Source: an uncultured Flavobacteriales bacterium
GTDB lineage: Bacteria; Bacteroidota; Bacteroidia; Flavobacteriales_E; Vicingaceae
Reading direction: 5' to 3'
Assembly: GCA_905479995.1 (NCBI GenBank)
Contig: CAJQON010000046.1
Span: 1-53,699 of the forward strand
Length of the DNA: 53,699 nt
The position numbers were made by a program, and so were the translations under genes. Positions 1 through 53,699 of this stretch are shown piece after piece (position 1 is the stretch's first letter; every line of letters begins with the position of its first letter). The notes under the pieces are model-generated. The model searched no databases. It saw only the letters and a program-made list of their open reading frames with translations, and was not told the origin of the DNA.

Positions 1-479
1 TTAAAACGGCAAATGGAAAGTATAAGGCCATTATAGGTAGAAACTCTCCAAGAAATGCAGACATTAATGTAAGTGCAAAGATGGCCAATGGGGAATTAAA
101 ATCTATGGGAAAAATGAGTTTTGTAGTTAAAAGACTCCCTACTCCATATGCTTCTTTTAGTGGGCAGAGTGGCTCAGTTACCGTTCGCTTAAGTCAAATT
201 AAAAATGCCGAAACACTTAAAGTAACTTATGGTCCCGATTTTTTGTTTCAAGGCATAGACCCAACTGTAACAAAGTTTAAGGTTAGTATTCACAAATCCA
301 ATGGTGAATTTCTGTTTGAAGGACGTAACAATGGACGAAAAATTGATGCAAGGACTAAACAGTTTTTCAGAAACAACCTCAGGAGAGGTTATATTATTTA
401 TATCGAAAAAATTATCACTAGGGATGTTAGTGGAGCAACAGTTCCTGTAAAAGGGGTAATAAAAATTAAGATTAGTTAG
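1..479 (+). CDS. GldM-like C-terminal domain protein (5' end outside window)
   Basis: The reading frame is open from the window edge (phase begins at base 3) to TAG at 477-479, so only the last 158 residues are seen. They resemble the end of GldM, the periplasm-spanning stalk of the Bacteroidota type IX secretion/gliding motor: a SPRNADINVSAKM segment, then G-x-x-K-S-M-G, F-x-V-K-R-L-P, and near the end R-R-G-Y-I-I-Y-I-E-K-I, a pattern typical of the last Ig-like domain. In gldKLMN operons gldN follows gldM on the same strand. Here the next gene is convergent, so this is more likely a GldM-domain paralogue than the motor gene itself. Family assignment is from recalled motifs; the N-terminal transmembrane helix cannot be checked. 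Confidence 0.6.
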   Translation, partial: KTANGKYKAIIGRNSPRNADINVSAKMANGELKSMGKMSFVVKRLPTPYASFSGQSGSVTVRLSQIKNAETLKVTYGPDFLFQGIDPTVTKFKVSIHKSNGEFLFEGRNNGRKIDARTKQFFRNNLRRGYIIYIEKIITRDVSGATVPVKGVIKIKIS

Positions 480-490
480 AGTGAGGTAGA

Positions 491-751
491 TTACCTATCT
501 ATGTTGACTGGGGTTTGTTCCGTTTGGGGCAAGCCCTTTTCTTTTTCTTCTTTTTCAGAGAGGTAAACAACATAAGCCAATAATAAGATAAGCAAAAGAA
601 TAAAATAGGTTCTTTTTCTTCTATAATTAGGTCGTTTGGTTACAGCTTTGTGCTTAGATATAACATTGTTAAAGTTTTCATACTTTTTAATGTCTTGCTT
701 GTCTGGCTCAGCTCTATTAACGTTTATGTTGTATTTTTTTTCTTCAGACAT
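491..751 (-). CDS. Small single-TM protein downstream of an ECF sigma factor
   Basis: An 86-residue protein whose start overlaps the last 8 bases of the sigma-factor gene, so the two are probably translationally coupled. It has a hydrophilic, charged N-terminal half (about residues 1-45), a K-R-P-N-Y-R-R-K-R basic patch, one hydrophobic helix at about residues 49-65, and a short acidic/Gln-rich tail. By the positive-inside rule the N-terminus is likely cytoplasmic. I do not recognise a named family. The position directly after an ECF sigma factor suggests a regulatory partner such as a minimal anti-sigma factor, but no zinc-binding anti-sigma motif (H-x3-C-x2-C) is present, so this is inference. 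It ends 11 bases from the convergent GldM-like gene. Confidence 0.7.
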   Translation of the reverse strand: MSEEKKYNINVNRAEPDKQDIKKYENFNNVISKHKAVTKRPNYRRKRTYFILLLILLLAYVVYLSEKEEKEKGLPQTEQTPVNIDR

Positions 752-1316
752 TTTGAGAGGTGCTTAATTTTTTCTTTAGTTCTTCTAATAATCTGTATAC
801 CTTAACTTTAGCATTACTTTCGGTAATGTTTAAAATAGATGCAATTTCTTTAAATGAACGTTTCTCGAAATACCGCATTTCTAAAAGTAACACCTTTATT
901 TCATCCAACTCATTTAAAGTCTCAATCATTTTATCTTGCAATTGATAATCGTGCGTCATTTCAGCATCTTTAATAATATGCTTAATATCAAAATCATTAA
1001 TGTTTATGGTTCTCTTTTTCTTTTTATCTCTATAGTATTGATTTACCTCGTTTAAGGCTATACGATACACCCACGAAACAAAAGGAGCTCCCGTATGTTT
1101 GTATTTAGGAAGGTTTAATAGCGTTTTTAGAAATACTTGAGAGGTAATGTCATTGGCTTCATCCATGCTGCTCATCCGTTTGTAAACAAACCTGAATATT
1201 TGTTCGTGATAACGCTCATAAATAGGCGCAAAGTATCGTTTGTCTGTTTTAGACAATTCAATTAACTCTTGCTCTGTATGAGGAGTTCTGTTATTTTTTT
1301 TAAATACGGATAACAT
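744..1316 (-). CDS. ECF-type RNA polymerase sigma factor (sigma-70 family)
   Basis: A 190-residue protein with the two-domain ECF layout. Region 2 (about residues 25-95) contains Y-x-R-Y-H-x-x-I-F-R-F-V, D-E-A-N-D-I-T-S-Q-V-F and F-V-S-W-V-Y-R-I-A. Region 4 (about residues 130-185) contains L-L-E-M-R-Y-F-E-x-R-S-F-K-E-I-A and T-E-S-N-A-K-V-K-V-Y-R, the helix-turn-helix that reads the -35 element. Length is normal for the family. It directs core RNA polymerase to a specific regulon; the signal is unknown. The gene overlaps the small TM protein downstream by 8 bases. ATG at 1316 gives a complete region 2, and a -7-like box lies 17 bases upstream. Confidence 0.93.
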   Translation of the reverse strand: MLSVFKKNNRTPHTEQELIELSKTDKRYFAPIYERYHEQIFRFVYKRMSSMDEANDITSQVFLKTLLNLPKYKHTGAPFVSWVYRIALNEVNQYYRDKKKKRTININDFDIKHIIKDAEMTHDYQLQDKMIETLNELDEIKVLLLEMRYFEKRSFKEIASILNITESNAKVKVYRLLEELKKKLSTSQNV

Positions 1317-1333
1317 CTATAAAACCTAGGATT

Positions 1334-1341
1334 CAAATATA
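1334..1341 (-). promoter_or_regulatory. Candidate -7 box (TATATTTG) of the ECF sigma gene
   Basis: On the minus strand this reads TATATTTG, an exact match to the Bacteroidota -7 consensus TAnnTTTG, ending 17 bases before the sigma-factor ATG. No clear TTTG -33 element is seen at 19-21 bases upstream, so it may be a weak or alternatively recognised promoter. Confidence 0.4.
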
Positions 1342-1384
1342 TAACGCATATTTTATAAAAAGTAACATAATTTTTATAAAAAAG

Positions 1385-1392
1385 TACCTTTG
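1385..1392 (+). promoter_or_regulatory. Candidate -7 box (TACCTTTG) abutting the YjbR start
   Basis: TACCTTTG matches TAnnTTTG exactly and ends only 4 bases before the ATG at 1397. If used, transcription would begin at or beside the start codon, giving a leaderless mRNA. No clear -33 TTTG is visible at normal spacing. Confidence 0.4.
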
Positions 1393-1396
1393 TCTT

Positions 1397-1750
1397 ATGA
1401 ATATTGAAGAATACAGAGATTATTGCTTATCTAAAAAAGGCGTAACAGAATCTACTCCTTTCCCAAAAGGTGAAAATATTCTGGTTTTTAAAGTAATGGG
1501 TAAAATGTTTAGCGCAACAGATATTAATACTTTTGAATCGTTTAGCATAAAGTGTATACCCGAAACAATAGAGGAACTTAGATCGAAATATGATGCTTTA
1601 CAAGAGCCTGCTTATTTCAGCAAAAAACATTGGAGTAAAGTATTAATGGATGATACTATTCCAGATCAATTAATTTATCAATGGCTAGATATTTCTTATG
1701 ATTTAGTGGTAAAAAACCTCAGCAAAAAACTACAAGAAGCGTTACGCTAG
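1397..1750 (+). CDS. MmcQ/YjbR family protein
   Basis: 117 residues, the usual length of the family. It begins N-I-E-E-Y-R-D-Y-C-L-S-K-K-G-V-T-E-S-T-P-F-P, typical of MmcQ/YjbR proteins (a CyaY-like alpha/beta fold), and contains the K-V-M-G-K-M-F motif, S-I-K-C (where many members have L-K-x-x-P) and a K-K-H-W-x-K-V-L segment near the C-terminus. Members are often called DNA-binding but the biochemical role is poorly defined. It is a standalone gene. Its stop codon interlocks with that of the convergent gene through a shared CTAG (1747-1750). Confidence 0.9.
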   Translation: MNIEEYRDYCLSKKGVTESTPFPKGENILVFKVMGKMFSATDINTFESFSIKCIPETIEELRSKYDALQEPAYFSKKHWSKVLMDDTIPDQLIYQWLDISYDLVVKNLSKKLQEALR

Positions 1751-2211
1751 AATGTATATCTTGCAGAAAGTGCAACTCCCCAGCCAAAACCATCTCCATC
1801 TCCTAAGTTAAACATAGGTCGAGTATCAAGGCCTAATTGCAAAGGCACATCTAAATTGGTGTTAAAATTATACTCAACTCCTACCTCACCACCAACTAAT
1901 ATAGCTGAAGCATTGGATACTAGTAGCAATTGAGCACCAGGTCCAGCATACCAACTAAAACCTTCGCTTAAATCAAACACCCATTGATATACTCCTACTA
2001 CATTCATGTAACTCCCTCCATTTAGGGAGTTAATCCCGAATCCTAATTCTAATCGGTTGGCATCGCCAAAACCATGTAAATAGTTTAACTCTGCACCTCC
2101 ACCAAAATTACCTCCACCAAACCTTAATCCAATGGCATGTGGCTCTACCTGAGCAGTAGAAGTTAAACTTAAAATCATTAAAACGGCTGCAACTAATATT
2201 CCTCTTTTCAT
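1747..2211 (-). CDS. Small outer-membrane beta-barrel-like protein
   Basis: 154 residues when started at the ATG at 2211, which gives a clean signal peptide (MKRGILVAAVLMILSLTSTAQ, cut after A-Q). The frame stays open upstream to 2271, but that extension would bury the signal peptide. The mature part alternates polar and hydrophobic residues with many Gly and aromatics (GLRFGGGNFGGGAELNY, VVGVYQW, WGVALSARYTF) and ends in Phe, typical of small 8-stranded outer-membrane barrels. Close relatives are generic 'hypothetical' or OmpW/opacity-like proteins; no function can be assigned. The stop interlocks with that of the YjbR gene. Confidence 0.75.
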   Translation of the reverse strand: MKRGILVAAVLMILSLTSTAQVEPHAIGLRFGGGNFGGGAELNYLHGFGDANRLELGFGINSLNGGSYMNVVGVYQWVFDLSEGFSWYAGPGAQLLLVSNASAILVGGEVGVEYNFNTNLDVPLQLGLDTRPMFNLGDGDGFGWGVALSARYTF

Positions 2212-2358
2212 ATCAATATAATTTATAAGATAAAAGTAATAAAGCACATTACACCCCTGAAACTTCCTCAATTAACATATTAACAATTTAAATGTTAATG
2301 ACAAAAAAAAGGAATCACCACTTTTGGTTTTTTTCTCTCGTTTTAGATAGTTTTTACT

Positions 2359-2388
2359 CGAAAAACTTAACTATTTTGCAGTTTTTCG
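2359..2388. other. 9-bp inverted repeat in the 2212-2490 intergenic region
   Basis: CGAAAAACT (2359-2367) is repeated inverted as AGTTTTTCG (2380-2388) around a 12-base loop. It sits in the 279-base divergent gap between the outer-membrane protein and the K+ channel. It could be an operator or a weak hairpin; there is no upstream gene that it would terminate. Confidence 0.35.
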
Positions 2389-2457
2389 TCATTTTTAAGC
2401 AAAATAACTCCAATTTAAAAACTGAGCCACCTCTATTTAATAACACATAATTAGTGC

Positions 2458-2465
2458 TAAATTTG
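2458..2465 (+). promoter_or_regulatory. Candidate -7 box (TAAATTTG) of the K+ channel gene
   Basis: Exact TAnnTTTG match, 25 bases before the ATG at 2491. A TTTA at 2436-2439 lies 18 bases upstream and could act as an imperfect -33 element. It predicts a 5' leader of about 20 bases. Confidence 0.45.
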
Positions 2466-2490
2466 AATTTCATCTAAATAAGCTCTCAAT

Positions 2491-3417
2491 ATGGTATTTG
2501 ATCGATTAAAAGAATTTACAAATAGTGGTTTTGGATCAAACATTGACAATGAAGGAGAACGACTTATATCTAAAAATGGTCAATTCAATATTAGAAAAGA
2601 AGGATTGAAGTTTAGCCAACGTTTCGATCTTTTTCATTTACTGATAAACATGAGTGCCACTTCATTTTTCCTGAGTCTTTTTGGTGGTTTTATAGTCTTA
2701 AACCTAGTATTTACACTACTCTATTTAGCGTTAGGTTTAGACGGATTACAAGGTATGAATGGCAACTCTAACTTCTTAGAAGCTTTTTTCTTTAGCACCC
2801 AAACCATGACTACTGTTGGATATGGAGCACTCCATCCCACAAGTAATAGCCTTTCTATTATTGCAAGCTTTGAAGCATTTATTGGCTTACTAGGGTTTGC
2901 CGTTGCAACAGGTTTATTATATGGAAGGTTTTCTAAACCTAAAACAAAAATGCTGTTTAGCAAAAATGCCTTAATTTCTCGGTACAAAGATGGTTCGGGA
3001 TTAATGGCTAGAGTTGCCAACCCAAAGAAAACTCAACTACTTAATGGCGAAGCAAAAATGATATTTTCTCAAATAGAACACGACAACGGAACTCCTAAAA
3101 GAAAGTTTTACACCTTAGACTTAGAAATGAGCCAAATTAGTTTATTCGCTACAAGTTGGACTGTTGTTCATCCAATTACCACGGAAAGCCCACTTTACCA
3201 AATAGACCATAAAACCATAACCGAAAGAAACATAGAGTTAATTTTACTGATTAATGCATATGATGAAACCTACAACCAACAAATTCATGTAAGAACATCT
3301 TATAAGCCAGCTGAAATTATTGAAAATGCTAAATTCCTTCCTATTCTTGGACATAATAAAGACAAAAAATCTTTTATAGCACTTGATAAGATTAGCGATT
3401 ACGAAATAATCAATTAG
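2491..3417 (+). CDS. Inward-rectifier K+ channel (KirBac type)
   Basis: A 308-residue protein with Kir architecture: a cytoplasmic N-terminus with N-G-Q-F-N-I-R-K-E-G, an amphipathic slide helix before TM1 (about residues 55-90), a pore helix and selectivity filter T-V-G-Y-G at residues 108-112 preceded by T-M-T, TM2 (about 125-150), and a C-terminal immunoglobulin-like IRK domain (about 160-305) with S-R-Y-K-D-G-S-G-L-M-A-R-V-A-N and T-S-W-T-V-V-H-P-I. Length and motif order match KirBac channels. It forms tetrameric K+ pores in the inner membrane. The gene is monocistronic as far as can be seen. Channel identity is secure; physiological role and gating ligands are not. Confidence 0.95.
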   Translation: MVFDRLKEFTNSGFGSNIDNEGERLISKNGQFNIRKEGLKFSQRFDLFHLLINMSATSFFLSLFGGFIVLNLVFTLLYLALGLDGLQGMNGNSNFLEAFFFSTQTMTTVGYGALHPTSNSLSIIASFEAFIGLLGFAVATGLLYGRFSKPKTKMLFSKNALISRYKDGSGLMARVANPKKTQLLNGEAKMIFSQIEHDNGTPKRKFYTLDLEMSQISLFATSWTVVHPITTESPLYQIDHKTITERNIELILLINAYDETYNQQIHVRTSYKPAEIIENAKFLPILGHNKDKKSFIALDKISDYEIIN

Positions 3418-3496
3418 CTGTTTAGCCATCGAATAATACCATAATAAAAGATAAAATTTCTGGCACTTTTTTTGAAGACACTTCAGCTAAAAACCT

Positions 3497-3504
3497 TACC
3501 TTAG
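3497..3504 (+). promoter_or_regulatory. Candidate -7 box (TACCTTAG) abutting the start at 3509
   Basis: TACCTTAG differs from TAnnTTTG at one position and ends 4 bases before the ATG at 3509, the same geometry as at the YjbR gene. Possible leaderless promoter. Confidence 0.3.
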
Positions 3505-3508
3505 TAAC

Positions 3509-3820
3509 ATGAAAAATATACTACTTATCGTTTCAATCCTATTATTCAGTTTAAATGGATTCTCACAAAAAAAAGAAAAAACCTACAAAGTATTAGCTGC
3601 TTGCGGCCCATGTCAATTTGATATGAAGAGCCCGAACGGTTGTAGTTTAGCCATACAAATTGCAGGAAAACATTACTGGGTAGAAGGTTCAACCTTAGCA
3701 GATCATGGAAATGAGCATTCCGATAACGGGATGTGCAACACTACCCGAAAAGCCAAGGTTACTGGAAAATTAGAGGGTGACAAAATTGTAGCTTCAAATT
3801 TCATTCTGATCGAAAAGTAA
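3509..3820 (+). CDS. Small secreted cysteine-rich protein (DUF6370-like)
   Basis: A 103-residue protein with a signal peptide (MKNILLIVSILLFSLNGFSQ) and a small mature domain with four cysteines: A-A-C-G-P-C-Q-F, N-G-C-S-L-A-I, and N-G-M-C-N-T-T-R-K-A. It also has a D-H-G-N-E-H-S-D-N-G run, so Cys/His residues could bind a metal, or the cysteines could form disulfides. The pattern agrees with what I recall of DUF6370, a family of uncharacterised periplasmic proteins; this is a recollection, not a search. It ends 7 bases before the probable start of the phosphatase gene, so the two could be cotranscribed. Confidence 0.75.
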   Translation: MKNILLIVSILLFSLNGFSQKKEKTYKVLAACGPCQFDMKSPNGCSLAIQIAGKHYWVEGSTLADHGNEHSDNGMCNTTRKAKVTGKLEGDKIVASNFILIEK

Positions 3821-3827
3821 TTGAGTC

Positions 3828-5243
3828 ATTAAGACTTTTTGGAGAAAAATATCATTTATTGGCTTAAATGAACTCAAACGAGGAGAGGCCCTAGAATTCT
3901 ATAAAGAAACGATATTAATCAATCGATTAATTACCATCGTACTCTTATTTATGGCAATCTATTTACCTGTTGAAATTATTTTTAACAGCACTGAACTGGT
4001 TCCTTTCATACTAGTTGAGTTGAGCATTTTAGGAGTCACCTTATTCTTTAACCATAAAAAATGGTTCAATTTTTCTAAAATCTACTTCTTTTTTGCGTGC
4101 ATCATATCCATTTTACCAATGATGTACATAGTGCCGGTGGGTGCAGGAAATGAATTTCTATTGTTCCCTGTAGCTTTACTTCCTGCTTTATTATTCCATA
4201 ACCGATGGTTAGGAGTTGCCATGTTTGGTTTAGTAGTAATTTTATTTTTTGTGGTATTAAATACCCGAGAAATGGTTGAAGCCATAATTGTTGCCACACC
4301 TGAACAATTGGCATTTTTTAGAAACATATATTTAGCTGTAGCTTTTATTATAACTTTTACGATTGCCTTTTACTTTAGAACTATTGTAAATGATTTTGAA
4401 AAAATAGTGACTCAAAAAAATAGTTTACTTAAAGCCTCAAATGAAGAAATTGAAACCCAACATTCGGAAATAAAAGCGAGCATTAATTACGCAAAACGGA
4501 TTCAAGAAGCCATACTACCTTCTAATAGTTTAATTAAAAAGTATTTGCCCAACTCATTTGTTTACTATCAACCAAAAGATATTGTTGCCGGAGATTTTTA
4601 TTGGATGCATGTGTTGCCCGAACCAAATGGTTGGGACATTAACGGAAATGTTGTGCTGTTTGCAGCAGCAGATTGCACAGGACATGGGGTTCCTGGAGCA
4701 ATGGTAAGTGTAGTTTGTAACAACTCGCTCAATCAATCGGTTAAAGAGTTTGGCATTACACAACCCAGTTTAGTTTTAGAAAAAACCCGAGAATTGGTTA
4801 TAGACACCTTTTCAGAAAGTATTGAAAAGGTTCAAGATGGAATGGACTTAGCCTTATGTTCTTTAAACCTTAAAACACATGAGTTACAATATTCAGGAGC
4901 TAATAACCCTTTATGGATTATTAGAAATGGCGCTACCGAAATTGAAGAAATAAAAGCGGACAAACACCATGTTGGAAAATGCGATTTAACTCCAGCTTTT
5001 ACCAATCATCATATACAACTGAACAAAGGAGATCATATTTATATTTTTTCTGATGGTTTAGTAGATCAGTTTGGTGGACCTAAAGGTAAAAAGTTTATGT
5101 CTGCCCGATTTAAAACTTTACTGCTCTCTATTAAAGATAAAAGCATGGAAGAACAACAAAGTACAATTAAACAATCTATTAATAAATGGATGGGCTCACT
5201 AGAACAGGTTGATGACATTTGTATGATAGGCGTTAAAATTTAA
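3828..5243 (+). CDS. Membrane-bound SpoIIE/PP2C-type serine phosphatase, polytopic N-terminus
   Basis: The first ATG is at 3951, but it lies inside the first membrane helix (L-I-T-I-V-L-L-F-M-A-I-Y-L-P-V). The frame is open back to the TGA at 3822-3824 and encodes a plausible cytoplasmic N-terminus (K-T-F-W-R-K-I-S-F-I-G-L-N-E-L-K-R-G). I therefore propose a non-ATG start, with ATT at 3828 the best candidate, giving 471 residues. After about six TM helices comes a short coiled linker with Y-A-K-R-I-Q-E-A-I-L, then the PP2C-like SpoIIE domain: K-D-I-V-A-G-D-F-Y-W, D-C-T-G-H-G-V-P-G-A-M-V, D-G-M-D-L-A-L, S-G-A-N-N-P-L-W-I, S-D-G-L-V-D-Q-F-G-G-P and V-D-D-I-C. The metal-binding aspartates are present. 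It is expected to dephosphorylate an anti-anti-sigma-type or other Ser/Thr-phosphorylated partner; none is encoded nearby. The next gene carries the same output domain 8 bases downstream. Confidence 0.88.
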   Translation: MKTFWRKISFIGLNELKRGEALEFYKETILINRLITIVLLFMAIYLPVEIIFNSTELVPFILVELSILGVTLFFNHKKWFNFSKIYFFFACIISILPMMYIVPVGAGNEFLLFPVALLPALLFHNRWLGVAMFGLVVILFFVVLNTREMVEAIIVATPEQLAFFRNIYLAVAFIITFTIAFYFRTIVNDFEKIVTQKNSLLKASNEEIETQHSEIKASINYAKRIQEAILPSNSLIKKYLPNSFVYYQPKDIVAGDFYWMHVLPEPNGWDINGNVVLFAAADCTGHGVPGAMVSVVCNNSLNQSVKEFGITQPSLVLEKTRELVIDTFSESIEKVQDGMDLALCSLNLKTHELQYSGANNPLWIIRNGATEIEEIKADKHHVGKCDLTPAFTNHHIQLNKGDHIYIFSDGLVDQFGGPKGKKFMSARFKTLLLSIKDKSMEEQQSTIKQSINKWMGSLEQVDDICMIGVKI

Positions 5244-5251
5244 TAATTACA

Positions 5252-7354
5252 ATGCGAAACCTATCTAAATATCTTCTCTTAACCATCTTCTCTCTTGCTC
5301 TTGGTAGCTTAACTTTTGCGAATACAAGCGATAGCTTGGAACGATACATCTTAGAATCTGAAGGCATTAAAAAAATAGATGCTGTATTACTACTCGGTGG
5401 AACGTATCAGAATTCGGATTATGAGAAAGCACTTGTTTATGCTAGGGAGGCTCTTGAATTGAGCGAAAAGAACAACTATCAATATGGAATAGCAATGGCC
5501 AAAAACAACATTGGCTATTCGCTAACCGATTTAGGAAATTACGATGAAGCCATTGATTATTACCAGCAAAGCATTGTATTGTTCAAGCAACTAAAGGAAG
5601 AGAATAAAGAAGCTATAGCTTACAACGATTTAGCTTATATTTTTCAAGTTCAGGGAATGGTTAAACAAGCTATTCATTACTACATTAAAAGCTTAAAACT
5701 ATTAGAAAAGTTTGAAGACAAACAAAGTGTTGCAGCCTGCCTAAATAACATTGGCTCACTTTATCAAGACATTAATGACAACAGTAAAGCCTTAGAGTAC
5801 TATTCTAAAAGTCTTGAAACTCGAAAAACGATAAATGATGAGAAAGGAATTGCCTTATGCTTAAACAATATTGGTAGTCTTTATTTTGAAGACAGTGACC
5901 TTATTAATGCTAAAGAATACTTTTTTAAAAGTTTGGTCAAAAGAAAAAAGCTAAAAGATTCACATGGAATCGCTCAATCACTAACAAATATAGCAGCACT
6001 TTATAGAAAACAAAAAGACCACGAAACTGCATTAGAATATTTAAAGCAAGCAGAAAAGATACAAATTGAAATGGATGACCAAATTGGACTAACCAATACC
6101 ATAAACAGTATCGGAATGAATTATAGCTTTTTAAATGACCTCTCAAATGCCAAAAAGTACTTAGAAAAAGCGTACGAAATGTCACACCAAATTGGCTCTA
6201 CATTTCAAATAAAACATAGCGCTCTTGCACTTAGCAATTTATACCGACTAACCAATCAATATGAAAAAGCTTATCCCTTATTAATAGAGCACTACAAAAT
6301 TTCTGACTCTTTAGAGAATACTGCAAATACGAGAAAATTAACTCAAGTAGGTTTACAATATGAATTCGAAAAAAAATTAAATGAAAACGAATTAGAACAG
6401 GTTAAAAGAAACCTGAAAAATGATTTAGCCATTAAAGAACAAAAGATAGTCTCCATTTCTTTTGCTGCAGGACTCGGAATTTTGGCGGTACTTTTCTTTG
6501 TAATACTAAAATCATTAAACGATAAGAAAAAAGCGAATAAAAGAATTACCCAACAGAATATTGAAATTGAAGAAAAGAGCCATGAGCTAGGCGAAGCACT
6601 TGAGAGCATAACAGATAGTGTGAAATATGCAAAACGCATTCAACAAGCATTGCTTCAAGAGGAAAAACACGTCAACAAAAAAGTTCCTGAACATTTTATT
6701 TTATTTAAACCGAAAGACATTGTTAGTGGAGATTTTTATTGGTCGCTTGAAAAAGGTGACTACTTTTATATAGCTGCTGTAGATTGTACTGGACATGGAG
6801 TTCCTGGAGCCCTTATGAGTATGCTGGGTATTAGTTTTTTAAACAGTATTAGTGCTCCACATGAAACACTAGCTCCCAATACAATTCTAGATCAATTAAG
6901 AGATAAAGTTATTGAGGAATTAAGCCAATCTAACAAAGATTGGAGCTCAAGAGATGGTATGGATATCTCATTAAGTAGAATAAACTTAAAAACAAACGAA
7001 GTTGAATGGGCTGGAGCCAACAACCCACTATGGATAGTTGAAGAAAATAATATTAGAGAAATTAAGGGCGATAGACAAGCGATAAATTATAGCGAAAATG
7101 CTACACCTTTCTCCAACCACAAAGTTAAACTGAATAAAGGAGATCAAATTTACATGTTTAGCGATGGTTATGCAGATCAATTTGGTGGCCCAAAAGGAAA
7201 AAAATTCATGCTTAAGAAATTTAAGGAACTAACCCTTTCGCTTTCAACCAAAGCAATATCTAAACAAAAAGAAGAACTAGAATTAGCATTTAACAATTGG
7301 AAAGAAAATTTAGAACAAATTGATGATGTCTGTGTTATTGGAGTGAAGATATAA
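5252..7354 (+). CDS. TPR-containing membrane SpoIIE/PP2C-type serine phosphatase
   Basis: A 700-residue protein with a signal peptide (cleavage near T-F-A-N, residue 23), about seven tetratricopeptide repeats at residues 78-355 (recurring N-N-I-G-x-L-Y and A-L-E-Y-Y-x-K-S-L), a TM helix near residues 400-425, a coiled-coil linker, and a C-terminal SpoIIE phosphatase domain with K-D-I-V-S-G-D-F-Y-W, D-C-T-G-H-G-V-P-G-A-L-M, D-G-M-D-I-S-L, S-D-G-Y-A-D-Q-F-G-G-P and I-D-D-V-C-V-I. The TPRs are therefore periplasmic and the phosphatase cytoplasmic. It follows the polytopic phosphatase by 8 bases, so the pair is an operon with two different sensors on near-identical output domains. TPR-TM-SpoIIE proteins are common in Bacteroidota; their targets are mostly unknown. 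Confidence 0.93.
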   Translation: MRNLSKYLLLTIFSLALGSLTFANTSDSLERYILESEGIKKIDAVLLLGGTYQNSDYEKALVYAREALELSEKNNYQYGIAMAKNNIGYSLTDLGNYDEAIDYYQQSIVLFKQLKEENKEAIAYNDLAYIFQVQGMVKQAIHYYIKSLKLLEKFEDKQSVAACLNNIGSLYQDINDNSKALEYYSKSLETRKTINDEKGIALCLNNIGSLYFEDSDLINAKEYFFKSLVKRKKLKDSHGIAQSLTNIAALYRKQKDHETALEYLKQAEKIQIEMDDQIGLTNTINSIGMNYSFLNDLSNAKKYLEKAYEMSHQIGSTFQIKHSALALSNLYRLTNQYEKAYPLLIEHYKISDSLENTANTRKLTQVGLQYEFEKKLNENELEQVKRNLKNDLAIKEQKIVSISFAAGLGILAVLFFVILKSLNDKKKANKRITQQNIEIEEKSHELGEALESITDSVKYAKRIQQALLQEEKHVNKKVPEHFILFKPKDIVSGDFYWSLEKGDYFYIAAVDCTGHGVPGALMSMLGISFLNSISAPHETLAPNTILDQLRDKVIEELSQSNKDWSSRDGMDISLSRINLKTNEVEWAGANNPLWIVEENNIREIKGDRQAINYSENATPFSNHKVKLNKGDQIYMFSDGYADQFGGPKGKKFMLKKFKELTLSLSTKAISKQKEELELAFNNWKENLEQIDDVCVIGVKI

Positions 7355-7374
7355 ACGAAAATAACACAGAGTTT

Positions 7375-7397
7375 ACCCTGAGCAATGTCGAACGGGT
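7375..7397. repeat. Degenerate small dispersed repeat (CCCTGAGC...GTCGAA...GGG type)
   Basis: ACCCTGAGC, then AA, then TGTCGAAC, then GGGT: this resembles the widespread CCCTGAGC-TTGTCGAA-GGG palindromic intergenic element with small substitutions. ACCC at 7375-7378 can pair with GGGT at 7394-7397. It sits just after the phosphatase operon and could act as a weak terminator or mRNA 3' end. The assignment rests on recalled resemblance from a single copy. Confidence 0.4.
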
Positions 7398-7422
7398 GTA
7401 ACAAGAATAAAAATATAACCTT

Positions 7423-7800
7423 ATGAAACCGATTTTAATCCTTCTCTCCCTAACCTTAATTTTTGGCTGTTCATCTTCAAACAACATTATAGAATCACAG
7501 ACCAAGAAAGCTGAAACCCCAAACATATACCATTGCCAAGTCATCCATAAACAGTTTCAAAGCAAAGGTGGAAAAATGATCAGTATCAGTGAATTATACC
7601 TGCGGTGTTCCGTTCAAGATTACTTCATTAAAATTTGCGAAAGCAATTACACTAAAGCAGAATTAATGAAATATGTAAATACAGGAATAAGTGCAGAAAT
7701 TGAAATAAGAGATGGTCTGTGGGATAACTGCAGCAGTAATTTAGCTGAAGTACAAAGTCGAACAGGAAGCTATATTATTATCAAATCAATTAAAGAGTAA
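7423..7800 (+). CDS. Small predicted lipoprotein, function unknown
   Basis: A 125-residue protein with a lipoprotein signal (MKPILILLSLTLIFGC, lipobox L-I-F-G-C, acylated Cys16) followed by a Ser/Asn-rich linker. The globular part has further cysteines (H-C-Q-V, L-R-C-S-V, K-I-C-E-S, D-N-C-S-S) and ends in I-I-I-K-S-I-K-E. The shape (short, all-beta-looking, with a late 'V-Q-S-R-T-G-S-Y-I-I-I' strand) is like many envelope lipoproteins, but I do not recognise a family. It ends flush against the convergent gene at 7801 with no intergenic base. Confidence 0.7.
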   Translation: MKPILILLSLTLIFGCSSSNNIIESQTKKAETPNIYHCQVIHKQFQSKGGKMISISELYLRCSVQDYFIKICESNYTKAELMKYVNTGISAEIEIRDGLWDNCSSNLAEVQSRTGSYIIIKSIKE

Positions 7801-8310
7801 TTACTTCGCTTTAGCCTCTTCTTTTAATCTTTTCAGCTCCTTTTTTACCGATTGACTATACGTTTTATCGTGCAAATATTCTCCTTCCTCTTTATCATAT
7901 TTAATAACTGCTGTTGGAAAATCTAAACTAGCAATATCAATCCCTTTAAACTTTGAAAGCCCCATTAAATCTACTTTAAACTCATAAGTATACTTACCAG
8001 CAAACTCAGTTTTTTCTTTAGTCGAAATCTGAATTCGCTCTGTTACACAACCTTTAGTACTCACTTCAACCATATATTCCATATCACTAAATAGAATAAA
8101 CTGAAACTTCCCTTTTTTTGAGGATGTAAGCTGTACTACTTTATTGTTTTGAAAGAGTTTTACCGATGCTGTCTCAATTTTTTCACCCTGCTTAAACACA
8201 TATCCTTTGATAACCAAACTACTAGTTTTAGCAGAATACTTTAAAGGTTTAGCTCCTGAAAATACCAAAAACATTAAACTCAAAACAACAATCAACTTTA
8301 CCCTAGCCAT
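7801..8310 (-). CDS. Secreted protein with carboxypeptidase-regulatory-like domain
   Basis: 169 residues. An N-terminal hydrophobic signal (about residues 5-20) precedes a single Ig/transthyretin-like domain with the signature V-I-K-G-Y-V-F-K-Q-G-E-K-I-E-T-A-S-V-K-L-F, K-G-K-F-Q-F and Y-M-V-E-V-S-T-K-G-C. This is the CarboxypepD_reg-like fold also found at the N-terminus of TonB receptors, here as a standalone. The last ~45 residues are Lys/Glu-rich and probably helical. It is likely periplasmic or surface exposed. No partner is evident: the neighbours are convergent on one side and a divergent gap on the other. Confidence 0.75.
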   Translation of the reverse strand: MARVKLIVVLSLMFLVFSGAKPLKYSAKTSSLVIKGYVFKQGEKIETASVKLFQNNKVVQLTSSKKGKFQFILFSDMEYMVEVSTKGCVTERIQISTKEKTEFAGKYTYEFKVDLMGLSKFKGIDIASLDFPTAVIKYDKEEGEYLHDKTYSQSVKKELKRLKEEAKAK

Positions 8311-8439
8311 AATTCAACTTTATATTTAAGTTGCTAACTTATAAAAAAATAGCTACAACGAGCTAACATCCAACCCAAAAAGAAGGAGGAAATGACCTTA
8401 CCAATCAATTTTCAACTTTCAAAATAATTCACATCTGGC

Positions 8440-8457
8440 ATTTAGTTAGAACTAAAT
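8440..8457. promoter_or_regulatory. 18-bp palindrome in the 8311-8562 gap
   Basis: ATTTAGTT-AG-AACTAAAT is a perfect 8+8 inverted repeat with a 2-base centre, about 105 bases upstream of the next plus-strand gene. The symmetry and short centre suit a dimeric regulator's operator better than an RNA hairpin. No regulator gene is adjacent. Confidence 0.35.
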
Positions 8458-8467
8458 CAAGACTAAT

Positions 8468-8498
8468 AGGAGGATATTCTTTGCATACCCTCCTTTTG
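8468..8498 (+). terminator. Hairpin followed by TTTTG, terminator- or attenuator-like
   Basis: AGGAGG (8468-8473) pairs with CCTCCT (8489-8494), extended by T-A-T/A-T-A pairs past one mismatch, with a 7-base loop and a short T-run. No plus-strand gene lies directly upstream, so it would end a small RNA from the 8330-8500 region or attenuate readthrough into the gene at 8563. The AGGAGG looks like a Shine-Dalgarno sequence but is about 90 bases from any start codon. Confidence 0.4.
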
Positions 8499-8512
8499 TT
8501 ATGTTCTATTTT

Positions 8513-8520
8513 TAAGTTTG
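8513..8520 (+). promoter_or_regulatory. Candidate -7 box (TAAGTTTG) of the gene at 8563
   Basis: Exact TAnnTTTG match 42 bases before the ATG. The nearest upstream TTTG (8495-8498) is only 14 bases away, closer than the usual 19-21, so the -33 contact is uncertain. It predicts a leader of about 35 bases. Confidence 0.4.
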
Positions 8521-8562
8521 GTATGGTGATTGCAAATATGCAAACATCACTAAATTAATACA

Positions 8563-8802
8563 ATGGAAAATTTAGACCTAAGGTACAATGATGTCGCTTT
8601 TTACAACATTACAGATAGCATACAAAAATCATTTGTAATAAGTATTAGAAGTAGCATTGAAAGGGCACTACGACCAGTAAAAAAAGAGCTAGAAAAATCT
8701 GAAGGATACGTAAGAGTAAACTATAAAGATGATCGCTTAGAAATTACAACATTTCAACTACCGATTAACTTAGAAGAAAAAATTCACCGTATATTAAAGT
8801 AA
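8563..8802 (+). CDS. Small hypothetical cytoplasmic protein
   Basis: A 79-residue protein with no signal peptide or TM segment. It is charged and probably alpha/beta: a helix with S-I-R-S-S-I-E-R-A-L-R-P-V-K-K-E-L-E-K, a Y-V-R-V-N-Y-K-D-D-R-L-E-I-T-T-F strand pair and a final helix. I recognise no family. It is supported as a real gene by normal codon use, a -7 box upstream, and a stop codon that falls 2 bases from the convergent lipoprotein gene, as at other convergent junctions here. Confidence 0.6.
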   Translation: MENLDLRYNDVAFYNITDSIQKSFVISIRSSIERALRPVKKELEKSEGYVRVNYKDDRLEITTFQLPINLEEKIHRILK

Positions 8803-8804
8803 CC

Positions 8805-9665
8805 CTAATCTACTACAACAACCAAATACTTGGATGAAGACCAAAACAAATCAGCATCAAGAATAACAATTTTAGCAGACTTACTCTCCAATCCTTCAAT
8901 TTTATATGATTCTTTAGAGTGATTGGTCACTACTTTAACTTTTTCACTCATCAATTCTATTTCATTGGTCACACTAATATCTACCTGAGTAAAATATTCC
9001 TTATTAAAATCTTCAGATAGTTTTTTAGTTTTTCCAATACCAATAAAACCACCTTCTTTAGAAATTACACCTTGACTTTCTAACTCTTTTGATGAACCAT
9101 AACAGTAAAATGCCATGTTCAATTCATCTTCTTGCTTCCCTAACTCTTCAATCCTATTATTATACTCCTGAAACAACACTTCCAACTGCTGATTGGCCTC
9201 AACTAATTGTGTTTGTAAAGTTGCAATGTGCGCATCTTTTTCTTGCAATTGAATCGATAAATTTTGTATCATAGTTTCTAACTCAACAATTTTTAAGTTA
9301 GATTTTTTTAATCGAGAATTTAGCGTTGCCATTTTCTTCTTGTTCTGCAATAACAAATCATTAATCAATTCAATATCATTCATAATATCGTCTTTCATAT
9401 TATTGTCCATCTCCACATTCCCCTTATCAAAACGAGCAGTCATTATTTTTTCTCGTTCTTTAATTTGAGCCAAATTCTCTTGAATTTCATTCATAGAACC
9501 CATAAAGTCAACAATCATAGCTTCTTTATCATCCAATTGTCCAAACGCTTCCGACTTTTCTGCCTCAAGCTCCGCTATCTTACTTTCTAATTCATCCGTA
9601 TTACACGAAAAAAATAGTGTTACACCCATCATTAAAACTAAAACTCTCAATACATTCCAATTCAT
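8805..9665 (-). CDS. Coiled-coil lipoprotein, function unknown
   Basis: 286 residues from the ATG at 9665 (another ATG sits one codon earlier at 9668, and the frame is open to 9704). This start gives a lipoprotein signal ending L-F-F-S-C, with the acylated Cys about residue 21. Residues roughly 25-180 form a long heptad-patterned coiled coil (E-S-K-I-A-E-L-E-A-E-K, I-V-E-L-E-T-M-I-Q-N-L). The C-terminal ~100 residues form a small globular domain with F-Y-C-Y-G-S-S-K-E-L-E-S-Q-G-V and I-G-I-G-K-T-K-K-L-S-E-D-F-N, a pattern I have seen in uncharacterised Bacteroidota lipoproteins. It probably projects from a membrane into the periplasm. Confidence 0.72.
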   Translation of the reverse strand: MNWNVLRVLVLMMGVTLFFSCNTDELESKIAELEAEKSEAFGQLDDKEAMIVDFMGSMNEIQENLAQIKEREKIMTARFDKGNVEMDNNMKDDIMNDIELINDLLLQNKKKMATLNSRLKKSNLKIVELETMIQNLSIQLQEKDAHIATLQTQLVEANQQLEVLFQEYNNRIEELGKQEDELNMAFYCYGSSKELESQGVISKEGGFIGIGKTKKLSEDFNKEYFTQVDISVTNEIELMSEKVKVVTNHSKESYKIEGLESKSAKIVILDADLFWSSSKYLVVVVD

Positions 9666-9742
9666 CATAAATTTTGTTTTTAAGACTAACTTACTAAGCC
9701 ACAAATTATTACTTTTATAATCGCTTATTAAAAAATAAACTT

Positions 9743-10444
9743 ATGATTTTTAAACGAATTTTATTCCTAATTGTTCTAACAATTTCATTTTATTCTTGCA
9801 TTAATTCAGTAGATGGTGATGGAAACATAGCATCTGAAGAAAGAAATGTTGAATCGTTTAGTAAAATTGACATTTCTGGAGAGTTTGAAATAATGTTAAA
9901 CCAAGGGAAAACAGAAAAAGTAGAAATTGAAGCAGACGAAAATCTTTTAGAACTAATTTCTACCGAAACCAAAAACGAAACACTTATCATCAAAACCACT
10001 GAAGACATAGGTAGTACCAAATCTTTAAAAATTTACATTACTGTTGTCAACCTAGAAGATATTGATGTTTCTGGTGCGGTTACTTTAAAAACTAAAGGCA
10101 AGTTGGTAGTTGATGAGCTTGGAATTGATGTTAGTGGAGCTGCTGACATTAATATAGACATTGAAACAGAAACCTTATCAATGGACATGAGTGGAGCAAG
10201 TGAGACATCACTGAAAGGAGAGGCTGACCATTTTGATATTGAACTTTCTGGAGCCAGCGAACTTGAAGCCGATAAATTAAAAACTAAACACACCAAAATA
10301 GACATCTCTGGCGCGGGAGCAGCAACTGTTTATGCTAAAAAAACCTTAGCCGTAGAGATTTCGGGTGCGGGAAGTGTTAAATACAAAGGAAAACCAAAAA
10401 TCACCAAAGACATTAGCGGTGCAGGTTCCATTAAAAAATTATAA
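9743..10444 (+). CDS. Lipoprotein with GIN domain (DUF2807), beta-helix
   Basis: 233 residues. A lipoprotein signal ends S-F-Y-S-C. The mature protein shows the 'head GIN domain' hallmark: G-N-I-A-S-E-E-R-N-V-E-S-F-S-K-I-D-I-S-G, then V-E-I-E-A-D-E-N-L. The rest is a run of D/E-I/V/L-S-G-A units roughly every 20 residues (D-V-S-G-A, D-M-S-G-A, E-L-S-G-A, D-I-S-G-A, E-I-S-G-A), the turns of a right-handed beta-helix. Family members are envelope proteins of unknown function, sometimes called auto-transporter adhesin head GIN proteins. The gene is divergent from the coiled-coil lipoprotein. Confidence 0.92.
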   Translation: MIFKRILFLIVLTISFYSCINSVDGDGNIASEERNVESFSKIDISGEFEIMLNQGKTEKVEIEADENLLELISTETKNETLIIKTTEDIGSTKSLKIYITVVNLEDIDVSGAVTLKTKGKLVVDELGIDVSGAADINIDIETETLSMDMSGASETSLKGEADHFDIELSGASELEADKLKTKHTKIDISGAGAATVYAKKTLAVEISGAGSVKYKGKPKITKDISGAGSIKKL

Positions 10445-10510
10445 TCTCATAAAAAAAGTGATGAGTGGTAATGTACTTTAATCAACTACTTTATATTTTA
10501 GTGCTACTGA

Positions 10511-10957
10511 ATGGAAAAACTCCTAAAAATATACAACAAAGTCAATCAATTTGGAATCGAGAACGACCTTCGTTTAAGCATTATTAATGAAGGAACTATT
10601 GAATACCGAATGTTGGTAAAATCCAAGCATTTGGCAACACCAACAACTGCACATGGCGGAGTTATTGCTGCATTAATGGATGGTGTACTCGGAGTTGCTG
10701 CTTTAAGTGCAGTAGCAAAAGAAGAAAAACTGGTAGCTACATTAGAATTTAAAATTAGCTATTATAAACCAGCCTTTGAAGGAGATGAATTACTCGGAAA
10801 AGGCACCGTAGAAAAAAAAGGAAACAGAATAATTTTTGCTTCAGGTGAAATATTAAATCAAAACAACGAAATAGTAGCCAAGGCATCAGGAACATTTAAT
10901 GCCTATCCTTTTGAAAAAAGTGATGTGGCTCAATACATTAAAAATACTCAAAACTAG
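10511..10957 (+). CDS. PaaI-family hotdog thioesterase
   Basis: 148 residues, the usual length. The hotdog signature is clear: A-H-G-G-V-I-A-A-L-M-D-G-V-L-G-V-A-A (central helix with catalytic Asp/Gly region), then A-T-L-E-F-K-I-S-Y-Y-K-P-A and L-L-G-K-G-T-V-E-K-K-G-N-R-I-I-F-A-S-G-E-I. Such enzymes hydrolyse acyl-CoA or phenylacetyl-type thioesters in the cytoplasm; the substrate cannot be read from sequence. The gene ends 2 bases before the VPS10/BNR protein, so they are cotranscribed, although no functional link is obvious. Confidence 0.92.
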   Translation: MEKLLKIYNKVNQFGIENDLRLSIINEGTIEYRMLVKSKHLATPTTAHGGVIAALMDGVLGVAALSAVAKEEKLVATLEFKISYYKPAFEGDELLGKGTVEKKGNRIIFASGEILNQNNEIVAKASGTFNAYPFEKSDVAQYIKNTQN

Positions 10958-10959
10958 AT

Positions 10960-13900
10960 ATGAAAAAACTAATTATCATCACATTATCCATTGCGTTATC
11001 TTTTAATATTAGCGCACAAAAAAACAAAAAGTCTACCCCAAAAAGCAAGTACAATTCAGGGCTTTTTAGCGCTTTAAAATTTAGAAGTGTTGGTCCAGCT
11101 TTTACTTCTGGTAGAGTTGCCGACATAGCAGTAAACCCAAACAACCACTCGCAATACTATTTGGCTGTAGCAAGTGGTGGAGTTTGGAAAACTGATAACT
11201 CTGGAAACACCTACTACCCTATTTTTGATGGACAAGGATCTTATTCTATTGGTTGTGTTACCATAGATCCCAACAACGAAAATGCAGTTTGGGTTGGAAC
11301 TGGCGAAAACAATAATCAACGAAGTGTTGCTTATGGTGATGGTGTATATAAGTCATTAGACGGAGGTAAATCATGGAATAATGTCGGTTTAAAAACATCT
11401 GAACACATCGGAAATATAATAGTACATCCAACCAACTCTAACATTGTTTATGTTGCAGCATATGGTCCATTATGGAAAGAAGGTGGAGAAAGAGGAGTTT
11501 ACAAAACGACAGATGGCGGAAAAACGTGGAACAGAATATTAGAAATCTCTAAACATACCGGTATAGCAGAAATTGCAATGGATCCTAGAGACCCAAATAC
11601 CATTTATGCTTCAGCGCATCAAAGAAGAAGACATGTTTTTACTTACTTAGGTGGTGGACCAGAATCTGGCTTACACAAAACTACAGATGGTGGAAAAACG
11701 TGGAAGAAAATCAACAAAGGACTTCCTGCCGTTGACAAAGGAAGAATAGGTTTAGCAATATCTCCAGTAAATCCAGATTACATTTATGCCATTGTTGAAG
11801 CTGCTCAAGGAAAAGGTGGTTTTTACAGAAGTACCAACAGAGGAGAAAGCTGGGAAAAAAGAAGCAGTTATGCCACCAGCGGAAATTACTACCAAGAAAT
11901 AGTTTGTGATCCAAAAAACAAAGATTTGATTTACTCTATGTCTACTTGGTTACATCATACAGAAGATGGTGGTAAAACCTTCAAAAAAACAGGAGAAAAA
12001 AGCAAGCACGTGGACAACCATTGCATGTGGATAGACCCTAACGACACCAAACACTGGGTAGTTGGTTGTGATGGTGGAATGTATGAAACTTGGGATGCAG
12101 CAAGCAACTGGCAGTTTAAAGCCAATTTACCTATTACACAATTTTATAAAGTTGCTACAGATAATGCCTCTCCTTTTTACAACATCTATGGAGGAACACA
12201 AGACAACAGTAGTCAAGGTGGACCATCAAGAACCACTAACAACGTGGGTATTGTAAATTCCGATTGGTACATTACCAATGGTGGTGATGGTTTTGAATCT
12301 CAAGTTGATCCCACAGATGATAACATTGTTTACGCTCAATCTCAATATGGATGGTTAGTGCGTTTCGATAAAAAGAGTGGAGAAAAAACAGCCATCAAGC
12401 CATTCCCTAAAAAAGACGGAGACGCTTTACGATGGAACTGGGATGCACCTTTATTAATTAGTCCACACAATAATAAAAGAATCTATTTTGCTGCCAACAA
12501 ACTATTTAAAAGCGATGACAGAGGAGACACATGGGATGAAATTAGTGGAGATTTAACACGTCAATTAGACCGTAATAAATTAAAAGTAATGGACCAAATA
12601 TGGAGCATTGATGCGGTTATGAAAAACAAATCGACCACCATTTTTGGCAACATCGTTGCTTTAGATGAATCTCCAAAAAAAGAAGGATTATTGTATGTTG
12701 GTACAGATGATGGATTAATTCAGGTTTCTGAAAATCAAGGACAAACTTGGACAAAACACATCGGGTTTACAGGTGTTCCGACAATGACTTATGTTAACAT
12801 GCTAAAGGCTTCAAAGCACAATGAAAATGAAGTATTTGCCATTTTTAACAACCACAAAAGAGGCGATTTTAAACCTTACGTTTTAAAAAGTAGTGACAAA
12901 GGAAAAACATGGAATTCTATTGCTGGAAATTTACCAGAAAGTGGCGCAGTTTACTGTATTGAACAAGATCATGTGAACCCAAACATCCTTTTTGTAGGAA
13001 CAGAATTTGGTGTTTTTGTAACGCTAAACGGAGGAACTCACTGGACACAATTAAAAGCTGGATTACCAACAATTGCAGTTAGAGACATGGAAATTCAGCA
13101 ACGTGAAAACGACTTGGTTTTAGGAACTTTCGGAAGAAGTTTTTACGTATTAGATGACTATTCTGCTTTAAGAGAATTGGCCGATGAAAGCTTATTAGCG
13201 AAAAGAGCACATATTTTTGACATTAAAAAAGGCTTAATGTTTAACACTAGAAACCCATTAGGCTACAAAGGGAAAAATGCACAAGGCGAAAGCTACTATG
13301 CAGCCAAAAACCCAGCAGTAGGATCGGTAATTACCTATTATTTTAGCGACTCATTAAAAACCGCTCAAGAATTAAGGCGAGCTAAGGAAAAGAAAAGTAC
13401 AGACGACCACTACCCTACTAAAGAAGAAATTAAAAAAGAAGCACAAGAAGAAAAAGCGTTCTTACTTTTTGTAATTCAAGATGAAAACGGAGATGAAATT
13501 CAAAAAATTAAAACTGATGCTGGTGCAGGAGTTAAAAAAGTAGTTTGGAATTTCAGGTACGCACCAACTGGACCAATTAAATTAAAAACAAGAAAGTCTG
13601 GTCGTTATGGATCAGAAGATGTTGGTCAACTGGCCTTACCAGGAAAATACACCGTTACCGCCTACCTAAGTAGCAACGGTAAAACTGAAAAACTAACCGA
13701 ACCTAAAGCCTTCGAAATTGAACTATTAAACAACGCTACACTTCCTGCAACGGACAAAAAGGCATTGTTAGCATTTCAAAAAGAAGTAGCCGAGTTAAGA
13801 AGATCTGCCGATGGTGCCGAACGATTACTTGGCGAAATGCACAACAAACTTAAATACATTAAAGTAGCCATAGAAACTACTCCTAATGTAGATTTAGAAC

Positions 13901-14220
13901 TTTTAAGTAAAGTAAAAAAGTTAGAGTTAGCCATGCATAAAACAAGTATTGAACTTTATGGAGATGGAGATCTATCAAAACATGAATATGAAACCTACCC
14001 TGGATTAAGCAGCAGAATCGGTATTGTAATTTATGGCATGTGGAATTCTACAGCTGCGCCAACAACAACGGCTAAAAACAACATTAAAATTGCCAAAGAA
14101 GAATATGTGCCCGTTTTAGCTGAAATTCAAAACTATGTAACCGAAGTTGCCAATTTAGAAAAAGCTTTAGGCGTTTCACCATACACTCCAGGAAGAGGAA
14201 AAGAATGGAAAAAAGATTAA
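10960..14220 (+). CDS. Secreted VPS10/BNR-repeat beta-propeller protein (sortilin-like)
   Basis: A 1086-residue protein with a signal peptide (MKKLIIITLSIALSFNISAQ). Residues ~35-760 carry Asp-box/BNR repeats: T-D-N-S-G-N-T-Y, S-L-D-G-G-K-S-W-N, T-T-D-G-G-K-T-W (twice), S-T-N-R-G-E-S-W, S-D-R-G-D-T-W, S-E-N-Q-G-Q-T-W and S-S-D-K-G-K-T-W, as in the ten-bladed VPS10 and sialidase-like propellers. The C-terminal third (V-V-W-N-F-R-Y-A-P-T-G and a P-G-K-Y-T-V strand) is Ig-like, ending in a helical tail. There is no T9SS sorting domain, so it is probably periplasmic. Such proteins are often annotated 'glycosyl hydrolase', but the repeat alone does not show catalysis. The end is followed by a strong palindrome. 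Confidence 0.9.
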   Translation: MKKLIIITLSIALSFNISAQKNKKSTPKSKYNSGLFSALKFRSVGPAFTSGRVADIAVNPNNHSQYYLAVASGGVWKTDNSGNTYYPIFDGQGSYSIGCVTIDPNNENAVWVGTGENNNQRSVAYGDGVYKSLDGGKSWNNVGLKTSEHIGNIIVHPTNSNIVYVAAYGPLWKEGGERGVYKTTDGGKTWNRILEISKHTGIAEIAMDPRDPNTIYASAHQRRRHVFTYLGGGPESGLHKTTDGGKTWKKINKGLPAVDKGRIGLAISPVNPDYIYAIVEAAQGKGGFYRSTNRGESWEKRSSYATSGNYYQEIVCDPKNKDLIYSMSTWLHHTEDGGKTFKKTGEKSKHVDNHCMWIDPNDTKHWVVGCDGGMYETWDAASNWQFKANLPITQFYKVATDNASPFYNIYGGTQDNSSQGGPSRTTNNVGIVNSDWYITNGGDGFESQVDPTDDNIVYAQSQYGWLVRFDKKSGEKTAIKPFPKKDGDALRWNWDAPLLISPHNNKRIYFAANKLFKSDDRGDTWDEISGDLTRQLDRNKLKVMDQIWSIDAVMKNKSTTIFGNIVALDESPKKEGLLYVGTDDGLIQVSENQGQTWTKHIGFTGVPTMTYVNMLKASKHNENEVFAIFNNHKRGDFKPYVLKSSDKGKTWNSIAGNLPESGAVYCIEQDHVNPNILFVGTEFGVFVTLNGGTHWTQLKAGLPTIAVRDMEIQQRENDLVLGTFGRSFYVLDDYSALRELADESLLAKRAHIFDIKKGLMFNTRNPLGYKGKNAQGESYYAAKNPAVGSVITYYFSDSLKTAQELRRAKEKKSTDDHYPTKEEIKKEAQEEKAFLLFVIQDENGDEIQKIKTDAGAGVKKVVWNFRYAPTGPIKLKTRKSGRYGSEDVGQLALPGKYTVTAYLSSNGKTEKLTEPKAFEIELLNNATLPATDKKALLAFQKEVAELRRSADGAERLLGEMHNKLKYIKVAIETTPNVDLELLSKVKKLELAMHKTSIELYGDGDLSKHEYETYPGLSSRIGIVIYGMWNSTAAPTTTAKNNIKIAKEEYVPVLAEIQNYVTEVANLEKALGVSPYTPGRGKEWKKD

Positions 14221-14227
14221 CTGTAAT

Positions 14228-14281
14228 AAACTCTAAAAAAAATGGCTGAATTAATTAATTCAGCCATTTTTTTTAGAGTTT
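14228..14281. terminator. Perfect 54-bp palindrome, bidirectional terminator
   Basis: The left arm (14228-14254: AAACTCT, eight A, TGGCTGAATTAA) and right arm (14255-14281) are exact reverse complements, with no unpaired centre. In either direction transcription yields a TGGCTGAA/TTCAGCCA stem followed by T8. It lies between the convergent VPS10-like gene (ends 14220) and T9SS gene (ends 14289), so it can end both transcripts. Confidence 0.9.
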
Positions 14282-14288
14282 ACTTACC

Positions 14289-16163
14289 TCACTCATGCAA
14301 TACAACAACTTTATGAGTAAATGTATTGTTTTCAGTTGCTATGACGACAAAATAAATGCCATTATCGAAATCTCGTAAGGAAATGTTTAATTGCTTTTCA
14401 TCAGCAATACTCCGGGAATAAACCTCCTTTCCAGTAAGGTCTATTAAAGAGACATTAGTTCCTTTAATTTCTCCCAAATCAATAAACAATTCTTCATTGG
14501 CTGGATTGGGGTAAATATTAGCAACCCCATTCGCGCTAACCTCGTTTATACTTGTTCCTAAAACTTTTACACAAGCAGAAGTATCTGCACAGGCATTTAG
14601 CTGAACTATTACCGCATAGTTCCCATCTCTTTTAGGTGAATAACTATATCCTGTAGCTCCTGGTATAGCAGCATTCCCTTTGGCACAGTCTATCCATTGA
14701 TAAGCAGCAGCTAATGTATCATTAGCCCGAATTCCGTTGGTTATTAATAAAGTTGACGCATCTATTGTTGTATTTACATCGCATATCCCAAAAATATAAG
14801 CCGCTCCTGCATTAGTCAATGAATCTTGATTGTGAACATTAAAAGATTCACCCCAAGCACCCACAATGGCATTGCTATCGGAAAGCGCAACATTATAACC
14901 AAAATAACCCTTCCATTCTCTATCCTTACTCACTATTTTTTGTGTTTGAATCCAACTTCCAACAGTATTTTTTTTGTAAAAATACGCAGCTCCTCCCCAT
15001 TTTATTGAATCAGCACCCAACTCATTAAAAACATTGCCACGAGCTCCAATAAGTAACACATCACCAGAAATGGCAACAGAGCTTCCAAAAGCATTTATTA
15101 CTCCTCGATCTAAAGCAACTAATTTTTGTTGTTGATTGTAATGGCCTGAAGTATTTCGCTTAAAAACATAAGCCGCACCAGCAAGAGGCTTCTCATCACC
15201 TCCTATTGTATCAGCAAAATCTTCCCCTGAAGCTCCTACTATAAGAAAATCACCCTCCATCGTAACAGATTTACCAAAAAGCGCAGAAGTATCTCTATCT
15301 GATGCCATCACTTTTTGCTGAAAATCCCAGCTAACAGGATTTGTGTTTCGTTTAAATAGGCTTACTGATCCAGCAAAATTCATTGAGTCAATGGTGTTAG
15401 CAAAATCATCACCGAATACTCCAATTGCAATATAATCTCCAGCTATGGCAACAGAACTTCCAAAGTAATTATCTTCATGTGGCACATTTTCAATCAACTT
15501 AGCTACTTCTATCCATTTTCCAAACGAATTTTTTTCAAACACATAAGCAGCACCTACATAATTCAACCCAAGTGTATCTTTGTATTTGGCTCCAATTAGG
15601 GCATAGTTCCCGTCTATGGCAATAGAACTCCCAAAAAAATCACCACTATCTCTATCGCTAGCAACTATTTTTTGTTTTTCCACCCAAATTCCGGTTTGAA
15701 TATCTCGCTCAAAAACATAAGCTGAACCTGCTGAAACCATATAATTAGCTCCATTGGATCCAATGGTATCTCCTCCATCTCTGGGTGCACCAACAATGGC
15801 ATAGTTTCCTAATATGGCAACAACTCCAAAAAATTCATTGATTGAATCCCTGTCAGAAGCCACTAACTTTTGTGCTTCTACCCATGCTCCCTTAGCACTT
15901 TTAGTATAAATATAAGCTGCTCCTGCACCCAAAATAAAATTTGTATTGTTTGAATCACCTTTTGCAGCAGGTGCTCCAACAATTGCATAATCACCTGAAA
16001 TAGCTAGACTACTTCCAAATTGAATATTAGAATCTCTATCGGATTCAACTATCTTATTAATTAAGTTGAAATTTTGAGCATTTGCTTTATTTAAACTTGT
16101 TATACAGAGAAGGAAAGAAATTCCAACAATTAAGTATTCTTTTGTTTTGTGCCTTTTTTTCAT
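14289..16163 (-). CDS. FG-GAP beta-propeller protein with T9SS type A sorting domain
   Basis: 624 residues with an N-terminal signal (hydrophobic stretch ending N-K-A-N-A-Q). Seven FG-GAP-like repeats follow, each with F-G-x-S-V-A-I-x-G-D-Y-x-x-I-G-A, G-A-A-Y-V-F, and W-x-x-x-Q-K-x-V-A-S-D-R-D, consistent with a seven-bladed integrin-like propeller at about residues 40-480. A short cysteine-containing linker domain (about 480-545) precedes the T9SS C-terminal domain: N-I-Y-P-N-P-A-N-E-E-L, V-S-L-I-D-L-T-G-K-E-V-Y and F-D-N-G-I-Y-F-V-V-I. It is thus predicted to cross the outer membrane by T9SS and be attached to the cell surface or released; an adhesin role is plausible but inferred. Confidence 0.93.
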   Translation of the reverse strand: MKKRHKTKEYLIVGISFLLCITSLNKANAQNFNLINKIVESDRDSNIQFGSSLAISGDYAIVGAPAAKGDSNNTNFILGAGAAYIYTKSAKGAWVEAQKLVASDRDSINEFFGVVAILGNYAIVGAPRDGGDTIGSNGANYMVSAGSAYVFERDIQTGIWVEKQKIVASDRDSGDFFGSSIAIDGNYALIGAKYKDTLGLNYVGAAYVFEKNSFGKWIEVAKLIENVPHEDNYFGSSVAIAGDYIAIGVFGDDFANTIDSMNFAGSVSLFKRNTNPVSWDFQQKVMASDRDTSALFGKSVTMEGDFLIVGASGEDFADTIGGDEKPLAGAAYVFKRNTSGHYNQQQKLVALDRGVINAFGSSVAISGDVLLIGARGNVFNELGADSIKWGGAAYFYKKNTVGSWIQTQKIVSKDREWKGYFGYNVALSDSNAIVGAWGESFNVHNQDSLTNAGAAYIFGICDVNTTIDASTLLITNGIRANDTLAAAYQWIDCAKGNAAIPGATGYSYSPKRDGNYAVIVQLNACADTSACVKVLGTSINEVSANGVANIYPNPANEELFIDLGEIKGTNVSLIDLTGKEVYSRSIADEKQLNISLRDFDNGIYFVVIATENNTFTHKVVVLHE

Positions 16164-16214
16164 GTTCGCTTTATTTTAGTTAAAAAATTAAAACGATAGG
16201 AAATTTTAGTGTGA

Positions 16215-16246
16215 CAAAATTATGGCGAAATTGCATTTATTGCAAA
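16215..16246 (-). promoter_or_regulatory. Promoter of the T9SS FG-GAP gene
   Basis: On the minus strand TTTG (16243-16246) and TAATTTTG (16215-16222) are separated by 20 bases, a full match to the Bacteroidota consensus TTTG-N19-21-TAnnTTTG. It predicts a leader of about 45 bases before the ATG at 16163. Confidence 0.75.
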
Positions 16247-16315
16247 ACAAACACTTGCACATTTATTGCACAATTCCATCTTATTGCAGATTTAAACGCG
16301 AAAATGACATTGTTT

Positions 16316-16543
16316 TCAGCATTTAGCTAGATACTTTTTAAGGTAAATCGGTTGCAACTCATATTGTTTGCCAAAGTTTTGTCTTACCCAACACAACAAT
16401 TCATCCATCTCCTCTTCCAACAAATTTTGGTAAGCCTTAGAAAGTTCTTTTTTAAATAAAGCAGCATCAAAACTCATCTTGCTTAATATATTCTTGCTGT
16501 AGGCTAACATTTTTATCGATTTTACTTTAGTTATAACTTTCAT
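16316..16543 (-). CDS. Small hypothetical basic/helical protein
   Basis: A 75-residue protein, mostly alpha-helical by composition, with K-E-L-S-K-A-Y-Q-N-L-L-E-E-E-M-D-E-L-L-C-W-V-R-Q-N-F and a basic N-terminus. It has no signal peptide or TM. I recognise no family. A TAATTTTG box lies 30 bases upstream and codon use resembles the neighbours, which favours a real gene; it lies alone between two gaps of about 150 bases. An internal ATG at 16477 would give a shorter form. Confidence 0.5.
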   Translation of the reverse strand: MKVITKVKSIKMLAYSKNILSKMSFDAALFKKELSKAYQNLLEEEMDELLCWVRQNFGKQYELQPIYLKKYLAKC

Positions 16544-16573
16544 ACCTTTTTTTCTTAATGGTTGTTAAATTTA

Positions 16574-16581
16574 CAAAATTA
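16574..16581 (-). promoter_or_regulatory. Candidate -7 box (TAATTTTG) of the gene at 16543
   Basis: Exact TAnnTTTG on the minus strand, 30 bases before the ATG, with no clear -33 TTTG at 19-21 bases. It is the same octamer as the -7 box of the T9SS gene next to it. Confidence 0.4.
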
Positions 16582-16700
16582 AATCGACTTTAAGACTTTA
16601 TTCTGTAGTTAGAATTCGCTAACAAAACTTAATAACAACAATCTTAACTAATTATTATTAGCTATCTTTACTTTTAAGATTTTTTAACAAAAAAAAGGAA

Positions 16701-18452
16701 ATGAAAAATTTACTACTAGTACTATCTATACTGTCATCAGTATTGCTTCAAGCAGCTAAAATTAGTTACGAAGTTGCAATGCCAGAACCACACACGCATT
16801 ATTATGAAGTAAAAATGAAGGTGAGTGATTATGAAAAAGATCATTTTGACATTCAAATGCCGGTTTGGTCGCCAGGATCGTATTTGGTAAGAGAGTTTTC
16901 TAAAAGTGTTGAAGCAGTAAATGCTACTTTCAATAAAAAACTATTAAAAGCTGAACAAATTAACAAAAACACGTGGCGTATACATTCCGAAAAAGCAAAC
17001 AATGTAGTTATAAGTTACCGCGTTTATGCTTATGAGTTAAGCGTTAGAACGAGCTTTATTGATGCTTCTCATGGTTATTTTAACGGAACAAGTATGTTCA
17101 TGTACATCAACGAGCTAAAGAACACACCTCACCATTTAAAAATTATTCCATTTAAAGCATGGAAAAAGGTGAGTACTTCTTTAAAAAATACAGCAGCAAA
17201 AGGATTTGAATATGTTGCTACCGATTACGATATCTTAGTAGATTCTCCAGTTGAGATTGGAAACCATGAAACTTTCGACTTTACTTCGGCTGGAGTATTG
17301 CACCATGTAGCAATGTATGGAAAAGGCAATTACAATGTTGAAAAACTGAAAGTCGATATGGCTAAAATTACCCAAGCCTGTACAGATGTGTTTGGTGTTA
17401 ACCCAAACAAAGAATATACGTTTATCATTCATAACCTTACCAACGGAAGTGGAGGTTTGGAGCATTTAAGTTCTACTACTTTACAAGTTAACCGATGGAC
17501 ATACAGCGAAGGTTCTGCTTACAAAGGTTTTTTAAGTTTAGTGGCTCACGAATATTTTCACCTCTGGAATGTAAAACGAATTAGACCAATTGAATTAGGT
17601 CCATTTGATTACAACAATGAAAACTACACCAAACTATTATGGGTTATGGAAGGTTTTACCAGCTACTACGATGAGCTTTTATTATACAGAGCTGGCATTT
17701 ATGAAGAAGAAGAAATTATTGGAAAGTTTACCAACTCTATTAATCGAGTAGAAAACCAACCAGGAAACAAAGTTCAACCTGTTGCAGATGCTAGTTTTAA
17801 TGCTTGGATAAAATCTTATCGCCCTAATGAAAATAGCTACAACACAACCATTTCTTACTATACAAAAGGCTCTGTAATTGCCAACATGCTCGATTTAAAA
17901 ATTGCTAAAGCAAGCAACGGAAAAAAGAATTTAGACAACGTTATGCAATACTTGTACAAAGAGTTTTACCTCAAAGAAAAAAGAGGTTTCACCAATAAAG
18001 AAATGCAAGTAACCTTAGAGAAAGTATCAGGACTAAAGCTAAATGACTTTTTTGAAAAATACATTGATGGAACTCAAACCTTCGACTACAAAACCATTTT
18101 TGGATATGCCGGAATGAATGTGGAAGAATTAGTAAATGTTTCTCCAAGTATTGGTATTTCTATGTCAGGTTCTAATGTAATTAAAACGGTTTACAGAGGT
18201 GGATCTGCTTATGCTGGAGGCTTAAATGTTGATGATGAAATATTGGCAATTAATGGGTTTAGAGTAGAAGGGAATGCCAACGAATTTATTGAAGACAGTA
18301 AAGTTGGAGATCAAATTAGCGTATTAATTAGTAGAGACAATATTATTCAAACCATAGCATTTCCATTATTGGAAAAAGGTAATAAACGTTACTACGTTTT
18401 TAATGAAGAAGAAAAAAAGAATGTTGTATTTCAAAAATGGCTAAGCAAATGA
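16701..18452 (+). CDS. M61 family metallopeptidase with PDZ domain
   Basis: 583 residues with a signal peptide (cleavage near L-L-Q-A). The N-terminal beta domain (M-P-V-W-S-P-G-S-Y-L-V-R-E-F) and the catalytic domain match the M61 glycyl-aminopeptidase family: zinc motif H-E-Y-F-H at residues 283-287 followed by L-W-N-V-K-R-I-R-P, third ligand in W-V-M-E-G-F-T-S-Y-Y. A PDZ domain at about residues 470-570 (V-Y-R-G-G-S-A-Y-A-G-G-L-N-V-D-D-E-I-L-A-I-N-G) closes the protein, as in family members. It acts in the periplasm or envelope; the substrate is unknown. Its TGA overlaps the DHFR start as ATGA, so they are translationally coupled. Confidence 0.95.
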   Translation: MKNLLLVLSILSSVLLQAAKISYEVAMPEPHTHYYEVKMKVSDYEKDHFDIQMPVWSPGSYLVREFSKSVEAVNATFNKKLLKAEQINKNTWRIHSEKANNVVISYRVYAYELSVRTSFIDASHGYFNGTSMFMYINELKNTPHHLKIIPFKAWKKVSTSLKNTAAKGFEYVATDYDILVDSPVEIGNHETFDFTSAGVLHHVAMYGKGNYNVEKLKVDMAKITQACTDVFGVNPNKEYTFIIHNLTNGSGGLEHLSSTTLQVNRWTYSEGSAYKGFLSLVAHEYFHLWNVKRIRPIELGPFDYNNENYTKLLWVMEGFTSYYDELLLYRAGIYEEEEIIGKFTNSINRVENQPGNKVQPVADASFNAWIKSYRPNENSYNTTISYYTKGSVIANMLDLKIAKASNGKKNLDNVMQYLYKEFYLKEKRGFTNKEMQVTLEKVSGLKLNDFFEKYIDGTQTFDYKTIFGYAGMNVEELVNVSPSIGISMSGSNVIKTVYRGGSAYAGGLNVDDEILAINGFRVEGNANEFIEDSKVGDQISVLISRDNIIQTIAFPLLEKGNKRYYVFNEEEKKNVVFQKWLSK

Positions 18453-18958
18453 TCACCTCTTTAATTGTAGCAGTAGCAAAAAATTACGCCATAGGTAAAG
18501 ACAATAACCTTTTATGGCATTTACCAAATGACATGAAATATTTCAAGGAAAAAACCTTGGATCATCACATTATTACTGGCCGAAAAAACTACATTTCAAT
18601 ACCAGAACGTTTTAGACCTTTGGTTAACCGAACCAACATTGTACTATCCAGAAACACTTCCTTTACAGAAGAGGGATGTATAGTTAAACATTCGCTGGAA
18701 GCTGCTATAGCTTATGCGAAAGATGCTGGCGAAACAGAATTATTTATAATTGGTGGTGGTGAAATATACAAAGAAGCTTTAGAAAGCAACTTAATCGACA
18801 AAATGTACATTACCCATGTAGATTCAGATTATGAAGGTGACACCTTTTTTCCTGAAGTGGACAAAACCGTTTGGAACAAACAATTTGAATTAAGCATTGC
18901 TGAAGATGAAAAACATGCTCATCCTTTTTCATTTGCCGTTTACAACAAAATAAAATAG
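18449..18958 (+). CDS. folA: Dihydrofolate reductase
   Basis: 169 residues from the ATG at 18449, which overlaps the upstream stop as ATGA; an ATG 12 bases earlier (18437) is in frame but adds four residues the family lacks. Hallmarks: S-L-I-V-A-V-A-K-N-Y-A-I-G-K-D-N-N-L-L-W, H-L-P-N-D-M-K-Y-F-K-E-K-T (catalytic Asp in the L-P-x-D-x-x-x-F pattern), I-T-G-R-K-N-Y, F-I-I-G-G-G-E-I-Y and T-H-V-D-S-D-Y-E-G-D-T-F-F-P. It reduces dihydrofolate to tetrahydrofolate with NADPH in the cytoplasm. In most Bacteroidota folA accompanies thyA; thyA is not here. Confidence 0.96.
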   Translation: MITSLIVAVAKNYAIGKDNNLLWHLPNDMKYFKEKTLDHHIITGRKNYISIPERFRPLVNRTNIVLSRNTSFTEEGCIVKHSLEAAIAYAKDAGETELFIIGGGEIYKEALESNLIDKMYITHVDSDYEGDTFFPEVDKTVWNKQFELSIAEDEKHAHPFSFAVYNKIK

Positions 18959-18989
18959 ATTAAATCAATACGTATAAATTAGACTCAAT

Positions 18990-19824
18990 ATGCTAACGAT
19001 AAATCCAAAAGAAATTGAAGTACCAAAATTACATCATTATTTACTAGGAGCAGTTGGTCCACGACCAATAGCTTTTGCGAGCACAGTTGATGAAAATGGA
19101 GTAAGAAATTTAAGCCCATTTAGTTTTTTTTAACGTGTTTAGTGCAAACCCTCCAATCATGGTGTTTTCTCCTGCTCGTAGCGGAAGAACAGGTGCAACT
19201 AAAAACACCTTTGAAAATGCAAAACGAACCAAGGAAGTTGTAATAAATGTAGTCAATTACAGCATCGTTCAACAAATGTCATTGTCAAGTTCACCTTATG
19301 CAGCAGAAATTGATGAGTTTGAAAAATCTGGATTAACGCCAATTGCTTCAGATTTAATAAAACCATTTCGAGTAAAAGAATCGCCTGTTCAATTTGAATG
19401 CAAAGTAAACGAAGTTGTTGAATTGGGTCAAAATGGTGGTGCAGGGAACTTAGTTATATGTGAAGTATTAAAAATACACATTGATGAAAATATATTGGAC
19501 GACAAGCAAATGATTGATCAACACAAAATTGATTTGGTAAGTAGAATGGGAGGAAACTGGTATTGTAGAGCCAATTCGGATTCCATGTTTGAAATTCAAA
19601 AACCAATTACCTCTATTGGTATTGGTGTTGACGCTTTTCCTGATGAAATTAGAAATAGCTCCATTTTAACTGGAAACGATTTAGGTTTATTGGGAAGCAT
19701 CGAAGATTTTCCTTCTCAAGATGAAATTGATGCGTATAATTTTTCTGGAGACAAACACCAAACTGCTAAGGAACTTCTTGCTAAAGACGAAGTAATGAAT
19801 GCATGGAAAGTACTATTAAAGTAA
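18990..19824 (+). pseudogene. Flavin reductase-like protein, interrupted by +1 T in an 8-T run
   Basis: The ATG at 18990 opens a frame reading M-L-T-I-N-P-K-E-I, G-P-R-P-I-A-F-A-S-T-V-D, N-L-S-P-F-S-F-F and then stops at TAA 19131-19133, right after eight Ts (19124-19131). One base over, the frame continues as N-V-F-S-A-N-P-P-I-M-V-F-S-P-A-R-S to 19824 without another stop. Together they make a complete ~277-residue FMN-binding split-barrel (flavin reductase-like, COG1853-type) protein. The S-F-F-N-V-F-S join is exactly the family's motif, so a single T is extra. A GTG at 19135 could start the C-terminal piece alone but would lack the flavin-binding N-terminus. It may be a sequencing error, a recent mutation, or a gene expressed by transcript slippage. 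It ends 1 base before the transporter gene. Confidence 0.88.
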
Positions 19825-19825
19825 G

Positions 19826-21220
19826 ATGAAACTGGCAGCTAAATACACTCGAGTATTTAAATATATTCTTCCAGCTCCATTTACCATTGCAATTGCTCTA
19901 ACACTTCTTACATTTATAATTGCCTTGTTGTTTACTGATCCAGTTCCAACAAACAACGAAGCCCACATTTTTCAACTCTTAAAATTTTGGGAAGACGGAG
20001 TTTGGCATTCTGGTCTGATGGTTTTCGCCATGCAAATGATGCTCATGCTGGTCTTAGGACATGTTTTAGCCTTAACTAAACCTGTAAACAGCTTCATTAA
20101 TTTGGTAGTAAAAAGATGCAACAGTACAGCTAAAGCTGCTGCATTAGTTACACTATTAACTGTATTAGTTAGCCTTTTCAACTGGGGATTGGGACTTATT
20201 TTTGGCGCAATATTCGCACGTAAAGTTGCCGAACACGCCACGAAACAAAACCTAAAAATTAATTACCACATTATTGGAGCAGCAGGTTATTCTGGCTTAA
20301 TGGTTTGGCATGGTGGACTATCAGGATCATCTTTAGCAAAAGTAGCTGAACCCGGTCATCTCAAAAACATGATGTCAGGTTTATTGTCTGAAAAACAATT
20401 AAACCTTTTACCAGAACAAATTTCTTACTGGGATACAGTAGGTTCTTCTATGAATTTAATGGTAATGGCTTTATTGATTATCGTTTTACCACTATCTATA
20501 TATTTGTTAGGAAAAAAAATAACCCCAACAGAAAATATCGTTTTAGAAAAAATTACCGAAACAACTACATCATCTATAGACGCAAAAGGCGCAGAAAAAT
20601 TAGATTATTCCAAGTGGTTTTCTAAAACGATTGGAGCTTTACTTTTAGGTTATATTGGCTACAAAATTGCCATCGTTTATGCCTTCGATTTCTTGCGCTT
20701 TTTTAATCCAAACAACATTAACCTCTTGCTATTTACTTTAGCCATTCTTTTCCATCAAAACTTTGTCGCATTTTTAAAAGCAGTAGATGTCGCCATTTCT
20801 GGAGCTGCAGGAATTCTAATCCAATTCCCGCTTTACTTTGGTATCATGGGCATCATGAGGAGTTCTGGTTTAGTAACCGATATTTCTGGCTTTTTTGTTC
20901 AAATATCTACAGAAACTACCTATCCATTGTTTACTTTTTTAAGTGCTGGATTAGTCAATATTTTTGTTCCTAGTGGTGGCGGTCAATGGGCGGTTCAAGG
21001 TCCTATTATTGTACAAGCAGCTACAAATCTAGATATCTCTTTACCCAAAAGTATTATGGCTTTGGCATATGGCGATCAATTAACCAATATGCTACAACCA
21101 TTTTGGGCACTCCCATTATTGGGAATAACTGGTCTTAAAGCAAAAGAAATTTTACCTTACACCTTGTTTCTGATGTTAATTGGATTGTTAATTTTTGTAA
21201 GCTGTCTACTGATCTTTTAA
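19826..21220 (+). CDS. Short-chain fatty acid transporter, AtoE family
   Basis: 464 residues, the normal AtoE length, with about 10-12 TM helices. Features recalled for the family are present: N-terminal P-A-P-F-T-I-A-I-A-L-T-L-L-T-F, L-F-N-W-G-L-G-L-I-F-G-A-I-F-A-R, Y-S-G-L-M-V-W-H-G-G-L-S-G-S, Q-F-P-L-Y-F-G-I-M-G-I-M, and F-V-P-S-G-G-G-Q-W-A-V-Q-G-P near the C-terminus. The predicted role is uptake of short-chain fatty acids such as acetoacetate or butyrate across the inner membrane. It starts 1 base after the flavin-reductase-like gene. Its TAA shares the TTAA with the convergent permease stop. Confidence 0.93.
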   Translation: MKLAAKYTRVFKYILPAPFTIAIALTLLTFIIALLFTDPVPTNNEAHIFQLLKFWEDGVWHSGLMVFAMQMMLMLVLGHVLALTKPVNSFINLVVKRCNSTAKAAALVTLLTVLVSLFNWGLGLIFGAIFARKVAEHATKQNLKINYHIIGAAGYSGLMVWHGGLSGSSLAKVAEPGHLKNMMSGLLSEKQLNLLPEQISYWDTVGSSMNLMVMALLIIVLPLSIYLLGKKITPTENIVLEKITETTTSSIDAKGAEKLDYSKWFSKTIGALLLGYIGYKIAIVYAFDFLRFFNPNNINLLLFTLAILFHQNFVAFLKAVDVAISGAAGILIQFPLYFGIMGIMRSSGLVTDISGFFVQISTETTYPLFTFLSAGLVNIFVPSGGGQWAVQGPIIVQAATNLDISLPKSIMALAYGDQLTNMLQPFWALPLLGITGLKAKEILPYTLFLMLIGLLIFVSCLLIF

Positions 21221-22452
21221 ACAGATGGTAATTCCTCTACCGTTTTAGAATCTAAAGCATCTCTAATACCATTTCCTACCAACACAAAGGCCAATACCAT
21301 AAAAATTATGGCAACCCCTGGTAAAACAGCTAAATAAGCCTTCCCGGTAATTAAATAACCTTTATGCTCTGCAATTATTTTACCCCAAGTTGCTTGTGGT
21401 GGTTGAGCACCTATTCCTAAAAAGCTTAAGCCAGCTTCAATTAATATTGCTGCAGCAAAATTAATGGCAGAGATCACAATTACTGGCCCCAATACATTTG
21501 GAATCATATGTTTAAAAATAATTCTAGCATTAGTAAATCCTAAAGCTCTTCCAGCTTCAACAAATTCTTTTTCTCTTAAGCTTAACATTTGACCCCTAAC
21601 TACTCTGGCAACTTCAACCCACATGGTTAAACCTACTGCAATAAAAACCTGAGTTGTACCTTTTCCTAAAGCCATAGTAATTGCAATTACCAATAATAAT
21701 GTTGGAATAGACCAAACCACATTTATAAACCACATCACAACATCATCAACCCAGCCTCTAAAATAACCTGCCATTGCACCAAGCGTAATTCCAATAAACA
21801 ATGATATAAATACAGAAATAAACCCAACAGACAATGAAATCCATGTTCCTGCCATTAATCTACTTAACAAATCTCTTCCATACTTATCTGTTCCTAGATA
21901 ATACTTTTTAGAAACAATATGATTCTCTTTAACTTCATTGGTTAACTCATCAATAGATAAATGCTTTTTCCCTTCATTTAAAGTGTAAAAATCTAAATAA
22001 CCATCTTTAACTACAATTTCATTATGATCAATAGCATATACAATTCTAGCTAAGTTTATTTTCTCTATCTGACCATCGTTTACTTCTCCACCAGTATATT
22101 TTTCGATCACTAAATTATGTCCTTCAAAACTGTAATCGTAAATAGGAATTGTAGTAAAATCATTTTCAATTCCTTCAGTAAAGCCTTTCCAGAAACTAGT
22201 CTCTAATGCTTTCTTATCTTTTTTCTTATAAAGTAAATCAACAGAAAACCCTGGTTTTTTCGTAGTTATCTCTAATATCTGATCATTAGCTTTTGGTGTT
22301 CCATCAGGTCTTATAGCAGGACCAAAAACAGTAATAATAAGAGAACATAGAATTATAAAAAGCCCAAACATTGAAAGCTTATTCTTTTTTAAACGATGCC
22401 ATGCAATTGCAGACAAAGACTTTGACCCTATATTTTTCTTTTTTTTACTCAT
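21217..22452 (-). CDS. OppC/DppC-like ABC permease with enlarged periplasmic loop
   Basis: 411 residues, about 100 more than a typical DppC/OppC. TM1 (about residues 25-45) is followed by ~115 residues rich in charged residues before the conserved L-G-T-D-K-Y-G-R-D-L-L-S-R-L; then come five more TM helices and the permease loop E-A-G-R-A-L-G-F-T-N-A-R-I-I-F-K-H-M-I-P-N. C-terminal L-S-F-L-G-I-G-A-Q-P-P-Q-A-T-W-G is standard. It would form a peptide/nickel-type importer channel, yet no OppB, ATPase or binding protein is adjacent. It overlaps the GT2 gene by ATGA. Confidence 0.92.
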   Translation of the reverse strand: MSKKKKNIGSKSLSAIAWHRLKKNKLSMFGLFIILCSLIITVFGPAIRPDGTPKANDQILEITTKKPGFSVDLLYKKKDKKALETSFWKGFTEGIENDFTTIPIYDYSFEGHNLVIEKYTGGEVNDGQIEKINLARIVYAIDHNEIVVKDGYLDFYTLNEGKKHLSIDELTNEVKENHIVSKKYYLGTDKYGRDLLSRLMAGTWISLSVGFISVFISLFIGITLGAMAGYFRGWVDDVVMWFINVVWSIPTLLLVIAITMALGKGTTQVFIAVGLTMWVEVARVVRGQMLSLREKEFVEAGRALGFTNARIIFKHMIPNVLGPVIVISAINFAAAILIEAGLSFLGIGAQPPQATWGKIIAEHKGYLITGKAYLAVLPGVAIIFMVLAFVLVGNGIRDALDSKTVEELPSV

Positions 22453-23564
22453 TTATATTCTCTATGTTTCCATTTAAATCCTATAAGCATTGATAAAATC
22501 CATATGAAAACAACATAAAATGGATAGACCAATTGAACAGGAATAAAATAAAGCAACGAACGTTTCCTCTCAAAAAAAGAGGCTGCTAAAAGTAACAATA
22601 TAAAATCAAAAAGCCATTTACCAAGTAATAAGAATGTTAATTCCTGTATATAATTTTCGACCAATGGTAGTAAGGCATAGATTAAAATACAAGATAAGTT
22701 TTGAAGAAATATTAAAGCACTCAATGAAATGAGCAACTTATTTTTGTAATATTTTGTTTTAGAAGCCCATCTTAAACGCTGATTTACAAAATCTTTTAGC
22801 TTTTTTTGAGGTTCGGTTAGCACAATAGATTCTCTTGATAAAAAGCTTGAAATTTTAGCCTTGTTTAAAGAAAATTTTTCCAATAAAAACACATCATCAC
22901 CAGAAGGAGTTTTATGCTTATCAAACCCATTAACTCGTTGAAAAATAGATCGTTTATAAACCAAATTGGCTGCATTATTTAGAGTAGCTTTATTAAAAGA
23001 CAATGTTCCAAACTCTATTGCCTGCATTGCCAGCATATCCAACACCTGAAAATTGGCTAAAAACCCATTATTTTCATGAAACGAAACTGGTCCTAACAAC
23101 ATATCATTATCAACCATATTTGCAGCAATTAATTGCAACCAATCAGCCGTAACAACACAATCAGCATCGGTTGTAGCAATAACATTGTAATTCGATTTTT
23201 CAATACCCAACTTCAAGGCTTCCTTTTTTGTTTCTTTATTTTCTAACGAATAAACGCGTAGATTCAAGGAGCTATCTTGCAGAAATTCTTGAACAATTTC
23301 AAGAGAATTGTCTGAAGAATTATCATCAATAACAACTACTTCAAAACAATTATGATCTAAACTTTGCTTTTCAAGCGAATTCAGGCAATTTAAAATAGAA
23401 GCCGACTCATTTCTCATGGGAATAACAACAGAAATAGTGACTTGATTAGAAACAGTCTTTTTAACAGAAAAGCGTAGGTGACTATTAAAACCAATACTTA
23501 CCCAAAGCATGGTAATGCAATAAACAAGTGTAACAAATGATAATATTAAAATAACTGCTATCAT
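22449..23564 (-). CDS. Membrane glycosyltransferase family 2
   Basis: 371 residues. An N-terminal TM helix (about 1-25) is followed by a GT-A fold: V-I-S-V-V-I-P-M-R-N-E-S (strand and nucleotide loop), V-V-V-I-D-D-N-S-S-D-N-S, and the D-x-D-type T-T-D-A-D-C-V. G-D-D-V-F-L-L-E and Q-R-L-R-W-A-S-K (Q-x-x-R-W) follow, a pattern of processive or membrane-associated GT2 enzymes. Three C-terminal TM helices complete it. It transfers a sugar to a lipid or polysaccharide acceptor at the inner membrane; the substrate is unknown. It overlaps both neighbours by ATGA, and the flippase-like neighbour supports an envelope-glycan or lipid role. Confidence 0.93.
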   Translation of the reverse strand: MIAVILILSFVTLVYCITMLWVSIGFNSHLRFSVKKTVSNQVTISVVIPMRNESASILNCLNSLEKQSLDHNCFEVVVIDDNSSDNSLEIVQEFLQDSSLNLRVYSLENKETKKEALKLGIEKSNYNVIATTDADCVVTADWLQLIAANMVDNDMLLGPVSFHENNGFLANFQVLDMLAMQAIEFGTLSFNKATLNNAANLVYKRSIFQRVNGFDKHKTPSGDDVFLLEKFSLNKAKISSFLSRESIVLTEPQKKLKDFVNQRLRWASKTKYYKNKLLISLSALIFLQNLSCILIYALLPLVENYIQELTFLLLGKWLFDFILLLLAASFFERKRSLLYFIPVQLVYPFYVVFIWILSMLIGFKWKHREYK

Positions 23565-24517
23565 TTTTTCCTTAATAAATTAAGGTGATTAAGACCAGAA
23601 AGACCAATTAAAGCTGGAATACAAACATTTATTAACCATAAGGTAATCGATGCAGAAACAATAGCCAAATCATTCGCTGATACCACGCCAAAAACAAATA
23701 ATGCCACAGAACCTCTAACTCCTAATTCAGAAAAAACTAGTGTTGGTATTGCTGATGCCAGAAGAAAACAAACCGGAATTAATGCCCATTCGGTTGAAGA
23801 AGACAAGTGTACTCCAAAAGCATAAAGTATTAAATAATACTGAACGGTAAAAACAGCGTACCTCAAAAAACTGTATCCTAACATAATAACCAGTTCACCA
23901 GTTCTAAATGTCTCAAGTTTCTCATGTAGTTTAACTTTATTTAACCAAGGAATTAATTTAATTATCTTCCATATAAAGTGATAGGAAGAACTAAAGTAAA
24001 TAATAGTAGGTAAAAACGTAAACCCAATTAATTGAATTAAAACTGAATTCGTATTAGTTGATAACTTAAAAAGATGACCCGACAAATAAAAACCGATCCC
24101 ACCCAACAGAATTGTAACAAGCAGCTGAGAAAAACTTGAGACAACGGTTTTTAACGAAAGTTCTTTAAACTTATCACGATCTACAAGTAATGCTCTAAAG
24201 GGTATTTCGCCAATTCTATTAGGAGTAATAAGACTAGCAGTAACAGCAGTCATAACAGTTAAAAATGCAATTTTAAACTTAACTTTTAAAACTTTTTTAA
24301 TTGCAAATTGCCATTTTAAAGTTTCTAAGGCCCAATTAACAAACATTAAAGCAACAACGATAACAATGAGTATGTAATTAACTTCTAAATGAGCTAAACC
24401 CTCATTTGAATTGCTAAAATAAGCGGATATCTTATAAGCTATATAAACAACCGACAATAAACCAATGCTCCAACGAACAAGCAAATTAATATATTTGTAT
24501 GTAACCTGTTTATCCAA
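23561..24517 (-). CDS. Flippase-like/LPG synthase TM family protein
   Basis: 318 residues with about eight TM helices. The pattern I-T-P-N-R-I-G-E-I-P-F-R-A-L-L-V-D-R, S-F-S-Q-L-L-V-T and F-S-E-L-G-V-R-G-S-V-A matches the lysylphosphatidylglycerol-synthase TM/'flippase-like' family (UPF0104, TIGR00374). Many members sit beside glycosyltransferases and are thought to handle lipid-linked substrates; the catalytic aminoacyltransferase domain of MprF is absent. The start is TTG at 24515-24517; the first in-frame ATG (in V-V-A-L-M-F) lies over 50 codons in, within a TM helix. The stop overlaps the GT2 start by ATGA. Confidence 0.88.
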   Translation of the reverse strand: MDKQVTYKYINLLVRWSIGLLSVVYIAYKISAYFSNSNEGLAHLEVNYILIVIVVALMFVNWALETLKWQFAIKKVLKVKFKIAFLTVMTAVTASLITPNRIGEIPFRALLVDRDKFKELSLKTVVSSFSQLLVTILLGGIGFYLSGHLFKLSTNTNSVLIQLIGFTFLPTIIYFSSSYHFIWKIIKLIPWLNKVKLHEKLETFRTGELVIMLGYSFLRYAVFTVQYYLILYAFGVHLSSSTEWALIPVCFLLASAIPTLVFSELGVRGSVALFVFGVVSANDLAIVSASITLWLINVCIPALIGLSGLNHLNLLRKK

Positions 24518-24523
24518 TAAAAA

Positions 24524-24531
24524 TAAAATTA
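24524..24531 (-). promoter_or_regulatory. Candidate -7 box (TAATTTTA) abutting the TTG start at 24517
   Basis: TAATTTTA matches TAnnTTTG except for the last base and ends 6 bases before the TTG. Would give a near-leaderless transcript for the flippase-like/GT2/permease unit. Confidence 0.3.
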
Positions 24532-24551
24532 TGGTGTTAAATTAATACGAT

Positions 24552-24559
24552 TAACTTTG
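24552..24559 (+). promoter_or_regulatory. Candidate -7 box (TAACTTTG) abutting the ruvC start
   Basis: Exact TAnnTTTG match ending 5 bases before the GTG at 24565. The divergent gap to the next gene is only 47 bases, so the ruvC promoter must lie here. Implies a leaderless or nearly leaderless ruvC mRNA. Confidence 0.5.
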
Positions 24560-24564
24560 TTATA

Positions 24565-25119
24565 GTGATTAAAGATAAAATAATATTAGGAATAGATCCG
24601 GGTACAACCATAATGGGTTATGGCATTATTAAAATTGTAAATAATGAAATAACCTTAATTGCAATGGGCTCTATTGAATTGAATAAAATTAAAGATCATT
24701 TTATGCGATTGAATAAGATTTTTGAACGTACCCAATATCTTATTTCCGAATATAAACCCGATGAGTTTGCTATTGAGGCACCATTTATGGGTAAAAATGC
24801 TCAATCCATGTTAAAGCTGGGTAGAGCTCAAGGTATTTCAATGGCTGCTGCTCTCGCTAAAGACATTCCCGTAACAGAGTATGCTCCAACAAAAATAAAA
24901 CAATCTGTTACTGGTAAAGGAACAGCTTCAAAAGAACAGGTTGCTGGAATGCTTAAAAACATATTGAAGCTAAAGACCTTACCAAAACATTTAGATGCAA
25001 CAGATGGTTTAGCTGTAGCAGTATGTCATTATTTTCAAATGGGGAAACCTAAATCTCAAAAATCTTATTCGGGGTGGGATGCATTTGTTAAACAAAATCC
25101 TAAAAGGACAAAATCTTAA
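24565..25119 (+). CDS. ruvC: Holliday junction endonuclease RuvC
   Basis: 184 residues, normal length. It resolves Holliday junctions with RuvAB in recombination repair. Catalytic acidic residues are visible: I-L-G-I-D-P-G-T-T (Asp11), F-A-I-E-A-P-F-M-G-K, and the paired H-L-D-A-T-D-G-L-A-V-A at the C-terminus. G-R-A-Q-G and Y-A-P-T-K-I-K-Q-S-V-T-G-K-G-T-A-S-K are also typical. The start is GTG at 24565; no in-frame ATG fits upstream. A TAACTTTG box 5 bases upstream suggests a leaderless message. The stop is shared as TTAA with the convergent HIT gene. Confidence 0.97.
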   Translation: MIKDKIILGIDPGTTIMGYGIIKIVNNEITLIAMGSIELNKIKDHFMRLNKIFERTQYLISEYKPDEFAIEAPFMGKNAQSMLKLGRAQGISMAAALAKDIPVTEYAPTKIKQSVTGKGTASKEQVAGMLKNILKLKTLPKHLDATDGLAVAVCHYFQMGKPKSQKSYSGWDAFVKQNPKRTKS

Positions 25120-25505
25120 GCCTCACAAATCTGCTTTAAAGTAGCTTCGAACTTTTCTTGCGAAAATTCTAACTTAGGTCTAGAGAAATTAATGTCTGAA
25201 ACATTATTAAGCGGAACTAAATGAACATGTGCATGAGGTACCTCTAAACCAATAACCGCTACACCAACTCGTTCGCAAGGAATAGCTTTCCCAACCTTTT
25301 TGGCAACTTCTTTGGCAAAAGCCATTAAACCAACATAGATTTCATCGTCTAAATCAAATAAATAATCTACTTCTTTTTTAGGCACAACTAGCGTATGACC
25401 AACAGCCAAAGGAAAAACATCTAAAAATGCAATAAAATCATCATTTTCCTCGATAATGTATCCTGGAATTTCACGGCTAATGATTTTAGTGAAAATTGAA
25501 GCCAT
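25116..25505 (-). CDS. HIT family nucleotide-binding protein
   Basis: 129 residues with the HIT/HINT layout: I-F-T-K-I-I-S-R-E-I-P-G-Y-I-I-E-E, F-L-D-V-F-P-L-A-V-G-H-T-L-V-V-P-K and the histidine triad H-A-H-V-H-L-V-P-L near residue 95. HINT-type proteins hydrolyse nucleoside phosphoramidates or nucleotidyl adducts. It follows greA with the stop and start sharing one base (TAATG), an arrangement I recall from other Bacteroidota genomes, so the two are coexpressed. Confidence 0.96.
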   Translation of the reverse strand: MASIFTKIISREIPGYIIEENDDFIAFLDVFPLAVGHTLVVPKKEVDYLFDLDDEIYVGLMAFAKEVAKKVGKAIPCERVGVAVIGLEVPHAHVHLVPLNNVSDINFSRPKLEFSQEKFEATLKQICEA

Positions 25506-25978
25506 TACCTCGAAATTTCAATAATTTCAAACTTAATAATTCCAGAAGGAACACTCACTTCAGCAATATCACCAACAGAAGTTCCCAATAACCCAACACC
25601 AATTGGAGAATCAACAGATATTTTCTTCTCCTTTAAATCTGCCTCTTTTTCTGAAACTAATGTATACTCCATTATGGTTCCGTTAGAAACATTTTTAATC
25701 TTAACTTTTGATAATATTAATGCCTTGGAAGTATCTAGCTGAGACTCATCTACAATTCGTGCAGATGAAAGAATTGTTTCTAATTTAGAAATTTTCAATT
25801 CTAATAATCCTTGAGCCTCTTTTGCTGCGTCATATTCAGCATTTTCAGATAAATCACCTTTATCCCTAGCATCAGCAATTTGACCAGATATTTTAAGTCG
25901 TTCAACATTTTTAAGTTGATCCAATTCTTCATTTAGTTTGGTCATACCTTCTTCGGTATAGTAGTTTATTTGTGACAT
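25505..25978 (-). CDS. greA: Transcription elongation factor GreA
   Basis: 157 residues, the family length. The N-terminal antiparallel coiled coil (E-L-D-Q-L-K-N-V-E-R-L-K-I-S-G-Q-I-A-D-A-R-D-K-G-D-L-S-E-N shown in short) carries the conserved acidic tip D-L-S-E-N-A-E-Y-D-A-A-K-E. The C-terminal FKBP-like domain ends S-P-I-G-V-G-L-L-G and V-S-V-P-S-G-I-I-K-F-E-I. GreA enters the RNA polymerase secondary channel and stimulates cleavage of backtracked RNA. It is the first gene of a pair with the HIT gene. A terminator from the upstream PorV-like operon lies in its leader region. Confidence 0.96.
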   Translation of the reverse strand: MSQINYYTEEGMTKLNEELDQLKNVERLKISGQIADARDKGDLSENAEYDAAKEAQGLLELKISKLETILSSARIVDESQLDTSKALILSKVKIKNVSNGTIMEYTLVSEKEADLKEKKISVDSPIGVGLLGTSVGDIAEVSVPSGIIKFEIIEISR

Positions 25979-26002
25979 CTGTGTTATGTATTAAAATGTA
26001 AA

Positions 26003-26026
26003 AAGAGAACTCTTGTAAGAGTTCCC
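26003..26026 (-). terminator. Rho-independent terminator after the PorV/PorQ-family gene
   Basis: GAACTCT (26007-26013) pairs with AGAGTTC (26018-26024) around a 4-base loop. On the minus strand the hairpin is followed by TTTTT. It lies 28 bases past the PorV-like stop codon and just before greA, separating the TonB/T9SS operon from greA. Confidence 0.8.
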
Positions 26027-26054
26027 TTTATTATTTTGAAATATGTAATTATTA

Positions 26055-27140
26055 CTATAAGTCGAATCGAATACCAATACTATGCGTACCATCGAAATTC
26101 TCTGTCATCTGGTAAGCATAATGTAAGCCAAATGTAGTTCCTTTTTTACCTAATGGAGCAACAAAAGAAGCTCCAAATGTAGGACCTGTATTTGCTGAAG
26201 TTCTTTTAGCAGAATCAAACCAAGTTCCATCCTCTAAAACATAAGCACCTCTTACCATAAACATATTTCTAAAAGCATACTCTACACCAACTCTATATTG
26301 ATCTTTAGTAAATGAATTAGAAGTATATGTAATAGCAGGTGTAATTCTGTGATCTGAAGAAATTTCTCCACTCGTAGAATCAGCTTTAGGAGATACGTAG
26401 AAATCATAAGATCCACCAATATTTAATAATGAAGGTAGTTGATAAGCTGCAACTCTATGGTCTTGTGTTGAAGAAACATCAAAACCAACATTGTCTTGAG
26501 TAGTTGTATGAGAAAGACCATCACCAGATGCTTTCATTGTTGGTCCAACATTTTTCAATGCAATACCAAACTTAATTTCATCATTATCACCTGTTACATA
26601 ACGAACACCAGCATCAAAAGCAAAACCTCTAGCAGAAGCATTAGCAATAGACTCACTAACAATTCTAACTCCTAATCCACCAGATATACTATTTGAAAAA
26701 TTCTTTGCATATCCTACATCAATTGTAGTTAATGACGGAGAAAAAGTTCCTATTCCACCTTCAGGTAAATCAACTTGTGTAATGTCAATATCTCCAAAAC
26801 TCATTTGCATAACAGAAACACCTAAAACTCCAGATTCACCCATTTTTTGAGCAAAACCAAAAGAATTTATGTTTACATCACTACCAACAAGGTATCGTTT
26901 ATGGTTAATTAAAAGCTCTGTTTTTCGAGTAAAAGCTAATCCAGCAATATTTAAACTCATTGCCTCTAAACCTGTTATAGAAGCTGAATTGGCACCGCCA
27001 AAACCAACACTACGTGTCCAAGGATTAATTAATAGTTGAGAAGCTCCTGCTTCACCAGCTCTATCTTCATTTCCGGCATTAACGTTTGCCGAAAAGAAAG
27101 TAGTTAGCACTAACAAAATTGATATTTTAATTCTTTTCAT
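26055..27140 (-). CDS. PorV/PorQ-family outer-membrane protein
   Basis: 361 residues with a signal peptide (cleavage after N-V-N-A-G region, about residue 22). It shows the PorV/PorQ (FadL-like, DUF3308-type) pattern: A-G-A-S-Q-L-L-I-N-P-W-T-R-S-V-G-F-G-G-A, N-I-A-G-L-A-F-T-R-K-T-E-L, G-V-L-G-V-S-V, Y-A-K-N-F-S-N, G-I-A-L-K-N-V-G-P, R-V-G-V-E-Y-A-F-R, and a final strand H-S-I-G-I-R-F-D-L. In T9SS, PorV delivers cargo from the translocon to the attachment complex. Standalone paralogues next to a T9SS substrate may serve that one cargo. It is third in an operon with the TonB receptor and the giant secreted protein. Confidence 0.85.
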   Translation of the reverse strand: MKRIKISILLVLTTFFSANVNAGNEDRAGEAGASQLLINPWTRSVGFGGANSASITGLEAMSLNIAGLAFTRKTELLINHKRYLVGSDVNINSFGFAQKMGESGVLGVSVMQMSFGDIDITQVDLPEGGIGTFSPSLTTIDVGYAKNFSNSISGGLGVRIVSESIANASARGFAFDAGVRYVTGDNDEIKFGIALKNVGPTMKASGDGLSHTTTQDNVGFDVSSTQDHRVAAYQLPSLLNIGGSYDFYVSPKADSTSGEISSDHRITPAITYTSNSFTKDQYRVGVEYAFRNMFMVRGAYVLEDGTWFDSAKRTSANTGPTFGASFVAPLGKKGTTFGLHYAYQMTENFDGTHSIGIRFDL

Positions 27141-27176
27141 ATCTAAAATAATAGTAATCTTTTCTTAAAATTAATC

Positions 27177-30100
27177 TTAAAATCCATTCAAATCAGTAGG
27201 TTTCATCACACCAAACCATTTTAATGTTCTTTCTCCTACACCTGGAACATCCACATGTATTAAGTATACACCACTCGCTATTGGAATATCTGAGAAGTTC
27301 TTTAAGTCCCAATCTAAACTTGTTTTAGGATCTGCTTTAACAAATCTTCTCATTAATGTTCCTCCAACATTGTATATTGAAATAGTACATTCTTCAGGTA
27401 AGTTAGTTACCTTAATTCTGTTGTCCAATTGTCCAGTTTCATACTCTGAATAAGCATAGTAAGGGTTTGGTACAACATTAATTAAAGCAAGTGCAGAATC
27501 CATAGCAACAGTGTTCCCTAATTCTACTTCTAACCCAGTCATATCAAATTGATACATTGGTAAACCTCCATTAGATGTTGAAGAAGTTGTAAAGCTTTCA
27601 TAAGATTTTTCTACTCTTAATCTTACTCTAGCATCTGTTTCAAATAAACTATGTCCAGTTTCTACCATCGGTATTCCTGCCCATATACATGAACTCCATG
27701 CATTTGCTTTCTTTAATTCATTTACAATTCCTGTTCCTAAACTTATCTCTTGTAGCAATACTGCACATTTATCATATGATGGATATGTAACAGTACTTGG
27801 TACAGCTAATACTGATGTACTTCTAAATACATATACATAATGCTTACCTCCCATCATCAATTCGTTATTAATTCCTGCAAAACTAGTTGATGTTGGGTTC
27901 CATTTCATATCTCTTCCATTCTCTCCTGCTAACCAGCTATCCTCAGCAAAAGCAATATTTAAACGCTCTCCTGTTTCAACATTTACTGCATATCCTGGAA
28001 ACCATCCCATTCCTGTAGTAGAAACATCATCCCCTTCAGTAGCATTGTAACCAGGTTCCCCTGATTTACGTCCGCTTTTATCAACACTAAGTGAGTTTCT
28101 TATCTCTAAATGACCTGCTCCTCCTTCTGCTAAAACAACATCATTTCTAGCCTCTACAACTAGTGATCGTGTCCACTTTGTTCTATCTGATGTATAAACA
28201 ATATCTACAGAAGCTAAATTTGACAACAATGAAGTATTTACAGCTTTACCAGTAATATAGGCTGCTCCTAAAGCATCCTGTGTTCCTGATCGATCCCAAG
28301 AAACTAATCCATATGGAGCCCAATTACCGTTGTCAGCACCTTCATAAAATTGTTCTGGATCTAAAAAATAAAATCCTGTATCTCCAACTGATCCTCCTAA
28401 ACCATAATCATCATAAGGATCTGGCACATAAGGGCTTCCTGTTCCAAAGGTAGAAGTACCAGCATGAATCCAGTTTCTATCAGATTGACCTTCGCCATCA
28501 CTAAATCCACCTAACCAACGTTTTGAAGAATCTGCATAAACTACATTACCAGAAATAAATCCATTTCCTAATTCAGTATTAACCCCAGGTTGTACAACTT
28601 GTTTAATTGTTATTGATAACCCTTCATCTATAAATAACTGCTCATTCTCTAAGCTAATCATTTGATCTGCATCTGTTTCTACACCTAAAGGTGTTTTTAA
28701 TGACCAATATGCATCATCTAGATTACCTGCTGTTATAGTATCTTTAAATTTAACTGTATAAGCTCCAGCTTTAACATTTAAAGGATCTACTACTTTTACT
28801 TGTATTGGACCAAATCCTGATTGATAAGTTGGGTAATCCATAAAGTTATTTGTAGCAATATATGCTAAAGAAGCAGCAGTTAATTCTAACTCATTTCCTC
28901 CATTTCCTGCACCTTCAACTCTTGTAATTTGTGGTTGATCTCCGTAAACAGAGTTAGCATAAGTTCCGCCATTTTCTGGTGCTGGATTATGAGGTATAGC
29001 TGAGAAAGAAGTAATACCTCTACCTCCTGCCATTTTTCTACTCGAAATATAAGGCAATTTCTGACCATCTAAACCTAGTGGATCCAATTGGTCGTATTCT
29101 TTATACTCATTATATCCATAAGCAATCGCTATGTAATAATATGTCTTGTGGTTTACCAAGTTATTGTCACCTTCGGCAAATAAATCAGTTGTAAATCTAA
29201 ATGAATGTTGTATTCCTTCATCAGTTCCAACTACCATTTCTTCTGGCACATTTGCTTGTAAATTTTCATCAAAAGTATAATTAATTAATTGTGTAATTCC
29301 ATCTTTTTTATCCACCTGTGCAGCCAACCTAGACTTGTCTGGATCATTTAATTCAGAAACTGTAATTAAACCATTTTTAACTTGGAAAATTTGGTATCCT
29401 TGAAATTCGTAAAACTTCAATGAGTCTTTATCCTTATCAGATCCTTGGTAAACACCATCTAAAGTATCTGGTATAGCAATAAAAGGATTTTTTTGATTAT
29501 AAGCTTCATTATAATTATTTGAAATTTTTCTATTGCTCAAATATAAAATCAATTCTCTATCCATTTCTTGGAAAGTTACATCTGGAGCATCTGGCCCTTC
29601 TGCAATTTTAAAACAATTATCAAACAATGCTTGAGCTTTATCATCTGCAACTCTTAAGTTTTTAATAGATGAAGTATTGTCTCCTGAAATTGCTCTTGCC
29701 CATACTACTCCGACAGTTAAATCATTTACTGCTCCAGGCTCTAATGTAAAAGGTCCTGCAGATTGTAAGAATCTTCTATCTCCTTCTGGATTACCTTCTG
29801 AAGCTTCAGACCAAGGACTTGGAACTGTAACTCCTTTTGTACTCCAAAACAATGGATCAGAATCTCCAGGGAAAATTAAATCTGCTAAAACAGTTCCTCC
29901 AGTTGAAACAGCATTTCCGTTTCCACCCCAAACCATTTGAGCGCCACCGTTTCTCCATCTACCTCTCATGTAGTTGTAGTAATCTAATGCATTTGATGGA
30001 TCTCCATCTCCTGCAAATTGACCATTTGTACCAATGTTATAATAAACAAACTTACGCATCCCGTAACGCTCATTATCTACAATTCCATCTCCATAACCTA

Positions 30101-31307
30101 TTCCTAAACCTTCGTAAGGAATACCATTTGAATCTAGTGCATCTTGAACAATACTAGTTAAAGGGTTATCCACTCCATCATTATCAGCGTAAGGTCCTTC
30201 AAAGAAATCAACCCCTACTGCAGGAGGAACAGCTCCATAACCAGTAATTCCATTTGCATTTTCATCACTATTATCTCCGTTGTAACAATAACCTAATCCT
30301 CTTTGAGCATCACAACCTACATAATCATCACTAGAATTCCCTAAATCAGCATCAATCCATTGTCCAAAATATGTTTCTGTTAAAGTAAACGTAGATCGGT
30401 TAATCATTTCATAATTATAAAATGTCATGTTATTTACCTCATCATTTGTAGCAAAAGCAAATGCCTGACCTCTAATTTCCATACCAATAGAAGGTCCAGT
30501 AGACTCAGTATGCACGTTACCTTTATCATTAAAAATAAACCAAATGGTTGTATCTCCATATAATCGTACATCTCTTGTTGTTCTACAATCAATGTCACCA
30601 ATCAAATCATATTTAGGGTAATCTCCAGCAGTAGGATCGTAAAAATCATCACCATCTACATCAAAAAATGGTGCTAAGTGCCAATCTTGACCTAAAGCAG
30701 CCTTACCGTGAGCTGGCCAATCTAAAATTTCGTCTGGAATAGAATAACCTGGGTAATCGTCAACTTGAGTAGTTGTATTATTAAGTGCATCATCAACTCC
30801 AGCTTGATTCCAAGCTACAAACTCATCAACCATTGCTCTAGATACACCGTAAAATTTATCATATTCTGTACAGGTTGCAGCATCAATTTCTGCAGTAGAT
30901 TTATTTAAAGGTCCTGGCCAAAAATCATTCCCAGTATTTCTAAATGTTACAGCTGCAATTTTAAGCTGCCCATTTACATCTCTACCACCCATCCAAAGTG
31001 CACCAGAATAAATTGAAGTGTATTTCGGATCGGAAGAAACTCCCCTTTTCGGAATTTCATAATCGGCAATACCACTTGCTCTATCTTGAAACATACTTCC
31101 TCCTGTTCCTTCTACTCTAGCTCTTACATTGTTTAATTCTAAAATAGAAATGGCAACAGCTCCAGCACATCCTGCAGCAGGAGTAGGATTTGTTGTTGAA
31201 CCAGTACTATTTGAGTTGTAAGCACTTCTTGAATAAACATTCCCGACAGTAAAAACTGCAAGCAAAGTAATTGCAACCTTTTTGGTTATTGTTATCACGT
31301 TTTGCAT
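27177..31307 (-). CDS. Giant secreted protein with T9SS-type C-terminal domain
   Basis: 1376 residues, signal peptide cleaved near V-Y-S-R (residue 27). The N-terminal region has C-A-G-A-V-A-I-S-I-L-E-L-N-N-V-R-A-R and S-G-A-L-W-M-G-G-R-D, then aromatic- and Asp-rich segments with D-V-D-G-D-D-F-Y-D-P-T-A-G-D-Y-P (calcium-like D-x-D-G-D). The end is a sorting-type domain: N-V-V-P-N-P-Y-Y-A-Y-S-E-Y-E, C-T-I-S-I-Y-N-V-G-G-T-L-M-R-R-F and I-A-S-G-V-Y-L-I-H-V. It keeps an extra tail (K-W-F-G-V-M-K-P) beyond the usual end. It lies between the TonB receptor (25 bases) and the PorV-like gene (36 bases), so it is probably the surface cargo or accessory of that receptor. The ligand is unknown. Confidence 0.8.
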   Translation of the reverse strand: MQNVITITKKVAITLLAVFTVGNVYSRSAYNSNSTGSTTNPTPAAGCAGAVAISILELNNVRARVEGTGGSMFQDRASGIADYEIPKRGVSSDPKYTSIYSGALWMGGRDVNGQLKIAAVTFRNTGNDFWPGPLNKSTAEIDAATCTEYDKFYGVSRAMVDEFVAWNQAGVDDALNNTTTQVDDYPGYSIPDEILDWPAHGKAALGQDWHLAPFFDVDGDDFYDPTAGDYPKYDLIGDIDCRTTRDVRLYGDTTIWFIFNDKGNVHTESTGPSIGMEIRGQAFAFATNDEVNNMTFYNYEMINRSTFTLTETYFGQWIDADLGNSSDDYVGCDAQRGLGYCYNGDNSDENANGITGYGAVPPAVGVDFFEGPYADNDGVDNPLTSIVQDALDSNGIPYEGLGIGYGDGIVDNERYGMRKFVYYNIGTNGQFAGDGDPSNALDYYNYMRGRWRNGGAQMVWGGNGNAVSTGGTVLADLIFPGDSDPLFWSTKGVTVPSPWSEASEGNPEGDRRFLQSAGPFTLEPGAVNDLTVGVVWARAISGDNTSSIKNLRVADDKAQALFDNCFKIAEGPDAPDVTFQEMDRELILYLSNRKISNNYNEAYNQKNPFIAIPDTLDGVYQGSDKDKDSLKFYEFQGYQIFQVKNGLITVSELNDPDKSRLAAQVDKKDGITQLINYTFDENLQANVPEEMVVGTDEGIQHSFRFTTDLFAEGDNNLVNHKTYYYIAIAYGYNEYKEYDQLDPLGLDGQKLPYISSRKMAGGRGITSFSAIPHNPAPENGGTYANSVYGDQPQITRVEGAGNGGNELELTAASLAYIATNNFMDYPTYQSGFGPIQVKVVDPLNVKAGAYTVKFKDTITAGNLDDAYWSLKTPLGVETDADQMISLENEQLFIDEGLSITIKQVVQPGVNTELGNGFISGNVVYADSSKRWLGGFSDGEGQSDRNWIHAGTSTFGTGSPYVPDPYDDYGLGGSVGDTGFYFLDPEQFYEGADNGNWAPYGLVSWDRSGTQDALGAAYITGKAVNTSLLSNLASVDIVYTSDRTKWTRSLVVEARNDVVLAEGGAGHLEIRNSLSVDKSGRKSGEPGYNATEGDDVSTTGMGWFPGYAVNVETGERLNIAFAEDSWLAGENGRDMKWNPTSTSFAGINNELMMGGKHYVYVFRSTSVLAVPSTVTYPSYDKCAVLLQEISLGTGIVNELKKANAWSSCIWAGIPMVETGHSLFETDARVRLRVEKSYESFTTSSTSNGGLPMYQFDMTGLEVELGNTVAMDSALALINVVPNPYYAYSEYETGQLDNRIKVTNLPEECTISIYNVGGTLMRRFVKADPKTSLDWDLKNFSDIPIASGVYLIHVDVPGVGERTLKWFGVMKPTDLNGF

Positions 31308-31332
31308 ATTATTATCTTAAAATAATTTCTAA

Positions 31333-34300
31333 TTAAAAGTTCATTTGAATACCTAATCTAATTCTTCTAGGTAAAGCATACCTAAACCCGTTTTGCGCTT
31401 TTACAGTATATTGATCTCTAAAAGCAGTCTCGTCTATTTGATTTGTTATATACTGTTGTTGGTAAGATGCTGCTAAGAAACCATCATCTGAAGCATTACC
31501 AGTTGCTGAATAAACACTTAAAATGTTTCTAGCATTTAATAAGTTTAAAGTTTGAATGTAAACATTTAAGCTAGCTTCCTTTCTATCTTCTCCTTCACCT
31601 TTACCCCATTTAATGTCAATCGTCTTATCTAATTTCAAATCAACTGTAGTATTAAATGGTAATCTAGATGCATTTAATTGACCTTCTTGTGGAGAAGCTC
31701 CTTGAGATGTTCCTAAAACACCAGCACCATTAGATCTTGATCTTTTAGTATAAGGATTTCCTGAACCAGATCTCATTACAGCATTTAAACCAACATTTTG
31801 TAAAATGTCTTTTCCAAATAATACAGGACCATTATAGTTTTTACCAGCTCCATATCTATAATCTGCTGAAACCAAAATTCTATGTCTCTGATCTCTAGAC
31901 AATGGAATTAAAGTTCTTAAGTTACCATTTCCATTAGATACTAAGTTTTGAGAAGCAGTAGCACTAGATCCAGTACCATCAGCAAACTGTAAGGTATAAC
32001 TAGCTCTTAACGAAATATTACCTCTAGTACGTAAATCGTAAGTAACAGTCATTCCTTTTACTGTACCAAAATCTTCATTGTCAAATGTGTAATAATTTCC
32101 TGGAAAAGCACCAATCACTTGAACTGATTGAACTTGATCTCTCATTTCTCTATAGAAAGCAGAAATTTTAAGAGAAGAGTAATTATCTAATTTTTGTTGG
32201 AACCCTAATTCGTAATCAATAGTTTGTTCTGCCTTTAAGTCAGGATTATTGAAATAATTACCATATAAGTTGTTACCACCAGCACCAAACGCTAAGTAAC
32301 TAATCAAATCCATTCTGTTACCTGTTTCTGGTCTTTGTGTTAATACATCATAATGAGCAAAAAACAATGCCTCATCAGATATAGGGAAAGAAAAAGCAAT
32401 TCTAGGAGAAATATTTACTTGTGGTTCATAATCTTTAAAAGACTCACCATCTAAATCAGCAAATACATTGTTATCAGACTTATCTACTAACCATGGGTTT
32501 GGAACACCAGAAGAATGTAAAACAGAAGGATCTGCAATCTCTTCACCATCTCTGTTATACCAAACATTTCCATCTCTAAATCCAACAATATCATCTGCGT
32601 TTGGATCAGAAGCATCTGATACATAAACTACATAATCATCACCAATATTTGAAGGAATAAGTTCTGATCCAGTATTAATTTCTCCTAGTGTTTTAACTGG
32701 AAATAAAGAATACTTATCTTTTAATACAGATTGATTTGCATCATATCTATCAACACGAAGACCAACATTAAAAATTAAGTCTTCAAAAGCAAATTTATCT
32801 TGAATAAATCCAGCTACATATATTGGTTGAAAACCTGGATTCTCTCTAAGGTAATCTCCGTTATCATCTTTTGCTGTAAAGAAGTCATCAACACTAGCGT
32901 TACCTGACAACTTTTGTCCTGTATGATCATAACCAAAGTTATTTACGTATCCACCACCATTTATTAATTCATCTGGTGAAAACATTCCAATATTCCATAC
33001 ATCAGGACCATAAGAATCAAAATCAATCCAGTTTGTTCCATTTTCTAACATCCCTAAAGATGCTCTTAAGTTTTTATCAAAAGTATTATGATTATCAGCA
33101 TCATAAGCTTGAGCCAACCTATAAGCTGGTCTACTATCTATCCAAATTTCTTCAGTAAAAGTACCTTCTTCAAAACTTCTTTGTTCAATTTGTGTATTTG
33201 TTAACTGACGACCTAAGCCCCATAAACCTACAGGACTAACTGAGTAAAACTTATCTTGAGTTTGCTCATATTCAAATCCTAATTTAATAGAATGGTCTTT
33301 TATCGTTGCACTACCTTGAGCAGAAACTCTAAATTGAGATAGGTCGGTAAAAGAATAACCGTTACTCACAGTTCCCATTGAACTCCATAGATCATAAACT
33401 GCTGGTGGCGCAGAACCATTAACTAGCCCACCTCCGTTTTGCAAGTTCTCTCTATTATCCCAGTTACCTGTTGGATCGTTTTCAAAAACATCATAATAAT
33501 TAGAAGTATAGTTAGATAGGATCGGGTTTAAACTTCCGGCCTCATATTCATACAATACCGTTGCCCAGTTAGAAAAGTACCCTTCTAAAGTATCTCCTGT
33601 TAAAGCTCCAGCTGCATTCCTAACCAATGCTGTATCTACTACATTTTCATAAACTTGAACTCTTGTTGTTGTAAATTTCCCTATGTAACCATAGTGAGAC
33701 AATTGGTCTTTATGTTTTGCACTTTGTGTGGTAGAATGAAAATTAGAATAATCTACCTGAAAAGTAACGTAAGCATCACTTATTAAAGAAGGGTTATCTG
33801 GATCAGTAGAATTTTCAAAACGCTGTGTAAACCTACCATAAACTCTCCATGTTCTATCAGTTGATTGAGAATTATTATCTGAGTTATACAATGAAAATGA
33901 TCTATTGTAATTGTTTGAATTTCTCATATCGAAAGATCCTCCAATTGCTACATTAGTAGTTTTAGAGGTTGTTAAATCTATTTTCCCAGCAAGGTTCAAC
34001 GACTTTCTAGAAGCATTTATTCTAAAAGGAGTTGTTTCTAAATCATCTGCAGTAACATAACTTGCAGAATTGATAACACCACCAGCTTCACTTAAGCTCT
34101 GTATATAAGGAGTTTCATTTAATTCAGACATTAACCCATCATTCACTTTCCAGTCACCATCATAAAATGGTCTAGGATCTACTTCATGTTTTGCTTCACC
34201 TGAAAAGAAGAAACCAGCAATTGCATCCTTCTTATTTCCTAAAGAATCTTTTCTAGTTAAAATAGGACCAGAAACACTCCATCCTAATAAGTTATATCCA

Positions 34301-35064
34301 AATTTATCCAATCCAACAACATCGTCACCGGTTTTAAATCCAGATGTTAAATACTCAACTCCTCCAAACCATTCTTTAGAAGCTCCTCTAGTAGTAATAT
34401 TTACAATACCACCAGTTGCATCACCATATTGAGCAGGAATACCACCAGTAATTACCGAAACTTGCTCAATAGCAGATTTAGGTAAATTCTGAGTTCCTCT
34501 TACTTTAATACCATCTATATATGTATCTGTACCACTATTTCTTGCCCCTCTAACACTCAATCCCGTACCTCCATCATCTGCAGAATAAACCCCACCAACA
34601 GTAGCAGCTATAGAGGCTGCAGATCTTCCTGGCATTTTTTTAATATCTTCAGCTGTAACAGTTCCACCAGAAGAAGTTTGATCTGGGTCAATTAATGGAA
34701 TTTCGTAAGCAATTTTCACAAACTCATCTAAATTCTCACTTCCAGAAGAAGCTTTAATCGGTTTCATTATAGTTAACTTACCATTTGTAACAACTACATC
34801 ACTAATTTGAATTTTTTCATAACCAACATATGTAGCCTGAACTGTATAAGTACCAGGTGTTAGTGCTGGAAAAGTAAATTTACCATCAAAATCAGTCGTT
34901 ACACCAGCAATTTGAGATCCACCTTTCAACAAAACAACATTAGCAAATGCCAAAGGCTCGTCATTATCCTTATCAAGCATCTTTCCCTTGATTGTTCCTG
35001 TCTGTCCAAAAGCGAATGAAGCCACCAACATAACAGATACTAAAACAGCTAGTTTTCTTAACAT
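31333..35064 (-). CDS. TonB-dependent receptor with carboxypeptidase-regulatory-like N-terminus
   Basis: 1243 residues. Order: signal peptide (to F-A-F-G-Q); a CarboxypepD_reg-like Ig domain at about residues 22-110 (G-T-I-K-G-K-M-L-D-K-D-N-D-E-P-L-A-F-A-N and Y-V-G-Y-E-K-I); plug domain at about 130-235 (L-S-V-R-G-A-R-N-S-G-T-D-T-Y-I-D-G-I, A-Q-Y-G-D-A-T-G-G-I-V-N-I-T-T-R-G); then a long beta-barrel ending R-I-R-L-G-I-Q-M-N-F with terminal Phe. It is SusC-like in outline but no SusD-family gene follows; a giant T9SS-type protein takes that place. It imports a ligand across the outer membrane using TonB-ExbBD energy. A consensus promoter lies upstream. Confidence 0.95.
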   Translation of the reverse strand: MLRKLAVLVSVMLVASFAFGQTGTIKGKMLDKDNDEPLAFANVVLLKGGSQIAGVTTDFDGKFTFPALTPGTYTVQATYVGYEKIQISDVVVTNGKLTIMKPIKASSGSENLDEFVKIAYEIPLIDPDQTSSGGTVTAEDIKKMPGRSAASIAATVGGVYSADDGGTGLSVRGARNSGTDTYIDGIKVRGTQNLPKSAIEQVSVITGGIPAQYGDATGGIVNITTRGASKEWFGGVEYLTSGFKTGDDVVGLDKFGYNLLGWSVSGPILTRKDSLGNKKDAIAGFFFSGEAKHEVDPRPFYDGDWKVNDGLMSELNETPYIQSLSEAGGVINSASYVTADDLETTPFRINASRKSLNLAGKIDLTTSKTTNVAIGGSFDMRNSNNYNRSFSLYNSDNNSQSTDRTWRVYGRFTQRFENSTDPDNPSLISDAYVTFQVDYSNFHSTTQSAKHKDQLSHYGYIGKFTTTRVQVYENVVDTALVRNAAGALTGDTLEGYFSNWATVLYEYEAGSLNPILSNYTSNYYDVFENDPTGNWDNRENLQNGGGLVNGSAPPAVYDLWSSMGTVSNGYSFTDLSQFRVSAQGSATIKDHSIKLGFEYEQTQDKFYSVSPVGLWGLGRQLTNTQIEQRSFEEGTFTEEIWIDSRPAYRLAQAYDADNHNTFDKNLRASLGMLENGTNWIDFDSYGPDVWNIGMFSPDELINGGGYVNNFGYDHTGQKLSGNASVDDFFTAKDDNGDYLRENPGFQPIYVAGFIQDKFAFEDLIFNVGLRVDRYDANQSVLKDKYSLFPVKTLGEINTGSELIPSNIGDDYVVYVSDASDPNADDIVGFRDGNVWYNRDGEEIADPSVLHSSGVPNPWLVDKSDNNVFADLDGESFKDYEPQVNISPRIAFSFPISDEALFFAHYDVLTQRPETGNRMDLISYLAFGAGGNNLYGNYFNNPDLKAEQTIDYELGFQQKLDNYSSLKISAFYREMRDQVQSVQVIGAFPGNYYTFDNEDFGTVKGMTVTYDLRTRGNISLRASYTLQFADGTGSSATASQNLVSNGNGNLRTLIPLSRDQRHRILVSADYRYGAGKNYNGPVLFGKDILQNVGLNAVMRSGSGNPYTKRSRSNGAGVLGTSQGASPQEGQLNASRLPFNTTVDLKLDKTIDIKWGKGEGEDRKEASLNVYIQTLNLLNARNILSVYSATGNASDDGFLAASYQQQYITNQIDETAFRDQYTVKAQNGFRYALPRRIRLGIQMNF

Positions 35065-35113
35065 ATTCCGAATTTTAATCTTTAAAAATATTTATAGTGC
35101 AATAATAGAGGCG

Positions 35114-35146
35114 TAAAGATATATAATATAAACTTTGGAAACCAAA
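35114..35146 (-). promoter_or_regulatory. Promoter of the TonB receptor/T9SS/PorV-like operon
   Basis: On the minus strand TTTG (35143-35146) is followed after 21 bases by TATCTTTA (35114-35121), matching TTTG-N19-21-TAnnTTTG except for the last base. The predicted leader is about 43 bases before the ATG at 35064. Confidence 0.65.
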
Positions 35147-35175
35147 TTATTTTAAGTAAAAATATGAACTATAAA

Positions 35176-35220
35176 TATCTTATTTAATAGCCATTTTATA
35201 AACGGCTATTAAATAAGATA
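35176..35220. terminator. Perfect 17-bp-stem hairpin upstream of the TonB receptor
   Basis: TATCTTATTTAATAGCC (35176-35192) is exactly inverted at 35204-35220 around an 11-base loop. It lies 65 bases past the stop of the acidic lipoprotein and just upstream of the receptor promoter. Read on the minus strand the stem is followed by TTTATAG, so it may terminate the lipoprotein transcript; the plus-strand side is followed by six A. The stem has only three G:C pairs near the loop plus one further out. Confidence 0.6.
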
Positions 35221-35284
35221 AAAAACATCGTTTAGCTTAAACTAAAGGATTAAAAAAAAGAAAAAAATTGAAAAAAAAGAGGGA

Positions 35285-35647
35285 CTACCTTCCTCCACCG
35301 CCAAGCACAGGAGAATCAGTGATTGTTCCAACAACAACTCCAGAACCGACAACTACGCTAGTACCAGGACCTACGTCAGCATCATCATCATCTTCATTGT
35401 CATCTCCACCAATTATACCTCCATCAGACCCATCTCCAGAACCGTCATCACCTATTCCATCACCTATTCCATCACCTAGATCGTCCCCCAGAACAATACC
35501 TTCTCTCATACTTGAGTGATTAACTTGCTCATTAGAAACGCCCTCATCAAACTGAGGAACTGGCTCATTACCTTTTCTACAAGAACTCATAGATACAACT
35601 ATAGTTACTAGAAAAAGTATTAGATATTTAACTGAAATAAGTTTCAT
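35285..35647 (-). CDS. Gly/Asp-rich acidic small lipoprotein
   Basis: 120 residues from the ATG at 35647 (an ATG three codons earlier at 35656 would place the -7 box inside the gene). The signal ends S-M-S-S-C-R-K-G, a lipobox-like site. The mature protein has a repetitive acidic stretch of G-D-D-L-G-D-G-I-G-D-G-I-G-D-D units running into E-D-D-D-D-A-D-V, then a Gly/Val-rich tail ending G-G-G-G-R. The D-G-x-G-D repeats might bind calcium, but the spacing does not match a known repeat. No family is recognised. It lies just upstream of the TonB operon, separated by a hairpin and that operon's promoter. Confidence 0.7.
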   Translation of the reverse strand: MKLISVKYLILFLVTIVVSMSSCRKGNEPVPQFDEGVSNEQVNHSSMREGIVLGDDLGDGIGDGIGDDGSGDGSDGGIIGGDDNEDDDDADVGPGTSVVVGSGVVVGTITDSPVLGGGGR

Positions 35648-35653
35648 TACACA

Positions 35654-35661
35654 CAAAAATA
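35654..35661 (-). promoter_or_regulatory. Candidate -7 box (TATTTTTG) abutting the acidic lipoprotein start
   Basis: Exact TAnnTTTG on the minus strand ending 6 bases before the ATG at 35647, the same geometry as at yjbR and ruvC. No -33 TTTG at the usual spacing. Confidence 0.4.
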
Positions 35662-35801
35662 AGAATTTATTTAATAATAACGTGTTTTTTCAATTATTAT
35701 TATATCCCCACTTCTTTCTCTAAACAATAAACTTACGAAACTTATTACAAAATGAACCTCACAATGTATTAAAATTGTTGGTATTTTTACCCCACATTAT
35801 T

Positions 35802-36872
35802 TTGAAAATTTTCATACAAATATTATTATCTCCTTTCGCTCTTATCTATGGAGCCATTGTCTTTATAAGGAATAAGTTTTACGACTGGAACATCCTTAAA
35901 ACAACCCAATACACTATGCCTCTTATTTGTGTTGGAAATCTTTCTGTTGGAGGAACAGGAAAATCACCACACATAGAATATATTGTTCAATTATTTAATA
36001 AAGAGCTCAACGTTGCTACATTAAGTAGAGGTTATAAGCGAAAATCTAAAGGGTTTCAATTGGCCCAATCAGATGCTACAATAGAACTTATTGGCGATGA
36101 GCCCTTACAATTTAAACGTAAGTTTAACGACTTAGTTGTAGCGGTTGATGAAGACAGGGTTCACGGTGTAGCTCAACTTATAAAAAAACAACCCAACCTT
36201 GACCTTATACTTTTAGATGATGCCTATCAGCACCGCGCAATAAAAGCAGGAGTAAACATTTTAATTACAGAGTACAATAACTTATTTTTAAATGATTACC
36301 TCCTACCTTCTGGTAGACTTAGAGATTGGAGGTTTGAGCATAAACGAGCTGATATAATTGTTATTTCTAAATCACCCAAAGATATTAGCAACACTGAACG
36401 CAAAGAAATTTTAAGTAAAATTAATTCAACCAATAATCAGCACATTTATTTCTCTTATATAAACTATGCCGAGTTAAACCCTTTTACTAAATCTGCCAAC
36501 TCTCTAAAATTACCCGAAGCTAAAGCCTTAGATGTTTTACTGATTACAGGAATTGGTAACCCCACACCGTTATTTCAGCACGTATCATTGGCATTTAAAT
36601 CGGTTACCCACCTTAGCTACCCCGATCATCATACCTATACAGGAAGCAACATTAACAGTATAAAAGCTGCTTTTAATAAATTAGATGGAAATAATAAAAT
36701 TATAATTTCTACCGAAAAAGATATAATGCGATTATCTTTGCCATCTATTTTTAAAGTTATTCAGGAGATTCCTATTTTTTATATACCAATTAAGGTTGAA
36801 TTTAATGCGAATGATAAGAAGGGCTTTGAAAATGAATTAATAAATTATGTTAGACCAAACAAAGGAAACTAG
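35802..36872 (+). CDS. lpxK: Tetraacyldisaccharide 4'-kinase
   Basis: LpxK phosphorylates the 4' position of the lipid A disaccharide precursor on the cytoplasmic face of the inner membrane. I choose the TTG at 35802, which gives M-K-I-F-I-Q-I-L-L-S-P-F-A-L-I-Y-G, the usual N-terminal membrane anchor, and 356 residues; an earlier in-frame TTG at 35775 would add nine. The Walker A motif is I-C-V-G-N-L-S-V-G-G-T-G-K-S-P-H, followed by L-S-R-G-Y-K-R-K-S-K-G and L-L-D-D-A-Y-Q-H-R (catalytic Asp region), then L-P-S-G-R-L-R-D. It opens a plus-strand run that also holds lpxH. Confidence 0.95.
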   Translation: MKIFIQILLSPFALIYGAIVFIRNKFYDWNILKTTQYTMPLICVGNLSVGGTGKSPHIEYIVQLFNKELNVATLSRGYKRKSKGFQLAQSDATIELIGDEPLQFKRKFNDLVVAVDEDRVHGVAQLIKKQPNLDLILLDDAYQHRAIKAGVNILITEYNNLFLNDYLLPSGRLRDWRFEHKRADIIVISKSPKDISNTERKEILSKINSTNNQHIYFSYINYAELNPFTKSANSLKLPEAKALDVLLITGIGNPTPLFQHVSLAFKSVTHLSYPDHHTYTGSNINSIKAAFNKLDGNNKIIISTEKDIMRLSLPSIFKVIQEIPIFYIPIKVEFNANDKKGFENELINYVRPNKGN

Positions 36873-36900
36873 AACTTCTTAGTGAATTATATTTAAATAA

Positions 36901-38349
36901 ATGAGTGTTTACGACAAATATGAAGTTGTTATTGGATTAGAAATTCATGCTCAACTCTCCACAAAAAGCAAGGCTTACACTTCAGATTCTACAGAATTCG
37001 GATCAACTCCTAATACTAATATTAGTCCTATTTCTTTAGGCCACCCAGGCACCTTACCTCGTTTAAATAAGAACAACATTGAATATGGAGTAAGGTTAGG
37101 ATTAGCAGTAAATGCTGACATTAGAGAACGAAATGAATTTGCACGTAAAAATTACTTTTACGCAGATCTTCCAAAAGGCTATCAAATTACTCAGGATACG
37201 ACTCCTATTTGTAACAATGGTTACATTACTCTATTTCCTAATAGTAGCCAAGAGCGAAAAATAAATATCACAAGAATTCATCTTGAAGAAGATGCTGGAA
37301 AAAGTATTCACGATCAAGATCCTTTTCATTCGTTAATTGATTTAAATAGAGCCGGAGTGGCTTTAGTCGAAATTGTTTCTGAACCAGAAATTAAATCTGC
37401 TGAAGAAGCAGCTGAATATGTTACCCAAGTTAGAAAATTGGTGCGTTATCTCGAAATATGCGATGGTAATATGGAAGAGGGAAGTTTACGTTGTGATGCA
37501 AATGTTTCGGTAATGCTTAAAGGTTCCAACACTTTTGGGGAACGAACAGAAACAAAAAACATGAATTCTATTCGTAATGTGAAACGAGCGATTGAATTTG
37601 AAATTATAAGACAAATAGACCTTATTGAAGCTGGTGGAAAAATTAACATGGAAACACGAAGTTTTAATGCTGCAGATGGTTCTACTTTTTTGCTTAGATC
37701 TAAAGAAGAAGCTCACGATTACCGCTATTTTCCGGAGCCAGATTTACAACCAACACATGTAAATGAAGATTACATTAGCAAGGTTAAGGATACGCTCCCT
37801 ATTTTGCCCAACGATCTTTATAAAAAATACACCTCTGAATATGGCCTTTCTGAGTATGATGCAAACATTATTGTTGAGTCTAAACCTTTTGCACTCTACT
37901 TTAATGAAATTTGCAACTACACCAAAAATTATAAGGCAGCTGCAAACTGGATAAACGGAACGGTTAAGTCTTTTTTAAATAAGAATGCTAAATCAATTGA
38001 GGAACTTACGTTTTTAACTCCAAAAGATATAGCCGAAATTATTGAGTTAATTGACTCTGGAAAAATTAGTAATACGATAGCTGAACAAAAAATATTTCCT
38101 GCAAAAGTTAGTGGCAACGAAAGTGCTGTTGAAATTGCTGAAAGATTAAACCTTATTCAAGAAAGTGGTAGTGATGCACTTGAAGATTATATTAAACAAG
38201 TTTTTGAGCAAAACCCAAGTGAAGTTGAACGTTACAAAAATGGTGAGAAACAATTAACGGGCTTTTTAATGGGGCAGTTAATGAAAGTTTCTGGTGGAAA
38301 AGCCGACCCCAAAAAAGCCAATCAATTATTAAGAGAAATGTTAACCTAA
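36901..38349 (+). CDS. gatB: Asp/Glu-tRNA(Asn/Gln) amidotransferase subunit B
   Basis: 482 residues, normal for GatB. Motifs: Y-E-V-V-I-G-L-E-I-H-A-Q-L, L-G-H-P-G-T-L-P, R-K-N-Y-F-Y-A-D-L-P-K-G-Y-Q-I-T-Q, H-L-E-E-D-A-G-K-S, D-L-N-R-A-G-V-A-L-V-E-I-V-S-E-P and S-L-R-C-D-A-N-V-S-V, with the C-terminal helical YqeY-like domain ending L-M-G-Q-L-M-K-V-S-G-G-K-A-D-P. With GatA and GatC it converts mischarged Glu-tRNA(Gln) or Asp-tRNA(Asn). gatA and gatC are not here. It lies 28 bases after lpxK and 9 before the next gene. Confidence 0.98.
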   Translation: MSVYDKYEVVIGLEIHAQLSTKSKAYTSDSTEFGSTPNTNISPISLGHPGTLPRLNKNNIEYGVRLGLAVNADIRERNEFARKNYFYADLPKGYQITQDTTPICNNGYITLFPNSSQERKINITRIHLEEDAGKSIHDQDPFHSLIDLNRAGVALVEIVSEPEIKSAEEAAEYVTQVRKLVRYLEICDGNMEEGSLRCDANVSVMLKGSNTFGERTETKNMNSIRNVKRAIEFEIIRQIDLIEAGGKINMETRSFNAADGSTFLLRSKEEAHDYRYFPEPDLQPTHVNEDYISKVKDTLPILPNDLYKKYTSEYGLSEYDANIIVESKPFALYFNEICNYTKNYKAAANWINGTVKSFLNKNAKSIEELTFLTPKDIAEIIELIDSGKISNTIAEQKIFPAKVSGNESAVEIAERLNLIQESGSDALEDYIKQVFEQNPSEVERYKNGEKQLTGFLMGQLMKVSGGKADPKKANQLLREMLT

Positions 38350-38358
38350 AAACATACC

Positions 38359-39486
38359 ATGAAAAAAATAATTCTATTTATCATCCCTTCCGTCCTATTG
38401 TTTGCTTGTGGAGGAACAAATGAAGACAGTTCTAGTACTTCCATAACAGGAACTTTAACCGGTTTACCTGAAGGAACTGCTATTTACTTAGACTATCTTT
38501 TACCAACAGAACTATTTGCTAAAGATACTGCGATTATAGATGTTGATGGTAATTATAGCTTTAAGTATCAACCTGAACAATTGGGGTATTATAGGTTAAG
38601 AATAAACAACCAGAACTTTATTAATTTAATTTTAAATGTTGGAGAAACCCCTACTATAAATGGAGACGGAACAAACCTTATGGATTCATATAGTATTGAA
38701 GGTTCTGAAGGTTCTGTTCAATTAAAAGATTTTAACAGTGCTATAAAATTGGATTATTTGTACCAAGATTCATTGAATAAGTTTTTTCAAGCCAACCAAA
38801 ATAATCAGCAAGCTTTTATAGAGGTTCAAGCAAAATCTATTGCTTCCGGAAATAAGTTGAAAGATTATTATATTTCGATAATTAATGCTAACCCTGGTTC
38901 TTTACTTAGCTTGGCCGCGGTACAACAATTGGATGCCGAAGTTTACATTGAGCAATATAAAAAGGTAGATGAAGCAATGGCCAAAACCATGTCTGGAACA
39001 CCTTATTTTAATGTGTTGCATGAAAAGGTAGAAAGTTTATTAAGACTCGCTACAGGAGGAGAGGCTCCAAACTTTACGCTGAATGATAGGGACGGAAATC
39101 CAGTTTCTTTAAATGATTTAAGGGGTAATGTTGTTTTGGTAGATTTTTGGGCTTCATGGTGCAGACCTTGTCGTGCAGAGAATCCAAATGTTGTTAAAGC
39201 ATACAACAAATACCATAACAAAGGCTTTGAAGTATTTAGTGTTTCATTAGATGGTATGCCTCAACAACAAAATGCTAAGCAAGATTGGCTAACTGCCATT
39301 GAAAAAGATGGCTTATTGTGGAAAAACCACGCAAGTGATTTGCAAGGTTGGCAATCTTCTGTTGTTCCAATTTACGGAATACAAGGCATTCCTTTTACTA
39401 TTTTAATTGACAAAGAGGGAAAAGTGATTGCTAAAAATGTAAGAGGACAAGCATTAGAAGAAAAATTAAAAGAAATTTTTGGCTAA
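38359..39486 (+). CDS. DUF4369-thioredoxin fold lipoprotein (TlpA/ResA-like)
   Basis: 375 residues with a lipoprotein signal ending L-L-F-A-C-G-G. Residues ~28-120 form the beta DUF4369-type domain (I-T-G-T-L-T-G-L-P-E-G-T-A-I-Y-L), then a helical linker, and a C-terminal thioredoxin domain (about 230-370): A-P-N-F-T-L-N-D-R-D-G-N-P-V, V-D-F-W-A-S-W-C-R-P-C-R (redox CxxC at residues 268-271) and I-P-F-T-I-L-I-D-K-E-G cis-Pro loop. It is expected to reduce or isomerise disulfides, or serve cytochrome maturation, in the periplasm. The family is very common in Bacteroidota. It sits 3 bases before the M1 peptidase. Confidence 0.95.
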   Translation: MKKIILFIIPSVLLFACGGTNEDSSSTSITGTLTGLPEGTAIYLDYLLPTELFAKDTAIIDVDGNYSFKYQPEQLGYYRLRINNQNFINLILNVGETPTINGDGTNLMDSYSIEGSEGSVQLKDFNSAIKLDYLYQDSLNKFFQANQNNQQAFIEVQAKSIASGNKLKDYYISIINANPGSLLSLAAVQQLDAEVYIEQYKKVDEAMAKTMSGTPYFNVLHEKVESLLRLATGGEAPNFTLNDRDGNPVSLNDLRGNVVLVDFWASWCRPCRAENPNVVKAYNKYHNKGFEVFSVSLDGMPQQQNAKQDWLTAIEKDGLLWKNHASDLQGWQSSVVPIYGIQGIPFTILIDKEGKVIAKNVRGQALEEKLKEIFG

Positions 39487-39489
39487 CCA

Positions 39490-42400
39490 TTGCACAAAAT
39501 AGCTCTCATATCAATATTTGTTTTGATGCAAACGATTGGTTTTTCTCAAAATGAAAAACCTTACTTTCAGCAGCAGGTTAATTACACCATTGATGTTGAG
39601 TTGAATGATAAAAACCATGAGCTTAAAGCTTTTGAAACAATTGTTTACACCAATAATTCAGAAAAAACGCTCCATTCAATTTACTTTCACCTTTGGCCTA
39701 ATGCTTACAAAAAGTACAATACTGCTTTAGGCCAACAAAAACTTGAAGACCACAGCACTATTCTATATCATGCCGAAGACAGTATTTTGGGTTTTATAGA
39801 TGAACTGGATTTTAGGGCAGGTAAAGAACCATTGGAATGGTATTATACTTCTGATGAAGACATTTGTTTGGTTCATTTATTAGATCCTTTAAAGCCTGGT
39901 GATAGTGTTACTATTTCGACACCTTTTCATGTTAAATTACCATCTGGTGAATTATCGCGATTAGGCCATATAGGTGAATCTTACCAAATTACACAATGGT
40001 ATCCTAAACCAGCAGTTTACGATAAAGATGGTTGGCACCAAATGCCTTATTTAGATCAAGGAGAATTTTATTCAGAGTTCGGAACATTTGATGTATCAAT
40101 TTCTCTACCAAACAATTATGTGGTTGGAGCCACTGGTGATTTAGTGAATGGTGAAAAAGAAATGGAATGGCTTAATAAAAAGGCTAAAGAAACAGCAGCT
40201 GGTATTGCAAATGGAAGTATTCCTAACACTGCAAAGGGAATACCTAACATGGATTTTCCTGCATCAAGTAATTTTAGTAAAACATTGCATTACCACCAAG
40301 AAAATGTACACGATTTTGCTTGGTTTGCCGACAAGAGATACCACGTTTTAAAAGGCGAAGTAGAATTGCCTCACACCAAAAGAAAAGTTACTACTTGGAC
40401 CATGTTTACCAATAATGAAGGCAATTTATGGGCAAACAGCATTGAATACATTAATGATGCAACATATTATTACTCTTTATGGAATGGAGATTATCCTTAC
40501 AACAATATTACTGCGGTTGATGGATCAATAAGTGCTGGTGGCGGAATGGAATATCCAAATGTTACCGTTATTGGAGAATCATATAATGACTTTGGTTTAG
40601 AAACTGTTATTATGCATGAAGTTGGTCACAATTGGTTTTATGGAATTTTAGGAACCAATGAAAGAGAGCATGCTTGGATGGATGAGGGTATAAACTCTAT
40701 GAATGAAAACAGGTACATCGAAACCAAGTATCCTAAACGCAGTTTACTTGGCGGAGAAAATAATGCTAACGATTCGATAAAAAACAAAAAGACACCATTA
40801 CACTTTTTTGATTTGAATCAATACAAACATAAAGCTTCATATGAGTTAGCTTACTTATTTAATACAAGTAAAAATCTTGATCAACCTATTGAATTTGATG
40901 GTGCTGAATATACTTCAAGCAATTATGGTGGAATTGTATATTCTAAAACAGCCTTAATTTTTGATTATTTAATGGCTTATTTAGGTGAAGAAACTTATGA
41001 CAAATGCATGCAGCGTTATTTTATAGATTGGAAATTTAAACATCCTCAACCTGAAGATTTACAATTAATATTTGAAGAAGAAACTGGAAAAGATTTAAGC
41101 TGGTTTTTTATCGACTTAATTAAAACCACTAAACACTTAGATTATAAAATTGTTCGTACAAAAAAAGACACGAGTGATACAACCAATGTATTATTAAAGG
41201 TTAGACGAAAAGGACAAGTAGATGGCCCTTTTTCAATATCTGGTGTTACTAAAAATGGTGAAATAATAACAACACAATGGTATGAACCTATTGGCAAAAA
41301 GGCCTTTGTACCATTTGTAAAAGGCAATTATTATAAATATAGAATTGATGCAGAATTAAATATCCCTGAGATTAAAAGAAAAAACAACACGCTACAAACC
41401 AAAGGATTATTGAAAACTACTGAGCCATTCCGTTTGCAATGGCTAGGAAGCTTAGAAAATCCTGATAAAACACAACTTTTCTTTACGCCAATAGCTGGAT
41501 GGAACATGAATGATAAAGGAATGTTAGGTGTAGCGTTTTACAACAACACCCTTCCTTTTAAAAAGTTTGAATATGTATTGGCTCCACTTTATGGTTTTAG
41601 CTCAGAAAACATTAATGGATATGCTAGTATACAATACCATATTTCGCCCAATACAGTTTTTCAAGATGTTGCAATTGGTGCAAACACTGCATCCTTTTCT
41701 TACTTAAGATTTAATACCAACCAAAACACAGATGGTAGAGAGGTTTTAGAATATTATAAATTTTCTCCTTTTGTAGAATTTATGTTTAAGAAAAAAAGAG
41801 CCCGACAGTTTAGTCAGCCATATGCAAAAATTGAGCATATAACTATTTTTGAAGAAAAGGCCAATTACACTCGAAATAGTCAGAATATTAACACCTATAG
41901 TGTTGACCTTGAAAATTATTATGTCAATCGACTCTCTATTGGTATCAACAATTCACACCCAATAAATCCTTTTGAAGCCAGTGTAGTTTTTCTGCAATCA
42001 GCAGATTTTGTAAAAATGGATTTAACAGCAGATTATCATTTTGCTTATACCAAAGAAAAAACAGGCTTAGACATTAGAATATTTTTGGGTCGATTTTTAT
42101 ATAACAATTATGCAAACAGCAATTTTAATTATAGCTTAAGTGGTAATTCAGATTACACTTACGACCAAGTTTTTGTTGCTCGAAACACACCAAATCATTT
42201 TTTAAACCAACAAGTAGCTATTACTGATGGAGGTTTTAAAAACTTAACAACCACTCGGTCTGGTGATAGTTGGCTATCTTCTATTAATGTAAAAAGTAAT
42301 CTGTTTTCTCGTACAATTAGTATTTATGGTGATTTTGGTTTGGTTGGTTTTACTGATTACGATTTTAACAACAATGAAATAGATGGTGTTACCGATGCCA

Positions 42401-42570
42401 CCTATAATTTTGGAATTGCACTCAATATTATTCCCAACTATTTTGAGGTTTATTTTCCCGTTTATATGTCAAGCGATCTTAATCAACTAAGCTATGGTGA
42501 AAAGATTCGGTTTACTTTGAATATTAATCAACTTAATCCGTTTAAGTTTGCTAGGAAATTCGATCTTTAG
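39490..42570 (+). CDS. M1 family metallopeptidase with C-terminal beta-barrel-like region
   Basis: 1026 residues. The start is TTG at 39490, giving a good signal peptide (H-K-I-A-L-I-S-I-F-V-L-M-Q-T-I-G-F-S-Q); the later ATG would cut it. The M1 domain (about residues 30-560) has S-A-G-G-G-M-E-Y-P-N (the GAMEN-like exopeptidase motif position), the zinc site H-E-V-G-H-N-W (His376, Glu377) and the third ligand in W-M-D-E-G. The last ~400 residues are rich in alternating Tyr/Phe strands (G-V-A-F-Y-N-N, F-S-Y-L-R-F-N, I-R-F-T-L-N-I-N-Q-L) and end K-F-D-L, which reads like an outer-membrane barrel. Protease-barrel fusion is inferred from pattern only. Confidence 0.9.
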   Translation: MHKIALISIFVLMQTIGFSQNEKPYFQQQVNYTIDVELNDKNHELKAFETIVYTNNSEKTLHSIYFHLWPNAYKKYNTALGQQKLEDHSTILYHAEDSILGFIDELDFRAGKEPLEWYYTSDEDICLVHLLDPLKPGDSVTISTPFHVKLPSGELSRLGHIGESYQITQWYPKPAVYDKDGWHQMPYLDQGEFYSEFGTFDVSISLPNNYVVGATGDLVNGEKEMEWLNKKAKETAAGIANGSIPNTAKGIPNMDFPASSNFSKTLHYHQENVHDFAWFADKRYHVLKGEVELPHTKRKVTTWTMFTNNEGNLWANSIEYINDATYYYSLWNGDYPYNNITAVDGSISAGGGMEYPNVTVIGESYNDFGLETVIMHEVGHNWFYGILGTNEREHAWMDEGINSMNENRYIETKYPKRSLLGGENNANDSIKNKKTPLHFFDLNQYKHKASYELAYLFNTSKNLDQPIEFDGAEYTSSNYGGIVYSKTALIFDYLMAYLGEETYDKCMQRYFIDWKFKHPQPEDLQLIFEEETGKDLSWFFIDLIKTTKHLDYKIVRTKKDTSDTTNVLLKVRRKGQVDGPFSISGVTKNGEIITTQWYEPIGKKAFVPFVKGNYYKYRIDAELNIPEIKRKNNTLQTKGLLKTTEPFRLQWLGSLENPDKTQLFFTPIAGWNMNDKGMLGVAFYNNTLPFKKFEYVLAPLYGFSSENINGYASIQYHISPNTVFQDVAIGANTASFSYLRFNTNQNTDGREVLEYYKFSPFVEFMFKKKRARQFSQPYAKIEHITIFEEKANYTRNSQNINTYSVDLENYYVNRLSIGINNSHPINPFEASVVFLQSADFVKMDLTADYHFAYTKEKTGLDIRIFLGRFLYNNYANSNFNYSLSGNSDYTYDQVFVARNTPNHFLNQQVAITDGGFKNLTTTRSGDSWLSSINVKSNLFSRTISIYGDFGLVGFTDYDFNNNEIDGVTDATYNFGIALNIIPNYFEVYFPVYMSSDLNQLSYGEKIRFTLNINQLNPFKFARKFDL

Positions 42571-42573
42571 TTA

Positions 42574-43338
42574 ATGGAATCCATAGAAAGAAATAAAATT
42601 TATTTTGCCTCCGACTTTCATTTGGGTGCTCCCAATGAAAAAGAGAGTCTTAAGCGTGAGCGGTTAATTATTCAGTGGCTTGATGAAATTAAGGCTGATG
42701 CCAAAGAAATCTATTTGGTTGGTGATTTATTTGATTTTTGGTTTGAATACCAACACGTAATTCCAAGAGGTTTTGTACGGTTTCAAGGTAAAATTGCTGA
42801 ATTAACAGATAGCGGAATACCTATTCATGTTTTTACGGGAAATCATGACATGTGGATTTTTGATTATTTACCAAAAGAATTAGGTGTAACACTATACCGA
42901 GAGCCTATTACTCGATCTTTTAACGGTAAAAAAGTTCATATTGGACATGGAGATGGCTTAGGTCCTGGAGATACAAAGTACAAAATGCTAAAAGGAATTT
43001 TTAATAGCAAAATATGTCAATGGGCATTTGCTCGCATACATCCTAACTTTGGAATTGGCATTGCCAATGCTTGGAGCAGAAAAAGTAGAAAAACAAATAT
43101 TGATTACGATGAAGTTTTTCATGGTGAAGAAAAAGAACAGCTTATTCAATACTGTAAGTCTTTTGTTGAAACAGATGCAACAATAGATTACTTTGTATTT
43201 GGACACCGCCATTTGCCATTAGAAATTAGCATTAACGATAAAAGCACCTACATTAATTTAGGAGAATGGATTAAGTACAACTCCTATGCTGTATTAGATG
43301 GAGACAAATTAGAAATGAAAGTTTTCGGCAAGAAATAA
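42574..43338 (+). CDS. lpxH: UDP-2,3-diacylglucosamine diphosphatase (LpxH-like)
   Basis: 254 residues of the metallophosphoesterase fold. Metal-binding motifs in order: Y-F-A-S-D-F-H-L-G-A-P, L-V-G-D-L-F-D-F-W-F-E, F-T-G-N-H-D-M-W, H-I-G-H-G-D-G-L-G-P-G-D and V-F-G-H-R-H-L-P. This is the LpxH arrangement, cleaving UDP-2,3-diacylglucosamine to lipid X before LpxB; LpxK acts after it and is encoded 5.7 kb upstream in the same run. It starts 3 bases after the peptidase, and the stop lies 2 bases from the convergent patatin stop. The generic alternative is an unspecified calcineurin-like phosphoesterase, but the context favours LpxH. Confidence 0.88.
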   Translation: MESIERNKIYFASDFHLGAPNEKESLKRERLIIQWLDEIKADAKEIYLVGDLFDFWFEYQHVIPRGFVRFQGKIAELTDSGIPIHVFTGNHDMWIFDYLPKELGVTLYREPITRSFNGKKVHIGHGDGLGPGDTKYKMLKGIFNSKICQWAFARIHPNFGIGIANAWSRKSRKTNIDYDEVFHGEEKEQLIQYCKSFVETDATIDYFVFGHRHLPLEISINDKSTYINLGEWIKYNSYAVLDGDKLEMKVFGKK

Positions 43339-43340
43339 CA

Positions 43341-45632
43341 CTATTCCAAACTCTTCTTATTGAAAATAAGGTATCCAAAGTGGAATAACACACTCCAAGG
43401 CTCATCAAAATTATCGTAGTAATTTACATTAATTGCAAGCGGACCAATAGGTGTGCTATAAACCAATGAAGAAGAAACAATAAATTGCTGAATCTGCCAA
43501 TCTTTCCCATAATAAGCTTTGTTCTGAGGATCTTGCATGATTTGTTTAAAAGGCTGAAACAAATACCCTTCAAACCGCAGTTGTGTATTTTTAAAGAGTT
43601 GGTTTACATTTTTTACTCCTAAAGCAAAATAAGAGTGTGCTCTAAAGTTTTCTTGAAACAAAGTTTTACTTTCTGAAATTGGCTGAAATGCTGGAGCAGA
43701 CAATACCGATGCTGTGTAATTGTTAAAAAAAGGTTGATTGCTATAAACACCTTCACCAAAAACACCTAATCTCACGTTTTTAGAAATGTTAAAATACTTA
43801 TCGTAAGTAATTTTAAATTGAACCCAATCCAATATTGTATCAAATTCATCTTTAATTATTGATGTGGATCCAGGAACGCTGTGCTCCTCTCCTCGAATAA
43901 ACTTAACTCCAAATGAAAGGTAACTTCCTTTTGAAGCATACTGCTTCTTATCCAATGAATTTCGTTCAAAACGAGATCCAACAGAATAATTTCTAAACCT
44001 TGTTTTATCTGTTGTATCTGTAGATAAAAACGACTTTGTTTGGTAATATTTATTCACCAATTCCCCGGCAGTTCCATCAAACAATATTTTTCCTTTGTAA
44101 GCGGCTGGAAAAGCAAGTTCAGATTTAAAATACCTATCCTCCTGAACCAAAAAAGAAGGTTTTGTATCTTCAAAAAAGGTTGTACTACTCTTAAAGTAAT
44201 CCCATCCATCAATATTATACGTTGCCTTCCAATAAAATGGCAACTTAAACGGAAAGTCTAACCGAAACCCTCCAGATACCGAATTGTGTAGTTTTCCAAA
44301 ATAAGTATTTCCCAAAAGTGATAGCGCAGTTTTACCCAATATATTGTATTGCAAACCAATATAGGCCTCATTAATTGGCCTTGATGAGAACACCCCTCCA
44401 AACGACACAAACAAGTCTTTTTCTTTTTTTGCTTTTAAATTAAGAGTGAATTTTTGTGTTTCAGAATTAAAGCTTGCGCTAGGATAAATGGATTTAATTT
44501 TATCGTCAGATGAAATTTTAATATATTCAGACTCTAAGTCAAGCGCACTAATACTATCACCTTTAAACCGCATTGACTTCCTTACATATTCATTTTGATG
44601 CAGAGTCAAACCTTCAATTTTAACATCATCAAATACCAATCTTGGCAATTTACTTTTATACCAAGCCCTTTTACTTTTTAGATCAGAAACCATGGTTCTT
44701 CGTTCTATTCTTTTTAATAGTTCAGGCATTTTTTGCATGGTAGCTTTATATCCTATTTCAATTAACTCTGCATTTTTACTAAAATCAAAAAGAGCAAAAT
44801 CAGAAGCTTCAGGTTCTATCATTATTCCTTTTTCTATTGGAATAGAATAATCGGTATCATCGGCAATAATAGCTTTCACTTGAGACACAATATTGTCTTC
44901 ATCTGGTGGATCGAAATTTGAAGATACATTGCTTCCAATAACAAATTCTGGAGCAAATTCATCGTCTAATACATCAAATGGAAAGTTATTATACAAGCCT
45001 CCATCAAAAAGTAATTTTCCTTTATAAGATATTGGTGACAAGTAAAAAGGGTAAGCCATGGATGCTCTAACCGCAGTTGCCAAACTACCCCACTTTAAAA
45101 TAACCGATTTTTTAGAAATTATATCTGAAGCAACACAACGATATGGCACAAATAAATTATCAAAATTACTTTTAGCCAAAGCTGAAGATGGAGCTAAGAA
45201 CTTCATTAAACCATAATCTACCGATGTTGGTGAAATTAAGTTGGTAGGCAAGGTAGTTTCAAACAAAGTATCAACTTCAATTTTAAAGGTAATAAGAGCT
45301 GGATTTTCATCCTTCTCTCTTAAGTAATATTCATATTTCTCATCTATTTCTCCCTCAGCCCATTCTCTAAATTGTTTAGATAAAAACAATTGTTCTATTT
45401 CTAAAGGGGAATATCCTGCAGCATATAACCCTCCAATTAAAGCACCCATTGAAGTTCCTGTAATATAATCTATAGGAATATTATTTTCTTCTAAGGCTTT
45501 TAAAACCCCAATGTGAGAAACCCCACTGGCTCCACCTCCACTAAATACTAAGCCTACTTTTTGACTATAACCGAAATCAAAAAGAGCAATAAAAATAGTT
45601 GTAAATAATATGTATCGTAAGCCTTTAATCAA
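43341..45632 (-). CDS. Patatin-like phospholipase with POTRA and outer-membrane barrel
   Basis: 763 residues. Signal peptide, then a patatin domain (about 25-320): [17 protein letters not shown] oxyanion loop, nucleophile G-T-S-M-G (Ser61) and catalytic F-D-G-G-L-Y-N-N (Asp210). A POTRA-like segment follows ([20 protein letters not shown]), and then a BamA/surface-antigen-like barrel to the C-terminus ([24 protein letters not shown]). This is the type Vd (PlpD-like) self-secreting lipase layout common in Bacteroidota. It is the last gene of the long minus-strand run. Confidence 0.95.
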
Positions 45633-45662
45633 TTAATCCCATCTAACATTAAGGTGAGAAAG

Positions 45663-46448
45663 TTAAGATAATTTATTTATCAATCCATTAAAGTAGTTAG
45701 GAGCTTCCAATAAACGTGAACCATACCATGAAAAATACTCTCCATCTACTAAAATTATAGTTGTATTTGGACACAAGACTTGAAGTTCTTCTATATGCTT
45801 TTCTTTAAAAGGATATGGTTCTGAAGAAAGAAAAATGTAGGATGGGTTTAATCGAGTGATTTCAGCTTCAGTTACTTCGGGATACCTATTTTTATTGAAC
45901 AGTACATTAATAAATCCACACTTACTTAATAAGTCATTTATAAAAGTATCCGACCCTACACTCATAAAAGGTTGACGCCAAATTAAATACAACACCGTTT
46001 TTCCTTCACCTTCAACTTTTTTTAATTGATTAAAGTTTCTGGAAATAGTAGCCGAAATTTCTTGTGCAGCTTTTTTACAATTTGTTAAAGTGCCTATATC
46101 ATTTATCATAGACAAACTATGGTTTAAATCTAAAATATCACTTGTATAAACTGGGTAAAGGGTTTGAAGGTATTCAATTTGATCTTTAGTATTCTCTTCT
46201 TTGTTTGCAATTATTAAATCAGGATTTAACGCCTCAATTTTATCGAAGTTTACATTTTTGGTGCCTCCTACTCTATTTTTACTCTTAAACCATACTTTGG
46301 GGTGAATACAGAATTTTGTTATTCCAACCACCTCGTTATCTAAACCTAAAGTATAAAGCAATTCGGTTTGTGATGGAACAATAGATACAATTCGTTGAGG
46401 AGATTTAGTCAACTTAAATTTATGCCCTATTTGATCTTGTATAATCAA
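45663..46448 (-). CDS. BtuF-like substrate-binding protein lacking a signal peptide
   Basis: 261 residues with the helical-backbone periplasmic-binding fold (cobalamin/siderophore type): Q-R-I-V-S-I-V-P-S-Q-T-E-L-L-Y-T-L-G-L, V-V-G-I-T-K-F-C-I-H-P, V-G-G-T-K-N-V-N-F-D-K-I-E-A-L-N-P-D-L-I-I-A-N-K-E-E-N. The protein starts M-I-I-Q-D-Q-I-G-H-K-F with no hydrophobic leader, so as annotated it is cytoplasmic. No in-frame extension is available because tilS ends 1 base upstream. There are no transporter genes nearby. It may be a soluble metal- or corrin-binding protein; function is uncertain. Confidence 0.88.
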   Translation of the reverse strand: MIIQDQIGHKFKLTKSPQRIVSIVPSQTELLYTLGLDNEVVGITKFCIHPKVWFKSKNRVGGTKNVNFDKIEALNPDLIIANKEENTKDQIEYLQTLYPVYTSDILDLNHSLSMINDIGTLTNCKKAAQEISATISRNFNQLKKVEGEGKTVLYLIWRQPFMSVGSDTFINDLLSKCGFINVLFNKNRYPEVTEAEITRLNPSYIFLSSEPYPFKEKHIEELQVLCPNTTIILVDGEYFSWYGSRLLEAPNYFNGLINKLS

Positions 46449-46449
46449 T

Positions 46450-47769
46450 CTAATTGTTGGTTTTTAAAACTAAAACTTGTTTAGAAGCTGCAGTCATTTT
46501 AAAATTATCATCAATTCTATAACCAACTACCCAAACAATTTTTCCTTCGGAAGTTAATATCCATGTTTTTTCTTTGGTTACTATATCGACTTTGTTGTCT
46601 ATAAAAAAATCACTTAACTTCTTTTGTCCTTTCATACCAAAAGGCTGAAAAACATCTCCATTCTTCCATTTTCTGAACATTAATGGGAACTGAATTTTAA
46701 AAAAATCTAAATATGCAAAGTCTGGTGTTTTTTTAATCTTAATATTTTCCGTATCATCTACTAACTGAGCTTCAAGCCCTAAAACATCATTTAATTCTTC
46801 TACCGAATTAACAATAACTTCCGATGCAATTCCCTGTATTTTCGCCAAAACTAAATTTGTTCTGTCTTTTACAATTTTATGCGATGAACTCTGAAATGTT
46901 TTACCTGAATGTTCATCTAAAGACTGAATAATATCCTCAACATCACTTCCATTAAAACCAAAAGTCTTAATAAAGTAATAAAGGTAAGTTGAAAGTGGAG
47001 TTAAAGTGTTTAGTTGTTTAATATCAAATTGAATTACATCATCAACAACAGTAGTACATTTCGCATATTCTTCAGTAACTTTTTGATTTAAAATCAATTC
47101 TATATCTGAAAGGTTTTTTGCGGTACTGTTTAATGAATTCACCAATTTTGGATTAATCTTTTCCAATTCAGGAATAACATTTAATCGGATAGCATTTCTA
47201 GTATATTTGTCATCATAATTAGATTTATCTTGTCGGAATTCAATATTATTCGAGTCAATATAAGCATCAATTTCTGTTCTTGTAAACAACAGCAAAGGTC
47301 TTATTGTGTTTTTAATATGTTGTCCAATACCATGCAATCCAGCCAATCCAGTTCCATTGGTTAAGTTAATCAATATCGTTTCTGCAACATCATTTTGATG
47401 ATGAGCAGTAGCAATATAATCGTAACTATTTTCTAACCGAACTTTTTCAAACCAATTGTACCTTAAATCGCGTGCTGCCATTTGAATAGATACTTTATTT
47501 GTAGCAGCATATTCAGCAGTATCAAAAGCAATAGAATGGTATTTAATATTACAACGTTTACAATAAGCTGATACAAAATTTGCGTCTGCCTCAGCATCTT
47601 CTCCTCTCAATTGAAAATTGCAGTGAGCTACTCCAAAATTTAAGTTGGCCAATCTAAACAACTCGAGCATTGCCATAGAGTCTTTGCCTCCACTAACCGC
47701 CAATAATACTTTATCGGTTGCATCAAACAATTGATTTTGTTTATAGTATGTTTTAAATTTTTGGAGCAT
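46450..47769 (-). CDS. tilS: tRNA(Ile)-lysidine synthase
   Basis: 439 residues. The N-terminal PP-loop ATPase has V-L-L-A-V-S-G-G-K-D-S-M-A-M (about residues 22-35), C-N-F-Q-L-R-G-E-D-A-E-A-D, and A-T-A-H-H-Q-N-D-V-A-E-T. The C-terminal ~130 residues include the TilS substrate-binding parts (R-K-W-K-N-G-D-V-F-Q-P-F-G-M-K-G and K-L-S-D-F-F-I-D-N-K). It converts the anticodon C34 of tRNA-Ile2 to lysidine so that AUA is read as isoleucine, an essential function. It abuts pabB with no intergenic base and is 1 base from the BtuF-like gene. Confidence 0.97.
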   Translation of the reverse strand: MLQKFKTYYKQNQLFDATDKVLLAVSGGKDSMAMLELFRLANLNFGVAHCNFQLRGEDAEADANFVSAYCKRCNIKYHSIAFDTAEYAATNKVSIQMAARDLRYNWFEKVRLENSYDYIATAHHQNDVAETILINLTNGTGLAGLHGIGQHIKNTIRPLLLFTRTEIDAYIDSNNIEFRQDKSNYDDKYTRNAIRLNVIPELEKINPKLVNSLNSTAKNLSDIELILNQKVTEEYAKCTTVVDDVIQFDIKQLNTLTPLSTYLYYFIKTFGFNGSDVEDIIQSLDEHSGKTFQSSSHKIVKDRTNLVLAKIQGIASEVIVNSVEELNDVLGLEAQLVDDTENIKIKKTPDFAYLDFFKIQFPLMFRKWKNGDVFQPFGMKGQKKLSDFFIDNKVDIVTKEKTWILTSEGKIVWVVGYRIDDNFKMTAASKQVLVLKTNN

Positions 47770-48990
47770 TTAATTTCCTAATACCGCCATTATGGCTTTT
47801 GCTTTCAAAAGGCATTCTTCATATTCCTTTTCTGGTTCCGATTGACTAGTTATGGCACCTCCGACACAATAGGAAAGGTACTTATTTTTATTGTTGTAGG
47901 TAATACTTCGAATAACTACGTTAAAATCGAAATCAAATTGGTCATCAGCAAATCCAACTGTTCCAGAATAAATTCCTCTTTTGGTTTCTTCATACTCTTC
48001 AATCAATTTCATGGCTCTTACTTTAGGAGCACCTGTCATAGATCCCATTGGAAATGTTGCTTGTATAATATCGTCAAATGAAACCTCGGATTTTAATTCT
48101 GCTGAAACAGTTGAAACCATCTGATGTACTTGAGGAAAAGTATAAATTTCGCACAATTCATCAACGTTAACACTTCCTTTAACCGCAATTTTAGCTAAAT
48201 CATTTCGAACCAAATCAACAATCATTACATTCTCACTTTTTTCTTTCGGGTCTTTTCGTAATTGGTCAATTAAAGCAGTGTCTTCCTCAACGGAATCCCC
48301 ACGTTTAATTGTTCCTTTTATGGGTTGACTAAGAATAATGTTAGCCTCTTTTTTTATATATCTTTCTGGTGAAGCACACAACAAGTAGTTGTCGTTATGC
48401 TTTACAAAACAAGAAAATGGTGTAGTTGATATTTTATTGAGTTTAAGGTATAAATCAATTGGGTTAATAGCCACATGCTCGGCATAAAACTCTTGACAGA
48501 AATTAATTTCGTAAATATCGCCTAATTGAATGTGTTGTTTTAAAGCTTTTACCTTTTCTAAATACGTCTCTTTAGATATACGTGGTTTGATTTGAACAAA
48601 ACCTGCTTTCTCTTCTAGCTTTTCTACCCTACTTATTGCTTGGTAAAGTTGTTCAATATCTTTTTTTGTATGAGCCTCAGTATAATATACTTCAACTTGA
48701 GTCTTAAAGATTTTGAATAGAATTTCTGGAGAAAAAAAATGTCTATCAGTAAAAAAGGTATAATCTAAATTAGAAGATGTAAGTTCTTCTATCTTGTTTT
48801 TATAATCGTAAGAAATAAAACCAAATTTCCAGTCATTTTCTCTCACTTTGTCTGTTGTAGATACAGCAATAAAATTTTCAGTTTGATCATTTCTATTGAT
48901 AAAAACAAGGTTTTTTACCTCAGAAAAATAGGCCAATACCTTTTCCTGAAAATCACTTTTATCGCTTAACTGATAAATTAATTTCTCCAT
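47770..48990 (-). CDS. pabB: Aminodeoxychorismate synthase component I
   Basis: 406 residues of the chorismate-binding fold. The motif Q-P-I-K-G-T carries the Lys nucleophile that marks PabB rather than TrpE (P-I-A-G-T). Other family signatures are E-I-N-F-C-Q-E-F, S-P-E-R-Y-I, V-D-L-V-R-N-D-L, P-M-G-S-M-T-G-A-P-K and Y-S-G-T-V-G-F. It makes 4-amino-4-deoxychorismate for p-aminobenzoate and folate; pabA is not adjacent. The N-terminal ~90 residues are shorter than in E. coli PabB. It is tightly packed between rmlD-like and tilS genes. Confidence 0.94.
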   Translation of the reverse strand: MEKLIYQLSDKSDFQEKVLAYFSEVKNLVFINRNDQTENFIAVSTTDKVRENDWKFGFISYDYKNKIEELTSSNLDYTFFTDRHFFSPEILFKIFKTQVEVYYTEAHTKKDIEQLYQAISRVEKLEEKAGFVQIKPRISKETYLEKVKALKQHIQLGDIYEINFCQEFYAEHVAINPIDLYLKLNKISTTPFSCFVKHNDNYLLCASPERYIKKEANIILSQPIKGTIKRGDSVEEDTALIDQLRKDPKEKSENVMIVDLVRNDLAKIAVKGSVNVDELCEIYTFPQVHQMVSTVSAELKSEVSFDDIIQATFPMGSMTGAPKVRAMKLIEEYEETKRGIYSGTVGFADDQFDFDFNVVIRSITYNNKNKYLSYCVGGAITSQSEPEKEYEECLLKAKAIMAVLGN

Positions 48991-48994
48991 TAAC

Positions 48995-49894
48995 TTAAGC
49001 CTTTAACTGGGCAGTAATAATAGACAATCCTTCCACAAAACTGCATGGAGAATAGTTTAAATCTTGAATTGCTTTATCTAACACAAAACCAGTTTTAGGT
49101 GGTCTTTTTGCAGCCTGATTTAAGCTTGCTGATGAAATAGCTGTAATACCAGACTTATCATAACCATAAAAATCTGCTACGGCATAAACCAACTCAATAA
49201 TGCTAAAAAAATCTTTTCCAGAAATATGGTAAATACCTTGAGCCTTTTTTTCGGCAATTAACCAACATGCCATGGCCAAATCTTCTGCCAATGTTGGCGA
49301 CCTATATTGATCGTTTACAATTGTTAATGGGCCTCCTTTTTCCAAGGCTTCTTTTGCCCAAAGTACAATATTACTTCTACTCATTTTTTCGCCAACGCCA
49401 TAAACAATTATGGTTCTAACTATAGACCAATTAACAGCACTTGCTTGTAATAACTTTTCTGCTTCAAGCTTAGATTTACCGTAATAACTCAATGGATTTG
49501 GCTCATCTGTTTCTTGGTATGGACCAGCTTCACCATCAAAAACAAAATCGGTAGAAAGGTGAATTAGGTGCGAATGATGTGTTTTTGATAACTCAATTAA
49601 ATACTCAACTGCGGTTACATTCAATTTCCAACAACCTTCTCTATCATCTTCACAAGCATCAACATTCGTCATTGCTGCGGTATTAATTACTACGTTAGGC
49701 TTAAATTGGTCAAATACTTGGCTAATTTGAGTTTGATTAGTGATGTCAACTTCTTTATAGGTATAACCTTCTGTATTAGAAACCCTGTTTTCTCCCCTTG
49801 AAGTAGCCAATAAATCTAGTTCATTTTTTCCCGCTAATAACTTCAGCAGTTTTTGTCCTAAAAGCCCGTTACTTCCTGTAATTAGAATCCTCAC
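48995..49894 (-). CDS. RmlD-like NAD(P)-dependent sugar-nucleotide reductase
   Basis: 299 residues with an N-terminal Rossmann nucleotide site (I-L-I-T-G-S-N-G-L-L-G-Q-K-L), N-T-A-A-M-T-N-V-D-A-C-E, S-T-D-F-V-F-D-G-E-A-G-P-Y and the catalytic Y-Y-G-K-S-K. This is the dTDP-4-dehydrorhamnose reductase (RmlD) layout of extended SDR enzymes. No other rhamnose genes are present, so a true rhamnose role is unproven; methionine adenosyltransferase-beta-like relatives share the fold. It starts 13 bases after the K+ channel. Confidence 0.85.
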   Translation of the reverse strand: MRILITGSNGLLGQKLLKLLAGKNELDLLATSRGENRVSNTEGYTYKEVDITNQTQISQVFDQFKPNVVINTAAMTNVDACEDDREGCWKLNVTAVEYLIELSKTHHSHLIHLSTDFVFDGEAGPYQETDEPNPLSYYGKSKLEAEKLLQASAVNWSIVRTIIVYGVGEKMSRSNIVLWAKEALEKGGPLTIVNDQYRSPTLAEDLAMACWLIAEKKAQGIYHISGKDFFSIIELVYAVADFYGYDKSGITAISSASLNQAAKRPPKTGFVLDKAIQDLNYSPCSFVEGLSIITAQLKA

Positions 49895-49907
49895 AATATA
49901 AAATAGC

Positions 49908-50960
49908 TTATTTTTTTAATAGAATTTGCTGTGTAGCAAAACTTCTAAACGAATCAATTTGATCTTGAGTACCTAAAACAAATATTTTTGCCTGAGGCAT
50001 AATTATCGTATCCGGAGAAGGATTAATAATATATTCTCCTTCTGGCGTTCTAAAACCAATAATATTGGCTCCCGATTTATCGCGTATTCCTAACTCTCTA
50101 ATTGATTTATTTTTTAATTCATCAGGCAAGTTCTCAAAAGTTATCTCTTCTAAATTTATAGAGTTACTCCCTTGTCCCATAATATAATCCATAAATTCAA
50201 TTACATTAGGTTTTATCACCAAAGATGCCATGTGGGCTCCTCCAATTTTATCGGGCATAATAACATTATTTGCACCAGCTCTTCGTAACTTTTTATCTGA
50301 ATTATCTTTAGATGCTCTACTAATAATCAATAAGTTAGGATTCATCTCTCTAGCGGTTAGTACTACAAAAAGATTATCCGCATCTTTAGGTAAAGTTGTA
50401 ATTAAAGCCTTAGCAGTTAGTATTCCTGCTTTTTCTAAGTGAACTTCTAATGTAGCATCTCCTTCAACAAAAGGGATATCATGCTCTTGCCTTAAACTTT
50501 CAACCAACTCTTTATCTTGCTCAATTATCACATACTTTCTACGATGCGATTTTAGCTCATGAGCAGATTGTTTTCCGTTTCTGCCGTATCCACAAATAAT
50601 GGTATGTTTTGATAATTTACTCACTGTTTTGTTTATTCTTAAATCTTTAAAATAAATTTTATACTCTCCATCCAAAATGTAATTGGAAATTGAAGTTAAT
50701 GCATAGACAAAAGTACTAAAGCTAAAGATAATTAAAATTGCGGTAAACATCCTTCCTTCAGGCGATAATGGTCTTACTTCATTAAAGCCCACAGTAGAAA
50801 CTGTAATTACAGTCATATAAATCGCTTCAGTAATTGTATAACCTTCTATAAACATAAACCCTGTAACACCTACAAGCATTATGGTTAGTAACAATAGTAA
50901 AGCAATGTATACTTTCCGGAAATATTTGAAATTAAATAACGTATATCTTAAACGTCCCAA
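49908..50960 (-). CDS. Two-TM K+ channel with RCK (TrkA-N/C) domains
   Basis: 350 residues: TM1 (about 18-38), a pore loop with the filter sequence S-T-V-G-F-N-E-V (T56-V-G-F-N60), TM2 (about 70-92), and the RCK domain beginning T-I-I-C-G-Y-G-R-N-G-K-Q-S-A with G-D-A-T and I-S-R-A-S-K-D-N-S-D-K-K-L-R-R-A-G-A; TrkA-C follows (about 265-340). This is the MthK-like channel layout. The filter reads GFN where GYG/GFG-D is usual, as in a subset of bacterial TrkA-channel proteins. Ion selectivity is therefore inferred, not certain. It overlaps the PspC gene by 13 bases. Confidence 0.9.
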   Translation of the reverse strand: MGRLRYTLFNFKYFRKVYIALLLLLTIMLVGVTGFMFIEGYTITEAIYMTVITVSTVGFNEVRPLSPEGRMFTAILIIFSFSTFVYALTSISNYILDGEYKIYFKDLRINKTVSKLSKHTIICGYGRNGKQSAHELKSHRRKYVIIEQDKELVESLRQEHDIPFVEGDATLEVHLEKAGILTAKALITTLPKDADNLFVVLTAREMNPNLLIISRASKDNSDKKLRRAGANNVIMPDKIGGAHMASLVIKPNVIEFMDYIMGQGSNSINLEEITFENLPDELKNKSIRELGIRDKSGANIIGFRTPEGEYIINPSPDTIIMPQAKIFVLGTQDQIDSFRSFATQQILLKK

Positions 50961-51172
50961 ACTGATTTTCTTTTTTGAAATTTAAAGTATTCTTTATGTT
51001 CGAGAATGAATGCCATTATTAGATATATAAATAATGGTGATCCAAAAGTTAAAAAGGAAAGGTAAATGAAAGACATGCGTATTCGGCTAGATTTTAGTTG
51101 TAACTTATCTCCCCACCAAGAACAAACTCCAAAAGTTTGCTTTTCGAAATATGACAATATTTTATTGATCAT
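50948..51172 (-). CDS. PspC-domain protein
   Basis: A 74-residue protein of the PspC type: F-E-K-Q-T-F-G-V-C-S-W-W-G-D-K-L (where classical PspC has G-V-C-x-G-L-A-x-y), S-S-R-I-R-M-S-F-I-Y-L-S-F-L-T-F-G-S-P-L-F-I-Y-L segment in two parts, and one or two TM helices. Members respond to membrane stress. The sequence G-V-C-S-W-W-G-D is a divergent form seen in Bacteroidota. It overlaps DUF2851 upstream (ATGA) and the K+ channel downstream. Confidence 0.85.
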   Translation of the reverse strand: MINKILSYFEKQTFGVCSWWGDKLQLKSSRIRMSFIYLSFLTFGSPLFIYLIMAFILEHKEYFKFQKRKSVWDV

Positions 51173-52440
51173 TTATTAATTAGTTGGTTACCGATATTGC
51201 AAATTAAACATTTTTTTTGAGAACAATAGCTATCCTTAAGTTCCAATAATGCCTGACTTTGCATTGCATCTAAAGATAAGATATTCAATTCCTTCCATTT
51301 CTTAATGATATTGTTTTTCTCTGGCTTTAAACTTTCAAGTAAGTAAAGGGATTTATTACTCATTTTTTCGCTTTGAATTTCTTTGGAGTAGACAAAAAGA
51401 AAAGGAGCTACAACATTTATTAGTAATGTATCTATAGTTGACTGGCCTAGTTCTTTTTTTCTGTTTTGTTTAGATTTAATTCCAAACTGATAATGGTTAT
51501 TCCAATAACTTGAAGCCTCTACTTTAAAATAGTTATAAAAATCATCCAACTCTTCTGCTTCAATCATTCTTGAAAACAATCTTGCATTTTCATACAATAG
51601 CTTACAAAGTTGAGCAATGCGTATAGCAGGGAAATTAGCAGGTCTTAATCTCATAAGTTTCCAGCATTCTTTGTCTAATGAGCTTAATTTGAATTTGTTT
51701 TTTAAAAATTGATATTCCTTCTGAAGCTCCAAATAGTATTCATCTTCTATCTTTTCTTCCAAGAAACCTGCCTGACCAAAATAAAGTGCTTCAATAGACA
51801 TTAATGAATTGTGTTTTTCTGAAATACTCAATTTTGTTTTCTGTGCTAATTGCTCAAAAGGGAAAGCATTGACTTTTAGTCCAAAATACTTGAATAAATA
51901 ATGGTAAAAAGTTTGGTCCCAATCCATTTTATTTTGAACTAATGAATGAACGATCTCTTCAGATTTTCGTTCCAAACGCTCTACCGCCAACCTATCCAAC
52001 CAACTGTCTACTAAAAAGGGATCAACCGCCATTATTTGCTTTCCACAAGGAATCCAATCTTTAGATTTCAACAATAAATCGTAGTTCGTAGTTAAGTTAG
52101 AATCGATTAGGCCTTTTAGTTCTATTGTTGGAATTGGAATGCCATTTTGATCAAAAATGATTCGATCATCATTATAAACAACATGAAGTATTACGTTGGA
52201 ATAAGCTTTATCGAATTGATGATTGTGTTTAAACCAACTAGATGATTTAATATGAAGCTCTACATTACCTGCCCAAATAGTATTACCAATTTTAATTTTT
52301 GCATTAAAAAAATCTGGTCCTGAGTCATAGTTATGCTCTCCAACATTAAGAACTTCTATAGTTTCCCCTAAAACAGTTCTTAATTGGTTGGCATCGTAGC
52401 GTTTAAACTTCCACACATAATGCAGAAAATCCTCTTTCAA
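51169..52440 (-). CDS. DUF2851 family protein
   Basis: 423 residues from the TTG at 52440, giving M-K-E-D-F-L-H-Y-V-W-K-F, the usual N-terminus; an earlier TTG at 52461 would overlap the SPFH gene by 14 bases. Signature segments: V-L-N-V-G-E-H-N-Y-D-S-G-P-D-F-F-N-A-K-I, W-A-G-N-V-E-L-H-I-K-S-S-S-W, H-N-H-Q-F-D-K-A-Y-S-N-V-I-L-H-V-V-Y, R-L-R-P-A-N-F-P-A-I-R-I-A-Q-L. The G-P-D-F/E-L-H-I-K-S pattern resembles PD-(D/E)xK nuclease cores, an inference. The C-terminus has C-S-Q-K-K-C-L-I-C-N-I-G. Function is unknown. Confidence 0.87.
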   Translation of the reverse strand: MKEDFLHYVWKFKRYDANQLRTVLGETIEVLNVGEHNYDSGPDFFNAKIKIGNTIWAGNVELHIKSSSWFKHNHQFDKAYSNVILHVVYNDDRIIFDQNGIPIPTIELKGLIDSNLTTNYDLLLKSKDWIPCGKQIMAVDPFLVDSWLDRLAVERLERKSEEIVHSLVQNKMDWDQTFYHYLFKYFGLKVNAFPFEQLAQKTKLSISEKHNSLMSIEALYFGQAGFLEEKIEDEYYLELQKEYQFLKNKFKLSSLDKECWKLMRLRPANFPAIRIAQLCKLLYENARLFSRMIEAEELDDFYNYFKVEASSYWNNHYQFGIKSKQNRKKELGQSTIDTLLINVVAPFLFVYSKEIQSEKMSNKSLYLLESLKPEKNNIIKKWKELNILSLDAMQSQALLELKDSYCSQKKCLICNIGNQLINK

Positions 52441-52447
52441 CTTGTAG

Positions 52448-53446
52448 TTAGCTATCAGCAATATCCGAAGACCTATCCGGTCTTGCAGCAGTCTTGCTCT
52501 TTTTTGTTGCTACAGCAACATCTTCAGCTCCGGTTACTTTTGTTACAGTATCGGCAGCCAATAAGCTCGATTGAATTTGCGTTTGCAAATCTCCAACCGT
52601 ACTTGGTGAGTAAGGCATAAATATAGTATTCACTCCATCTTCGGCCAAACGACCGATTGTATCATAATGCTGGGTCATAAAAAGCATATTCATTACTTCT
52701 CTTCCAGTTACACCATCTTCCATAGCTCCTCTTACTTCTTCTACCGAGTTTTTTAAACCATTGGCAATGGCTACTCTTTGATCGGCTATACCTTGACCTT
52801 GTAATTTTTTACTTTCTGCTTCTGCTTCAGCAGCAGCTACTACTTTAATTTTATCGGCTGCAGCATATTCCTTTGCCGCTTCTTTCATTCGTTTTGCTGC
52901 ATTAATTTCGTTCATTGATTGCTTTACCTTAGCATCTGGATCAATGTCTGTAACTAAAGCCTTAACAATAGCATAACCATATTGTGCAATCGTTTCAGAA
53001 AGTTCTTTCTGTACAGCTGAAGCAATTTTATCTTTTTCAGCAAATACATCATCTAACTTCAACTTAGGTACTTCCGAACGAATAGAGTCAAAAACATACG
53101 ATTGTATTTGTCTTGCTGGATTATCGAATTTATAAAAAGACATTTTTATTCCCTCATCACTTTCTACTACGTAGTACTGAACTGAAACGATTAATCGAAC
53201 AAATACATCATCTAAGGTCTTTGTTTCAATGTCAACAGGTAATTCCATTACCCTAAGATTTATTGTTCCTGCTTTTTTATCAATAATAGGAATTTTAAAG
53301 TTTAAACCTGCTTTTGCAATTCGTTGAAACTTACCAAAACGCTCTATTACAACAGCTGTTTTTTGTTTTACTATAAAAAATAGTCCGAACGTAAAGAGCA
53401 ATCCGAACAATCCCATTAAAACCTTTAATACTATACCTATCGCCAT
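52448..53446 (-). CDS. SPFH/band 7 (stomatin/QmcA-like) membrane protein
   Basis: 332 residues. An N-terminal TM helix (about 5-26) precedes a band-7/SPFH domain (K-T-A-V-V-I-E-R-F-G-K-F-Q-R, G-L-N-F-K-I-P-I-I-D, Y-K-F-D-N-P-A-R-Q-I-Q-S-Y-V-F-D-S-I-R-S-E, I-A-Q-Y-G-Y-A-I-V-K-A-L-V-T-D-I-D-P) and a long Ala/Glu-rich coiled coil (A-A-A-E-A-E-A-E-S-K-K-L-Q-G). The C-terminus is Lys/Arg/Ser-rich. Proteins of this family form oligomeric rings that organise membrane proteases or channels. It follows pyrF by 19 bases. Confidence 0.95.
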   Translation of the reverse strand: MAIGIVLKVLMGLFGLLFTFGLFFIVKQKTAVVIERFGKFQRIAKAGLNFKIPIIDKKAGTINLRVMELPVDIETKTLDDVFVRLIVSVQYYVVESDEGIKMSFYKFDNPARQIQSYVFDSIRSEVPKLKLDDVFAEKDKIASAVQKELSETIAQYGYAIVKALVTDIDPDAKVKQSMNEINAAKRMKEAAKEYAAADKIKVVAAAEAEAESKKLQGQGIADQRVAIANGLKNSVEEVRGAMEDGVTGREVMNMLFMTQHYDTIGRLAEDGVNTIFMPYSPSTVGDLQTQIQSSLLAADTVTKVTGAEDVAVATKKSKTAARPDRSSDIADS

Positions 53447-53465
53447 AATCTTTGTTATTTTCTAA

Positions 53466-53699
53466 TTATAAATTTTGTTTCAACAAGATAGCCATTTCTT
53501 TTTGAATAATCAAGGCTGCCTGTCTTGCCGATGTAGCAAAATTTTCATCGCTGCCAGCATATATAATTCCTCTCGATGAATTAATAAGCAGCCCACAGTC
53601 TTTGTTCATCCCATATTTACACACTTCACTCAATTCTCCACCTTGTGCACCTACACCAGGAACTAATAAAAAGTTATCGGTTGCAATTTTTCTAATTTC
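53466..53699 (-). CDS. pyrF: Orotidine 5'-phosphate decarboxylase, C-terminal fragment
   Basis: The frame runs from the window edge to the stop at 53466-53468; 77 residues are seen. They include [26 protein letters not shown] and A-A-L-I-I-Q-K-E-M, diagnostic of the second (PyrF type 2) subfamily of OMP decarboxylases, which make UMP in pyrimidine synthesis. The N-terminal catalytic Lys-Asp-x-Lys region lies outside the window. It appears to be the first visible gene of the long minus-strand run. Confidence 0.93.

Follow-up and report, generated by a model that had tools for sequence, protein, structure and literature searches.

SusC-SusD (RagA-RagB) systems are TonB uptake pairs. The locus described here consists of three genes, T (receptor), G (giant putative surface protein) and P (barrel), and resembles them in placing a TonB-dependent receptor with an N-terminal CarboxypepD domain and a large surface protein in one operon, and in being multicopy with varying partners in some genomes; it differs in that T falls below the SusC/RagA model, G is not a SusD, its sorting domain is predicted to be of T9SS type, and the next gene encodes a PorV-family barrel. 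The BtuB-BtuG "pedal bin" (PMC10404256, in excerpt) likewise pairs a TonB transporter with a lid on the surface that does not bear the name SusD; BtuG is a lipoprotein, whereas in the trio the putative lid is of T9SS type and has a PorV-like barrel gene adjoining.

Other parallels lie within the T9SS. In the PorU-PorV and PorZ-PorQ pairs of the attachment complex, a secreted protein that retains its C-terminal sorting domain (CTD) and a PorV-family barrel make up a subcomplex in a 1:1 ratio (PMC5562754, in excerpt). The nearest CTDs to that of G are those of PorU and PorZ, but these pairs are without a TonB receptor, and G and P score under the respective model cut-offs. The gene for a type B CTD cargo often lies directly 5' of the gene for its own PorP/SprF barrel, and the pair decides surface location (excerpts of PMC12618676 and PMC9143113); the trio differs by its type A/PorZ-fold CTD, its PorV-family barrel and the TonB receptor gene in front. 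The "putative" PorU2-PorV2 pair (NF052324 / NF052325), found in the same genome as the trio, also sets the gene for a large CTD protein next to that for a PorV-family barrel, but has a PorU-like N-domain and no adjoining receptor gene, and PorV2 and P lie on separate branches. In a literature search covering openly accessible published papers, we found none whose title or displayed abstract describes the trio or a TonB-T9SS-PorV module; the excerpted text of PMC12611786 describes no such module linking PorV or the T9SS to SusCD. Melioribacter was considered as a precedent for the triad and rejected, what is reported in the excerpt of PMC3534657 being a SusCDE operon.

The three-gene locus and its conservation

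The window (the whole stretch of DNA analysed, 53,699 nucleotides from an uncultured Flavobacteriales bacterium) holds the genes on the minus strand in the order T, G, P (Table 1), and the ORF coordinates bear out the gaps of 25 bases (T-G) and 36 bases (G-P) given by the sequence-only reading. The terminator that it placed at 26003-26026 coincides with a terminator-like hairpin at 26029-26002. Its promoter at 35114-35146, which we take to be of the Bacteroidota-type consensus, fared less simply: the bare motif occurs at chance level (7 matches in the window vs 6.69 +/- 2.54 in shuffles), so its significance was dropped and conservation used instead. The element is present 5' of the T gene, followed by a conserved leader, in 8/8 genomes (the window and 7 chosen relatives), and is therefore probably real. 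Sites of sigma-70 type numbered 33 in the region scanned vs 45.6 in shuffles.

Table 1. Coordinates of the trio and of its domains and flanking elements within the window
Feature	Position	Strand	Basis
T: TonB-dependent receptor, 1243 aa (CarboxypepD_reg, Plug, barrel)	31333..35064	-	ORF list, Pfam
G: giant putative surface protein, 1376 aa	27177..31307	-	ORF list, relatives
G residues about 40-590: N-terminal domain with predicted GH15/65/94/116-type supersandwich	29538..31190	-	predicted structure
G residues 1279-1376: predicted T9SS-type C-terminal sorting domain (PorZ/PorU-like), conserved tail ending D-L-x-x-F	27180..27473	-	fold and sequence
P: PorV/PorQ-family outer-membrane barrel, 361 aa	26055..27140	-	ORF list, NCBIfam
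Probable promoter element TTTG-N21-TATCTTTA	35114..35146	-	conservation upstream of T
Conserved leader (CGCCTCT ... TTGCAC), directly 3' of promoter element	35097..35113	-	genome comparison
Intrinsic-terminator-like hairpin 3' of P	26002..26029	-	12 pairs, then T-rich tail

The order T-G-P is kept in most loci examined. T adjoins G in 69/75 named loci with room and P adjoins in 61/66, with median gaps of 21 and 27 bases; these adjacency counts cover the named genome collection, leaving out L096, where the giant is split into two ORFs, and a count of 81/95 that kept duplicates between two genome collections was not used. The complete trio was also found in 17/20 chosen stretches from other classes. 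Within the class of the window the trio is all-or-none, T, G and P being present together in 8 of 73 genomes and absent together from the other 65, in agreement with the co-occurrence on which the sequence-only reading depended. Its neighbours in the window are presumably greA-HIT-ruvC (identified from sequence), and the trio lies beside greA in 56/56 named loci with room, i.e., at one syntenic locus; no degradative enzymes or importers were recognised beside the window trio.

Among 296 genomes sampled, each of the 159 that gave a G match also had the T9SS channel SprA, and the 68 SprA-negative genomes gave no G match. Since 17 of the 20 SprA-negative genomes listed belong to one family, this correlation partly reflects phylogeny; the lack of both SusCD and SprA in Chlorobiota (PMC12611786, in excerpt) bears on the same caveat. 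The whole-genome searches scored only the best preliminary candidates per genome, and profiles A1 (45 sequences), A2 (34), A3 (34) and A6 (27) represent a selection and not all loci.

Receptor, giant protein and barrel

The "SusC-like shape" proposed for T holds only in part. Pfam matches were above cut-off for Plug (PF07715, 45.0 bits, cut-off 23.9), for the barrel (PF00593, 33.6 bits, cut-off 27) and for CarboxypepD_reg; T of the window gave no match to the SusC/RagA model (TIGR04056, cut-off 368 bits) up to E = 1, and its membership of that family was rejected for this reason. Five receptors from other classes reached 57-84 bits, also under the 368-bit cut-off. A conserved Y-x-x-P-L-I segment precedes the plug in 28/34 aligned receptors, at a position which fits a TonB box.

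Nothing in Pfam matched G up to E = 1, so that the middle gene of the window locus offers no SusD partner by that search. Its sequence gave only chance matches to renin among solved structures (E >= 0.09), and the full G profile matched none of them up to E = 0.1. The N-terminal domain was modelled with pLDDT 87.3, and its best structural match was 9ju0 (Z 18.5 over 255 residues, 3.3 A, 12% identity); no helical catalytic barrel was seen in the models. We counted 113 relatives of G in the genome-contig collection, and a G match in 46/46 genomes of the order of the window, some of these being fragments or N-domain paralogues only.

As the sequence-only reading had anticipated in taking G for a T9SS protein, its predicted structure has at the C-terminus a sorting domain of T9SS type, modelled as an Ig-like beta-sandwich and closest by fold to PorZ. 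PorZ aligned best among all chains (Z 10.9, 90 residues, 2.3 A) and was the top Foldseek match (E 2.3e-5); PorU (Z 8.8) was tied with the peptidase Vpr, and the CTDs of mirolase, RemA and RemZ (Z 7.2-7.8) were level with unrelated Ig/FN3 domains, so in these model comparisons PorZ alone is clear of unrelated folds. By sequence, at E <= 0.1, the PorZ model matches 27/27 CTDs and the PorU model 26/27; FlgD models also match 22/27, and therefore part of the resemblance is that of a general Ig-like fold. A further comparison of the CTD placed PorZ (7.6e-4) barely ahead of a type A tail (1.3e-3). Across the genome of the window, the CTD profile found only PorU2 and PorU besides G below E = 0.1, and PorZ was not among the five matches of that search. 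G scores under the PorZ and PorU model cut-offs, and was under the 23-bit cut-off of the type A sorting domain (Por_Secre_tail / TIGR04183) in every search form, i.e., 17.2 bits for the whole protein, 20.7 in the genome search and 21.1 for the domain alone.

P belongs to the PorV/PorQ family (NF033709, PorV_fam, 140.4 bits, cut-off 90) but is not PorV, PorQ or PorV2 proper, scoring 64.5, 74.4 and 47.7 bits against equivalog cut-offs of 250, 220 and 325. The genome of the window has a separate PorV, PorQ and PorV2 besides P, and the P lineage stands apart from all three, PorV2 and P being on different branches. P reached 31 bits with the PorP/SprF model TIGR03519 (cut-off 90.55), was over the low Pfam PorP_SprF cut-off (27.7 vs 22.3) and was just under the Pfam PorV cut-off (25.5 vs 27). 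P may be a final anchor rather than the dedicated shuttle first proposed, and the genome also has a canonical PorV.

Triads in other genomes

Triads of the same gene order recur in other classes, with varying middle proteins. Among the PorV-like genes examined, triads were found for 15/20 in G288, 7/13 in G111 and 4/7 in G299 and G228 together (trio orthologues L231 and L242 included), a receptor gene thus completing the triad for 26/40 in these four genomes. A triad-type CTD lay immediately 5' of a PorV-like gene in 28/30 cases, compared with 2/41 for other T9SS-type tails. None of 10 middle proteins of other triads had a Pfam match above cut-off, with two weak CHU_C matches. A common fourth gene after P in other classes was also considered and rejected, the gene there varying among the 10 scanned (GWxTD domain, TPR-cytochrome, ASPIC, NHL, nothing).

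Whole-genome searches with SusD_RagB (PF07980, alone of the SusD Pfam families) gave 0 matches in the genome of the window (G000) and in G288 and G111, 1-3 in G299, G228 and G063, and 13-38 in four genomes of the class of the window; G109 and G203 have the trio together with 13-24 SusD. The SusD counts show no steady fall.

A possible tripartite uptake complex

The reading we favour, with modest confidence, is that T, G and P form one TonB-driven outer-membrane complex, with G as a T9SS-delivered lid anchored on P in the role of SusD. G would cross the outer membrane through the T9SS, keep its CTD, as PorU and PorZ do, and be docked by it on the cognate barrel P; the large outer part of G would lie over T and catch substrate, which T would import with TonB energy. 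The mode would be that of SusC-SusD or BtuB-BtuG, with one difference: in place of a lipid, a protein domain docked on a second barrel would hold the lid. The same genome has precedents for such neighbour pairs in PorU-PorV and PorU2-PorV2. In other classes this layout is present in many copies whose middle proteins differ, as would be expected if the lids were substrate-specific. That G replaces SusD, as first proposed, agrees with the lack of SusD_RagB in the genome of the window and in two triad-rich genomes, and is qualified by T not being SusC/RagA; "self-contained" was too strong for the module because export would need the T9SS of the genome. As a whole, the earlier interpretation is partly supported.

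The trio might instead be an accessory part of the T9SS, an extra attachment-type complex with G-P beside PorU-PorV, PorU2-PorV2 and PorZ-PorQ, and with T coupling TonB energy to cargo processing, release or quality control. The G CTD, nearest to PorZ in fold and, within its own genome, to PorU2 and PorU in sequence, would fit such a part, as would the presence of SprA in every giant-positive genome and the single syntenic locus beside greA. We consider it unlikely: 62 of the 65 class genomes that lack the trio match SprA, and the trio is thus dispensable for the T9SS; moreover, multicopy triads with different middle proteins fit substrate-specific systems better. Quite improbable, in our judgement, is that G serves at the surface as an adhesin or coat, with P as its anchor, and that T is only co-transcribed, e.g., in the same nutrient response. 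G is large and beta-rich, with fibronectin-like regions among its fold matches, and there is a close precedent in type B adhesins and their cognate PorP/SprF barrels (excerpts of PMC12618676 and PMC9143113); but T adjoins G in most named loci with room, a receptor gene completes the triad for most PorV-like genes examined in the four other-class genomes, and a gene there by chance would not have stayed in place.

Another transport direction is suggested by Oar, the Myxococcus TonB-dependent transporter needed for PopC secretion, with which T shares the layout CarboxypepD_reg, Plug and barrel. That T works outward in this way, exporting or assembling G, is very improbable: G has its own predicted T9SS-type signal fold and was found only with SprA in the sample, and the shared layout is dominant among Bacteroidetes TBDTs and hence unspecific (PMC6434023, in excerpt).

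Returning to the TonB-driven complex, we suggest, tentatively but as a serious possibility, a phylum-wide tripartite class of TonB uptake systems (receptor, T9SS-delivered lid and PorV-family anchor barrel), either predating SusCD or parallel to it, present in multiple copies in several Bacteroidota classes and standing in for SusCD where there is little or no SusD; of this class, the T-G-P locus would be the most widely conserved. If so, the T9SS, known for enzymes, adhesins and gliding, would also build nutrient-uptake machines, and PorV-family barrels would anchor surface lids besides shuttling. Many unannotated "PorV/PorQ family" genes and Pfam-less CTD genes would gain a role, there would be an explanation of how SusD-less Bacteroidota might feed, and the receptor-plus-lid design would have a testable origin.

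Less in keeping with a T-G-P complex, giants without adjoining T and P occur at L158, L034, L038 and L049; in its favour, that at L034 is a paralogue which shares the N-domain of G and has a true type A tail (TIGR04183, 45.4 bits).

Gene order and conservation of the trio

The sequence-only reading placed a TonB-dependent receptor gene (T), a giant-protein gene (G) and a PorV/PorQ-family barrel gene (P) in one minus-strand operon, and the ORF coordinates reproduced its gaps of 25 and 36 bases. The single promoter proposed for it stood in part: the bare motif is at chance level and not significant by itself (7 matches in the window vs 6.69 in shuffles), whereas a promoter-type element, followed by a conserved leader, is kept upstream of T in 8/8 genomes (that of the window and those of 7 selected named loci).

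Features of the trio locus and other elements within the window
Feature	Position	Strand	Description
T	31333-35064	minus	ORF, 1243 aa
G	27177-31307	minus	ORF, 1376 aa
P	26055-27140	minus	ORF, 361 aa
Hairpin	26029-26002		T-rich tail
Promoter element	35114-35146		TTTG-N21-TATCTTTA
Hairpin	35176-35220		20 pairs, beyond end of the 35285-35656 ORF
Small ORF	35285-35656		lipoprotein-like, Gly/Asp-rich, upstream of T
Potassium channel	2491-3417		inward-rectifier type
Sortilin/BNR-repeat protein	10960-14220		
FG-GAP protein	14289-16163		type A T9SS tail

ORFs resembling the small lipoprotein-like one, with a GGDDNEDDD motif, occupy the equivalent position in loci L032, L033, L035 and L036.

G was matched in 46/46 genomes of the order, some giving just fragments or N-domain paralogues, and a relative was encoded in 113/115 pattern stretches (genome_contigs), of which 80 were kept. 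Among 79 loci whose giant could be scored, T adjoins G in 69 of the 75 with room and P in 61 of 66, both doing so in 59, with median gaps of 21 and 27 bases; the gene after P, taken from its sequence to be greA, follows in 56/56 loci with room. The adjacency exceptions are L034, L038, L039, L040, L049, L078, L079 and L104; that in L078 is a split gene, and the isolates of L034, L038 and L079 each hold another giant with T adjoining (L041, L037, L069). In other classes a complete trio was present in 17/20 chosen stretches around strong matches; two of the remainder were ended by contig ends, and L158 holds giants without partners. The co-occurrence of the three families, on which the proposed module depended, is thus conserved in most loci.

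The giant gene lies in two ORFs within otherwise intact loci at L096:10010-14143 and L078:4620-14195, through either assembly error or decay; in L078 a second copy after P is split as well. In the other-class loci L153, L159, L160 and L161 the trio is followed by a gene for a TPR protein with cytochrome c motifs, and in L148, L165 and L166 by one for a GWxTD-domain protein.

Giant protein, receptor and barrel

The sorting domain postulated for the giant protein was found by fold in its predicted structure, whose last 100 residues resemble a T9SS-type C-terminal domain (CTD). PorZ gave the highest score of all chains aligned (Z 10.9) and was the best Foldseek match (E 2.3e-5); PorU (Z 8.8) equalled the peptidase Vpr, and the mirolase, RemA and RemZ CTDs (Z 7.2-7.8) scored at the level of unrelated Ig/FN3 domains. 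All 27 CTDs examined matched the PorZ model and Por_Secre_tail at E <= 0.1, 26 matched PorU and 22 matched FlgD, so the signal is partly that of the common Ig-like fold. Searched against its own genome, the CTD profile detected, apart from G, PorU2 and PorU at E 5e-4, followed by two weaker matches at about 0.2, PorZ being absent among these five; in 367 ORFs drawn from fetched loci, which cover 30 of the 133 TIGR04183 matches and a few others, the next ranks were PorU2, PorU and PorZ, the last barely above a type A tail. Of the 133 TIGR04183 matches, 7 do not extend past model position 61. Four of them are PorU, PorU2, PorZ and G; besides these, L211 contributes a type A tail, L213 a tail taken to be of type B, and L212 an 808-aa ORF matched close to its N-terminus.

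PorA, PorU and PorZ are reported to keep their CTDs, cleaved CTDs having 67-88 residues, PorZ 96 and PorU 108 (PMC11285876); that of G, counted from its VPNP motif, has 98. Counting back from the structural-alignment ends, the nearly invariant K1363 may occupy the position of RemZ Lys1110, a lysine reported to bond to PorV (PMC10994853). A conserved tail extends beyond K1363, with D1372 and L1373 invariant.

G residues 40-590 and 560-1376 were modelled with pLDDT 87.3 and 86.1. The first part holds the GH15/65/94/116 supersandwich fold (9ju0, Z 18.5, 255 residues, 3.3 A, 12% identity); beta structure dominates the remainder of both models, and therefore no helical catalytic barrel was seen in them. 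That G binds carbohydrate is a guess. Second giant-gene copies, then shorter proteins with the same N-domain, are encoded at L034:8074-12076, L038:14052-16049, L039:4134-6197 and L040:3100-5184; three of the shorter proteins, read to their ends, resemble type A tails (one scored 45.4 bits), and hence the N-domain occurs on ordinary T9SS cargo as well.

The "SusC-like" description of T held for its layout, CarboxypepD_reg, Plug and TonB barrel domains all being above cut-off, but not for family, since the SusC/RagA model gave no match up to E = 1. A Y-x-x-P-L-I segment precedes the plug in 28/34 aligned receptors, at the place expected for a TonB box. P scored 140.4 bits against PorV_fam (cut-off 90), far under the PorV, PorQ and PorV2 cut-offs; in Pfam it was above the PorP_SprF cut-off and slightly short of that for PorV. 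The window's genome also encodes a distinct PorV (beside PorU), PorV2 (beside PorU2), PorQ and PorZ. A 35-row PorV-family tree separates the 31 trio members from the rest by a moderately supported branch (88/90), just four non-trio members being included and the remaining branches being long. At L203:5113-11363 (contig C57 of the same genome) PorV2 lies immediately ahead of a 1680-aa PorU2 with a PorU-type CTD; no title in the literature searched under these names concerned this pair.

Distribution and multiplication

In 296 genomes of the phylum, each >= 90% complete, the giant profile matched 159 (E <= 0.001, weak matches counted in) and SprA, the T9SS channel, was found in 228; SprA was present in 159/159 giant-positive genomes, and the 68 SprA-negative genomes gave no giant match. 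This correlation is partly phylogeny, because one family makes up 17 of the 20 SprA-negative genomes listed. Within the window's class, Bacteroidia as judged by its named relatives (73 genomes of the sample, counted by eye), the same 8 were strong for all three proteins (giant E < 1e-200, P < 1e-100, T = 0); best values in the other 65 were 5.5e-8, 1.8e-19 and 3.5e-34, and SprA was matched in 62 of these.

The PorV family is expanded in genomes of other classes (G288 31, G111 21, G299 11, G228 10 and G063 8 matches at E <= 0.001, fragments counted). Stretches were fetched around part of these genes (G288 20, G111 13, G299 4, G228 3), and the order receptor, CTD gene, PorV-like gene was found for 15/20 PorV-like ORFs below 1e-10 within them in G288, 7/13 in G111 and 4/7 in G299 and G228 together. 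L231 and L242 are orthologues of the window trio, and in L227 a small ORF separates the CTD gene from P. The middle proteins span 643-1282 aa, and a Pfam scan of 10 gave no family at cut-off. With a CTD profile including distant trio CTDs, 28/30 ORFs below 1e-10 lay immediately upstream of a PorV-like gene, vs 2/41 other T9SS-type tails; because the stretches had been chosen around PorV-like genes, it is this contrast that is informative.

SusD, searched as PF07980 alone, was not matched in G288, G111 or the window's genome (98.2% complete); matches numbered 1 in G299, 2 in G228 and 3 in G063, and, within the window's class, 24 in G203, 13 in G109, 19 in G052 and 38 in G066. G203 and G109 each carry one trio besides.

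Uptake or core secretion

SusC-SusD is a TonB transporter with a surface lid. BtuB-BtuG is described likewise (PMC10404256); 1:1 subcomplexes are reported for PorU with PorV and for PorZ with PorQ (PMC5562754), and anchoring through PorP-like barrels has been proposed for type B proteins (PMC9143113, PMC12618676). The trio unites both designs, the CTD protein-barrel pairs (PorU-PorV, PorZ-PorQ, type B) and the lidded TonB transporters (SusC-SusD, BtuB-BtuG): G would be delivered by the T9SS, dock on P by an uncleaved CTD and serve as the putative lid of T.

We favour a role in uptake over one as a core secretion component, for two reasons: in the window's class SprA usually occurs without the trio, and in other classes the trio is present in several copies whose lids vary. 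The main gap in the uptake reading is that no recognised catabolic genes were found near the trio. By title or abstract, the three-part module was not described in the open-access literature searched. Taken singly, the components are all of familiar kinds; what appears new is that the three are combined, how widely the combination occurs and that it has multiplied.
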